Assembly: GCF_020520425.1 (NCBI RefSeq)
Contig: NC_079488.1
Location: 10,765,747-10,829,746, forward strand
Source of the DNA: Spinacia oleracea
Lineage: Eukaryota > Streptophyta > Magnoliopsida > Caryophyllales > Amaranthaceae
Length of the DNA stretch: 64,000 bases
Reading direction: 5' to 3'
The stretch's first letter is position 1. Every line of letters starts with the position of its first letter. The notes under the pieces are model-generated. The model searched no databases. It had not been told where the DNA came from and worked only from the letters and a program-made list of their open reading frames with translations. Of this stretch, positions 1-64,000 are shown in pieces. The position numbers were made by a program, and so were the translations under genes.

Positions 1-479
1 GTTGGTTCTTTTGAACTGAATTAAATAAAGCTTAACTAAACTAAAACAAACTGAAATAGAAATAAACTTAAGTTGACTGAAATTAAGTGAAAAAACATGG
101 TGTTAAAGACCATGAAAAATATTAAAAACGGAGGGTCACAAAATATACTTTTATAATTTCATTTAACAAAGCCCACCTACCACAATTAGACAAAGCCAAC
201 TAGGAGTGGGCACACCCTATATTTGCTTCGATAATTAGAAGAAGCCCAATTAAAAAACTTGGAATTACGTTTCGGTAACTTAAAATTATCTATTAAAAAT
301 CCTGCTCAAACTCTATTCGATAAGACTCGAAACCCATATGACTCTATCCAAACAAAGTCTATACTCAAAATGGAAAAAAACCTAACATGACTTGACGGGA
401 AACCATTCGAAACCCATATTACTCTATCCAAACAAAGTCTATACTCAAAATGGAAAAAAAAACCCTAACATGACTCGAC

Positions 480-960
480 GGGAAACCATTCTTAACCCAG
501 ATGTTAAAGTGACATGACATGACCAACTTGATCACGACCCAAGACCCGTGATAACCAGACCTTGACCATACTTGAGTAGCCATTTTCACTTTTGACTTTT
601 AGAGTTCTAGACTTCTAGTTAGGCCTAAAGATGAATGTGGGTTGGGCTGGCCCGATGCATAACCCGACCCAAGTTGAAAATAGCCTGGCCTGACCCGATA
701 CATTGTGGGCCTGGTGTAGACCCGTCCCGTTTAGGCCACGGCCCGTGTGGCGTGTGCTCACCCTGAAGTCCAACCCGTCCCGGCCTGGTCCACGATATGT
801 AGGCCCAAAGTCGTTGAACGCAAAAAAGGAGAGTCAAAGAAAAGGAAAATTATAAAAATCCAACCCACCGACTTTCCGAAACCGTGTCAAATTTGGAAAA
901 CTTGACCGCCTCAAAACCAGTCACCCAATCCTATAAATATAATCCCCCACCTTCGCCTTC
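480..960 (+). promoter_or_regulatory. Putative promoter of copy A with TATA box at 932-939
   Basis: TATAAATA at 932-939 is followed about 25 bp later by a C/T-rich leader with several CCC runs, a common plant transcription start arrangement. Upstream, 500-800 is rich in GACCCG and GGGCCTGG motifs and looks like an old hAT-type repeat. The same promoter and leader stand at 41318 in copy B, so both duplicates kept it. No coding start follows within a usual distance, and the T-rich DNA downstream looks intronic. Confidence 0.5.
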
Positions 961-1023
961 ATCCATATCCTCGACCCCTCCCCGAGTCCCCTCGCATGGG
1001 TTACACTTTGTTGTAACCTTACC

Positions 1024-2107
1024 TGTTCGATTTCAGATTTATTTTCTTGTGTTGCTCCTTTAGGTTCTGGTTGGTTGGTAGTTTCTGATCGCGAGGTTGT
1101 TTTTTTTAATCCAATTGCTGAATAATTAGGGATTTGATTGGATTTCTGATATTCGAATTTTCCGTAATACGTCGGCTGAAATACTGATTCTTGTTTCTTT
1201 CTAGGCGTCTTTCGGATTAATCGGTGTACTGTTTGCGCAATGTTCGAGACGTAGGCTGTTAATTCAATTGTTGAAGAATTAGGGGTTTTAATTTTGAATT
1301 ATGGGTTTGAATTCATATTTATGTTCTTGCCCTGCTCTATTAGGTTTCTAATTGGTTGATAATTTCTTATCGGAGGGCTGTTTGTTTAATTCGATGGCTA
1401 GGGTTTGATTGAATTTTTGAAATTTACCGGCTGATTTCTTGATTGTTGCTGCTTTCTAGGCTTCTTTCGGATTGATCGATGTAGTATTTGTGCAATTTTT
1501 GAGATGGAGCCTGTTAATTCAATTGCTGAAGAACTAGGGTTTTGATCAATTGTTGTTACCTGGTTTGTTCGATTCCAGATTTATGTTCTTGTGTTGCTCC
1601 TTTAGGTTTCGGGTTGGTTGGTAGTTTCTGATCGCTAGGTTGTTTTTATTAATCGAATTGCTGAATAATTAGGGATTTGATTGGATTTTTTATGTTCGAA
1701 TTCTCCATAATACGTCGGCTGATTTACCAATTGTTGTTGCTTTCTAGGCGTCTTTCGGATTGATCAGTGTAATTTTTGCGCAATTTTTGAGACGGAGGCT
1801 GTTAATTCAATTGCTGAAGAATTAGGGGTGTTAATTAATTTTGAATTATGGGTTTGAATTCATATGTTTGTTCTTGCACTGCTCTAGAAGGTTTATGATT
1901 GGTTGATAATTACTTCTCGGAGGCTGTTTGTTTAATTCAATTGCTGAATAATTAGGGATTGATTGAATTTCTGAAATTTATATTCTCCGAAATTTACCGG
2001 CTGATTTCTTGATTGTTGCTGCTTTCTTTTTCGGATTGCTTGGTGTACGTAGTATTTGCGCAATTTTTGAGATGGGGCCTGTTAATTCAATTGCCGAAGA
2101 ACTAGGT
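1024..2107 (+). repeat. Tandem pair of about 540 bp in the leader region
   Basis: The stretch from about 1024 (TGTTCGATTTCAG) is repeated from about 1566 with small differences; each unit carries the motif TTGCGCAATTTTTGAGA and ends near a GAACTAGG or GAATTAGG motif. Copy B has a single unit (about 41430-41970), so the doubling followed, or was reversed after, the A/B duplication. Confidence 0.8.
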
Positions 2108-2283
2108 TTTTAATCAACTTTTATAATCGATTTTTCCTATTTTATGGTGGTTTTATTCAATTTTGATTATCGATTCAATTTGAAGTACAATTGTAGGATT
2201 CAGTTTTGATTCAATTGCTAGAAGAAATCGTGGCTTGATTTGTGATGAGCATGAAGTTGTGTTGGCGGTTGAATAGTGATCAA

Positions 2284-5200
2284 GTAAGTCCGTTTGTTGA
2301 TTTGGATGCGGGTTACAATTTGATTAAGAAGTTCGTGTTAGATTTTGGTTTGATTTTGATGATTATTCAGTTGCTTCGCTTAAATAGATTTTGATTATTA
2401 TGCAGTCGCTGCGCCTAAAGGTTAGTGTTAGATTTTGGTTAGATTTTGATTATTATGCAGATGCTTCGCCTAAAGGTTCGTGTTGGGTTTGGTTTGAATT
2501 TTGAGGAGTATGCAGTTGGTTGTTAATCGGTGATCAACTAGGTCGTTTGTTGGTATGCAATTCAATATGTCTGTTTCAAATGCGGTTGTGTTTCTTGTAG
2601 TCTCTAAACTCTTGCATATTTCAGGCGTTCTGTATCTGCAACTATGATTTTGTCCGAGTCTCCTTGTGATTCTCTGATGATGAATAAGTTGAGGATTTGG
2701 AGATAAAAGTTTGTTATGAAAAACTCAAATCGTTATGATGATGGTATTTACTCGATTTAGATTCCCTTGTTACCATATAGGAGCCCTCTGTGCTGTTAAT
2801 TTCAGACTTCATGCTTTGAAATTCTTAATAATATCTGCAATAGTGCAATTGGAAGTTTCCATCGGTTCACCCCTGCTTTGGTAAACTGTATTATGACTTT
2901 TGGTTTGCCTTCAAGCGCATATGGTTTTTATATTCTTTATATTTTTGTAAATATTGCTAGATACCTAGTTTTGAACTGTTTTTAACGGGTTAATTTTCAT
3001 TTATTTTCATCTTTTGTTTCTGTTACTTATTTTTCAGTTATACTAACTTAAACATGGGTTTTATTTAGGACGATGAACTTTTAACAAAATTTTGATTTTT
3101 TTAAAGTAATTCATAGGTCATATTTTCATTTGAAACAAGATTGTTTCCTTTCTAATTTTCCCTTTTGGGTTGGATTTTGATACAGGAGAAGCATGAGAAG
3201 TCGAAATCCAAAAAAGTTGATTCTTACTAATAGTCATATTTTCATTTGAATTTTTTATTTCCTAATTATTTTTGTGAGCTCCCCAGATGTTTAGTTTCTT
3301 CATAAATATAGTTGCTTCTGATATTACTAATTGTCCAGAGACCAAAGTATGAGGATTCAGAGTAGTTGACTACCTCAGATTCTATGACATGCTAAATTCA
3401 TGGGACCGAATTTTGAGGTCCGAATTCTCTAAGTATTGGTTAATTTATTGATTATTTTTGCTGGACGATTTGTGTTTTGTTTTTTCTGCTGCAGTTGCTT
3501 CATGTTGGTTGAATTATTCTGAATTATGGGGTTTGGTGTTGGAATCTCCAGTCTCAATATTGCTGTCTCTGTTTCCTCCTATTCCTGTTTTATCATGGAA
3601 ATTGAATTTGTATGCAAGTAACGCATGCTTGTTCTTCGTGGTGGTGTCAAAAGTTTCTTTAATTATGTTAATTATCAATTTATCTGTATATTGTTGATCT
3701 CCATCCCTATGTGTTTAGTATTCCTAAGACCAGTGGGACGTTAATTCTCAGGATTGCTTACTTGCTTGTTGGAGATTACAGTATTTGATTTCCACTCTCT
3801 CCGAGTCATGTGTGGTATTGGTTTCTTTCTCTCAAGGGTTGTGTTATGTTAGTAAATTTTATTTGCTGTTATTCTTTTTTGGGTCTATTTCTAGCTTAAG
3901 CTCCCCGGTATGCGTACTCTATTCTGTTTTTGGGTAATTGTTGGTAATTTGTTTTTAATTTTTTATATTTCTATTCGTGACTTGTGGGATTTTAGCTTTG
4001 TGCTCGATGTTGGGACGTAGGGATGTAACCACATCCAGGTAACCTTTTCTGTAGAACCAGTATATAGTTGCAGACTTCTAACTTGTGATCTTGTGGCTTA
4101 CTCTTAAGAATTCTTTATTCTTTATTGTTAATTTTTGAATTTTTTGTTTTCCCACGGTTACTTCTTGATAAGTCGTTTGTTGATTTGGATGCAGGTTACA
4201 ATTTGATTAAAAAGTTCGTGTTAGATTTTGGTTTTATTTTGATGATTATGCAGTTGCTTCGCTTATATAGATTTTGATGATTATGCAGTTGCTGCGCCTA
4301 AAGGTTATTGTTAGATTTTGGTAATATTTTGATGATTTTGCAGTTTGCTTCGACTAAAGGTTCGTGTTGGGTTTGGTTTTAATTTTGAGGAGTATGCAAT
4401 TGGTTGTATAGTCGGTGATCAAGTAGGTCGTTTGTTGGTATGTATTCTATAAGTCTGTTTCAAATGCGGTTGTGTTGCTTGTAGTCGCTAAACTCTTGCA
4501 TATTTCAGGCATTCTGTTTCTGTTAACTATGCTTTTCTCCGAGTCTCCTTGTGATTCTGTGATGATGAATAAGTTGAGGATTTGGAGATAAAAGTTTTTA
4601 TGAAAAACTCATATCGTATAGATGATGGTATTTACTCGATTTAGATTCCCTTGTTACCATATAGGAGCCCTCTGTGCTGTTGATTTCAGACTTCATGCTT
4701 TTAATTTCTTAATAATATCTGCAACGGAAGTTTCCTTCTGTTCTCCCCTGCATTGGTAACCTCTATTATGACTTCTGGTTTGCCTTAAAGCGCATATGGC
4801 TTATATATTCATGATATTTTGTATTGTAAATATTGCTAAATACCTGGTTTTGAACTGTTTTGAACGAGTTTATTTTCAGGTTTTTGTTCTGTTATTTATT
4901 TTTCAGTTATACTAACTTAAACATTTGTTTTATTTAGAATGATTAACTTTTAACAAAATTTTGATTTTGTAAGTAATTCATAGGTCACATTTTCATTTGA
5001 AACAAATTTGTTTCCTTTCTAATTTACCCTTTTGGGTTTGATTTTGATACAGGAAAAGCATGAGAAGTCGAAATCCAAATAAGTTGATTCCTTACTAATA
5101 GTCATATTTTCATTTGAATCAAAATTTATTGTTTATATCCTAATTATTTTTGCGAGCCTCCCCAGATCTTTAGTTTCTTCATAAATAAAGTTGCTTTTGA

Positions 5201-6050
5201 AATTGCTAAGTATTGTCCAGAGACCAAAGTATGAGGATACAGAGTGGTTGACTACCTGAGATTCTATGACATGCGGAATTCATGGGTCTTGAATTTTGAG
5301 GTCCGAATTCTCCAAGTATTGGTTAATTTACTGAGTTTTTGCTGGACGATTTGTGTTTTTTTTTCCTACTGCAGTTCCTTCATGTTGGTTGAATTATTCT
5401 GAAATATGGGCTTTGGTGTTGGAATCTCCAGTCTCTATGTTGCTGTCTGTTTCCCCCATTCCTTTTTTATCATGGAAATTGAATTTGTATGTAAGTAACA
5501 CATGCTTGTTCTTCGTGGTGGTGCAAAAGTTTCTTTAATTATATAATTACCAATTTATCAGTATAATGTTGATCTCCATCCCTACGTGATTAGTTTTACT
5601 AAGATCAGCGGTACGTTAATTCTCAGGATTGCTTTCTTGCTTGTTGGAGATTACAGTAATTGATTTGCACTCTCTCTGAGTCATGTGTGGTATTGGTTTC
5701 TTTCTCTCAAGGCTTGAGTTATGTTAGGAAACTTTATTTGCTGTTATTCTTTTTTGGGTCTATTTCTAGCTTAAGCTCCCCATTATGTGTACTCTTTTCT
5801 GTCTTTTGGTAAGTGTTGTTAATTTGTTTTTTTAATTTTTTATACTTCTATTCTTGACTTGTGTGATTATATGCTTTGTGCTCGAGGTGGGGGCGTAGGG
5901 ATGTAACTGTTCACATCCAGGTAACCTTTTCTGTAGAACCACTATATATTTGCAGACTTCTGACTTGTGATCTTGTGGCTTACTCGTAAGAGTTTTTTAT
6001 TTGTGATTTTTGAATTTGTTGTTATCCTATGGTTACTTCTTGATATGTGG
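2284..6050 (+). repeat. Two tandem units of about 1.88 kb
   Basis: Unit 1 starts near 2284 and unit 2 near 4168, both with the landmark GTTTGTTGATTTGGATGC. Each contains a CTGCAG acceptor, the 116-119 nt exon-like segment, a GTAAGT- or GCAAGT-type donor and the same downstream T-rich filler. Copy B has the same pair (about 42147 and 44580), its first unit longer by the 548-bp hAT insertion. The pair therefore predates the A/B duplication. Confidence 0.85.
3495..3613 (+). other. Exon-like segment, first of the recurring cassettes
   Basis: The segment follows TTTCTGCTGCAG and ends before GCAAGTAAC. The sister copies at 5375-5490, 43917-44032 and 55687-55803 have the canonical donor GTAAGTAAC at the same place. 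A diverged relative at 11219-11303, with a B copy at 61101-61185, also has acceptor CAG and donor GTAAGTAAC. Acceptor, length and donor are kept together in every copy, which suggests a spliced non-coding exon. No conserved protein is apparent. Confidence 0.3.
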
Positions 6051-6362
6051 TACCTGCTGCAATTGGTGACTGGGGATGAAGAATTTTCTGGTTTGTTTCT
6101 GTTACAGACAACAATATTTGGTAGTTCTCATGGTGTGTAATATTTAGGATCATAGTTTAGTTTAGAATACCAACAATAATTTTTTCCTTTGAACACGCAT
6201 TTTATCGACATGGACATGGTTTATCTAATCTATGGGGTGGAGGAAATTTCTTTCCTGTTTGTCCATTTCCCTGAAGAAAGCAACATTTATCTACATTCGC
6301 CTCACATACTATTATTACCGTCCCTTAGGTGCTAAGCGGTGGCAACTGCAGGGGCGACAGGT

Positions 6363-9300
6363 TTTTCTGATTCATTTGTTTTTTCACCTACATAATGTTC
6401 TATGATTTTCTATTGGCACATAATTTGGTTCTTGTGATAGTTAAGTTATTGCTTATTGTGGTAGGTAGCATCTCCATTGTGATAGCATGCTTGCTGGAAA
6501 GTGATTGGTTTCTGATAGTATTTCAGAGTAGGTATTATTTTCTTTAAGGCTAGTGTGGCAGTATCCTGTTTCTTAATAATTTTTTACTCTGTGGGTGAAT
6601 TTCTAGCTTCAGCTTCCTGGTATGTGTACTTTCCTTTTTAGTTTTTTGGTACACTTTGAATCATAGTTGATTTACTTTTTGTCTTATTCCATGGAGCCCT
6701 CTATTTTTCCTATCAACAATTACTTCGCCATCAGAATCACACATTGGTGGCAGATAATAACTACTTATCTAAGGTAGTTTTATACCTGTTCCTTCTAACA
6801 CTTCCCAGACTAATTTAAGTGCAAACATCCTTAGGCCATGAATTGTTCTGTAGGTAAACAAACAACTGCTTCTCTATTGGATGCCGTGTTGATCAAAGGA
6901 CATTATGTTGATCCAACTGCCATATTTCTTGGAGCAAAATTACGGTTTTGTTTGTTTGTGCATTTTCTGCGCGACTTGCTGATTAATTATTGCTGATAAA
7001 TACTGGCTTTGTTGGATGCAAAGTTTTTCTAGTTTCTTGTTTCGACTGTTGTGGCGCTTAACTTTTGCAGATTAATGGTGTTCTCTTCCTTCCACTTCCA
7101 TTTTCTGTTGTGAAGTCATCTCTTGATTCATGATTAAGTGGTTAGTCATAACCAATTAACTAATAAATTATTATCAAACTGGGACTCATTGGTGTTTGTT
7201 TCAGGCTTGTTGCTTATTTTCTTGAAAAAAGATCCTCATTATCAAGTAGGTAATTTCTATTTAAGCATTATACCGGCCTGTGACTTGTCTGCAGCCTGCA
7301 CACAATGAATTTCTTGTGAGCAGTACACGATTTTTGCTGTAGGTTAATAATAGTTGTTCCTCTAAATTGAAGGCAATCTGGTTAACATATATGTGTAAAA
7401 TGAGCAATTCCCTTGGATAGTGTCATTTAAAAATGAAAATTACCGACGTTGATGATAGGCGAACAATTCGGAGTTTGGTGGCTTATTGATTACTTTTGCT
7501 GGAAGAGTTTTCTTTGTTTTGTCTTCAATGGTCATGCAGTTGCTTCTCGATGGTTGATTAATTGGTGATCAAGTAGGTTGGTTGTTGACTCCAGTTTACG
7601 GTAATGTTATTTGCAGAAAGGTTTGTGCTAAATGATTTCGTAATCTTTTCTGTACAGTTGTTTCAACTAGGGTTGTTCCTGTAGTTTGCTTAATCTCTTG
7701 CAGTTCTGTTTTTGCTTTGGCCTCTTGAAATCCTCGTTGTTTTCTTTTACTGGTTTCATTAACAAGTGATGGTGGATTTGGACAAAGTTCCCCTTGAAAC
7801 CAAATGAGTTGCCTTGGTTGATTGAGTTTTTCTGATTCATTTGTTTTTTCTCCTACATAATGTTCTTTTTCTATTGGCAAGTATTTTGGTTCTTGTGGTA
7901 GTTAAGTCATTGCTTGTTGTGGTAGGTAGCATCTCCATTGTGATCGCATGCTTGCTGGAAAGTGCATGGTTTCTGATAGTATTTAAGAGTAAGTATTATT
8001 TTCTTTATGGCTAATGTGGCAATATCCTGTTTCTTAATAATTTTTACTCTGTGGGTGAATTTCTAGCTTCAGCTTCTTGGTATGTGTACTTTCCTTCTTA
8101 ATTTATTGGTACACTTCGAACCATAGTTGATTTACTTTTTTTTTTATTCCATTGAGCCCTCTATCTTTCCTATCAACAAATTACTTCGCCATCGGAATCA
8201 CAAATTGGTGGCAGATAATAACTACTGATCTAAGGGAGTTTTATACCTGTTCCTTCTAATATTTCCCCAGACTAATGTAAGTGCAAACATCCTTAGGCCA
8301 TGAATTGTTCTGTAGGTAAACAGACAATTGCTTATCTATCGGATGTCGTGTTGATCAAAGGACATTATATTGATCCAACTGCCGTATTTCTTGGAGCAAA
8401 ATTACGGTTTTGTTTATTTGTGCATTTTCTGCGCGACTTGCTGATTAATTATTGGTGATAAATACTGGCTTTCTTTGACGCAAAGTTCTGTTAGTTTCTT
8501 GTTTCGACTGTTGTGGCGCTTAACTTTTGCAGATTTATGGTGTTCTCTTCCTTCCACGTACTTCCATTTGCAGTTGTGAAGTCATCTCTTTATTCATGAT
8601 TAAGTGGTTAGTCATAATCAATTAACTAATAAATTGTTATCAAACTGGACTCGTTGGGGTTTGTTTCAGGCTTGTTGCTTATTTTATTGAAAATCGATCA
8701 TCACTGCAGAAAGGTAATTTCTATTTAATCATTATACCGGCCTGTGACTTATCTGCAGCCTGCACACAATTAATTTCTTGTGAGCAGCACACGATTTTTG
8801 CCGTAGGTTAATAATATTTGTTCCTCTAAATTGAAGGCAATCTGCTTAACATATATGTGTAAAATGAGCAATTCCCTTGGATAGTGTCGTTTAAAAATGA
8901 AAATAAGTGACGTTTATGATAGACGAACAATTCGCAGTTTGGTGTCTTATTAATTACTTTCGCTGGAAGAGTTTTCTTTGTTTTGTCTTCAATGGTCATG
9001 CAGTTGCTTCTCGATGGTTGATTAATTGGTGATCGAGTAGGTTGTTTATTGACTCCATTTTATGGTAATGTTATTTGCAGAAAGGTTTGTGCTAAATGAT
9101 TTCATAATCTTTTCTGTACAGTTGTTTCAACTACGGTTCTTCCTGTAGTTTGCTTAATCTCTTGCAGTTCTGTTTTTTCTTTGGCCTCTTGATATCCTCA
9201 TTATTTTCTTTACTGGTTTCATTATCAAGTGATGGTGGATTCGGACAAAGTTCCTCTTGAAACCAAATGAGTTGGCTTGGTTGATTGAGTTTTTCTTATT

Positions 9301-10735
9301 CATTTGTTTTTTCTCCTACATAATGTTCTTTTTCTATTGGCAAGTATTTTGGTTCTTGTGGTAGTTAAGTCATTGCTTATTGTGGTAGGTAGCATCTCCA
9401 TTGTGATAGCATGCTTGCTGGAAAGTGATTGGTTTCTGATAGTATTTTGGAGTAAGTATTATTTTCTTTAAGGCCAGTGTGGCAGTATCCTGTTTCTTAA
9501 TAATTTTTTACTCTCTGGGGGTGAATTTCTAGCTTCAGCTTCCTGGTATGTGTACTTTCCTTTTTAACTTTTTGGCACACTTTGAACCATAGTAGATTCA
9601 CTTTTTGTCTTATTCCATGGAGCCCTCTATTTTTCCTATCAACAATTACTTCGCCATCAGAATCACACATTGGTGGCAGATAATAACTACTGATCTAAGG
9701 GAGTTTTATACCTGTTCCTTCTAACATTTCCCCAGACTAATTTTAGTGCAAACATCCTTAGGCCATGAATTGTTTTGTAGGTAAACAGACAACTGCTTCT
9801 CTATTGGATGCTGTGTTGATCAAAGGACATTATGTTGATCCAACTGCCATATTTCTTGGAGCAAAATTACGGTTTTGTTTGTTTGTGCACTTTCTGCGCG
9901 GCTTCCTGATTTATTATTGCTGATAAATGCTTGCTTTCTTGGACGCAAAGTTTTTTTAGTTTCTTGTTTTAACTGTTGTGGCGCTTAACTTTTGCAGATT
10001 TATGGTGTTCTCTTCCTTCCACTTCCATTTGCTGTTGTGAAGTCATCTCTTGATTCATGATTAATTGGTTAGTCATAATCAATTGACTAATAAATTATTA
10101 TCAAACTGGGACTCGTTGGGGTTTGTTAGGCTTGTTGCTTATTTCTTGAAAATAGATCCTCATTATCAAGTAGGTAATTTCTATTTAAGCATTATACCGG
10201 CCTGTGACCTTGTCTGCAGCCTGCACACAATGAATTTCTTGTGAGCAGTACACGATTTTTGCTGTAGGTTATTAATAGTTGTTCCTATCTTGAAGGCAAT
10301 CTGGTTAACATATACGTGTAAAATGAGCAATTCCCTTGGATAGTGTCGTTTAAAAATGAAAATTACCGACGTTGATGATAGGCGAACAATTAGGAGTTTG
10401 GTGGCTTATTGATTACTTCTGCTGGAAGAGTTTTCTTTGTTTTGTCTGCAATGGTCATGTAGTTGCTTCTCGATCGTTGATTAATTGGTGATAAGGTAGG
10501 TTGTTTGTTGACTCCATTGTTCGATAATGTTATTTGCAGAAAGGTTTGTGCTAAAGGATTTCGTAATCTTTTCTGTACAGTTGTTTCAACTACCGTTGTT
10601 ACTGTAGCTTGCTTAATCTCTTGCAGATCTGTTTTTGCTTTGGTCTCTTGAAATCCTCGTTGTTTTCTTTACTGGTTTAATTATCAAGCGATGGTGGATT
10701 CGGAAAAGTTCCTCTTGAAACCAAATGAGTTGACG
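6363..10735 (+). repeat. Three tandem units of about 1.46 kb
   Basis: Units start near 6363, 7826 and 9290 with the landmark TTCATTTGTTTTTTC; the third stops near 10735 where different sequence (TTGACGGTATTTTCATAG) begins. Shared landmarks in each unit include TACCGGCCTGTGAC, GCAGCCTGCACACAA and a short reading frame beginning MNCSVGKQT. Copy B shows the same array at about 56676, 58137 and 59600, so the array predates the A/B duplication. Confidence 0.88.
6838..6996 (+). other. Recurring small reading frame (52 codons), unproven
   Basis: ATG at 6838 opens 52 codons beginning MNCSVGKQTT, with a central KGHYVDPTAIFLG. The frame recurs once per 1.46-kb unit: 8300-8458 and 9765-9923 (52 codons each), 57152-57307 (51) and 58607-58798 (63). 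In the sixth unit (from 60070) a short deletion breaks it. Substitutions among copies are not clearly synonymous, and the internal GTAGGTAAAC could be a splice donor, so it may simply be non-coding repeat sequence. I recognise no family. Confidence 0.15.
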
Positions 10736-13700
10736 GTATTTTCATAGTTTACAAATAGTTGAACATCTGATGATGGTGTAATTAGCGTTTAAACAACTGA
10801 TGGTTTTAATTTTGATTCTACTCATTCTCAATTCGGGGCCTTAATGTTGTCAATTCAATTGTTATACTGTTTCCTCGGAAACCTGCCTGCAGTGCGTTCT
10901 ATCTTCTCTTCCATTTGATCATGGACCTATTTGCAGCAAGTATAGGATATTGGATACATCTGAAGAAATGCAAACTTGTGATTTGGGATGGTGTTGTGAG
11001 TCGTTCTCTTTTCTTTTGTCTGATTACTTACCTTCAAAACCGAATTTCACAAGCTATAGTATGTAGGTTGCATATATTTCAACATCTGATGGCGTGGTCA
11101 ACGTTAAAAACATTATTTGTTGATGCTTTTAATTTTCAGTGTATTCATTGTCAAATTGTGATTCTATTCATTCTCAAACTGGGACCTTGATATGTTGTCA
11201 ACTTTAGTTTTTATACAGACTACAGCATGTTGTGTTGTACGTAATCTTCTCTTCCTGTTTGATCATGGACCTATTTTTGCACGTTAGGAAATTGAATCCA
11301 TGTGTAAGTAACAGATACTTGTGATGTGGGACGGTGTCGCGTCACTATTTTAGTCATTTATCTGATTAGAGGGTGGTTAGGCTGTTGCTATTTTGTCATC
11401 AGTAGCATCTCTAGTGTTGCTTGCTTTATCTGGACTCTGGAAATTTCAGTGATTGATTTTTACAATTTTTGGTTCTTATGGTGTTTGGTTATGTGCTCCT
11501 AGGATTTTGCAGGAATTTAGTTTCTTCATGACATTATTTTTTTGTCAATTTTGTAGCTGGTAGCAAGTGTTGATAATTTCCTTTTTACTGTTTATATTCT
11601 GAAGATTTTGCTCATCTTGGTTGGTATTCATTATATTATTTTTTTGTCAATTTTGTAGCTGGTAGCGAGTGTTGATAATTTCCTTTTTACTGTTTATATT
11701 CTGAGATTTTGCTCGTCTTGTATGGAGATAGCTCATGCTTCGATGACTTTGAATTATATGGGTCTCACTAGAGTTGGTGGCGCAGGATCTTGATAAGAGA
11801 TGTCTTGAAGTGTACATGCAGCTTCCCATCCTGTCCATTCCCTCCTAAATCTGGGATTTATTAGGTTTGCTGTGGCTCGCTTGTAATTTTTGTTGGGTAA
11901 ATTGGTTTCGATTGGTTTGGAACTGATGCTGCGTAAGTTGCTTTGAGTGGATGTCAAAAACTTTATGGTTTGATTTATTGCAGAAACTATGCATCTTTTT
12001 ATGGTTCTGGTTCTGGTTCTGATTCTGTTACCGAAAATAAAATTATTATGCGAACATCCTTAGGTTGTCTTATTTTGTAGGTATACAACCAGTCTTTTTG
12101 GCATTAGACCTCATTCAACCAAAATGATTATATGCAGGAGTTTCGCATCTAGATCCATTACATGAAGATTTAAAAAAAAAAATTAGATTCTGGTATTAGA
12201 ATATTTCCCTTTATGCTCCTCATAGAATGTGTATTTTGTTGTTGATGCTCCTTACATAATTTGTTGGATGAAAATCATTTAGCATGCTAATGCTCTTAAT
12301 TCTAAATGTCCGAATGGTGTGGGGTATTCAAGCTTTTAATGCACCGAGTGATATGATGTGGCATGCCTTCTACCTTATTTTCTTTTGCCCTAATAACCTG
12401 TGGAGCCATTTTATATCCCCTGCTTTCTGCTAAGGTGCTTGACTCATGCAGCTAGTTCCGGTTTCTATGTTAATACTGATTGTTAAGAGCCTTCAGATAT
12501 GGAGCTCGGATTTTGACTATCCTCTTTCCCTCTCTCCCTCTCTTGTGGTTGGAGAATGTAAGTGAGTCATTAAGCTTTGCCTGGTAAAGATTGTCCCAAG
12601 CTCTAGGTTGAGTTTCTCACTCTCTTGCAGTTTCTCCTACGGTTTGGTTTTAGTATTTAATCTACTTCTGTTTCTCTTGGCTGCAGTGAATGTGAATCAG
12701 CTGTGATTGCCCCAATTCTTACAACATTTTGATATTTGTTCAGGGTTGGTATTGGTACTTGATGTGAGTTGTGGTATGAGGTTTTAGTTTTGTTGGCGCG
12801 CCTTTTAGTTTCTGACATGTGCGTAAGAAGTAGGTTATGTTTCCAGAATTGTTGTGGCTTGACAATGATTATTTATAATGAAGAGGGGTAGGTTTCGAGA
12901 TATTGTTTTTTGGTTTTACTGTTCTGTGTGGTCTCAGATGTTGTTCTCTTTTCTTGTGGTCCTATTGCTCTGAGTGTCCTTGTTTATGACTTTTTGTTGA
13001 CGAGTGTGAGATTTAGTAGTTTTTATGATATGCTGTCTTGGAAAGGTTATACTTTGAACTCGTGGGCTTCCTTTCGCTGATATGCAATCACTTTTGTGTG
13101 CTTTACTTGTGGAATTTTATACTTGTATACAATCTGTAGCTTGCTTTTCGACATGCCCATCATTATGATAAGTTAATTTTGATTTTGGGATCCCTGATAC
13201 TGTTTTATTTCTTGGCTTCTTGCATCATCCCTCGTAACTTCAGGAGTTCAACTGTTCCATGGTTATGATTTTCTGAATTTTGATGGTTTCAAGAGAATAT
13301 CTTCAGAAGTCTTTTCCTCATTGTGACTTGCTAGGTGAAATTGCTCTAAGATTTCTTGTTGGTTTCTTTTCCTGAAGCGTTTCATGACTTACTTCTTGCT
13401 TTCATAATTGTTGGTGCACTTTGAAGTATTTGACATGGGTTGCATTTGGAGGTCTTCTGAACATTTTGATGGTGATGTCTTGTATATTTGCACACTGGAC
13501 CTGCAGAGTGTAGTTGGTTATTTTTACAAAGATTTTGGACTCCTTTCCCTTCATAATCTTTTAACTTTTTACCTTTGGGAGTTTATATTTTCTATATTTT
13601 CTTGATTTATTTAGTTAAGCAGTTATATTGGCTGACTTCACACTCTGTTGCTTACATGATATATGAAGGTGGAATCTCCTTTTCCTGGAGTCATCTGGAA

Positions 13701-14110
13701 GCTCAAGATAATATTAAATTTCGGGTTAAGCTGTCTCTTTGGCATATCATTAGTGTGTGTTCTCTTTCTTCTTGAGTTAATTTGGTAGTAGTTGCTGTTG
13801 ATTTTTCTGCTCGGGCAAAAGTTCATGCGAAGTTGGTTATCTGTGTTGTGACTGGTTCTGCAGAAATCTTCTGTTGGGAAGTGGGGTGTTGCCTGTAATA
13901 TTTCTTCTTATTCCAGTGGGATTCCTCCGTACCTTGTACAAGTGTCAGCATTGCTCAATTATATGCCAACATTTGCTTGTTTAGTAGGCTCCAATACACC
14001 AGGTTTATTTGTCTGGAAAATCACGCTGGGTAAAGATGTCTCAGGTTATGTTTTTTGGATATCAAGGGTAAGTTCTAATGGTTTGGGATGTCAGGAATAA
14101 GTTCCAATGC

Positions 14111-17100
14111 TTTGGAATATCAGGGATATGTTCTATTGTTTTCGGGGCTTTAATGATTCCATGATTTCAACGCAGATATATTAGACATATGTTATCTTTT
14201 TGTTCTGGTGCAAGATGTGGTAGATACACATGGTTTTGGGACAATGGTAATTTGTTTTTGGGACTTTTTGCTATGTTTCATATTATCGGATACAGAGAAA
14301 AAGAGATGCGGTGTTATATCTTATGTATGTTGATGTGAGAATGGTGGTATTGCGATTTGTTGCTTTTGAAAGAGGGACGAGTTGCAATCTGTCCCCCATA
14401 ATTACACAACTTCTACTCCTAAATTATGCCATCAGTTGGAGTTTTTAATGGCATTTGGTTTTGGCTCTGAGTATTCTCCTTCAAGTTTTATGTTGGTCTA
14501 ATGGTTTTGACAGTGGTGATACACACACGTACACAATAGGGAGGCAGAGGTTTGGTGTATAAGGGAATTTCTGATTTTCTTTGTCTCTGATGATCTGATA
14601 TTGAGTCTCCTGGTATTGATTATGAACATTCCTCAGTTCGTGTCGAGGTTTATGATAAAGGTTGCTATGTGATTTTCTGTTCTACATCTTCTATGAGTTT
14701 TAGGATGTGATCGTCTGGGTACCATGTCAATTGGTGTTAGTTTCCAAGGTAGGGAGTTCTGGTGTGATTGTCTGGGAACCATGTCTAGTGGCAATGTTTT
14801 TAGGTAGGGAGTACTGTGAGCTTTCTCCTATGGTTGACTTGGATTTGGTGTATACTATTTGAGCAAGCAGAGGGTACTGATTTTTGTGTAACATGTGTTG
14901 TATTTTTTATATATTTTTCTATAATGTTCATGGAAGGCCACAGACCCCGTTTGTTTGGTGGTATGAATTTTTTATTTTTTATTTTTTTATTTCGGTGTTT
15001 AGTTCAGCAATACTGTATATATTTAGTAGACATGTAATCCATTTTGTATAATTGTTTTTTTTTGGTACTACTGCTCATTCTTTGATCTATGATCTTACTC
15101 ACCTTCTATCTACTTACTGCCACATTAATCATCGGAAGGAGCAAGTGTTTGTTCTATTCAACTTGAAAATTGTTATTGTGCAAATTTAACAACGAATTTA
15201 GATGATGATTTTTGTAAATGTATGAGGGATGGCTACATTTGAACTTCGTTTCTTAAACTTTTATTAGTCAGTTGACTTCGATTTGACCAGACTGCGCCAG
15301 AAAGTAACAAGTTGTAAATAAATCTAACCTACCAAAGAAGTTGAGAAAATCATAGCTGAGAGAATTATGGGCTAGACTGACTGAATGGAATACAGATGTC
15401 TTCTTGCTAGTTGGCTTACTTAAACTAATGAATAAACTTGATCATAATAACTTTTGAAGGTTTTTAAATATTGATCTGAGTAATCGTATAGATTATGATG
15501 CATTGTTTCAGACTTTTAATTTCACTGCCTATGGTCTAGCGACTTAAAAGTATTTCCAGTTTCTGTATTCACATTCTGTATTAGTTTTATGTAGATCCCA
15601 TTTTGTTGGCATTTGGTGTCTTCCTAGTTGTGCTTTATGGGACTGTTTGCTTCACATGCATGCTTTGCTTGATTGTGTTGTAACTACAACGGACTTCTTG
15701 TGTGATTTAACATCATTGCCTTTAAGTTATTGACAAGAGTTCAAAGGTTTCTTGTTGATTAGGAGCGATGTTGGACCTTGGTTTGATTTACACTCTTTAG
15801 CCATCGATTCATGGTATTGTTAATTTTATTTATCATGCTTGCTTGGGTATGCTCTCTGCTGCAGTAAATTTTTTCTTTCTATTTTTTTCGTTATTCAATG
15901 CATGTTTCTGAATGGTTCGATCGCATATAGTGTGTGAGGTATCTCGATCAGTATAGATAGCTAAACTTCATTCTCTGTTTCGATTATGCTTGAGATAAAA
16001 AAAATGTGCTTCAGGTGAATCAGGTCCCATGTTTGGTCTAGTCCTATCATGTTATTAACAATAATTTTTCTTTCTATTTTTTTCGTTATTCAATGCATGT
16101 TTACTGTGAATTTTTTATGGTTAACACTTAACAATAATTTTTGTTCTTACCTTTACTGTGATATTTTATCATCCAGGCTCATGTTGGTTTTTAACTGGTA
16201 GGTCTGATCTTTACTGGGTATATATATGATTGTAGGACTTTCTAGCCGTCTTAAGCCCCTTCAGGCTGTTGGTATTTGGTTGTCATTTTTTCTGGGAAGT
16301 ATATGTTGTAGTTGTTGCTTGAGCTTGTTCTGGTGATTTGTGAATATTCCTGATGAGTGTGCGAAGCATCAATTTGTCATTTCTGCATGACTAGGATGGG
16401 TAAATATAGGCTGAACTATGAAGAATGTGCATATTGAGGTCTTAGACATATATGAAGTATATCTTTTGTTGTCCACTTTTTAAGCACCCCATTATACATT
16501 CCTATGGTTCTAGTGTCTCTTGTTTTTGATTAGTGAGAGAATATTTGTAGTTTTTATCAATATGTTGTCCTTTCTTTGGTTGTTTTGAATTCCATTTTCA
16601 AATTTAAAGCATGAAAGTGAAGGGTGGTTTGTTGCTGACTTGCTGATTTGTGACCTTATTTACGTTATTTTATTGTCTGTTTCCTTGGTGGCGTTGTAAA
16701 TTTATCTGTTTCTAATATCTTGTAAACATAAATATAGTGTTTTCTTTCTCGTAGTTCATTGGAGGTTTCGGTTTGCTTCAAGTTAACCATACATATTGCA
16801 TATGCCATTAGATAAATGTGATTGCACTGCTTCAATACAGGGTCTGCCAACTTCAGCAAAATTGTAAGCATCTATTATGTTCCTTGTTTCTTCTTTGTTG
16901 GTTTTTGTACTGCAAAAATTAATTTTAGGCATTTTTATTAAAAAAAAAGTTTTTAACTCCGCCTGTGAGTGTCACTTTGTGGCATTCACTGCCGGTCTCA
17001 AGCCCGGATAAAGGAGGAGAGTTGCAGTAGGTCTGGCGGCCAGCGTAAAACCGGCTTTTTTTTTTAAGTAAATCAACTATGATTGAATACTGGTGTATAA

Positions 17101-17880
17101 AGTATAATCTCTGCATTCTGCTAACCGGTTTGTTTTATTAGATATCTTTCTTGACTTCAGTTTACACTTCAGCATCATTTTGATGTCATACTCTTGGGTT
17201 TTTGTTGGCACTGTAGAATATGTATAAGTTCTATTCTATGGAGGTACATCTTGTCATAATTGTTATTATGTTGGTTTCTCATGCATGCATGACTCTTTTT
17301 TCCTATTTTTTTTTCTTTGCCTTGGTTGATTGGTCTAGTTTCCATGTTTGCACTGCAGTAAACTTTTGTGAATTTTTATGTGCTGTGTCACCCCCTTTTG
17401 TTGGCGGTCATAATATTTTTTGGGCGGTCTTGTAATGACTACAGAGGAGTTTCCGCTTTTCTTGTTGTACAACTCTTTTAGTAATGCGTGTTATTTTGTG
17501 AAAAAATCATTTAACAATGGTTATTATTTTGTTGAATTCCTTGATCCTACTAGTTTTAGTTTTCTAGCTAGCACAGTATTGTGTCAATGTGCTTCCAGTT
17601 CTTATAGTAGTCATGGTCTTTACTAATTACATTAGTTTTTACTTGCAGTTGATGCAGCTTTTTTTTATTCTTAGCTAACTGGCTAAATGTGTTGCATACG
17701 GTTTTATCCTTCAGTGTTTATATACATATGTTTCATGCCCTGGTTTTTTGTCGCTCAACTTCTATGGTTTCGTTTATTAGTTTTTGAGTGTGCCTTCCTG
17801 TACTTTTGGTTGATATTCCAAGTCTGTGCTTCTGCGGCAGGATCATATTGATCTTAGAGTTACGGGATGTTTGATGGCTA
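14111..17880 (+). other. Rest of block A, no gene seen
   Basis: T-rich intron-like DNA continues. Its counterpart in copy B would lie beyond the window, so conservation cannot be judged. A small run of units of about 33 bp containing TTTGGGATGTCAGG or similar lies at about 14070-14140. I see no protein-coding exon, tRNA or rRNA here. Confidence 0.5.
16940..17062 (-). repeat. Short dispersed-repeat fragment, possibly LINE-derived
   Basis: A compact GC-richer island sits in T-rich DNA and is bounded by A-run and T-run ends. On the minus strand it contains TATCCGGGCTTGAGACCGGC and TGACACTCACAGGCGG, phrases I associate with plant LINE or other retroelement remnants. The assignment rests on memory only. 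Confidence 0.3.
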
Positions 17881-17888
17881 TATGGTAC

Positions 17889-18350
17889 GAGGAAGTATTT
17901 TCGGATATCAGATATGTGCTTGTAAATACATATCAGGACCAAAAAAAAGTTAAATGGTACTCCCTCCGTATTTATTTAAGAAATATACTTGGCCGGACAC
18001 GGGTATTAAAAAAAAGAATTGAATGAAATAAAGTAATAAAAGAAGTGGGGTTGAATAGATATTTTAATAAGAAAAATAAGTGGGGGTCATGTCATTTTAG
18101 GGAGTGGGGGGTTGGGGTGGGGTGTATATATATTATTAAATTAGATGGGGGGTTGATAAGTTACTAAAAATGGCAAGTATATCTCTTAAATAAATACAGA
18201 GGGAGTACTTTTTAAAACAAAAATGGTACATTTTTCTACAGAATGGTACTTTTTTATTACAGAATGTTCCTATTTTGTCTTTTAGCTATTGTCTTTTAGC
18301 GGGAAGTATGTGTTTTTCCACACATATCTGATATGCGAAAAAACAACCTC
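17889..18350. mobile_element. Inverted-repeat element split by a Stowaway MITE
   Basis: The 30 bp at 17889-17918 (GAGGAAGTATTTTCGGATAT and onward) are the imperfect reverse complement of 18321-18350, with about 26 of 30 matching. The pair flanks the Stowaway element at 17960-18205 and reads as an older small foldback element into which the MITE jumped. No target duplication was recognised for the outer element. Confidence 0.45.
17960..18205. mobile_element. Stowaway-type MITE (Tc1/mariner)
   Basis: The element is 246 bp with terminal inverted repeats of about 32 bp: CTCCCTCCGTATTTATTTAA at the left and its near-perfect complement ending GAGGGAG at the right. It is flanked by TA on both sides (17958-17959, 18206-18207), the target site typical of the superfamily. 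No coding capacity. Confidence 0.88.
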
Positions 18351-18599
18351 TATATGGTACTGCCCGCCTTACTTTTCTGCTTAAAAGTTAAAATTGTGTT
18401 TTTTCTTAGTTAAGGTAAATGTTTTGTAAATAGGTGTTACGTATACGTCAAGGTAAATGTTTTGTAAATAAATGTTTCGTTACCTTTTCTTTGCAACTTG
18501 GTATATCCATATTTTAGGTTTTGCTTCAGTAAATAATCAGATAGATATGTTTTTGACATCTTGACAAGACTTTAACTTGTTAACGACGGGGTGGTGATA

Positions 18600-20290
18600 G
18601 AGGTGTCAGAAGCTGACCTCACTCCGAAAAATCATCTATTTCGAACTCTAATCGAACTGGTTTGACCCGGAAAATTCATGACCCAAATTCGATCTGTAAC
18701 CGATTTGACTTTACCCGACATCCATTTCACCTGATCTGAACTCCACCCGTAACCAGTTTGATCCGACTCGAACTCCACCTGTCATCGGATAGATTCCATT
18801 CAAACTCCACCCGACACCGATTTGACCCGACCAGAACTTCACCGGACACTAATTTGACCCGGTTTGGTTTGACTCGAACTGTTATCTAATCGACACCGAT
18901 TTGACCCGAACTAAACTCTACTCGACATCGGTTTGACCCGACCTGGACATCACCCGGGCACCGATTTGACCTGGTAAATATCTAATATAAAAATGAATAT
19001 TGTGTTCTTTAAACTTGTTAGGACGACTAGTAAATTGATGAATTGTTATGATAAGTAATACAGAGTAGTTGTTCAGCTGTTTAGTTGTATTTGGAGCATA
19101 TACAGGAAAATTTGTCATAAAGGACCTTTTAAAACACAAAAATTGTGAGAAAGGACCTTTTAAAAAAAAAGTTGTGAAAGAAGGCCCAATTTGGTTTTTT
19201 TGTTGTGAATAAGGACCATAAGCCATATTCCAGTGGTCAACGGCTGTTTTCCGGCGTTGATCATCACGTGACATGCACGTGTCTTAAATTTTTACAATTT
19301 TTTTTAAAAGTTTCCCTCCATGTTTCCCCCACCCTCACCTAACTTATTCAGATCTTAAAAAAAAAAATCGATTCTTGAAATTAGGAAACACTAAGAACCC
19401 TAATTTCAAGAACCAAAAAATTGGAGAAATTTGAGGAAAAAATTAGGGCTTTTAGTGTTATCTCGTACGAAAAGGACCGACAAGCAATTGGGTTGCGCAA
19501 ATTTGGTTGATTTCAACTGGGGAGAAGAAATTCGTGGTTGTAAGGAAGAAGAAAATGGTGGAGGAGCAGCAGAGCAGGAGAGAGAAAATTGATATTTTTT
19601 TTTAAGATCTGAATAAGTTAGTTGGGGGTGGGGGAAACTTGGAGGGAAACTTTAAAAAAAAATTGTTATACACGTGCGTGTCACGTGATGGTCAATGCCG
19701 GAAAACAGTCATTGACCACCGGGATATGGCTTATGGTCCTTATTCACAACAAAAAAATTCAATTGGGCCTTCTTTCACAACTTTTTTTAAAAGGTCATTT
19801 CTCACAATTTTTGTGTTTTAAAAGGTCATTTCTGACAAATTTTCCTATTTATGATGTATGTTTTTATACATTATAATCGTCATTATTTAGTAAGTTGAAT
19901 TTCGTGTCAACTTAAAGAGTTATATTCTTAATTTCTTATACATTTATATATATTGTGTATCTAGTGTTTACATATGGTTCTCGTTATATAATTATTAATC
20001 ATCTTATAACTTACAACAAACTCTAATTGGTATAACGATGTTGTAGTTAAGTAAATTAAAAATACTCTTAAAGACATAGATTAATAACTTGTTTAATTAG
20101 AAATAGAATGAAAACATAATCGATAATGACTTGAAAAGATCTAGAATGAAATCGATTCAATCCGAGACCTAACTGAGATGACCCGAATTGAAATCAAACT
20201 GGTACTGAATTGACCCGAACTGAAATGACCCGAGTTAAAGTCTACCCGACCCGGATTTGACCCGACAAAACCCGTTTAAAACCCGACACG
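18600..20290. mobile_element. GACCCG-rich degenerate hAT-like element, interrupted
   Basis: 18610-18980 and 20150-20290 are runs of degenerate units with TTTGACCCGA, GAACTCCACCC and CCCGACAC phrases, resembling the arms of the 548-bp hAT element at 42646. The left side starts near AGAGGTGTCAG, similar to that element's TAGAGCTGTCA. The right end is unclear. The foldback element at 19104-19846 lies between the arms. Confidence 0.4.
19104..19846. mobile_element. Long-TIR foldback element, probably Mutator-like
   Basis: Two arms of roughly 250 bp (19104-19358 and about 19600-19846) are inverted copies of each other, starting AGGAAAATTTGTCA. The arms carry the matched phrases AAGGACCTTTTAAAACAC, CACGTGACATGCACGTG and CTTATTCAGATCTT. 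The central 240 bp are A-rich with no transposase. Long TIRs suggest a non-autonomous MULE; I could not find a convincing 9-bp target duplication. Reading frames across the arms are by-products of the repeat. Confidence 0.65.
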
Positions 20291-20615
20291 GGATCTTAGA
20301 AGTAGGCAGTAGGACTGTAGGAGTGACAGGGCACGAAAGGAGGTATTTGTGAGATGGCAGCACCCTAGAGAGGGGTGGGTTAAGTTAAACACCGATGGTG
20401 CGGCCAAAGGAAATCCAGGAAGGGCATGGGAAGGCGGGCATGGGAAGGTGGGCTTATTAGAGGGAGTAGAGGTGAGCTATTCGAAGTCTTTGCCTTGAGG
20501 TGTGGTGTTTGCACTTGCACTTGCACGAGAGATGAATTGTTGGCTGTCCAGAGAGGGCTCTCAGTTGCGTGGAATGAGAATCACAAGAAAGTACAGGTGG
20601 AAGTAGACTCAGAAG

Positions 20616-22336
20616 TAGGGGTGTTCATTACCGGGTACCCGGTTAAACGGGTACCCGAAAATGCGGGTACCCGGATTTCCGGGTAGTGATTTTTTCGGCC
20701 CATGACCCGACCCGGAATAACCGGGTACCCGTTATCTGTATAAAAAAAACTTGTTTACTGCTGGTATGCTGTAATTTTGTAAATATTAGGCAATATTTCT
20801 GGTCTGCTGTAATTATGTAAAAATTAAGTAATTCAAAACAGTAGCATAATTTCCCCATTGGCCATATCCATAGTTTCACAAAACTTAGAAGCTTAATGCC
20901 AGACCAGAAGCTGCACACAACACACCTAAAGGGAGAGGGGGGTAATTAATAAGTTTACAAACATCCCAAAAGTTCCGTAATAAGTTTACTAACATCTTAA
21001 TAAGTTTAAAAAACATCAGAATATAAGTTTACAAAAAGACATGAAGTCATTGAATCAACAAAACTCATTCAAATATGTCGTCCATTGTGAAATCCGTGAT
21101 ATCCGAGCCTTCTTCAACTGCTTCGTCAATTATAATAGTTGGCTGCTCCGAAACTAATTCTTGCATACCTAGAAATCAAAATAAGATTAAAATATAAGAA
21201 TCATACACATAAAATCACAAAACCAAATATGTATTGTCTTCTTAATTAATTAGAATAATATAATCTGATTCTGTTTGAAGAAAACTAATTTTAATGTCTG
21301 ACATCACATGGATGAATGCAATCACTCGTGTTCTATTGTTCTTACACTATTGTTATTCACTTATTTGTTAGGCAGTCACAACCAATCCTAAAAAAAGCAA
21401 AAGGTATCCTAAAAAAACAAATAAAAACAGCCAGAAGTAACAACTTAGGCTGTTGGCCTTTAATATCTTTTTTCAAAACTGATTTTTAATTCATAAAACT
21501 CTCCTCCCCAATTAATCAATTATTAGTCTAAAACTACTTCATATATGCTAAAATTTCTAACAAATGAACTTCAGAAAATCAATGAGAATGAGCAACTGAT
21601 ATAAGACTTCTGACATAATGTTTTATTTGATACAATAAGTCCATAACAACTCCCCAAACTGGTAATCATAAGAAGTTTCCACAACAGCATATTATAACAC
21701 ATTAACAGTTTTAACACATCAGTGAGTGAGAGATTGAGGCACGACACCCATCAGAGATTGAGCCAATATTCGTTTAATCCTTAATCCGCATATTATACTC
21801 TATCCGCATATTTTTACTAATCTACAATTAAAATCAAATCACCTACTTCTTGAGTTTCTTCCAGCAAAAAATCAAAAATATTACCTTGAATCTTGCGGTG
21901 GATTGGTAATCTGATATGTCGTCCTGAGAGATTGAGCAACACGAGAGAGCCAGAGCCTAGAGGGGGTGAGAGTGAGAGAGACAGAGAAAAGATGAAGGAG
22001 GTGAGCGGCGTTTGAGTTCGAGTGTTTGAGAAACTGAGAAACCCTAAACTCCTACAATCCCAAGAAAAGCACGTAAGGCCGCAAGCAACCCTGAGCCCAG
22101 CATAAAGAATTAAAAAAACGTGATTTTTTTTATTTTTTTTGGTTTTTAACGGGTCTGCGGGTACCCGTTTAACCAAAAGCGCGGCCCATGCCCCGACCCG
22201 TTTCCCAGGATATTTACCGGGTCGGGTACCCGGCCCGTTTATTTCAAAAAAATCAGTAAATTACCCGCATAATTTGTGCCGGGTCAACGGGTCAACGGGT
22301 CGGGTAATGCGGGTCGGGTATTTTTGAACACCCCTA
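20616..22336 (-). mobile_element. Non-autonomous hAT transposon, 1721 bp
   Basis: Ends TAGGGGTGTTCA and its exact complement TGAACACCCCTA are flanked by a perfect 8-bp target duplication CTCAGAAG (20608-20615 and 22337-22344), diagnostic of hAT. Subterminal regions are packed with GGGTACCC, CGGGTC and ACCCG motifs, likely transposase-binding repeats. Read on the minus strand, a C/T-rich leader (about 22100-21885) ends in a possible donor AAG/GTAATA, and a short last-exon-like piece follows at 21168-21065. The transposase core is absent, so it looks like an internally deleted derivative. Removing element plus one target copy rejoins the RNase H frame. Confidence 0.9.
21065..21168 (-). pseudogene. 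Possible residual last exon of the hAT transposase
   Basis: On the minus strand an acceptor TTTCTAG precedes a short frame MQELVSEQPTIIIDEA that runs, acidic, to DDIFE and a stop. Acidic tails are common at C-termini of hAT transposases, and the position inside the hAT element fits, but the match is only by style and context. Confidence 0.3.
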
Positions 22337-22680
22337 CTCAGAAGGTGTAGTGAAAATGCTGATAGAGGAATTCCCTACGAGCATTCCATTTATTCATATT
22401 ATCCGCCGATGTAAGGCCCTCATGGCTCGATCGGAGTGGGATATCACTGTGGAACAATGTTATAGGAAGCAAACTGAGTGGCAGATTGGTTAGCTAACTT
22501 TGGTGTTCAGTTGGAGCATAAACTAGTTCTCTTCTCGGCAGTGCCGAAGGATCTTCGTGCCGTTTTATTGGAGGACCAAAATGGTATCTCGTGGCCTCGT
22601 ACTTTTTATTTTCTAGTTTTTTCTAGCTTTTGTTTTCTTTGGGGCTTCGCTAGTTCGCCCCATTTAACACCAAAAAAAAT

Positions 22681-23620
22681 ATAACATTACTCAATTGATA
22701 TCTTCTTTGATTCTTTCAGACAAAAGGGTAGTCAAATTACATTGATTGAACATTCCCCATAACATTTTTCTCACAACTATTTGCCAAAACATATGCTGCT
22801 CCATTACTGGTTTTTCTTTCAAAATTATTAACCTTCTGAAAATGAAATATTATCGGCCGGTCTGAATATAACATTTATACGATTAATTTAAATGTAATTT
22901 GAGACCAGTTTTAGGTCGACATTCAAAGTAATACATACGAGAAGATTCAAAGTTTGAATCGCATGTAACTGTCATAGTGTCATGTACATCAAACTAAGTA
23001 GCTGAAACCTTAGTTATGTATAATTAAACAAAATTACTTTTAATTAATCATTCATGTCACTTATTAGGGATATACGTAGTATATGCAAACTCATCAAATT
23101 TGATACCGAGTAGTGAAGACCGGAGAATGTGCAAAGTTTGATTTGGTGCATCAGGTCAGCTTATTGGTTAAGACTGAGTGTCTGTATATGATAGGTCTCA
23201 TATTCGAATTTCACTCATATTTGTCATTTGTATTGCCCTTAGGGCTCATTTGCACCAAAAAGAAAAAAGATTCTTTCTATTCGAATGAGTCGATCACAAG
23301 ACAGACCAATACAAATTACAAATTGAAGAAAAATACTTGAACTTGTAATCTATTGTACACGTACATTCAGTCTTAATCATAGGCCAACTCTAATTCAGTG
23401 ATAATATATTAGATAGCAAATGTGCCATTACTTTCATCTTGTACACTGAAATTTGACATTCCGACATCCACATAAGCAATGAATTGATGGGAATTGAAGC
23501 CAAATGACATGAATGCCATATATATTCTTGCAAACTTGTACGATTTCAAACCCTAGAACAAAGCAACACGAAATATTCAACAAAAGTTACATGCATGACA
23601 TGAATATATACCATCAAATG
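22681..23620 (+). other. AT-rich intergenic DNA with a SINE-like piece
   Basis: About 23125-23275 has tRNA-like internal promoter motifs: TCAGCTTATTGG resembling an A box and ATTCGAATTT resembling a B box. It ends in CACCAAAAAGAAAAAAG, consistent with a degenerate tRNA-derived SINE. No target duplication was recognised. Nothing else is evident before the GLP promoter. Confidence 0.35.
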
Positions 23621-23623
23621 CTT

Positions 23624-23629
23624 TATATA
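23624..23629 (+). promoter_or_regulatory. TATA box of the first GLP gene
   Basis: TATATA in the context ATGCTTTATATAGGAA stands 122 bp before the start codon at 23746. The intact GLP gene has TATATAAA in the similar context ATGCTATATAAAGAA at 37881, so the two promoters look homologous. Confidence 0.6.
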
Positions 23630-23745
23630 GGAACTTAATTTCACAGCCAGAAGTAACACAAAACAAAGTAAGAGAAACAAACACAACCACACTGCTTATC
23701 CCTATCTGTTTAACCCACATACATTTTGAAATTTCATCGACATAC

Positions 23746-24653
23746 ATGGATTCTCTTAAAATTATCTTATCTTTTACTCTCCTTGTATCTCTCTCATCAG
23801 CGACGAGTGTGGTTGACTTTTGTGTGGCGGATTTCAGATTCCCAGTTACTCCAGCGGGGTACTCTTGTAAAAATCCTGCTAACCTTACAGTGGATGACTT
23901 TGTTTTCTCTTCTTTGAGTGTTCCAGGTAAGACGTCAATTATTTTCACTACAAGAAAAACGTGTTTTAGCTACTGCTTTTTATGACGACCAAAAAATTCA
24001 GTCGCAATTTTTTTTCCTGGCTGAAGGAGACCAGTATTCGCAAAATTTGCGGCTACTTTACAATAGTCGCTACGTAGTCGCAATTTTGCGAATTCCATGT
24101 ACTTTTGCGACTAAGTTGTTGTCGCAAAGCTCAAAAGTTATTTTATTTTATTTTCAAAGCTTCTGCGACATTTTTTAACTTATGTTCTTTGGATGTTCCA
24201 GGTAACATGTCAAATATCTTCAATCTCGGTGTGGTCCCAGCTTTCGACGTGACATTCCCTGCCTTGAACGGTCTAGGCCTTTCCATGGTACGATTAGACC
24301 TTGGTGTGGGTGGAGTTGTTCCAATCCACTCGCACAGGGCGTCTGAACTTATCCTTGTAATCGAGGGGACGATAATTGCTGGATTTATTGGATCCGACAA
24401 CACCCCTTACTACAAAACATTGAATAAGGGGGATATTATGATCTTCCCCGCCTCGTTACTTCACTTCCAAGTTAACAATGGTAATTCTCCTGCTCTTGCA
24501 TTTGTTAGCTTAAACAGCGCGAGCCCCGGCTTTCAAACAACAACCTTTGCCCTAGCTTCAAATGACCTTCCTACTGATGTAATTCAGAAGATCACTTTGT
24601 TGGATACAACGCAGGTGAGGAAGTTAAAGACTGTGTTTGGAGGCACAAATTAA
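23746..24653 (+). CDS. GLP: Germin-like protein with a CACTA-derived intron
   Basis: The product would be a secreted germin-like protein of the ABP19/20 type: an apoplastic cupin, usually an oligomeric Mn-binding glycoprotein; its reaction cannot be read from sequence. Exon 1 is 23746-23926, a perfect CAG/GTAAG donor follows, and exon 2 is 24202-24653 after TTCCAG. The join leaves 633 nt, 210 codons plus stop, the same length as the intact gene at 38027 and aligned to it without gaps. Seen in the product: signal peptide of about 19 residues, two conserved Cys (DFC and YSC), glycosylation sites NLT and NMS, germin box 1 with ligands in IHSHRASE, box 2 PASLLHFQVN with His. Without splicing, the frame hits stops in the insert. 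Whether splicing happens is inferred. Otherwise it is a transposon-disrupted pseudogene. Confidence 0.75.
23946..24180 (+). mobile_element. CACTA transposon terminus forming most of the intron
   Basis: CACTACAAGAAAAA at 23946 is the hallmark terminus of plant CACTA (CMC) elements. Behind it come subterminal repeats on both strands (AGTCGCAA, TTGCGACTAAG, TAGTCGCAATTTTGCGA, CTGCGACA). No matching opposite terminus (TTCTTGTAGTG) is present, so only one end remains. The piece is flanked by a duplicated exon segment of about 37-42 bp (ending near 23945 and 24222), far longer than the 3-bp target duplication of CACTA. Confidence 0.8.
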
Positions 24654-24985
24654 TTAATACTCCGTTAACAAAATGATCTAATTATATACGATGTACGTAG
24701 TAATCAATATGTGTTTATGCAAATGTAATATTATCCTAATATGTATGATTTGTATATTAGTGTACATGAATACACATGAGTGAGTATTGTATATGTACAT
24801 TGCTTTTACTGAATATGCCATCGCTATGAAATGGATGGAGTATATACGTAGTATCATCTGATTAAACATTAATATGATAACAATCCTCTCGTCAAAGAAA
24901 ACAAAAAGTTATACATCATCTCATGGTTTAATATTTAATATGATAACAATTTTGTTGATCGGTGCTTAATAGAATATTTGTCGTG
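24654..24985 (+). other. 3' flank of the first GLP gene
   Basis: AT-rich DNA that is repeated, with insertions, downstream of the second GLP copy (26821-26922, 28168-28348, 30057-30220). This shows that the duplication of the GLP included its 3' flank down to the shared TGATCGGTGCTTAAT at about 24957 and 30199. Confidence 0.7.
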
Positions 24986-25089
24986 CTTTCTTATACCATG
25001 AAATCAGAATATATACATGAGAATATTCTAGGGTTTAGCTAAGGCTAAGGGTAATTACAGAATAATTACAAAATAAATAAATTACATAA

Positions 25090-25930
25090 TTTACGTTATA
25101 CATTGGTCGATTACATCTCAGCCGTCGAAGCGGTAGGTTTATGAACAGTGAGACTGTCTCGAAAATCATCAAATAGTACACGCGGAAGACCTTTTGTGAA
25201 AATATCGGCAATCTGATAACGGGAGGGAACATGTAGGACACGTACCTCCCCACGTCTAACCTTTTCTCGAACAAAGTGGATATCAATTTCGATGTGTTTT
25301 GTGCGTTGGTGTTGAAACGGATTACCAGACCAATATATAGCACTCACATTGTCGCAGCAGACCAAAGTTGCGCACCTTACGGATTGGGTATTGAAGTTCA
25401 AGCAACAAATTACGAATCCAACAAGATTCGGAGACAACGTTAGCAACCCCTCTGTATTCAGCTTCAACACTAGATTTCGAGAGAGTTGGTTGATATTTAG
25501 ATGACCAAGAAATCAAGTTGTCCCCAAAGAAGATACAATAACCTGAGGTGGAGCGTCTAGTACCCGGACATCCATCCCAATCAGCATCTGTGTATGATAA
25601 GATTCATTGCAGTGAAGAGTTATACAAATGTGTGCCATAATTAATCGTACCTTTAACAATCCAAAGAACACATTTCAGAGCATCCATGTGTTACACTTTT
25701 GGATCATGCATGAATAAGCAAACATGTTGAACATCATAAGATATGTCTGGGTGAGTGAAAGTTAAGTACTGCAAACCACCAGCAAGGCGACGATAGTGCG
25801 TCGGCTCATCATATGAAGCACCAAAAGTTATTGCACTTAACTTTCTTTTAGTGTCGAGTGGGGCAAGGCTTGCATTGGGACATGCCTGTATTAGATTATG
25901 AACAAAATAATTCATAGAAAAAACCATAAA
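25090..25930 (-). pseudogene. Fragment of copia Pol (end of RT plus RNase H)
   Basis: On the minus strand from 25927 comes the RT C-terminal region (HYRRLAGGLQYLTFTHPDIS), then after frame breaks the RNase H region (LISWSSKYQPTLSKSSVEAE, CCDNVSAIYWSGNP, KHIEIDIHFVREKV, IADIFTKGLPR). Order and motifs are those of Ty1/copia, most like the Ale/Retrofit branch. It is split over at least three frames with no Gag, protease or integrase, so it is a dead remnant. About 24986-25089 is probably its 3' flank. Confidence 0.85.
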
Positions 25931-26275
25931 GCCAGGAATCCAAACTAATTGTCACCTAATCAACTAGCATAATTTAGTATACATACTATGTGATGCGTGC
26001 CTTCCCTAGCTGCTCTCGAACCGAACAAAAACAAGTACAAAGCTCCAAATGTCGTCCCTCTGTATAAAGTCCACAACACGTTCGGATCCGCCTTAGGATC
26101 AACCAACTAGGATATTCTCTAAGGTTTTATGCACTCAGGAACTCACAGAATATGATAGGCAAATATTAAACTCTCTTGAATTTAATGTGTTATATGTATT
26201 ATAAATTGTGATCATGAACCACATATTTATAGGGTGGAAAAAGAGAAGTTTAATCCTACTAGGAATCGAATAACT
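25931..26275 (-). repeat. Partial copia LTR abutting the GLP pseudogene
   Basis: The reverse complement contains a TATA-like CCCTATAAATATGTGG, then AAGGCGGATCCGAACGTG, GAGGGACGACATTTGGAG and CAGCTAGGGAAGGCACGC. These match in order the latter half of the LTRs of the large copia element at 45698 (AAGGCGGATCCGGACGTA and onward). The fragment starts directly at the truncated edge of the GLP copy, so its arrival or a later deletion removed that gene's promoter and start. It points away from the GLP remnant. Confidence 0.75.
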
Positions 26276-26280
26276 AATCC

Positions 26281-26820
26281 GCGATGAGTGCGGTTGATAT
26301 TTGTGTGGCGGATTTCGGATTTAAAGATTTTGCGACATTGATTAATTTCTCTTCTTTGGATGCTTAACACGTCAAATATCTTCAATCTCGGTGTGGTCCT
26401 TGCTTTCGACGTGACATTTCCTGCCTTGAATGGTCTAGGCCTTTCCATGGTACGATTAGACCTTGGTGTGGGTGGAGTTGTTCCAATCCACTCACACAGG
26501 GCATCTGAACTCATCCTTGTAATCGTAGGGACGATAATTGCTGGATTTATTGGATCTGATAATACCCCTTATTACAAAACATTGAATAAGGGGGATATTA
26601 TGATCTTTCCCGCCTCATTACTTCACTTCCAAGTTAATACCGGTAATTCTCCGATCCTGCTACTGCATTTGTTAGCTTGAACAGCGCGAGCCCCGGTTTT
26701 CAAACCACAACCTTTGCTCTAGCTGCAAATGACCTTCCTACTGATGTAATTCAGAAGATCACTTTGTTGGATGCAACGCAGGTGAGGAAGTTGAAGACCG
26801 TGTTTGGCGGCACAAATTAA
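26281..26820 (+). pseudogene. GLP: Second GLP copy, broken
   Basis: This is a close relative of the GLP at 23746. It keeps a scrap of exon 1 (SAVDICVADFGF), then 14 bp of the CACTA insert (GATTTTGCGACATT), then most of exon 2 with both cupin boxes (IHSHRASE; PASLLHFQVN) and the normal stop. Missing or broken: promoter, start and signal peptide, the rest of exon 1, and the acceptor TTCCAG (now GATGCTTAACACG). A net 5-bp insertion near 26650 shifts the frame. Because the CACTA scrap is present, the transposon insertion preceded the duplication that made this copy. Confidence 0.9.
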
Positions 26821-26922
26821 TTAATACTCCGATAACAAAATGATCCAATTATATACTTACGTAGTAATCTATATGTGTTTATGTAAATGTAAAATGTAAT
26901 CCTAATATGTATGATTTGTATA

Positions 26923-28167
26923 TCCTAACACTTATAAAGCTTCACACTTTAATTATTATTCACACATTAGTGAATTACCAGTATTGCCCCCAATTTCCTT
27001 CATATATATTTTTTTGTCTTTTCCTTAAGAATAGTGTACTTACATTTATAACCTTTGGCTTAATGTTGACACATTTTTCTCTTTCTTTGGGATGACTAGA
27101 TGAGATCTTCACCTCCGCAACCCCTTTCATTTTCGAACCAACCTCTAGTCTATTGCATTTCACAAATTTTAATTTTCTTTTTAAAAAAAATTCTAGGGGT
27201 AACAACATAAACTGTGTTTATTATATTTGACTTTTCTAAAATGTTTTAAGACTGTAAGAAAACATGATTATAGAGTGTGGTAACAATTTGCAGGCCTGAT
27301 TCTTTGTTTGGCTCAGGTCTCAGGATATGTTTATGGCATGGACTTGTTATCAAATTTCAGAAAACATGGGCATTATTTTTCTCGTGCTTATGCTCCGTAA
27401 TTACAATGATATTTTCATAAAATGATTTAGGAGTTTTTTTTTTTATATTCAATGATGGTTAATGTTTGGGACATAGAAATAAATGATAACTGATGTGGAA
27501 TAAAATATAGTGTGTATACAATATCAAGGTAATGTGAACACTGGTCAAAATAATTTTCCATTGATTGTTAAAACTTTGTTAACAATTAGGTTTCTTGACC
27601 AAAATATTTTGGCAGAAGGTAGCATTAGCACAATATGTGGAGGGCAGCAAGATTCAAGGAGGATTTTGAGATTGCTGATGCCCATGAAGAAAATAATTCC
27701 CATGCTAAAGCAAGACCATGGATTTCTTCTCAAAGGCATACTCATACAAACAATGGTGTTTTACCTCCATCTTCTCAGAGCTATAGTATTTCCACTTCCT
27801 TTTAAGAAATGGTAGACGCTTAAATTTCAGTATACCACACTCAAGGACGCGACCTTATTACTATAATCACATGCTTTTGCGATTTATTGTTAGTTTTCAT
27901 TTGACCAGTTGTAAAATTTATGGCCTTTCTCATTGAATAGTTTGATTAACACAATGTACTCATAAATTTTTTTCTTAGAAACACGTTGCTAATGTTTATT
28001 GTAAACATATTATGATTTTGTATTATCAATTATATGCAAATCGAACTTTTTTTTAAAAAATAATTTACCATAATTTTGTAAATATCGATCTTTTATGCAA
28101 TATTTCTACAAAATAATTTTGTATACCTTGGGGGATCGTGCGCGCTAGCGCACGGTCCAACAACTAG
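26923..28167 (+). mobile_element. Non-autonomous Helitron, 1245 bp, with empty site visible
   Basis: The element starts TC (TCCTAACACTTATAAAGC) and ends CTAG. A hairpin at 28133-28158 (stem GGATCGTGCGC, loop GCTA, one G/T pair) lies 5 nt before CTAG. It sits exactly between A and T. The paralogous flank of the first GLP (near 24760) reads GTATA/TTAGTG with no insert and no target duplication, as Helitrons leave. Rep/helicase sequence is absent. Around 27600-27806 an acceptor-like TTTTGGCAG is followed by codons such as RFKEDFEIADAHEEN, broken by a frameshift, which may be a captured host exon that I do not recognise. Confidence 0.92.
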
Positions 28168-28348
28168 TTAGTGTAAATGAACGCACTACACATGAGTGAT
28201 TATTGTATATGTACATTGATTTTTTTTATATATGCCATCGATATGAAACGGAGGTAATATAATCATCTTATGGTTTGACATTAATTAATATATGATAACT
28301 GATAAGCTTAAGCGCGTTGATGGTTAAAGCCCACGATAAGTTATACTC

Positions 28349-30056
28349 GTTTTTTTTTTTTTGTGACATAGGCTTAATTTGCATAAACTAAAAAGAGTTT
28401 ACACAATACAATTAACTACAACTAAAACAAACTAAAGTACTAAGGTCATTAAAAACCCTTACACACCAAACTAGCAACGAATTACAGAAACCTTCGAGGA
28501 TAGTTTGTTCTTCACCTGCCGACCCTTGATTGTTGACAAGACTTTGTTTACAACGCATTACATAGGACAACTTGCCAAATCCATGCTTGCTATTGATCTC
28601 TTTATCGAAGATTGAATTGCAGTAGGATTGGTAAACAATGAGAGAATCCTCTGAAAACCTGTGGAGATTGGAAACCAAAGAAAATAGCGGAAGAGAGGTA
28701 ATACCACGAGTTGGATGCAAACGACTTGTGATTTCCTCACAAGCCCAAAGAGTCACTAAAAGTGACTCGGTAAGCATGCTATTGACCCCCGTAAGGGAAG
28801 CAACATTCAAATAAAGATTCTTGAAAGTAATGAGAATCATTCTCATCACTAACCTAAAATGAGGATTATCAACAGACATCCTCATTGACCAACTAACAAC
28901 CCTGACCCGAGAACATAAAACCCCCCTTCCAAACACATCTCCTTTCCATGACACAGACACAGAACCATTTCATCCATGACTCCTAACAAAGGAAATTGAC
29001 TCCTCCTTAAAACACAACATCATACCTCCTTTAAAAAAACCACTCTTCGGAGGGCCAAAGGATACCAATTCTCAAAATCTCCCTGTACCAAATGACAACT
29101 CCCCAACCTACAATTCCAACAACCTTCCAACATTGAATATCCCACATTGAACATGCATCCAATTAATTCTTGCACTACCAAAAGCCAAAGCAACATTCCA
29201 CAAGCAACAACCTCATGTCGGATCATTTCGACATTAAAGAAAACTAACCAAACTATCCACCAGATTACTACCATCACTAACCTAATCAAGTTAAACAAAC
29301 TACTCCGTAAAACAGAACAAACAAACAAAAATTAACACCAACACACCCAAGTTCCAACGAAAGGAAGAAGAAAAAGGAGCAGGCCACAAAAACGAATTAA
29401 AACCCAAATCCTCAAGGGAACACAATTTGGAAAAACTAATACCCTAACCTAATCTTTTACCTTTACCGTCAAGATCGGGGTTTCCGAAACCGCAAGACGG
29501 CGGCAACTAAGAAAGTTTTAGTATTGATCACCAAATCCCCTACCTAATCAGATTAATCAACCCTAAGCTAACACAACCCAATCCAAATTTTGAAACCCTA
29601 ACCTGAACTTTTACCTTTACCGGCGTTTTTATCGACGGCGGCGTCCGGGAAAGCTTTGGAAATAGGTCGCTCAAAGTTGAAGATGTCAGATCTGATTGGA
29701 ATCTTCCAAACGAGGGCAAAAACGGGAGTGAAATTGGCTTCACCAGATAACTACGAACGATCCGGCAAAAAGAGGAGCTAACCAAGAGGAGTTTGAAGCT
29801 TCTTGAAAGAAAACTTACTCCATCTTCATCTTCTTCACCGGATAACGACTAACCTTTGATTGATGACGAAAACAAGGAAAGAAAACAAACAGACCATGGC
29901 TCTCCGGTGACCTTTCTCGAGCAAGGGCTTCACGGGCCACCAACGAGCCGCCTTATGGCGCGGCGACGCTAGGGTTTCTGGGTTTTTTTAGGTTCCTTAA
30001 GAGAGGAGGAAATTTAGAGAGAGAAGCGGGTGTTTTAGGATTATATAAAATTTATT
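28349..30056 (-). mobile_element. LINE-like retroposon with 16-bp target duplication
   Basis: ACGATAAGTTATACTC at 28333-28348 is repeated exactly at 30057-30072. A run of 13 T at 28350 is the poly(A) tail of a minus-strand insertion. On the minus strand it begins with a C/T-rich leader (CTTCTCTCTCTAAATTTCC) and a G/C-rich 5' region, and ends AAGCCTATGTCAC plus poly(A). That is the architecture of a LINE-mobilised transcript. Reverse transcriptase motifs are absent, so it is an internally deleted LINE, another non-autonomous retroposon, or a retrocopy of a host transcript. Confidence 0.85.
28412..28960 (-). CDS. Unrecognised 182-codon frame in the retroposon
   Basis: The longest frame of the retroposon starts MSVSWKGDVFGRG and ends VFNDLSTLVCFSCS shortly before the poly(A) tail. 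I see no family motif, signal peptide or membrane segment. Its position at the 3' end of a retroposed transcript makes it either the remnant of the element's own protein or of a host mRNA. It may also be a chance frame. Confidence 0.25.
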   Translation of the reverse strand: MSVSWKGDVFGRGVLCSRVRVVSWSMRMSVDNPHFRLVMRMILITFKNLYLNVASLTGVNSMLTESLLVTLWACEEITSRLHPTRGITSLPLFSLVSNLHRFSEDSLIVYQSYCNSIFDKEINSKHGFGKLSYVMRCKQSLVNNQGSAGEEQTILEGFCNSLLVWCVRVFNDLSTLVCFSCS

Positions 30057-30220
30057 ACGATAAGTTATACTCTATCATTAACAATCCTCTCGTAACCTCG
30101 TGAAAGAAAACAAAAAGTTATATATCATTATTTTGAAATGGAGGTAGCTATATATGATCTTATGGCTTGACATTAATATGATAACAAATTTAATTTTATT
30201 GATCGGTGCTTAATTAAACA

Positions 30221-30634
30221 CTAGTGTGCGGCCAGGGCTATGTCCCGATTGATAGTTAAAATTTTAGACTTTTCTTGAGCTCAATATTTGGCAAAAGACA
30301 TGTGTACCATAAAGTGAAAAGGATCCATTAAATTCGTCAACTACACAGGCACATTACGCATTTATCATACCATCTAATTTTTCAATTAGATCATCTTACA
30401 ATTTGTATAATTAATTTTCTAGTTGAACTATGTGCTTCAAATTAATAAATACTAAATTAGATATATGCAGCCATGTAAGACATTTGAGGTCTGAAGTTCG
30501 AATCTCATTGTAATGATTTTTGGTTGTCCAAGACATGACATACTACTTGATGAGTGAATGATGTGGCGCAAAGAGAAGAGTAATACGTGGCACTTATAAT
30601 TTTTTCACAACGCCTTTTAATATATTAGTATAGA
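30221..30634 (-). mobile_element. Small Helitron, 414 bp
   Basis: On the minus strand the element begins TCTATACTAATATATTAAAA, the typical start of plant Helitrons, and ends GGCCGCACACTAG. It lies between A and T of the host. The 3' hairpin (around GGGACATAGCCC) is weak, so the end call is less sure than the start. It is inserted in the 3' flank shared by the two tandem GLP copies. Confidence 0.6.
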
Positions 30635-31167
30635 TTTTACCCGTACGTGCCTAGATTCGATTTAATCTTTGTTTTTATAGCTTTTGCATTATATTGATGG
30701 TCAAATTGACATAATTAATTAACATAAATGTAGCTTAGATGATCATCCTTTCACATCATTAATAAGAAGTCATGTGTTCAAATTTTTCTATAGACATTTG
30801 TTTTTAAAGTGAATTGAATTCAGCTAAAAGCAACACCATTTTGACTAGACACGCTTGCCAATGCACAACTTTGACCACCTTTAACTACAGATTATAAAAA
30901 CTTATAAAAATATTAATAATTTGAAAATATATATTAAGATGAAGTCAATACTATATTATATATTAACATTTGTTTTTATACACTAGAAATAAAATAGGGT
31001 CAAAGTGAATTATGTGAATAGTGCAAAAAGTCAAAACGGTGCGAGTATTAAGGGATAGAGGGAGTATTCGCTGGTGTATAGACATGCTATGTTGAGAAAA
31101 TGACGTTGGACACATGGCTGTAATGCTGTATATCATGTCTTGCATTTGAGTTTTAATAATGTTATAG
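30635..31167. other. AT-rich intergenic DNA with half of a MITE
   Basis: GATAGAGGGAGTA near 31062 is the end of a Stowaway-like MITE. I did not find the opposite end, so only a fragment is likely. No gene is seen. Confidence 0.4.
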
Positions 31168-31300
31168 TGATAAAATATATTATTGATAGGGAAAATATAA
31201 GATATTGTGTGTTATACGTGGGCATACGCCTCTATTTATAATACAAACTAGATCTCCTACTGTTCATAGGTTTCCTAATTCATATAGACTTCTATCTTAT

Positions 31301-32767
31301 TGTGAGGGGGTCGAAAAAGCACGAGGCTAATGCGTGACCTCGTCCCTCGTGGGTGTGACGTTTCTTTTTGTCAAATCAAGTGTAATTGGATTTCCTGTGA
31401 GTTTACACCCAATTGACTAGTAATACAGGAGTCGCCATTCAGTTTTTAACGACAATGAGAAAAACTGACAAAACTCGGTTATCGTGACATAAAGGGAGTG
31501 CAATTATGTTTGACCACGACGGCCGTAGGTTCCCTTGTGATCCCTGGTGTGGGGATCTCTCAACATACACCCGCAAGGTAGAGATTGAGGGTTCGGGGGA
31601 CTGTAACTACCGAGAGGAGTACTCGCTCTTCGATAACTCCAGAGGCAGGATATCCTTACTAGCTCAGCATAAATAATTGAAGGGACATGCGTTAACTATT
31701 AAACTAATCTGAGTTGATTTTAACAATATGCAACATATAATACTAGATCGATCGCGATTATCTGATTTAGATTGTTTTAAGGGACCTAGCATGATAATCC
31801 AATTTCCCAACATATTATCTTTATTAGGCGTGATAGAACAATCAGATTTGATTAGTTTAACAGTTCATAAAAGGGCGAGGAAAGCAATTAAATCATGCGA
31901 AGGGGCACATTACGACGCACCCTTGAGAGGTGCGTCACGGTTCTCAGAAAACTAACCACTTTGACTTTGCTATTTCTCCTTTTATTTAACGAATCTCAAA
32001 CTACGGGATAGGATACGTTCTGTTCGATTTTTGGATCGATTGCGACAGAACGCGTGATCAATTTCGCAGCGTGAGGCTTAGGCTTAGGGGTTGGAGTCAA
32101 TACTCAGAATATGAATTGTGTGTGTCCTTTCACGTCGAACTTGGGGCTATATTTATATAAAAGAGTTCGTGGAGAGATAGAATTTTAGAGCTCTAATCCA
32201 CAAAGAATTAGGAAAGAATACGTCCCAGGTAATTTCAGCGCCCAGGGCTGGGCGCCGAAGATTCCGGCGCCCAGAGCCAGGCGTTGAAAATAGGGTCTGG
32301 GCCCTTTTCTTTGTCAGTTTTGGACTCTTAGAATCCAGAGTGTTTGAGACTTATTCGAGTCTTTTAGCGCGTATTAACTTTATGACGGAATGCGTCTGGG
32401 CCCGTTACGAACTCTAGGCTCGTTAGGATTTTAATTAATACGTAACTCTTATTTTCGAATCATATTAGGAATATGATTCTTCTTGTAATTTCTATCTCAT
32501 TTAGGATTTATGTTGCAGTGCAACACCTAATTCTGACAGGTTTCTATCTTTTATGACTTGCCACTTTTAACAAATACCTATTATGGCAGTTACTATTTTT
32601 AGCAGGTTTCCATAAATAGCAGGTTTCTATAAATAGCAGGTTTCGGGTGAAATAAAAAGGGTGATTGAGATTCGTTATTTTATAGGAGATGCGTTGCCAA
32701 GTGGAGATTTATGTTCTCATCATCGAACCTTCCCTTTCGGGAATGGGGACAAAAGTAGGTGTCTACA
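31301..32767. mobile_element. Solo LTR (1467 bp) nested inside another LTR
   Basis: Ends are TG and CA (TGTGAGGGGGTCG at the left; the complement of TGTAGACACCTAC at the right). It is flanked by a 5-bp target duplication CTTAT (31296-31300, 32768-32772). The uninterrupted target is seen in the partner LTR near 33620. No internal retrotransposon sequence, so it is a solo LTR, probably Gypsy-type. A TATA-like TATATAAATATAGCC on the minus strand hints at minus orientation. It holds palindromic G/C-rich phrases (GGGCGCCGAAG, CCGGCGCCCAGAG) near 32250. Confidence 0.88.
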
Positions 32768-32939
32768 CTTATATTATATAGCCTATTTATAACATAACTC
32801 TACTATATATATTCGATATTATACCATATAGGATAACTGTGTTATCCTCGATACCCTCCCGTAATCGGAGCGGCAGTTTCACGAACGTTGCGATTGGAGA
32901 AATAAAAAAAATATGCCATATGCTTGTCCTGCCGTACGT

Positions 32940-33205
32940 GTCAAGGAGTCATGTCGTTACTATCGTTTCAAGGAGTCCTGTCGTTTCGTACAAGGAAAAA
33001 AATGTCATATGCATGTCTTGTCGTGTCAAGGAGTCTTGTCGTTACTGTCGTTTCAAGGAGTCATGTCGTTACTGTCGTTTCAAGGAGTTTTGTCATTTCG
33101 TACAAGAGAAAAGATGTTATACGCATGTCTTGTCGTGTCAATGAGTCCTGTCGTTACTGTCGTTTCAAGGAGTCTTATCGTTTCGTACAAGGAAAAAAAT
33201 TGCCA
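32940..33205. repeat. Minisatellite in the short LTR element
   Basis: Degenerate repeats of CAAGGAGTCNTGTCGTTACT and TCGTTTC, with larger units of about 115 bp ending TTTCGTACAAGG plus an A-run. Several overlapping frames result, with repetitive peptides (RSLVV, GVLSLLSF) that are by-products of the repeat. Confidence 0.8.
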
Positions 33206-33700
33206 ATATGAAAAACCTCTCTCATGGAAAAAGGAGAACCGTACATGTCTTACGACACATGAAAAACCGTCCATATCTTACAATACATGGAAAACGATAA
33301 ATTATCAAGAGAATAAAATAGAAGAAACGTAAAAATCACAACGGAAGTATAATAATCAGATAAAAAATCTATTATTTTGGATATAGTACATGAATAAGGC
33401 CGGTGGGTTAAAGCCGGTGAGTTTAAGTTTTAACCCACCGGCATGGAAATTTTTTGTAAATCCATTTCAAGATCTAACCTGCTCTTGATACCATGATAAA
33501 ATATATTATTGATAGGGAAAATATAAGATGTTGTGTGTTATACGTAGGCATACGCCTCTATTTATAATACAAACTAGATCTCCTACTCATTATAGGTTTC
33601 CTAATTCATATAGATTTCTATCTTATATTATATAGCCTATTTATAACATAACTGTGTTATATTCGATATTATATCATATAGGATAACTGTGTTATCCTCA

Positions 33701-34473
33701 ATTACTACCAAGTGCTTGTGCAGAAGACCTAACGTTCGATGAAGAAATTCGCTATATTTTTATTTATTGCAATAATAACAACAACAAAATTAATACATCC
33801 ATGTTCTTTAATTTTATTTTGTACTCTTCCATATACGCTTATGTTATTTTGGTGTACAATTAACACCTTGCAGGCTTGCACGCTTGTGTATGTATAGTAC
33901 ACGAATTAATAATTGTGGTATTTAATTATTTCATCGGAAAATAAAAGTAATCACAGTATTAAATTTCCATAATGCAATCAAACAAAATTATAAATTTGAT
34001 TGTTACCTTTATCGTATAAAAAAAAAATTGATGTCTTATTTGAAGGAATACCCCTAAAAGTTGATTTTTCTCGTACGATTATACATACATATTATTTTAG
34101 ATGAGAAGATTCAAAGTTTAGAACTTATCTCGTCAAATAAAAAATTATAAATTATAAATGATAGAATGTAGGAATACTTATTTGTAAAAGGATTTGAATA
34201 TGAAGTATATAATGCCATGTATGTCATTGTCTCCTAAGTTCATTTTTCTTACCCTTTAAAAGAAAAAATTGTCAGGTCTTGCTCTTTCCCTATAATTTTT
34301 TCCATTCTCCTCTGTTAAATGTGATCTCATTTATTTCCAAAAAAATAGTTTTTAATAGTTTCCTATCCCAATTTCACTGAACAACTTTCGCCAAAAAAAT
34401 AATTAAGTAACAACTTCCCCAATTTCCTGGTCAAATTTAATTTCTTAAAATAAGAAAGAGTTAAGACCATTGA
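33701..34473. other. AT-rich DNA, nothing recognised
   Basis: Low-complexity AT-rich sequence without a supported gene, repeat boundary or RNA. Confidence 0.5.
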
Positions 34474-34490
34474 CAATCATTAGGACCAAC

Positions 34491-34655
34491 CAATTGTCTG
34501 TTGGTTTGGTGTTGATTGGGGCTAAATTTGGTAGGGAGAACCCGTGTTCGATCCTCCGCAACAATAATTGGGAGAAGACTTGAAAATTATCCCCCCAAAA
34601 TTCACCCCTAATTCGGATTAGCCTTAAAGGTGAACCGATTGGTAACACAAAAAAA
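34491..34655 (+). mobile_element. tRNA-derived SINE with target duplication
   Basis: The body contains GGTAGGGAGAACCCGTGTTC and GATCCTCCGCAAC (B-box-like GTTCGATCC), and ends TAACACAAAAAAA. The flanks are CAATCATTAGGACCAAC (34474-34490) and CAATCATTAATTAGGACCAAC (34656-34676), a target duplication differing by a 4-bp insertion. I recall closely similar sequences as SINEs in Caryophyllales. Confidence 0.75.
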
Positions 34656-35337
34656 CAATCATTAATTAGGACCAACTAAATTAAAGTTCTTCGATCGACT
34701 AATGATTGAAGATTTGTAGGACTCATTTGATAATTTAGAAAGTCAAGACTTAAGAGGTTACGCAACTACTCCTACTACATAATTTCATATTATAATACCA
34801 TCGTTGAGGAACTCAAATTGTCTTTGTTTTTCATCGTATACCACTAGGGAGTGCAGAGGTGAATTAGTCCAGCAGAGTTTTATCATTTTTATGTTATGTT
34901 TATGTTCATGTTCAGTTAACTTAAGATAAGATTGAGCTCGGGTCCGAGCTTTTAACCGAGTTTAAATAAATTCAAGCTTGGTTCTTTAAGGAAATGTGTG
35001 TTCATGAACAATTCCGGAATGACTCATTTATTATTAGAATACAAGTCTTGACATTTATTAATTGAGCCAAGTAAATAAGCGAGCTTTTCTCATAAACGAA
35101 TTTTATGCTTTTAACATCAAAAAATCTCAAAAGCCAAATATGTTTATTTTTATTCTACACTTCCTTTTTTGGGAGATTAAAAGTTAAATGTACGTGATGA
35201 TTTTTATCTACAATACAAAATTGTATATACGATAGATTGGTGATAATATAATGATTAGAATATTTTCGAAATAAAAATAAAATGAATATATAGACTAGCT
35301 CGTTCGTGATCATAAATACAAAAGGTCTTGCGCGCAT

Positions 35338-35627
35338 AAGGTGTACAATAAATTTATTGTACACCAAAATAACTTTTATTCATTCTTTTGTAACTTTAAC
35401 CTAATCTTGATTAACTTTTATATTAATAAAAAAAGTTGATAGATAAACATTTTAAAGGGTTAAATGAATAATTTTATACATTTATTAGTGATTTTGAAGA
35501 AATAAGTTTTATTAAAATGAAAATAATATTCACTAAAAAATAGATAACTTTTACATATATATAAGCTTAACTTTTAAGTATTTTGAGTTAACTTTTACTT
35601 TGATGTACAATATTTATTGTACAACCC
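35338..35627. mobile_element. MITE with palindromic ends
   Basis: The left end AAGGTGTACAATAAATTTATTG and right end (reverse complement AAGGGTTGTACAATAAATAT) are inverted repeats, and each end is itself a palindrome around TGTACAATAAA. The interior is AT-rich and non-coding. Superfamily not assigned. Confidence 0.6.
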
Positions 35628-35722
35628 TTGTAAATAAGAATTTGTGTCATAAATAAACGAGTTGTTCATGGACGAGTATGTCTATGCTCATGTCTAAGCT
35701 CATTTATTTAACGAGCTTTAAA

Positions 35723-36011
35723 TGTCAAAGGATCAACTCAACCAAAATCTTAAGCTGATTGTTGAAGCCCCAAGATTAGTTTTATACTCTATCACGCCCC
35801 CTCACATGAAAGCCCTTTGGGCTTGAAGTGTGGATGCAGCATAGGCCTCCTCATACCCAGCGCGAAATATTCCACTTTGAAAGGAGGGGTGGATGAGATT
35901 CGAACCCGTGACCTTTGCGTCACGTTGGCTCTGATACCATGTCAAAGGACCAACTCAACCAAAAGCTTAAGCTGATGGTTGAAGCCCCAAGATTATTTTT
36001 ATACTCTATCA
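35723..36011 (-). mobile_element. Complete TRIM retrotransposon, 289 bp
   Basis: Two direct terminal repeats of exactly 72 bp (35723-35794, 35940-36011) run TGTCAAAGGA to CTCTATCA. They are flanked by a perfect 5-bp target duplication TTAAA (35718-35722, 36012-36016). Directly inside the right repeat the minus strand reads TGGTATCAGAGCC, the initiator tRNA-Met primer binding site; inside the left repeat lies a minus-strand purine tract GTGAGGGGGCG. The 145-bp interior has no coding capacity. All parts of a terminal-repeat retrotransposon in miniature are present. Confidence 0.93.
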
Positions 36012-36131
36012 TTAAATTATGTTCAAGCTCGTCAGTCACTACTTATAAATAAACTAACATAACGAGTTTTATCTGAGTTTGAGTCCTAGCATGAGTTGTC
36101 TATTGAGATTTGAGAATCTCCACTAATTTAC

Positions 36132-37880
36132 ACCCCTCTATACTACTACGTACGTGGTATGGCGAATGGTTATGCTTTAGGAGGAGGTTTACCATTTTTG
36201 GTTTCTTATTTGAATCGTGGTTTGATAATCAAGTAAGTAGTAATTCCTATATTCCTTAAATATTGCACCATAATCGATTTTATAAAAGAAATTTAAAAAT
36301 AATAGTATTTTCAAGAAAATTTCAACTACTACGATGTATTGAAATATTCTTAGAAATACTTTTAGTTATAAGAAAAATAAAATTAATACATTACTGTGCA
36401 AAATTGAATGCTAAGGAGACTTTTATTTAAGAAAACTAGCTTTTGTGCCCGTTCTTCAATTCACACGGCCATTTACTCACTTGATACTTTAAACTATTTT
36501 TTCTAGGGAGAAACTACCATTTTTAAACAAATGATAAGTTAAATTAAGCATAATTGCACAAGCTGCCTTTATAATGTTTAAAAGCCATAATTGCAGTAAT
36601 CTACCTACGAATGCATATATTTACAAAGAGAATGTCAATTTAAGCCCGCAAAAGAATGGTTTCATCTAAGATAGATCAATAATTTAGCTGTCTAAAATTG
36701 AAGAAAATAGTCTCTCAGACTTGAAACCATTTTCCAAAATTTTAAATTTGTAATCCTATTGTTAACCTACCTATCACCCTCTTGTTTAACATGGTTATCA
36801 ATTATGCTTATAAATCTATATGCTTAGTCTAAAAGTTAAATGGAAGCAGAGGAATGTAAAATGAGATATCTTCTTTGGTGAGACATGGTCTTGATACTTG
36901 TCACTCTTTTGGAGGATGCGAACCCTTGAGGTGGCCAAATAGGTTCCCCATACTTCAATACTTCGTGTTGATCCCTTTTTCATCTTATAATTCAATCCTT
37001 TGATAGAATATATATCTTATTGTTGAATTCTGCACATTGATTTCAATAATAATCATGAGCCAATAGTAAAATATTAACTATCAACTGCTCATATATACAT
37101 ATAAATGAAATTCAACTTAAAATAGAGTGAAACAGATAGAAAGTCACCAGAGATCTTGAGGCAGTCGGCAAAGTTCAATTGCCCTTGATGGTTTGGGATG
37201 AGAATGCAATCCTAGTGAGTATCTTAAAGCGAGGTACTTATAAGGGATGTTTAATTTGTACGGATGTTATGAGTTAAATGACAAACTCATTTCAGTTACA
37301 TTGGAAGGGGAGGTGGAGGGAGAAGAGGAGAAGATTAAGAATTGAAGAAATTAATTAATTCAATTAAATTGAATTAAATTTGGAGGTTATAGAAGCTGAA
37401 AGGGGGGATTGAAGATTCGAGGAGAAGTTGAAGAACTTCTTCAAAAACAAAGTTGAAAAAATGCAAATTCACAGAAGATAAATATTAGGTATAAAATATA
37501 TGTTGGGCCACGTATCTTCAAAATGGTGTTACTTATGTACGTGTCCGCCACGTGTCTTCAAAATGATGTTGCTTACGTGTCTTTGAAATGAAACTGGTTA
37601 TGTTATTGATTGACTAGGTATTAATTGATATGGAGGTAGTATTATTACTAACCACAAAACACAAATAATACTCTAGTTAAGCAATGACGGTATTCATTTC
37701 ACCGTCACTTTCATTCACCCAAGCTAGATTGAAAATGGTAACTTAACATGCAATAATTCGACTAATTCAGTTATCCACGTAAGCAATGATGGAAGCCCAT
37801 GTGATATAATCTCACTTGTATTAAAATAAAAAAAATAGTAAATCAACGAAACCTCCCACGGCATTTCACGTCCAAAATGC
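36132..37880. other. Gene-free AT-rich upstream region of the intact GLP
   Basis: No gene is supported. A short repeat pair at about 37508-37590 has CCACGTATCTTCAAAATG and CCACGTGTCTTCAAAATG. Shortly before the TATA box, the stretch near 37770-37800 (TTATCCACGTAAGCAATGAT) resembles the upstream region of the first GLP (about 23463-23485), consistent with shared promoter ancestry. Confidence 0.5.
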
Positions 37881-37888
37881 TATATAAA
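37881..37888 (+). promoter_or_regulatory. TATA box of the intact GLP gene
   Basis: TATATAAA, 146 bp before the ATG at 38027, followed by an A/C-rich leader typical of plant 5' UTRs. It is the only strong TATA element close to the gene. Confidence 0.7.
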
Positions 37889-38026
37889 GAAGCATAATCA
37901 CACATCCTAAACAAACACAACAACTACTAATTACATAATTCTCCTTTTCTATTCCAACTTATAATTCCATATTTAATTTGTAGCTCATTTGCATCCAAAA
38001 AAAAACTTTTCCATATTTCATCAAAC

Positions 38027-38659
38027 ATGGATGCTCAAAAAATTATCTTCCTCTTTATTTTCCTTGTTCCACTCTCGTCTGCTACTAGCATCGTTGATTT
38101 TTGTGTGGCGGATTTTAATTATCCAGGTGGACCAGCAGGATATGCTTGCAGAAATCCTGCAAATCTGACAGCAGATGACTTTGTTTACTCTGGTTTAGGC
38201 GTTGCAGGTAACACGTCAAATATATTCAATGCTAGTGCATTTCTAGCAGTCGATATTACTTTCCCTGCCTTGAACGGTCTAGGCCTATCCATGGCACGGT
38301 TAGACTTCGGTGTAGGTGGAGTTATTCCAATTCACGCACACAGGGTATCAGAAGTTATCCTCGTTATCGAGGGTACAATAATTGCTGGATTTATTGGTTC
38401 AGATAACACCCCTTACTACAAGACATTGAATAAGGGAGATATTATGATCTTCCCTCAATCGTTACTTCACTTCCAAGTTAACGTTGGCGATTCGCCGGCT
38501 CTTGCCTTTGTTAGCTTGAATAGTGCTAGTCCTGGTTTCCAAACGACGAGTTTTGCTCTAGGTGCAAATGATCTTCCTACTGATATAATTCAAAAGATCA
38601 CTTTGTTGGATGCTGCACAGATCAGACAGTTGAAGACAGTCTTTGGCGGCACTAATTAA
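38027..38659 (+). CDS. GLP: Germin-like protein, intact and intronless (210 aa)
   Basis: A germin-like cupin of the ABP19/20 type, expected to be secreted to the cell wall, form oligomers and bind manganese. Members have been linked to superoxide dismutase activity, defence or auxin binding, which sequence alone cannot decide. Seen: hydrophobic signal peptide (residues 1-19, LVPLSSA end), conserved Cys26 and Cys41, glycosylation sites NLT (46) and NTS (62), germin box 1 with His103, His105 and Glu109 (IHAHRVSE), box 2 with His148 (PQSLLHFQVN) and the family tail LKTVFGGTN. Box 2 has Ser145 where germins usually have Gly (PxG), and both sister copies share Ser. Length is standard. ATG at 38027 is the first start and leads straight into the signal peptide. 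Confidence 0.95.
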   Translation: MDAQKIIFLFIFLVPLSSATSIVDFCVADFNYPGGPAGYACRNPANLTADDFVYSGLGVAGNTSNIFNASAFLAVDITFPALNGLGLSMARLDFGVGGVIPIHAHRVSEVILVIEGTIIAGFIGSDNTPYYKTLNKGDIMIFPQSLLHFQVNVGDSPALAFVSLNSASPGFQTTSFALGANDLPTDIIQKITLLDAAQIRQLKTVFGGTN

Positions 38660-38859
38660 GACTTCAATGACAAAAATAAATAATAAAAATGCAATTAATA
38701 ATAATGGATTTCAATTTTTATGTTTTAAATAAATAATCTCAATTTATTTATATTAATTTTGTATACCAAGATTACCAACGTACATGAACGTTGCCCATGT
38801 AAAATTGAATAAGGTGTACTCCCTTTTTATTTTATTATTATATTAAACCAGCTTCAAGT

Positions 38860-39195
38860 TTTTTACCTACTCGACTCATTTACGAAGGTTTCATTTTATT
38901 AGACTTATTTTGTTTGAATTTGTATTATCTGAACTAATTTAATTTGGACTTATTTTATCTGAAAAATACTTATTTTGGCTTAAAAAAAACTTATTTGTAA
39001 GTGAAAATGTCTGGAAAAAATTTATTTTTTCCGAACTTATATTATCTGGGCTTAATTGAACTTATCTGAACTTAAAACTTATTTTGTCTGAACTTTTATT
39101 ATCTGAACTTAACTTATCTGAATTTATCTGAATTTATTTTCTATGAAATGAGTCAAAATAAACTGAACATAACTGAGCCTAATAACAAACGTTTC
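38860..39195. repeat. Degenerate TCTGAACTTATTTT-type minisatellite
   Basis: Many short units such as ATCTGAACTTA, TTTATCTGAA and ACTTATTTTGTCTGAAC in a row, downstream of the GLP poly(A) region (AATAAATAATAAAAATG near 38678). Similar phrases (GAACTGAA, AAACTGAA) begin both block copies at 1 and 39975, suggesting a related small repeat at the duplication edge. Confidence 0.65.
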
Positions 39196-39254
39196 ATTAA
39201 AATTGTATTATGAGTATAAAACTACAATTACTATAACGACATTATAAGGTAATA

Positions 39255-39511
39255 CTTCTTCTGTTCCGAAAATATCGCACAATTTATTTTTTACACTATT
39301 CATATTACGACTTTGGCCTTTTTTTTATTCGTACATTAGAAAATTTTAGTCATGCGGGGTCATGTTAGATTCGTATCGAATATATATTTTCTAAATATTA
39401 ATTTTATATATATATAATTTTTACATGCCCACGATTTGAGATGTTAAGAGTCAAAGTAGTGGTTAGAGAAGTAAATTCAACTATGGTGTAATATTTTCGG
39501 AACGTAGGAAG
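39255..39511. mobile_element. Stowaway-type MITE, 257 bp
   Basis: Terminal inverted repeats of about 28 bp: CTTCTTCTGTTCCGAAAATA at the left, and the complement of CTTCCTACGTTCCGAAAATA at the right, flanked by TA (39253-39254, 39512-39513). Interior non-coding. Confidence 0.82.
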
Positions 39512-39969
39512 TACTAATTTTTTAATATTACAATAATAAATAAAGTAGTAAAATAAGATTATTAAAAGAAAGTTGAACACAACGTTGTTCTTTTGGAATT
39601 ATTCTTGTGCGTACCTGGTCCATAATAATATTAGTGTGGACCCAAGACTGATAATTTTCTCTAGCACCCTTTAATCTTTATACATACATGAAGACCTTTA
39701 TTGTTTATATAGTGACTATAAATAAATTAAACACCAAAATTCTTAGATATAGTAACCATTTTTTCAATCGTAGTAACCCTGTGTTTTTAAAAGCGAATTG
39801 TGAGTTAAAATCACATTATTCAAATACAATACTTAGCAACTACACCAATTTGTTTTTTTCCCCATAATAATAATTCTAATAAACATGCCAAACTAAATTA
39901 TACACAAGTTTTTGCATATTTTTAGACATGGTCCACAATAAATTTAGTGTGAATTGGGTCCATTTAAGA
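39512..39969. other. AT-rich DNA before block B
   Basis: No gene or element recognised. Sequence similarity to copy A begins at about 39966-39972; the equivalent left edge of copy A is the window start, so the breakpoint cannot be tested here. Confidence 0.5.
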
Positions 39970-40379
39970 ATTATTGGTTCTTTTGAACTGAAGTAAATAA
40001 AGCTTAACTGAACTAAAACAAACTGAATAGAAATAAACTTAACTGGACTGAAATTAAGCAAAAAAAACATGGTGTTAAAGACCATGAAAAATACTAAAAA
40101 CGGAGGGTCACAAAATATACTCTTATAATTTCATTTAACAATGCCCACCTACCACAATTAGAAAAGCCCACTAGGAGTGGGCACACCCTATATTTGCTTC
40201 CATGATTAGAAGAAGCCCAATTAAAAAACTTGGAATTACGTTTCGGTAACTCAAAATTATCTATTAAAAACCCGGCTCAAACCTTATTCGTTAAGACTCG
40301 AACCCAATAGGACTCTATCTAAACAAAATCTATACTCAAAATGGAAAAAAAAAACCAAACATGACCCGACGGGAAACTA

Positions 40380-41345
40380 TTCTTAACTAGGATGTTAAAG
40401 TCACCTGACGTGATCAACTTGATCACGACCCGAAGCCCGTGATAACTAGACCTTGACCCTACTTGAGTAACCGTTTTCACATTTGACTTTTTAGAGTTCT
40501 AGACTTCTAGTTAGGCCTAAAAATGAATTTGGGCTGGGCTGGCCCGAGGTCTGATCCGACCCAAGACGAAAATAGCTTGGCCTGACCCCGATTCAATGTG
40601 GGCCTGGTGCAGACCCGTCCCGTTTAGGCCACGACCCGTGTGCTCACCCCGAAGCCCAACCCGACCCGCCCCATCCCGTCCTGTCCACGACCATCTTTAA
40701 TATGTAGGCCCAAAGTCATTGAACGCAAAAAAGAAGAGTCAAAGAAAAGGAAAATTATAAAAATCAACCTAACGACTTTCCGAAACCGTGTCAAATTTGG
40801 AAAACTTGACCGCCTCAACCAATCACCCAATCCTATAAAAGTATAAATATAACCCCCCACCTTCGCCGGGAAACCATTCTTAACCTAGATGTTAAAGTGA
40901 CATGACATGACTAACTTGATCACGACCCAAGACCCGTGATAACCAGACCTTGACCATACTTGAGTAACCGTTTTCACTTTTGACTTTTAGAGTTCTAGAC
41001 TTCTAGTTAGGCCTAAAGATGAATGTGGGTTGGGCTAGCCCGATGCCTGACCCGACCCAAGTTGAAAATAGCCTGGCCTGACCCGATACATTGTGAGCCT
41101 GGTGTAGACCCGTCCCGTTTAGGCCACGGCCCGTGTGGCGTGTGCTCACCCTGAAGTCCAACCCGTCCGGGCCTGGTCCACGAAATGTAGGCCCAAAGTC
41201 GTTGAACGCAAAAAAGGAGAGTCAAAGAAAAGGAAAATTATAAAAATCCAACCCACCGACTTTCCGAAACCGTGTCAAATTTGGAAAACTTGACCGCCTC
41301 AACCAGTCACCCAATCCTATAAATATAACCCCCCCACCTTCGCCT
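40380..41345 (+). promoter_or_regulatory. Tandemly doubled promoter of copy B
   Basis: The segment GGGAAACNATTCTTAAC to the TATA region occurs twice: about 40371-40866, with TATAAAAGTATAAATA at 40834, and 40867-41345, with TATAAATA at 41318. Only the second copy is followed by the C/T-rich leader shared with copy A; the first is cut at CACCTTCGCC where the second begins. Confidence 0.6.
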
Positions 41346-42146
41346 TCATCCATATCCTCTACCCCTCCCCTCGCATGGGTTACACTCTGTTACGTCGTTT
41401 ATCTCGTTATCTTTGTTTACCTTACCTGGATTGTTCGATTTCAGATTTATGTTCTTGTGTTGCTCCTTTAGTTTCGGGTTGGTTGGTAGTTTCTGATCGC
41501 GAGGTTGTTTTTATTAATCCAATTGCTGAATAATTAGGGATTTGATTGGATTTCTGATGTTCGAATTCTCCGTAATACGTAGGCTGATTTACTTCTTCTT
41601 GTTTCTTTCTAGCGTCTTTCGGATTGATCGGTGTAATATTTGCGCAATTTTTGAGACGGAGGCTGTTAATTCAATTGCTGAGGAATTCGGGGTTTTAATT
41701 AATTTTTAATTATGGGTTTGAATTCATATTTATGTTCTTGCTCTGCTCTATAAGGTTTCTAATTGGTTGATAGTTTCTCATCGGAGGGCTGTTTGTTTAA
41801 TTCGATTGCTGAATAATTAGGGTTTGATTAAATTTCTGAAATTTGTATTCTCCGAAATTTACCGGCTGATTTCTTGATTGTTGCTGCTTTCTAGGCTTCT
41901 TTCGGATTGATCAGTGTAGTATTTGCGCAATTTTTGAGACGAAGGCTGTTAATTCAATTGCTGAACTAGGGTTTTAATAAATTTTGATAATCGATTTTTC
42001 CTAGTTTATGGTGGTTTGATTCAGTTTTGATTACCGATTCAATTTGAAGTACAATTGAAGGATTCAGTTTTGATTTAATTGCTAGAAGAAATTTCGTGGC
42101 TTGATTTGTGATGATCATGAAGTTGTGTGGGCGGTTGAATAGTGAT

Positions 42147-45100
42147 CAAGTAAGTCATTTGTTGATTTGGATGCGAGTTACAATTTGATTAAAAAGTTCG
42201 TGTTAGATTTTGATGATTATGCAGTAGCTGCGCCTAGAGGTTAGTGTTAGATTTTGGTTAGATTTTGATAATTATGCAGTTGCTTCCCCTAAAGGATCGT
42301 GTTGGGTTTTGTTTGAATTTTGAGAAGTATGCAGTTGAATGTATAATTGGTGATCAAGTAGGTCGTTTGTTGGTATGCAATTCAATATGTCAGGTTTCGA
42401 ATGCGGTTGTGTTGCTTGTAGTCGCTAAACTCTTGCATATTACAGGCGTTCTGTTTCTGTTAACTATGATTTTGTCCGAGTCTCTTTGTGATTTTGTGAT
42501 GGATGAATAAGTTGAGGATTTGGAGATAAAAGTTTGTTACGAAAAACTCACATAGTTCCCCCAAAAAAAAAAAAAAAGAAGGAAAAACTCAAATTGTTCC
42601 CTTAAAAAGGATTTACTCTATTTAGATACCCTTGTTAGTTGTTACTAGAGCTGTCAAAAATCGACCCGACCCGAAAACCGACCCGAACCCGACCCGAAAT
42701 TACTGGGTCCTGAACAAGATTTTGTGACCCGTGACCCGATTTTATCCGAACCCGAACAACCCGAAAAGGAATGGGTCAAAACCCGACCGAACCCGTTTTA
42801 GACCCGACCGATTGAAAATCATTGTATTTATAGTAATAAATGAGATTATGAGAAAATTTAAGCATAAAAGACACGTTGTTTTTACTATTGTTCTGTGTAA
42901 TATGATTTTAATTTGAATTATACGCCATTTTATGATTGAATTTGACAAAATATAAACTTTCGTAGGAAAATTTGTTAACTTGTGCCAATATTTTGTATAT
43001 TTTTCACCTAAATTAATGAAAATATAATGCGCGTTTTAAAATCTCTCAACCCGTTGGGTCGACCCGAACTCGAAAGTTCTGGGTCTTGAACAAGCATTTG
43101 TAAACCCGAACCCGAAATTGACCGACCCGATTCAACCCGAACCCGAAAGTAAATTTTTACAACCCGACCCGACCGACCCGTTTGACAGGTCTAGTTGTTA
43201 CCATATAGGAGTCCTCTGTGCTGTTAATTTTAGACTTCATGCTTTGAATTTCTAATAATATCTGCAATGGAAGTTCCCTTCGTTTCTCCCCTGCTTTGGT
43301 AAAACTGTATTATGACTTCTGGTTTGCCTTCAAAGCGCATATCGCTTATATATTCTTGATATCTTGTATTTTGGCTAAATACCTAGTTTTGAACTGTTTA
43401 AACTGGTTTTTTTTCTTCATTTTTTTTCATCTTTTTGTTATGTTATTTATTTTTCAGTTATACTAACTTAAACATGGGTTTTATTTGAACTTTTAACAAA
43501 ATTTTGAATTTTTTGAGTAATTCATAGGTCATATTTTCATGTGAAACAAAATTGTTTCCTTTCTAAATTTCCCTTTTGGGTTGGATTTTGATACAGGAAA
43601 AGCTTGAGAAGTCAAAATCCAAATAAGTTGATTCCTTGCTAATAGTCATATTTGCATTTGAATCAAAATTTATTTTTTGTTTCTTAATTATTGTTGCGAG
43701 CTCCCCCAGATCTTTTGTTTCTTCATAAATAATGTTGCTTCTGATATTGCTATTGTCCAGAGACCAAAGTATGAGGATTCAAAGTGGTTGACTACCTGAG
43801 ATTCTATGACATACAAAATTCATGGGACTGAATTTTGAGGTCCGAATTCTCCAAGTATTGGTTAATTCATTAATTATTTTTGCTGGACGATTTGTGTTAT
43901 GTATTTTCTGCTGCAGTTGCTTCATGTTGGTTGAATTATTCTGAAATATGGTTTTGGTGTTGGAATCTCCAGTCTCTATGTTACTGTCTGTTTCCTCCTA
44001 TTCCTGCTTAATCATGGAAATTGAATTTGTATGTAAGTAACGCATGCTTGTTCTTCGTGGTGGTGTCAAAAGTTTCTTTAATAATATTAATTATCAATAT
44101 CTCAGTATAATGTTGATCTCTATCCCTATATGATTGGCATTACTAAGATCAGTGGTATGTTAAATATCAGGATTGCTTTCTTGCTTGTTGGAGATTACAG
44201 TAATTGATTTCCACTCTCCTGAGTCATGTGTGGTATTGATTTCTTTCTCCCAAGGCTCGTGTTATTTTAGGAAATTTTATTTGTTTTTATTCTTTGTTGG
44301 GTCTATTTCTAGCTTAAGCTCCCCGGTATGCGTACTCTTTTCTGTTTTTGGGTAATTGTTGGTAATTTATTTTTAATTTTTTATATTTCTATTTGTGACT
44401 TGTGGGATTTTAGCTTTGTGCTTGAGGTTGGGGCGTAGGGATGTAACTTTTCACATCCAGGTAACCTTTTCTGTAGAACCAGTATATAGTTGCAGACTTC
44501 TGACTTGTGATCTTGTGGCTTACTCGTAAAAATTCTTTATTGGTAATTTTTGAATTTGTTGTTTTCCCATGGTTATTTCTTGATAAGTCGTTTGTTGATT
44601 TGGATGCGGGTTACAATTTGATTAAAAAGTTCGTGTTAGATTTTGGTTTTATTTTTATGATTATGCAGTTGCTTCTCTTATATAGATTTTGATGATTATG
44701 CAGTTGCTGCGCCTAAAGGTTATTGTTAGATTTTGGTTATATTTTGATGATTATGCAGTATGCTTCGACTAAAGGTTCATGTTGGGTTTGGTTTAAATTT
44801 GAGGAGTATGCAATTGGTTGTATAGTCGGTGATTAAGTAGGTCGTTTGTTGGTATGCATTCAATATGTATGTTTCAAATGCGGTTGTGTTGCTTGTAGTC
44901 GCTAAACTCTTGCTTTTGTCCGAGTCTCCTTGTGATTCTGTGATGATGAATAAGTTGAGGATTTGGAGATAAAAGTTTTTATGAAAAACTCATATCGTAT
45001 AGATGATGGTATTTACTCGATTTAGATTCCCTTGTTACCATATAGGAGCCCTCTGTGCTGTTGATTTCAGACTTCATGCTTTGAATTTCTTAATAATATC

Positions 45101-45702
45101 TGCAACGGAAGTTTCCTTCGGTTCTCCCCTGCATTGGTAAACTCTATTATGACTTCTAGTTTGCCTTAAAGCGCATATGGCTTATATATTCATGATATTT
45201 TGTATTGTAAATATTGCTAAATACTTAGTTTTTAACTGTTTTGAACGAGTGTATTTTCAGGTTTTTGTTCTGTTATTTATTTTTTAGTTATACTAACTTA
45301 AACATTTGTTTTATTTAGAATGATGAACTTTTAACAAAATTTTGATGTAAGTAATTCTAGGTCATATTTTCATTTGAAACAAAATTGTTTCCTTTCTAAT
45401 TTCCCCTTTTGGGTTTGATTTTGATACAGGAAAAGCATGAGAAGTCGAAATCCAAATAAGTTGATTCCTTACTACTAGTCATATTTTCATTTGAATCAAA
45501 ATTTATTTTTTATTTCCTAATTATTTTTGCGAGCCTCCCCAGATCTTTAGTTTCTTCATAAATAAAGTTGCTCTTGAAAATGCTAAGTATTGTCCAGAGA
45601 CCAAAGTATGAGGATTCAGAGTGGTTGACTACCTGAGATTCTATGACATGCGAAATTCATGGCACTGAATTTTGAGGTCTGAATTCTCCAAGTATTGGTT
45701 AA
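42147..45702 (+). repeat. Copy B counterpart of the 1.88-kb tandem pair
   Basis: Units start near 42147 and 44580. The first contains the 548-bp hAT insertion and an exon-like segment at 43917-44032 with CTGCAG acceptor and GTAAGT donor. The second is cut by the copia element at 45698-55661 and its exon-like segment resumes at 55687-55803. Confidence 0.82.
42646..43193. mobile_element. Non-autonomous hAT element, 548 bp, only in copy B
   Basis: Ends TAGAGCTGTCAAA and the complement of TAGACCTGTCAAA are flanked by an exact 8-bp duplication GTTGTTAC (42638-42645, 43194-43201). Copy A has the uninterrupted equivalent near 2770. Both arms are dense in CGACCCGAACCCGA units. Short frames in it are not genes. 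Confidence 0.92.
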
Positions 45703-47035
45703 GTCTAATAAATGCGGTTCAGTATTAATTAACAAGTTAATAATTCAGTGAGATCAAGTGAACTGAATGCCTAGCTAGAGGCCGCTTCAGTTCAAGTGGA
45801 ATTAATGATATTAATCCACAGCTTACTCTTGACTGAACCCGTAGGGTCACACAAATAGTACGTAAACGGATCAAGTATTTAATGGCATTAAATACTCCAT
45901 CTATGGATATTCGGAATCGACGGATCTTGGTTTCAGTGGGAGCTGAGATCGTCACAGGCAAGAAATGAATACTCCGGAAACGATGATATTGCCGGAAACG
46001 AAAATATGGATCGTATCGAAAATATTAAAATTATCCAAGTCGTAGATGTTGCCGGAAACGGAAACATGGTACGTATCGGAAAATATTATCGGAAATGGAA
46101 ATATTGCCGGAATCGGAAATATTGCCGGAAACGGAAATATTGTCTGAATCGGAAATATTATCGGAATCGGAAAATAATTCCGGAAACGGAAATATTAAAT
46201 ATTTGTTCGAAACGGAAATTAATTCCGGAATCGGAAATGTTAAATATTGTTCGTATCGGAAATAAATTCCGGAATCGGAAAATTAATCGGAAGCGTGTCG
46301 TACGAATTAGCATCGGACGAGCTTGCTAGATGAAGGCCCAGCACGAAGCCAGGCCCACGTCCAGCAAGGGAAACACGCGCCACAACACGCCAGCCCAAGG
46401 CTGCGCCAGGCCCACCGCAAGGCAGGCCCAGCGCGCGCCCAAGGCTGCGGCAGTCGTGGGCTGCGATGCTCGGGCCGTGCGCGCGCGCGCATGGCGCCTC
46501 TCGTGGGCTGCTGTGCGTGCGTGGGTGTTTGTGTTCACATACGAAACCTAAAACGTACATGATTCGTTTAATGATTAAATTCCTAATTCTATTTGATAAA
46601 TTAACTAAATAAGAGTTTTATTGTGATTCTAATTTAATTAATTCGTATCCTAATTCGATTCCAATTCTCTTTCCATAAATATGTGGCCTGGGTTCACAAT
46701 TTATAATAAGTTTTTCAAGTATTCAAAGTGAGTTTTTGAGAGAAAAATTCAGACACATTCCTTGCTCAAAAGTGCCGAAATTTTTAGTACCTTAAGGGCG
46801 ATTCTAGTTGGTCAATCTTAAGGCGGATCCGGACGTACTGTGGACTATCTACGGAGGGACGACACTTGGAGTCCTAAAGACTTGTTCTTGTTCGGTTCGG
46901 GCGCAGCTAGGGAAGGCACGCAACAAAGAGTATGCATCTAAACTATGCTAAATGATTATGTGTAAATAATATGTTTTCCTGGCTAAATGGTTTTTCCGCA
47001 TGATTTATAAATTGTCATATGTATCATAACCTAAC
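45698..47035 (+). repeat. 5' LTR, truncated at its outer end
   Basis: Matches 54323-55660 without length change. The first 39 bp of the 3' LTR (TGAAGGAAATAATGCC and onward) are missing. The junction lies at GTTAA, present both in the flanking host sequence (TTGGTTAATTTA in copy A) and in the LTR (AATGTTAAGTC). Contains CGGAAA/GGAATCGG repeats (about 45970-46300), a G/C-rich stretch (46330-46500) and a TATA-like CCATAAATATGTGG near 46674. The base after CTAAC is T, and no tRNA-Met primer site (TGGTATCAGAGC) follows. Confidence 0.9.
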
Positions 47036-49452
47036 TTGCGATTCTTGTTGATAAATCTTAAATTTTTGATTGACCTACTGTATATGTTTAACAAGATTTG
47101 AATGCCTAGCCTTGTTAATTATGCAATCTAATTTGTAATTATGATTAATTTGTTAAAAATTAGAATAATTTAGAATTAATTTGATTTTCATAATTAATTA
47201 TAATTTAATTAGATGTAAATTTATGATAAATTTTAAATTTTTATGACCTAGGCTTGAATCCATGATAATCGGAAATCAATTGAATAATAAATTTTCGATT
47301 TTTCGCCCTAAAATTATGAAATTAATATTATTTATTAATTTGTCATTAATTTTAAATATAAATTTTTTAAATTTTATGCGATTCGTTCATATAACTTGCA
47401 CGCACAAAGCAATGGACGCTACATGTTACCCTTAAGGGGTGTTGTATAGTGCGGGCATGCGACGACGAGCAAGGGAGCTCGTCGCCCGTGCGGCACGAAT
47501 GCAATGAGCAAGGGCATGGTGCACGAGCACAAGGCAACAGCCCTGCCTTGTGTCGTGGGCTACGAGCACTGGACGAATGGGCATGGGGGAAGGCAAGGCA
47601 CGACAGTCGCGTGTGGGCAGCAAGCGAGCTACGCCACAACGCGCACTGCCTCGCGCAAGCGCGCGCAAGCTCGCGTGCCACAAGTGCTGCGCCCAGCGAG
47701 CGATGGCTCGCGCACAGCGAGCGTTGGCGAGCGCGCGCAGCGAGCGCTGGCGAGCGTGCACAGCGAGCGATGGCTCGCGTGCATCGAGCGCTGGAGCGCG
47801 CGCAGCGAGCGCTGGCAAGCGCGCACAGCGAGCGATGGCTCGCGTGCATCGAGCGCTGGCGTGCGCGCAGCGAGCACCAACTCGTGCGATGGCTTGCGAA
47901 GGGTAGAAGCAGCAGCTATGCGACGAGCGCATGGGCTGCGCGCACATGGCCAGCGATGGCTGTGTGCGTGTGGCCCATGGGCGTGAGATGCGTAGGGTGT
48001 TTGCGTTGCGATTAGATCGTTTTGAATGTTTAATTTGAAATTTTCAGTTTACGTAATTTTAATTAATTTTAAAATTAATAATTTAAATTATTTTCTTGGA
48101 TTTTAATTTTGAATATTGTAATTATAATAAATTTTATTTATTCTAATTATTTTACTAAAATTGAAATCATGAATTAATTTAAATACGACTGAAATTAAAT
48201 TAAACTTTTTGGATTCAATTATAAATTTATATGAGCTTTAAGTTTTAATTAAATTTGTATGTTTCCGGTTAGACTAGAAATACATTTTTATGTTTAAAAT
48301 TAGTAAAGCATATGAATTTATTGGTTTGAGTGGGAGCCCTTTTTAGTCATAAACTCTTGATTAGGTCTACAAATCCTTAAGGTTAAAACAACTTGATTAG
48401 AATTAATAAGGACTGAATAATTGGTAGATTATTGGTGCCCTTGATTAATTGCTGCAAATGTTTACGTGATGCATAATGTGTTTTACTAACCAGCTATGTG
48501 GGCCATTCATGATAATGAATGGGTGAATGGTATATATTGTATATGTACTGTTTTGCAGGTTATGAAGTGACTAGTATGGCCCAAATAGGATAGAAAATAT
48601 GGTCTGCATACCATTAATTTGAATGTAATTGGTCTAAAGTACCAAAGTTGTTTTTCAATTCAAATATGGTCTGCGTACCATCAAATAGTTGTAATTAGTT
48701 TTAATTATAGCTTATCCTATTTGAAGAAAATGGTGCCTCCCACGGAGATTTTCAAGACGGACTTTGAAGTCAAAGCTTCAAGATGAAGTCGGGCCATACT
48801 AGATCACATTTATCTTATGCATGTTTTAAGTTATTTATTGCTTTTAAATATGTCTTAAAATGCATGAGATCAAAAGCTTGATTATGTTGCATGATTAAGG
48901 ATTTTAGTTCACTTAAAATCTAACCAACATAGTAAGAGCCTTAAGTTCCAAACTTAAAAATTGAGTTAAAAGGTGCCATGCCAAAATATACACTTGCTTG
49001 GATATCCTTTACATCAATCTAGTAATAGTTTTCGCTCAGCGAGGTGTTACTTATTGGTCCTAAAGGGGCAAGGTACACAAATAATTGTGAGTACATGTTA
49101 GTTTTGGTGAAACTCAACGATATAAGTAAGGAGTCCTTTTATGTCGTGGCAAAATCGATAGGTTTACCTAATAAGTTCTTAGACGTACCTATCAACCAAG
49201 AATAGTTTCTAGACTATTAGCAAAAGGCTTTTGCTTACCTAAGATGTTTTAGGATTAAGTCGACAAACTGTGCTTAGTTCTTCAATGATTTTAGGATCTT
49301 GGAATCATTTTATTCACACCTGCCGGAACACATAACTTGAATAAAATGCTTAATAAACATTGAATTATGCATGTATGCTCGAATTTAAGTTTATTAAGAG
49401 AAACTGTGAATGGTTATTTATTTGTTTATTCTTTTCAATTGTAGTTTTTAAT
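47036..49452 (+). other. Untranslated leader of the copia element
   Basis: Mostly AT-rich, except for a striking G/C-rich island at about 47440-48005. No primer binding site of the usual initiator-Met type was found at its start. Long overlapping frames in the island are by-products of its composition. It ends before the ATG at 49453. Confidence 0.7.
47694..47888 (+). repeat. G/C-rich minisatellite, 21-23 bp units
   Basis: About nine units of CAGCGAGCGATGGCTCGCGCA-like sequence in lengths 21, 23, 23, 21, 21, 23, 21, 21 and 21 bp, in otherwise AT-rich DNA. Each unit is partly self-complementary (GCGAGCGATGGCTCGC), so the leader RNA could form serial hairpins. Confidence 0.85.
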
Positions 49453-52400
49453 ATGGCAAACAACAATTCATTCAACATTCGATCAATTCTCGAAAAGGAG
49501 AAGTTGAACGGGAAGAACTTCCTTGACTGGCAAAGGAACTTGCAAATAGTTCTTATGCAGGAAGAAAAGGAATATGTCCTAGAAGAGGCGATGCCCGAAG
49601 CCGCAGGCGACGGGGTCACTCAGGCAGCCCTCAATCGTTGGATTGATGCCAACAAGGATGTGAAATGTCTAATGCTCGCCACCATGAGTGCGGATCTGCA
49701 GAAAACGTTCATCAACTCAGATGCTTTCACAATCATCAGTGAGTTGAAGAACATGTTCCAAGATCTGGCTCGAGTCGAAAGATTCGAGACTCATAGGAAA
49801 ATTCTTGAGACCAAGCTTAAGAAAGGCGAGCCCGTAAGTCCACATGTTCTCAAAATGATTGGACTCATTGAGAATATGAGTCGGCTGGATCAGCAATTTT
49901 CTCAGGAAATGGCTATAGACACCATCCTCCATTCTCTTCATAGCGGGTATGATCAGTTCAAACTGAACTACAGTATGAATAGTCTGGACAAAACGCTCAC
50001 TGAGCTTCACGGTATGCTGAAGACCGCTGAAAAGACGCTCAAAAGTGATAAGCAGGATGTGCTTATGGTGCGTGGGGGCAAGTTCATGAAATCTGGAAAG
50101 AAGAGGAATGCTAAGAAAGGTGGCAACAAGGCCAGCCCAACTAAGCAAACTGGCGCCAAATCTGTAAAGAGGAAGGTCAGTCAACCCACTTCTGAATCCG
50201 AATGCTTCTACTGCAAGAAGAAGGGGCATTGGAAGAGAGATTGCTTGAAGCTAAAGGAAGATCAGAAGAATGGAATAGTCGTTCCATCTTCAGGTATTTT
50301 CGTTATAGACTGTATACTTGCTAATTCAACTTCTTGGGTATTAGATACAGGTTGTGCCTCACACTTATGTTCCAATCCACAGGGACTAAGAAGAAGTAGA
50401 AAGTTAAGCAAGGGTGAAGTCGACCTACGAGTGGGAAATGGAGCACGGATTGCTGCATTAGCTGTAGGAACTTACTATTTGTCGTTGCCCTCCGGGCTAG
50501 TTTTGGAACTGGAAGAATGTTTCCATGTTCCAAGTCTTACTAAAAACATCATTTCAGTTTCTTGCTTAGATGCTAAGGGATTTTCTTTTTTAATAAAAGA
50601 CAATAGTTGTTCGTTTTATTTTAAAGAGATGTTTTATGGATCTGCTAGATTAGTCAATGGACTTTATTTATTAGATCACGACAAACAAGTATATAACATA
50701 AATACCAAAAAGGCCAAAAAGGATGATTCAGATCTCACCTATCTGTCGCATTGTCGATTAGGTCATATAAACTTGAAACGCTTAGAAAGACTTCAAAAGG
50801 AAGGAATTCTAGAACCATTTGACTTAGAGGATTATGGTAAATGCGAATCATGTTTACTTGGCAAAATGACAAAGCAACCTTTCTCTAAAGTTGGAGAAAG
50901 AGCAAATGAACTATTGGGTTTAATCCATACAGATGTATGTGGACCAATGAGTACAAATGCTAGAGGTGGTTTCAGCTACTTTATCACTTTCACTGATGAC
51001 TTCAGTAGATATGGTTATGTCTACCTAATGAAGCATAAGTCTGAATCCTTTGACAAATTCAAGGAATTTCAGAGTGAAGTAGAGAATCAATTAGGCAAGA
51101 AGATTAAGGCACTGCGGTCTGATAGAGGCGGTGAATATCTGAGCTATGAATTTGATGACCATCTGAAAGAATGTGGAATTCTATCAGAATTGACTCCTCC
51201 AGGAACACCACAATGGAACGGTGTGTCAGAACGGAGGAACAGAACCTTGCTAGACATGGTCAGGTCAATGATGGGTCAGGCCAAACTTCCATTAGAATTT
51301 TGGGGACATGCACTAAATACAGCTACACTCACTATAAATAGAGCTCCGTCTAAAGCTGTCGAAAAGACTCCATACAAATTATGGTTTGGAAAGCCTCCAA
51401 ATGTGTCTTTTCTTAAGATTTGGGGATGTGAAGTATACGTCAAACGATTAATTTCAGACAAACTTCATCCAAAATCTGACAAATGTATCCTTGTGGGCTA
51501 TCCAAAGGAAACAAAGGGGTATTACTTCTACAATACATCTGAGAACAAGGTGTTTGTTGCTCGAGATGGTGTCTTTTTGGAGAAAGATCACATTTCCAAA
51601 ATGACAAGTGGGAGAAAAGTAGACCTCGAAGAAATTCGAGTCGAACAACAAACTCTAGAGAATTCTCAAGATGACATTCAGGATGAAACTCAGAGATCTT
51701 TAGAAGAATCTGGTGAGAATCATGGTCAAACTAGAAATGTTACCCCGCGTAGATCGCAAAGATATAGATCTCAACCAGAAAGGTACTTAGGTATTTTGAC
51801 GAACGAGAGCTATGACGTTCTATTACTTGAAAGTGATGAACCTGCGACTTACAAACAAGCTATGACGAGCCCTAGCTCCAAGCAATGGCAAGAAGCCATG
51901 CAATCTGAATTAGACTCCATGTCTGAAAACCAAGTATGGGATTTGGTCGATTTGCCAGATGCCTACCAAGCCATTGGAAGCAAATGGGTTTTCAAACTGA
52001 AAAAGGACAAGGATGGGAAACTTGAAGTTTTCAAAGCTAGATTGGTTGCAAAAGGTTACAGGCAAGTCCACGGTGTGGATTACGATGAAACCTTTTCACC
52101 AGTTGCAATGCTAAAGTCTATTCGGATAATGTTAGCAATCGCTGCATATTACGATTACGAAATATGGCAGATTGATGTCAAAACTGCTTTCTTAAACGGC
52201 GTTTTAACAGAAACTGTGTTTATGACACAGCCTGAAGGTTTTGAGGATCCAAAGAATGCTAGAAAGGTATGTAAGCTAAAGAAGTCAATCTACGGATTGA
52301 AGCAGGCATCCAGGAGCTGGAATATATGTTTTGATGAAGCAGTCAGTGACTTTGGTTTCATCAAGAACGCAGACGAATCTTGTGTATACAAGAAGGTCAG

Positions 52401-53418
52401 TGGGAGAAAAATTGCTTTCCTAGTATTATATGTCGACGACATATTACTTATCGGAAATGACATTCCTATGTTGAACTTTGTCAAGATTTGTCTTGGGAAA
52501 TGTTTTTCGATGAAAGATCTAGGAGAAGCACAGTACATATTGGGCATCAAGATTTACAGAGATAGATCTAAAAGGATGATTGGACTTAGTCAAAGCACTT
52601 ATATCAATAAGGTGCTTGATAGGTTCAAGATGGCGGACTCCAAGCGAGGCTACCTACCCATGTCTCATGGAATGACTCTAAGCAAGACTCAGTGCCCAAA
52701 AACACTTGATGAGCGTAGACGAATGAATGGGATTCCATATGCATCATTGATTGGTTCAATAATGTATGCTATGATATGTACACGCCCGGATGTTGCGTAC
52801 GCACTCAGTGCTACGAGCAGATACCAGTCAGACCCAGGAGAGGCGCATTGGACTGCTGCCAAGAATATTCTGAAGTACCTGAAAAGGCACGAAGATGACT
52901 TCCTGGTCTATGGTGGAGATGATGAATTAATTGTTAAAGGCTATACGGACGCAAGTTTCCAAACCGACAAAGATGATTTCAGATCACAGTCTGGGTTTGT
53001 CTTCTGCCTCAACGGAGGAGCAGTAAGCTGGAAAAGTGCTAAGCAAAGCACCATTGCGGATTCTACAACTGAAGCGGAGTACATTACTGCACATGAAGCA
53101 GCAAAGGAAGCTATATGGCTAAGGAAGTTCATAGGTGAACTTGGTGTAGTCCCCTCCATTAAAGGACCAATTGCCCTGTATTGTGATAATAACGGAGCTA
53201 TTGCACAGGCAAAGGAGCCTAGACACCACCAGAGAGTCAAGCATGTACTTCGTAGATTTCACCTTCTACGAGAGTTCGTTGAAAGAAAAGAAGTCGAGAT
53301 AAGCAAAATTGGAACTGATGACAACATATCAGATCCATTGACTAAACCTCTGCCGCAGGCGAAGCACAACTCGCACACTGCAGCTATGGGAATCAAGCAT
53401 ATTGGAGAATGGCTTTGA
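49453..53418 (+). CDS. Copia Gag-Pol polyprotein, intact (1321 aa)
   Basis: The polyprotein makes the retrotransposon particle and copies and inserts the element. Domains in order: Gag; zinc knuckle CFYCKKKGHWKRDC at residue 251; protease LDTGCASHL with Asp298; integrase with Asp494 (HTDVCGP), Asp557 (SDRGGEY) and Glu593 (VSERRN); reverse transcriptase with YVDD at 993-996; RNase H with Asp1166 (TDAS), TEAEY near 1207 and Asp1245 (YCDN). Integrase before RT defines Ty1/copia. No stop or frameshift is seen. I start at the second ATG (MANNNSFNIRS), because Gag proteins of related elements begin this way; an in-frame ATG at 49360 would add 31 hydrophobic residues. The protein looks functional, but the 5' end of the element is damaged. 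Confidence 0.95.
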   Translation: MANNNSFNIRSILEKEKLNGKNFLDWQRNLQIVLMQEEKEYVLEEAMPEAAGDGVTQAALNRWIDANKDVKCLMLATMSADLQKTFINSDAFTIISELKNMFQDLARVERFETHRKILETKLKKGEPVSPHVLKMIGLIENMSRLDQQFSQEMAIDTILHSLHSGYDQFKLNYSMNSLDKTLTELHGMLKTAEKTLKSDKQDVLMVRGGKFMKSGKKRNAKKGGNKASPTKQTGAKSVKRKVSQPTSESECFYCKKKGHWKRDCLKLKEDQKNGIVVPSSGIFVIDCILANSTSWVLDTGCASHLCSNPQGLRRSRKLSKGEVDLRVGNGARIAALAVGTYYLSLPSGLVLELEECFHVPSLTKNIISVSCLDAKGFSFLIKDNSCSFYFKEMFYGSARLVNGLYLLDHDKQVYNINTKKAKKDDSDLTYLSHCRLGHINLKRLERLQKEGILEPFDLEDYGKCESCLLGKMTKQPFSKVGERANELLGLIHTDVCGPMSTNARGGFSYFITFTDDFSRYGYVYLMKHKSESFDKFKEFQSEVENQLGKKIKALRSDRGGEYLSYEFDDHLKECGILSELTPPGTPQWNGVSERRNRTLLDMVRSMMGQAKLPLEFWGHALNTATLTINRAPSKAVEKTPYKLWFGKPPNVSFLKIWGCEVYVKRLISDKLHPKSDKCILVGYPKETKGYYFYNTSENKVFVARDGVFLEKDHISKMTSGRKVDLEEIRVEQQTLENSQDDIQDETQRSLEESGENHGQTRNVTPRRSQRYRSQPERYLGILTNESYDVLLLESDEPATYKQAMTSPSSKQWQEAMQSELDSMSENQVWDLVDLPDAYQAIGSKWVFKLKKDKDGKLEVFKARLVAKGYRQVHGVDYDETFSPVAMLKSIRIMLAIAAYYDYEIWQIDVKTAFLNGVLTETVFMTQPEGFEDPKNARKVCKLKKSIYGLKQASRSWNICFDEAVSDFGFIKNADESCVYKKVSGRKIAFLVLYVDDILLIGNDIPMLNFVKICLGKCFSMKDLGEAQYILGIKIYRDRSKRMIGLSQSTYINKVLDRFKMADSKRGYLPMSHGMTLSKTQCPKTLDERRRMNGIPYASLIGSIMYAMICTRPDVAYALSATSRYQSDPGEAHWTAAKNILKYLKRHEDDFLVYGGDDELIVKGYTDASFQTDKDDFRSQSGFVFCLNGGAVSWKSAKQSTIADSTTEAEYITAHEAAKEAIWLRKFIGELGVVPSIKGPIALYCDNNGAIAQAKEPRHHQRVKHVLRRFHLLREFVERKEVEISKIGTDDNISDPLTKPLPQAKHNSHTAAMGIKHIGEWL

Positions 53419-54283
53419 TGTCTCTGTTTAATGTTTTAAAGTTTTAGAGTTTAAATCTTTGTAAAACATTATTGGTTAATCATTCACAATAAATGAAAAG
53501 AATTCATTTTTCCATTTAATTTGTGGTTTATTAAATGATGAGTCCCTTCAATTTGACGATATATTCAAGATAGACTGTCAGGACCAGTCCTGTGACTAAG
53601 AAATGTCTATCAAGTGAACTTGAATGTCAAAGGTTGAAAATGGTCCCTAGTCGGAGTTTTCTATAAAATTGGATGCATAGAAAACGTTAGACGATTAGAA
53701 TGCAAGATGACTAGTAGTTCTGTTTCTTGAACTATGTGGACATGGCAATGTCATAATCATTTGCATAGATACTTACTTTGGGAAGACTAGTATCGGACAA
53801 GACCTATGAAACTTTACTGTAAGAGATGAAAACCTGTCATAAGTAAATTTCATTAAAATTATTAGACACTAAATCCTCAATACCTGAGTGATTTGAGATT
53901 ACTTGTTTGAGAACTGGTTACTTTGACGTTGACCAACCGTCGCACCGTAAAAGGAGGCTATAAAGGCAACGCTCAGGTAATCACCTATCAAACGAAGTCT
54001 AATCTCAAGATCGCAAGATTGGGATTGTCCTCCCATAAATCGGGATGAGATGCTTAAAAGTTGTACAAGGCCACTCGGAGAGCTAGAAACTGTGAAATGC
54101 ATGGCCGTGCTAGGATAAATCATAGGCTATGATTATCTGTTTATTTGATCAGTTGAACTCTGAAACCGAGGAACACCTCTGGACATAATAAGGATGACAA
54201 CTCTTACCTTATGTTCAAGAGCAAGCATCGAGCGACAAAGGAATTAGGAAATGCACACTTGTCCCTAAGGACAAGTGGGAGAC
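53419..54283 (+). other. 3' untranslated region and polypurine tract of copia
   Basis: No gene. The polypurine tract ACAAGTGGGAGA at 54271-54282 lies directly before the 3' LTR start, as required for plus-strand DNA priming. Confidence 0.75.
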
Positions 54284-55661
54284 TGAAGGAAATAATGCCC
54301 TTGGTCCAAGTATGCATTCAATGTTAAGTCTAATAAATGCGGTTCAGTATTAATTAACAAGTTAATAATTCAGTGAGATCAAGTGAACTGAATGCCTAGC
54401 TAGAGGCCGCTTCAGTTCAAGTGGAATTAATGATATTAATCCACAGCTTACTCTTGACTGAACCCGTAGGGTCACACAAATAGTACGTAAACGGATCAAG
54501 TATTTAATGGCATTAAATACTCCATCTATGGATATTCGGAATCGACGGATCTTGGTTTCAGTGGGAGCTGAGATCGTCACAGGCAAGAAATGAATACTCC
54601 GGAAACGATGATATTGCCGGAAACGGAAATATAGATCGTATCGGAAATATTAAAATTATCCAAGTCGTAGATGTTGCCGGAAACGGAAACATGGTACGTA
54701 TCGGAAAATATTATCGGAAATGGAAATATTGCCGGAATCGGAAATATTGCCGGAAACGGAAATATTGTCTGAATCGGAAATATTATCGGAATTGGAAAAT
54801 AATTCCGGAAACGGAAATATTAAATATTTGTTCGAAACGGAAATTAATTCCGGAATCGGAAATGTTAAATATTGTTCGTATCGGAAATAAATTCCGGAAT
54901 CGGAAAATTAATCGGAAGCGCGTCGTACGAATTAGCATCGGACGAGCTTGCTAGACGAAGGCCCAGCACGAAGCCAGGCCCACGTCCAGCAAGGGAAACG
55001 CGCGCCACAACACGCCAGCCCAAGGCTGCGCCAGGCCCACCGCAAGGCAGGCCCAGCGCGCGCCCAAGGCTGCGGCAGTCGTTGGCTGCGATGCTCGGGC
55101 TGTGCGCGCGCGCGCATGGCGCCCCTCGTGGGCTGCTGTGCGTGCGTGGGTGTTTGTGTTCACATACGAAACCTAAAACGTACAGGATTCGTTTAATGAT
55201 TAAATTCCTAATTCTATTTGATAAATTAATTAAATAAGAGTTTTATTGTGATTCTAATTTAATTAATTCGTATCCTAATTCGATTCCAATTCTCTTTCCA
55301 TAAATATGTGGCCTGGGTTCACAATTTATAACAAGTTTTTTAAGTATTCAAAGTGAGTTTTTGAGAGAAAAATTCAGACACATTCCTTGCTCAAAAGTGC
55401 CGAAATTTTTAGTACCTTAAGGGCGATTCTAGTTGGTCAATCTTAAGGCGGATCCGGACGTATTGTGGACTATCTACGGAGGGACGACACTTGGAGTCCT
55501 AAAGACTTGTTCTTGTTCGGTTCGGGCGCAGCTAGGGAAGGCACGCAACAAAGAGTATGCATCTAAACTATGCTAAATGATTATGTGTAAATAATATGTT
55601 TTCCTGGCTAAATGGTTTTTCCGCATGATTTATGAATTGTCATATGTATCATAACCTAACA
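54284..55661 (+). repeat. 3' LTR, complete (1378 bp)
   Basis: Starts TGAAGGAAATAATGCC after the polypurine tract and ends ATAACCTAACA, giving TG and CA termini. Host sequence of copy B resumes with GTTTTGTGTTTTTTTT, matching copy A near 5348. It is the reference for the missing 39 bp of the 5' LTR. Confidence 0.9.
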
Positions 55662-56675
55662 GTTTTGTGTTTTTTTTCTGCTGCAGTTGCTTCATGTTGG
55701 TCGAATTATTCTGAAATATGGGCTTTGGTGTTGGAATCTCCAGTCTCTATGTTGCTGTCTGTTTCCTCCTATTCCTTTTTTATCATGGAAATTGAATTTG
55801 TATGTAAGTAACGCATGCTTGTTCTTCGTGGTGGTGTCAAAAGTTTCTTTAATTATATAATTACCAATTTATCAGTATAATGTTGATCTCCATCCGTACG
55901 TGATTAGTTTTACTAAGATCAGCGGTACGTTAATTCTCAGGATTTCTTTCTTGCTTGTTGGAGATTACAGTAATTGATTTCCACTCTCTCTGAGTCATGT
56001 GTGGTATTGGTTTCTTTCTCTCAAGGCTTGTGTTATGTTAGGAAACTTTATTTGCTGTTATTCTTTTTTGGGTCTATTTCTAGCTTAAGCTCCCCGTTAT
56101 GTGTACTATTTTCTGTCTTTTGGTAAGTGTTGGTAATTTGTTTTTTTAATTTTTAATTTTTCTATTCTTGACTTGTGGGATTATAGCTTTGTGCTCCACA
56201 TCCAGGTAACCTTTTATGTAGAACCACTATATATTTGCAGATTTCTGACTTGTGATCTTGTGGCTTACTCGTAAGAGTTTTTTATTTGTGATTTTTGAAT
56301 ATGTTGTTATCCTATGGTTACTTCTTGATATGTGTTACCTGCTGCAATTGGTGACTGGGGATGAAGAATTTTTTGGTTTGTTTCTGTTACAGACAACAAT
56401 ATTTGGTAGTTCTCATGGTGTGTAATACTTAGGATCATAGTTTAGTTTAGAATCTTTTTGTCCACAGAGACCCCTTCATCCTACAAACAATAATTTTTTC
56501 CTTTGAAGTCGCGTTTTATCGACATGGACATGGTTTATAAAATATATGGGGTGGAGGAAATTTCTTTCCTGTTTGTCCATTTCCCTAAAGAAAGCAACAT
56601 TTATCTACATTCGCCTCACATACTATTATTACGGTCCCTTAGGTGCTAAGCGGTGGCAACTGCAGCGGCGACAGG

Positions 56676-59600
56676 TTTTTCTAATTCATTTGTTTCTTCA
56701 CCTACATAATGTTCTCTGTTTTTCTATTGGCACATATTTTGGTTCTTGTGGTAGTTAAGTTATTGCTTATTGTGGTAGGTAGCATCTCCATTGTGAGAGC
56801 ATGCTTGCTGGAAAGTGATTGGTTTCTGATTGTATTTCAGAGTAGGTATTATTTTCTTTAAGGCTAGTGCGGCAGTATCCTGTTTCTTAATAATTTTTTA
56901 CTCTGTGGGTGAATTTCTAGCTTCAGCTTCCTGGTATGTGTACTTTCCTTTTTAATTTTTTGGTACACTTTGAATCATAGTTGATTTACTTTTTGTCTTA
57001 TTCCATGGAGCCCTCTATCTTTCCTATCAACAATTACTTCGCCATCAGAATCACACTTTGATGGCAGATAATAACTACTCATCTAAGGGAGTTTTATACC
57101 TGTTCCTTCTAACATTTCCCAGACTAATTTAAGTGCAAACATCCTTAGGCCATGAATTGTTCTGTAGGTAAAAAGACAACTGCTTCTCTATTGGATTCCG
57201 TGTTGACCAAAGGACATTATGTTGATCCAACTGCCATATTTCTTGAAGAATCATTACGGTTTTGTTTGTTTGTGCACTTTCTGCGCGACTTGCTGATTTG
57301 CTCATAAATACTGGCTTTGTTGGATGCAAAGGTTTTTTAGTTTCTTGTTTCGACTGTTGTGGTGCTTAACTTTTGCAGATTTATGGTGTTCTCTTCCTTC
57401 CACTTCCATTTTCTGTTGTGAAGTCATCTCCTGATTCATGATTAAGTGGTTAGTCATAATCAATTAAGTAATAAATTATTATCAAACTGGGACTCGTTGG
57501 TGTTTCTTTCAGGCTTGTTGCTTATTTTCTTGAAAATAGATCCTCATTATCAAGTAGGTAATTTCTATTTAAGCATTATACCGGCCTGTGACTTGTCTGC
57601 AGCCTGCACACAATGAATTTCTTGTGAGCAGTACACGATTTTTACTGTAGGTTAATAATAGTTGTTTCCTCTATATTGAAGGCAATCTGGTTAACATATA
57701 TGTGTAAAATGAGCAATTCCCTTGGATAGTGTCATTTAAAATGAAAATTACCGATGTTATGATAGGCGAACAGTTCGGAGTTTGGTGGCTTATTGATTAC
57801 GTTTGCTGGAAGAGTTTTCTTTGTTTTGTCTTCAATGGTCATGCAGTTGCTTCTCGATGGTTGATTAATTGGTGATCAAGTAGGTTGGTTGTTGACTCCA
57901 TTTTACGGTAATGTTATTTGCAGAAAGGTTTGTGCTAAATGATTTCGTAATCTTTTCTGTACAGTTGTTTCAACTACAGTTGTTCCTGTAGTTTGCTTAA
58001 TCTCTTGCAGTTTTGTTTTTGCTTTGGCCTCTTGAAATCCTCGTTATTTTCTTTTACTGGTTTCATTATCAAGTGATGGTGGATTCGGACAAAGTTCCTC
58101 TTGAAACCAAATGAGTTGTCTTCGTTGATTGAGTTTTTCTGATTCATTTGTTTTTTCTCCTACATAATCTTCTTTTTCTATTGGCAAGTATTTTGGTTCT
58201 TGTGGTAGTTAAGTCATTGCTTGTTGTGGTAGGTAGCATCTCCATTGTGATAGCATGCTTGCTGGAAAGTGATTGGTTTCTGATAGTATTTAAGAGTAAG
58301 TATTATTTTCTTTATGGCTAATGTGGCAGTATCCTATTTCTTAATAATTTTTTACTCTGTGGGTGAATTTCTAGCTTCAGCTTCCTGGTATGTGTACTTT
58401 CCTTCTTAATTTTTTGGTACACTTTGAATCATAGTTGATTTACTTTTTCTCTTATTCCATGGAGCCCTCTATCTTTCCTATCAATAATTACTTCGCCATC
58501 GGAATCACAAATTGGTGGCAGATAATAACTACTGATCTAAGGGAGTTTTATACCTGTTCCTTCTAACATTTCCCCAGACTAATTTAAGTGCAAACAACCT
58601 TAGGTCATGAATTGTTCTGTAGGTAAACAGACAATTGCTTATCTATCGGATGCCGTGTTGTTCAAAGGACATTATATTAATCCAACTGCCATATTTCTTG
58701 TAGCAAAATTACAGTTTTGTTTGTTTGTGCATTTTCTGCGCGACTTGCTGATTATTGCTGATAAATACTGGCTTTCTTTTGACGCAAAGTTCTTTTAGTT
58801 TCTTGTTTCGACTGTTGTGGCGCTTAACTTTTGCAGATGTATGGTGTTCTCTTCCTTCCACTTCCATTTGCTGTTATGAAGTCATCTCTTGATTCATGAT
58901 TAAGTGGTTAGTCATAATGAATTAACTAATAAATTATTATCAAACTAGGGCTCGTTGGGGTTTGTTTCAGGCTTGTTGCTTATTTTCATGAAAATCGATC
59001 ATCACTACAGAAAGGTAATTTCTATTTAATCATTATACCGGCCTGTGACTTATCTGCAGCCTGCACACAATTAATTTCTTGTGAGCGGAAGTGCGGCACA
59101 CGACTTTTTCTGTAGGTTAATAATAGTTGTTTCTCTAAATTGAAGGCAAGTTGCTTAATATATATGTGTAAATTGAGCAATTCCCTTGAATAGTGTCGTT
59201 TAAAAATGAAAATAATCGACGTTGATGATAGGCGAACATTTCGCAGTTTGGTGGCTTATTGATTACTTTTTCTGGAAGAGTTTTCTTTGTTTTGTCTTCA
59301 ATGGTCATGCAGTTGCTTCTCGATGGTTAATTAATTGGTGATCGAGTAGGTTGTTTGTTGACTCCATTTTACGGTTATGTTATTTGCAGAAAGGTTTGTG
59401 CTAAATGATTTCGTAATCTCTTCTGTACATTTGTTTCAACTATGGTTGTTCCTGTAGTTTGCTTAATCTCTTGCAGTTCTGTTTTTGCTTTGGCCTCTTG
59501 ACATCCTCATTATTTTCTTTACTGGTTTCATTATCAAGTGATGGTGGATTCGGACAAAGTTGCTCTTGAAACCAAATGAGTTGCCTTGGTTGATTGAGTT

Positions 59601-60697
59601 TTTCTGATTCATTTGTTTTTTCTCCTACATAATGTTCTTTTTCTATTGGCAAGTATTTTGGTTCCTGTGGTAGTTAAGTCATTGCTTATTGTGGTAGGTA
59701 GCATCTCCATTGTGATAGCATGCTTGCTGGAAAGTGATTGGTTTCTGATAGTATTTCGGAGCAAGTATTATTTTCTTTAAGGCTAGTGTGGCAGTATCCT
59801 GTTTCTTAATAATTTTTCACTCTGTGGGTGAATTTCTAGCTTCAGCTTCCTGGTATGTGTACTTTCCTTTTTAATTTTTTGGTACACTTATAACCATAGT
59901 CGATTCACTTTTTCTCTTATTCCAAGGAGCCCTCTCTTTTCTATCAACAGTTACTACGCCATCAGAATCACACATTGGTGTCAGATAATATCTACTGATT
60001 TAAGGGAGTTTTATACCTGTTCCTTCTAACATTTCCCCAGACTAATTTAAGTGCAAACATCCTTAGGCCATGAATTGTTCTATAGGTAAACAGACAACTG
60101 CTTTTGGATGCCGTGTTGATCAAAGGACATAAATGTTGATCCAACTGCCATATTTCTTGGAGCAAAATTACGGTTTTGTTTGTTTGTGCACTTTCTGCGC
60201 GACTTGCTGATTTATTATTGCGCGACTGGCTTTCTTGGACGCAAAGTTTTTTTAGTTTCTTGTTTCAACTGTTGTGGCGCTTAACTTTTGTAGATTTATG
60301 GTGTTCTCTTCCTTCCACTTCCATTTGCTGTTGTGAAGTCATCTCTTGATTCATGATTAAGTGGTTAGTCATAATCAATTAACTAATAAATTATTATCAA
60401 ACTGGGACTCCTTGGGGTTTGTTTCAGGCTTGTTGCGTATTTTCTTGAAAATAGATCCTCATTATAAAGTAGGTAATTTCTATTTAAGCATTATACCGGC
60501 CTGTGACTTGTCTGCAGCCTGCACACAATGAATTTCTTGTGAGCAGTACACGATTTTCGCTGTAGGTTAATAATAGTTGTTCCTCTAATTTGAAGGCAAT
60601 CTGGTTAACATATACGTGTAAAATGAGCAATTCCCTTGGATAGTGTCGTTTAAAAATGAAAATTACCGACGTTGATGATAGGCGAACAATTAGGAGT
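56676..60697 (+). repeat. Copy B counterpart of the 1.46-kb tandem array
   Basis: Units begin near 56676, 58137 and 59600. The third ends early: GGCGAACAATTAGGAG is joined directly to TTGACGGTATTTTC at about 60697, where copy A has 334 more bases. Confidence 0.87.
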
Positions 60698-63600
60698 TGA
60701 CGGTATTTTCATAGGTTACAAATAGTTGAACATCTGATGATGGTGTAATTAGCGTTTAAACAACTGATGATTTTGATTCTACTGATGTTGTCAATTCAAT
60801 GAAATCTGCCTATTTGCAACAAGGATAGGATATTGGATACATCTGAAGAAATGCAAACTTGTGATTTGGGATGGTGTTGTGAGTCGTTCTCTTTTCATTT
60901 GTCTTATTGCTTACCTTCAAAACCGAATTTCACAAGCTATAGTATGTAGGTTGCATATATTTCAACATCCGATGGCGTGGTCAACGTTAAAAAAAATTAT
61001 TTGTTGATGCTTTGAATTTTCAGTCTATTCATTGTCAAATTGTGATTCTATTCATTCTCAAACTGGGACCTTGATGCTGTCAACTTCAGTTTTTATACAG
61101 ACTACAGCATGTTGTGTTGTACGTAATCTTCTCCCCCTGTTTGATTATGGACCTATTTTTGCACGTTGGGAAATTGAATCCATGTGTAAGTAACAGATCC
61201 TTGTGATGTGCGACGGTGTCGTGTCACTATTTTTCTATTCATTATCTGATTAGAGGGTGGTTAGGCTGTTGCTATTTTGTCATCAGTAGCATCTCTAGAG
61301 TTGCTTGCTTTATCTGGACTCTGGAAATTTCAGTGATTGATTTTTACAATTTTTGGTTCTTATGGTGTTTGGTTATGTGCTCCTAGGATTTTGCAGGAAT
61401 TTAGTTTCTTCATGACATTATTTTTTTTGTCAAATTTGTAGCTGGTAGCAAGTGTTGATAATTTCCTTTTTACTGTTTATATTCTGAAGATTTTGCTCAT
61501 CTTGATGGTATTCATTATATTATTTTTTTTGTCAATTTTGTAGCTGGTAGCGAGTGTTGATAATTTCCATTTTACTGTTTATATTCTGAAGATTTTGCTC
61601 GTCTTGTATGGAGATAGCTTATGCTTCGATGACTTTTAATTATATGGGTCTCACTTGAGTTGGTGGCGCAGGATCTTGATAAGAGATGTCTTGAAGTGTA
61701 CATGCAGCTTCCCATCCTGTCCTTTCCCTCCTAAATCTGGGATTTATTAGGTTTGTTGTGGCTCGCTCGTAATTTTTGTTGGGTAAATTGGCTTCGATTG
61801 GTTTGGACCTGATGCTGCGTATGTTGCTTTGAGTGGATGTCAAAAACTTTATGGTTTGATTTATTGCAGAAACTATGCATCTTTTTATGGTTCTGGTTCT
61901 GTTACAGAAAATAAAATTATTATGCGAACATCCTTAGGTTGTCTTATTTTGTAGGTATACAACCAGTCTTTTTTGCATTAGACCTTATTCAACCAAAATG
62001 ATTATATGCAGAAGTTTCGCATCTAGATCCATTAGATGAAGATTTGAAAAAAAATCAAAATAGATTCTGGTATTAGAATATTTCCCTTTATGCTCCTCAT
62101 AGAATGTGTATTTTGCTGTGATGCTCCTTACATAATTTTTTGGATGAAAATCATTTAGCATGCTAATGCTCTTAATTCTAAATGTCCGAATGGTGTGGGG
62201 TACTCAAGCTTTTAATGCACTGTGTGAGATGATGTGGCATGCCTTCTACCTTATTTTCTTTTGCCCTAATAATCTGTGGATCCATTTTATATCCCCTGCT
62301 TTCTGCTAAGGTGCTTGACCCATGCAGCTAGTTCCGGTTTCTATGTTAATACTTGATAGTTAAGAGCCTTCAGATATGGAGCTCGGATTTTGACTATCCT
62401 CTTTCCCTCTCTCCCTCTCTTGGTGGTTGGAGAATGTAAGTGAGTCATTGAGCTTTGCCTGGTAAAGATTGTCCCAAGCTCTAGGTTGAGTTTCTCACTT
62501 TCTTGCAGTTTCTCCCACGGTTTGGTTTTAGTATTTAATCTACTTCTGTTTCTCTTGGCTGCAGTGAATGTGAATCAGCTGTGATTGCCCCAATTCTCAC
62601 AACATTTTGATATTTGTTCAGGATTGGTATTGGTACTTGATGTGATTTGTGGTATGAGATTTGAGTTTTGTTGGCGCGCCTTTTAGTTTCTGACATGTGC
62701 GTAAGAAGTAGATTATGTTTCCAGAATTGGTGTGACTTGACAATGATTATTTTATTATAATGAAGAGGGGTAGGTTTCGAGAGATTGTTTTTTTGTTTTA
62801 CTGTTCTGTGTGGTCTCAGATGTTCTCTTTTTTTGGGGTCCTATTGCTCCGAGTGTCCTTGTTTATGACTTTTTGTTGACGAGTGTGAGATTTAGTAGTT
62901 TTTATGATATGTTGTCTTTGAATGGTTATACTTTGAACTCGTGGACTTCCTTTCGCTGATATGCAATCACTTTTGTGTGCTTTTACTTATGGAATTTGTA
63001 TACTTGTATACAATCTGTAGCTTGCTTTTCGACATGCCCATCATTATGATAAGTTAATTTTGGGATCCCTGATACTCTTTTATTTCTTGGCTTCTTGCAT
63101 CATCCCTCTTAACTTCAGGAGTTCAACTGTTCCATGGTTATGATTTTGTGAATTTTGATGGTTTCAGAGCAATATCTTCAGAAGTCTTTTGCTCGTTGTG
63201 ACTTGCTAGGTGAAATTGGTCTAAGATTTCTTGTTGGTTTCTTTTCCTGAATCGTTTCATGACTTACTTCTTGCTTTCAAAATTGTTGGTGCACTTTGAA
63301 GTATTTAACATGGCTTGCAATTGGAGGTCTTCTGAACATTTTGATGGTGACGTCTTGTATATTTGCACACTGGACCTGCACAGTGTAGTTGGTTATTTTT
63401 ACAAAGATTTTGGACTCCTTTTCCTTCATAATCTTTTAACTTTTTACCTTTGGGAATTTGTATTTTCTATCCTTTCTTGATTTATTTAGTTAAGCAGTTA
63501 TGTTGGCTGACTTCACACTCTGTTGCTTACATGATATATGAAGGTGGAATCTCCTTTTCCTGGAGTTATCTGGAAGCTCAAGATAATATAAAATTTCGGT

Positions 63601-64000
63601 TAGGCTTTCTCTTTGGCATATCATTAGAGTGTGTTCTCTTTCTTCTTGAGTTATTAGACAGTAGTTGCTATTGATTTTCTCTGCCCGGGCAAAAGTTTAT
63701 GCGAAGTTGGTTATATGTGTTGTGACTGGTTCAGCAGAAGATTTTTATTGGGAAGTGGTTTGTTGCCTGTAATATTTATTCTTATTCCAGTGGGAGTCCT
63801 ACGTACCTTGTACAAGTGTGTCAACATTGCCCATTTATATGCCAATATTTTCTTGTTTAATGGGATCCAATACATCAGGTTTATTTGTCTGGAAAATTAC
63901 ACTGGGTAAAGATGTCTCAGGTTATGGTTTTTGGATATCAAGGATAAGTTTCTAATGGTTTGGGATGTCAGGGATATGTTCCAGTGGTTTGGGATATCAG

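Follow-up and report, generated by a model that had tools for sequence, protein, structure and literature searches.

A germin-like protein gene of Spinacia oleracea (gene A) is interrupted by 275 nt that are very probably a spliceosomal intron, gained in the common ancestor of gene A and its relative A′ through insertion of a CACTA transposon combined with the copying of a stretch of exon. Gene A occupies positions 23746-24653 of the window, by which we mean the whole stretch of 64,000 nucleotides analysed here (C2:10765747-10829746). The initial annotation had proposed a gain by duplication of a proto-splice site coupled to transposon DNA. This is still the best reading of the locus, with the qualification that the event was more than a plain tandem duplication. 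The gain is supported by the protein that is restored upon removal of the insert, by the same insert in A′, by a tail of it in pseudogene B, by the CACTA family to which it belongs and by the constraint on the coding sequence. Moreover, as judged from the sequences that share it, the gain is not private to gene A and took place before A, A′ and B separated. The features are collected in Table 1.

Table 1. Coordinates of the features discussed (positions of the window unless a contig is given)
Feature	Position	Strand	Remarks
Gene A exon 1 (germin-like protein, ABP19a type)	23746..23926	+	181 nt; basis: joined ORF
Gene A intron, probably gained	23927..24201	+	275 nt, CAG/GTAAGA ... TTCCAG/GT
Gene A exon 2	24202..24653	+	452 nt including stop
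Exon-derived copy 1	23905..23947	+	gives the donor; 3′ half now intronic; direct repeat D1
Exon-derived copy 2	24180..24222	+	gives the acceptor, runs on as coding exon 2; direct repeat D1
5′ terminal ~230 nt of a non-autonomous CACTA (En/Spm) transposon	23946..24178	+	right edge approximate
GLP pseudogene B	26274..26923	+	551/612 aligned positions identical to A from 24153 on
Intronless paralog C	38027..38659	+	633 nt, one frame; outgroup for the gain
LTR-type element in A′ exon 2	C2 about 10624604-10635177		flanks: L009 from 2105, L010 up to 1678

Splice junction and product of gene A

Gene A had been annotated as a GLP gene split by 275 bp, with an intronless paralog at 38027 (paralog C), and the sequence is as described. 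It had also been stated that removal of 23927-24201 restores 633 nt in the length and frame of the paralog. Indeed, what is left forms a single open frame of 633 nt encoding 210 amino acids, of the same length as paralog C and alignable to it without gaps (504/633 nt identical). When the insert is retained, translation stops after 79 codons. In a protein search of 5,772,631,384 sequences (627 hits from 1605 candidates), the spliced product was found to be identical over 210/210 residues to the public spinach protein P0001, named auxin-binding protein ABP19a (NCBI, Spinacia oleracea) and also present in UniRef and nr. The public gene model thus uses the 23926/24202 junction proposed in the initial annotation.

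The product harbours a Cupin_1 domain (PF00190, E 5.5e-32) and matches barley oxalate oxidase (germin) 1fi2 (E 4e-27). Together with the name of P0001, these similarities identify it as a germin-like protein of the ABP19 type. It keeps H103, H105, E109 and H148, which we take to be the metal-site residues; all four are invariant in 11 aligned proteins.

The splice sites of the insert region were scored with a rough consensus matrix of plant frequencies. Position 23927 is the top-scoring donor among 44 GT, and 24201 is the joint top acceptor among 30 AG, where it ties with the equivalent AG of copy 1. As a pair, they rank first among the 86 GT-AG combinations that restore the frame. A branch-like TTAAC is found in the intron; its A precedes the end of the AG by 23 nt. 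Splice sites within the CACTA element were considered and rejected, since the top donor and acceptor, on this rough matrix, fall in the exon copies.

Elsewhere in the window, a 1352-aa open frame (49360-53418) resembles by eye a Ty1/copia gag-pol polyprotein. In a repetitive-looking segment (47367-48015), each strand has two open frames of 160-188 aa, all four overlapping; they probably reflect repeat structure and not genes.

The CACTA remnant and the duplicated exon stretch

The insert holds a CACTA end, as had been noticed, and a dispersed CACTA family stands behind it. The terminal repeat CACTACAAGAAAA begins at 23946, and CACTACAA occurs once in the window, both strands counted, at this same position. 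CACTACAAGAAAA is identical at 13/13 positions to the published terminal repeat of the CACTA element of radish RsMYB1 (PMC7210773). The remnant also contains subterminal GCGAC/GTCGC repeats, GTCGCAA/TTGCGAC being found four times in the insert, while 500 shuffles give 0.07 on average. The gene A copy has CACTA terminal and subterminal repeats but neither the second, inverted end nor a target duplication of 3 bp. There is no TTGTAGTG end in A, and no CACTA 3′ terminus within ~1.7 kb downstream of CACTA in A or A′; a complete CACTA insertion in A was rejected, as the 3′ end is lacking.

A search of the genome (894 Mb, 242 contigs) with 23946-24182 gave at least 30 matches, A and A′ included, and 25/30 begin at the CACTA base. 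Twenty of the 30 were taken as loci and, with A and A′ set aside, the 18 others were examined. The sequence CACTACAAG stands at the predicted start of 16/18; L017 has GACTAC instead and the match of L024 begins inside the element. Nine of the 18 loci are complete: 322 to 1527 nt away they have a TGTAGTG end, and the 3 bp after it repeat those before CACTA. The view covered ~1.5 kb past each match, which longer elements would escape. The shared starts and the nine loci with matching ends show a real CACTA family that makes target duplications of 3 bp. Five of the 18 loci (L017, L019, L025, L029, L030) match the insert up to its position 221-237 and the rest are shorter; the whole insert is covered only by A and A′ among the at least 30 genome matches. 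One complete family member, L020 (C6:127136165 on), is a miniature element of 322 bp with AAG target duplications, close in size to what the original insertion in gene A would have required.

The two exon copies flanking the insert, annotated as about 37-42 bp long, correspond to direct repeat D1, which in A measures 43 nt, is identical at 35/43 positions (81%) and is spaced by 275 nt. Chance origin of this repeat was ruled out by 60 dinucleotide shuffles of its right-hand stretch, the best of which reached 26/43. The copies of A′ agree at 42/44 positions. In A, the last two bases of copy 1 (CA) double as the first two of CACTA. The copies are not in tandem: about 232 nt of CACTA-derived sequence separates them, and both carry CAG/GTAA, one on each side of the remnant. 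The AGGT in use (23925-23928) lies 17-20 nt upstream of the CACTA insertion point, within the ~44-nt copy. T-rich sequence makes the left edge of copy 2 hard to place. A leftward extension of the duplication to a GAC common to the GCGAC repeat and the exon was considered but not adopted, because it needs a gap and runs through a T-rich stretch; this GAC is no more than suggestive of microhomology joining.

In A′, copy 1 ends in ATATCTT, CACTACAAG follows directly and copy 2 reads ATATCTTCAATC. This layout places the element where an ordinary insertion with the target CTT would go. The 3-bp target site of the transposon is separate from the much longer ~44-nt duplicated segment, a distinction that was absent from the initial annotation.

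The 5′ exon copy was also said to have begun to diverge, which is the case, and the change in A includes the donor. All 11 aligned proteins have N62, so that the base after GTAA before the event was C or T (GTAAC or GTAAT). Copy 1 of A′ retains GTAAC while that of A has GTAAG, and the donor score rises accordingly from 5.0 to 7.3 on the rough plant matrix. This shift of the A donor brings it nearer to the consensus, but as a single change it may be due to chance.

Relatives of gene A and constraint on the insert-bearing copies

A′ (C2:10623881) is identical to A at 972/1074 aligned positions, insert included. It carries the insert at the same base, between the same flanking copies, with 284 nt between the splice sites. 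Its exon pieces match the protein record P0003, which differs from P0001 at 11/210 residues and is listed on a contig as long as C2. Exon 2 of A′ is broken by an LTR-type element of ~10.6 kb (length from coordinates) with TG...CA ends and ATTAC duplications. Eight junctions were found that would yield P0003 across this element and 0/8 are GT-AG, hence ordinary splicing of this A′ allele cannot have produced the P0003 record; it may derive from an allele without the LTR-type element. As P0003 is listed in spite of the element, such protein records are no proof of splicing, and P0001 may rest on prediction.

Pseudogene B still has copy 2 and, at 26320-26345, 26 nt from the CACTA-derived tail of the intron. 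This tail is identical to that of A at 21/26 positions, with a score of 16 that was reached by 0/2000 shuffles (best 15). Missing from B are its 5′ end, the last part of exon 1, the acceptor CCAGG and most of the intron, and its frame is broken by a 5-nt frameshift. Neither A′ nor B figured in the initial annotation. Since A′ shares the insert and B shares its tail, the intron would have arisen once, before the three copies separated. P0001 and P0003 differ at seven of the residues compared with B, which sides with P0003 at five and with P0001 at two, and DNA sites group A′ with B (5), A with A′ (3) or A with B (0). These conflicting counts leave the branching order of A, A′ and B unsettled, while the insertion still predates all three.

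A genome search with paralog C gave 100 match rows, not all of them distinct genes. Of these, 73 begin no later than residue 45 and run beyond residue 75 in one frame without an internal stop, and a further 11/100 span likewise but with an internal stop. A looser count gives 85/100 rows spanning residues 50-75, one of them being A′ exon 2, and the stricter figure is used here. A second copy of paralog C (L002, C2:10701539-10702168) lies about 102 kb away, with 98% protein identity. The C copies are 98% alike (protein) and A and A′ 91% (DNA), which suggests that the cluster expanded in more than one step. In a tree of 35 proteins, hand-picked from 120 listed of the 627 hits and including a 285-aa Bienertia protein cut to its second part, A and A′ form their own clade (support 0.98). 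The next grouping, with one Silene protein, has a support of only 0.70 and gives no basis for dating. Relatives in other species were compared at the protein level only.

The insert-bearing copies have diverged under coding constraint. Between A and A′, 20 of 32 changes are synonymous and 12 nonsynonymous (P = 3e-4), with 7 + 4 (synonymous + nonsynonymous) in exon 1 and 13 + 8 in exon 2. Between A and B, the count is 20 synonymous of 27 changes (7 nonsynonymous, P = 7e-6), the P values being computed against a transition-weighted neutral synonymous fraction of 0.316. Pairwise omega among A, A′ and B is 0.10-0.19. On single branches the signal is modest, with 8/12 synonymous changes in A (P = 0.013) and, in a four-way count, 6/9 in A (P = 0.03) and 7/12 in A plus A′ (P = 0.05). 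The intron distance between A and A′ is 0.196 (JC), with 4 gap runs in 287 columns, and is near or slightly above the exon dS of 0.18 and 0.14. Set against the equal-length frames of A and C, this distance and these gaps indicate that the intron drifts and the frame does not. Taken with the early stop of the retained insert, the constraint on exon 2 implies that the insert is spliced out in the copies that bear it, as far as patterns of substitution can tell.

This bears on whether gene A is still a gene. The CACTA insertion could have killed it, the apparent splice sites having simply arisen with the duplication. This would fit a retained form that stops after 79 codons, the broken copy B and the modest single-branch selection signals. 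We nonetheless consider this unlikely, as the insertion is older than the A/A′/B split and yet pairwise omega is 0.10-0.19. Moreover, A retains its full frame, its donor has moved towards the consensus, its exact spliced protein stands in public records, and H103, H105, E109 and H148, invariant in 11 aligned proteins, are kept.

The order of events is another matter. A ~44-nt AGGT tandem duplication according to the Rogers model, a model both established and reproduced experimentally (PMC3443670, PMC4974935), might have come first, with CACTA landing later at the copy junction, and the AG/GT and the copies agree with it. This sequence of events is improbable, because the CACTA terminus would have to hit the copy boundary exactly and then lose its 3′ end, and in the better-preserved A′ the terminus is found exactly at the end of copy 1. 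In addition, an intron of ~44 nt would be below the workable length in plants. Another possibility is an older intron at residue 61, which C and most relatives would have lost and CACTA DNA would later have filled. Introns are indeed present in some germin-like subfamilies. In Brassica napus, the cupin genes of subfamily I mostly have two exons and all those of subfamily II and nearly all those of subfamily III are intronless, the ABP19 type not being matched to these subfamilies (PMC9377217). However, 73/100 match rows cross residues 45-75 in one frame without a stop, and the exon copies together with a CACTA terminus at its target base explain the whole insert, with no older intron left over, which makes such an ancestry most improbable.

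Proposed origin and place among known intron gains

For a gain by CACTA insertion and exon copying, we propose the following scenario. A non-autonomous CACTA element would have inserted after ...ATATCTT in an exon of an intronless germin-like gene, as suggested by the 5′ terminus lying at the same base in A and A′. The 3′ part of the element would then have been lost, and ~44 nt of exon from upstream of the insertion would have been joined to the remaining ~230 nt. To do so, the right-hand broken end could have been extended on an element-free copy and then end-joined to the trimmed element, or illegitimate recombination could have taken place between element-bearing and element-free copies. 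Both routes give the same product; we tentatively favour the repair route over the illegitimate crossover. Among DNA-transposon excisions in rice (superfamilies pooled, few CACTA), 8/94 were perfect and 58 had filler of 1-123 bp, and strand-annealing synthesis is named as a source of filler DNA (PMC4423477).

As a result, CAG/GTAA would stand on both sides of AT-rich transposon DNA with a branch-like site. The GT of copy 1 would be spliced to the AG of copy 2, restoring the frame without altering a codon. The gene would subsequently have duplicated to give A, A′ and the precursor of B; later, the donor GTAAC would have become GTAAG in A, and the acceptor and frame would have been lost in B, two changes that can be read in the sequences. 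It is conceivable, and we put this forward tentatively, that the aborted excision of a cut-and-paste transposon is an intron-making process in itself. Break repair from an element-free copy would copy the upstream proto-splice site beyond the remnant, so that neither a special element nor element-borne sites would be needed.

Transposon insertion, AGGT tandem duplication and break repair are treated as separate mechanisms of intron gain in a review (PMC3443670), and the predicted gene A intron shows parts of all three in combination. Its body is transposon sequence, but the splice sites come neither from the element nor from its normal 3-bp target duplication, so it is not a strict case of transposon insertion. 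An exonic AGGT segment occurs twice, flanking the intron, and the protein is unchanged on removal; however, the copies are not in tandem and the intron is not made of duplicated exon, so that it is not a strict case of AGGT duplication either. As in ATP2A1 (Hellsten et al. 2011, cited in PMC4974935) and potato RdRp (PMC4974935), the copies give GT and AG and leave the protein unchanged, while here, unlike in these two cases, ~232 nt of transposon DNA between them supplies the length, the AT-richness and the branch-like site.

With regard to break repair, foreign filler lies between short host direct repeats, the repair event itself being presumed, and double-strand-break-repair intron gains likewise have direct repeats around a foreign filler that turns intron. 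Here, in contrast to other break-repair gains, the filler can be recognised as the terminus of a transposon, still at the point where it inserted, and the break can therefore be attributed to the element.

In the maize A2 gene, an En/Spm (CACTA) element reportedly forms a novel intron (Menssen et al. 1990, cited in PMC4219821). In both genes a CACTA-type element gives an intron; in maize A2 the splice sites lie, judging by the title, in the element termini, while in gene A both come from the host exon and the 3′ end is lost. DNA-transposon introners are also transposon sequences that become introns and can co-opt splice sites at the insertion site (PMC9860276). Unlike these, the gene A intron apparently stems from one event inherited by gene duplication and not from a spreading intron family; this survey reports no introners in land plants. 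In the open-licence literature, subscription papers being largely outside this scope, we found no report of the gene A intron, nor of a CACTA end that occurs together with a duplicated proto-splice site, and the excerpts of PMC6517559 and PMC8891383 hold nothing on an intron at this position. Each ingredient is already known; it is the combination that looks new.

Few proven cases are known of a recent intron gain whose origin can still be read (PMC4974935), and the mechanism of intron gain is debated. Here both sources are visible, an identified transposon family and an exact stretch of exon. One genome holds three inherited stages, with A′ keeping the older donor GTAAC, A having GTAAG and B decayed, and together with the intronless paralog these allow a before/after test of the splicing of a newborn intron and of its improvement. 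The gene A case also yields a signature with which to search for further cases: if aborted excision does make introns, CACTA-rich plant genomes should hold more of them, each recognisable by one CACTA end adjoining a 20-100 nt copy of the adjacent exon.
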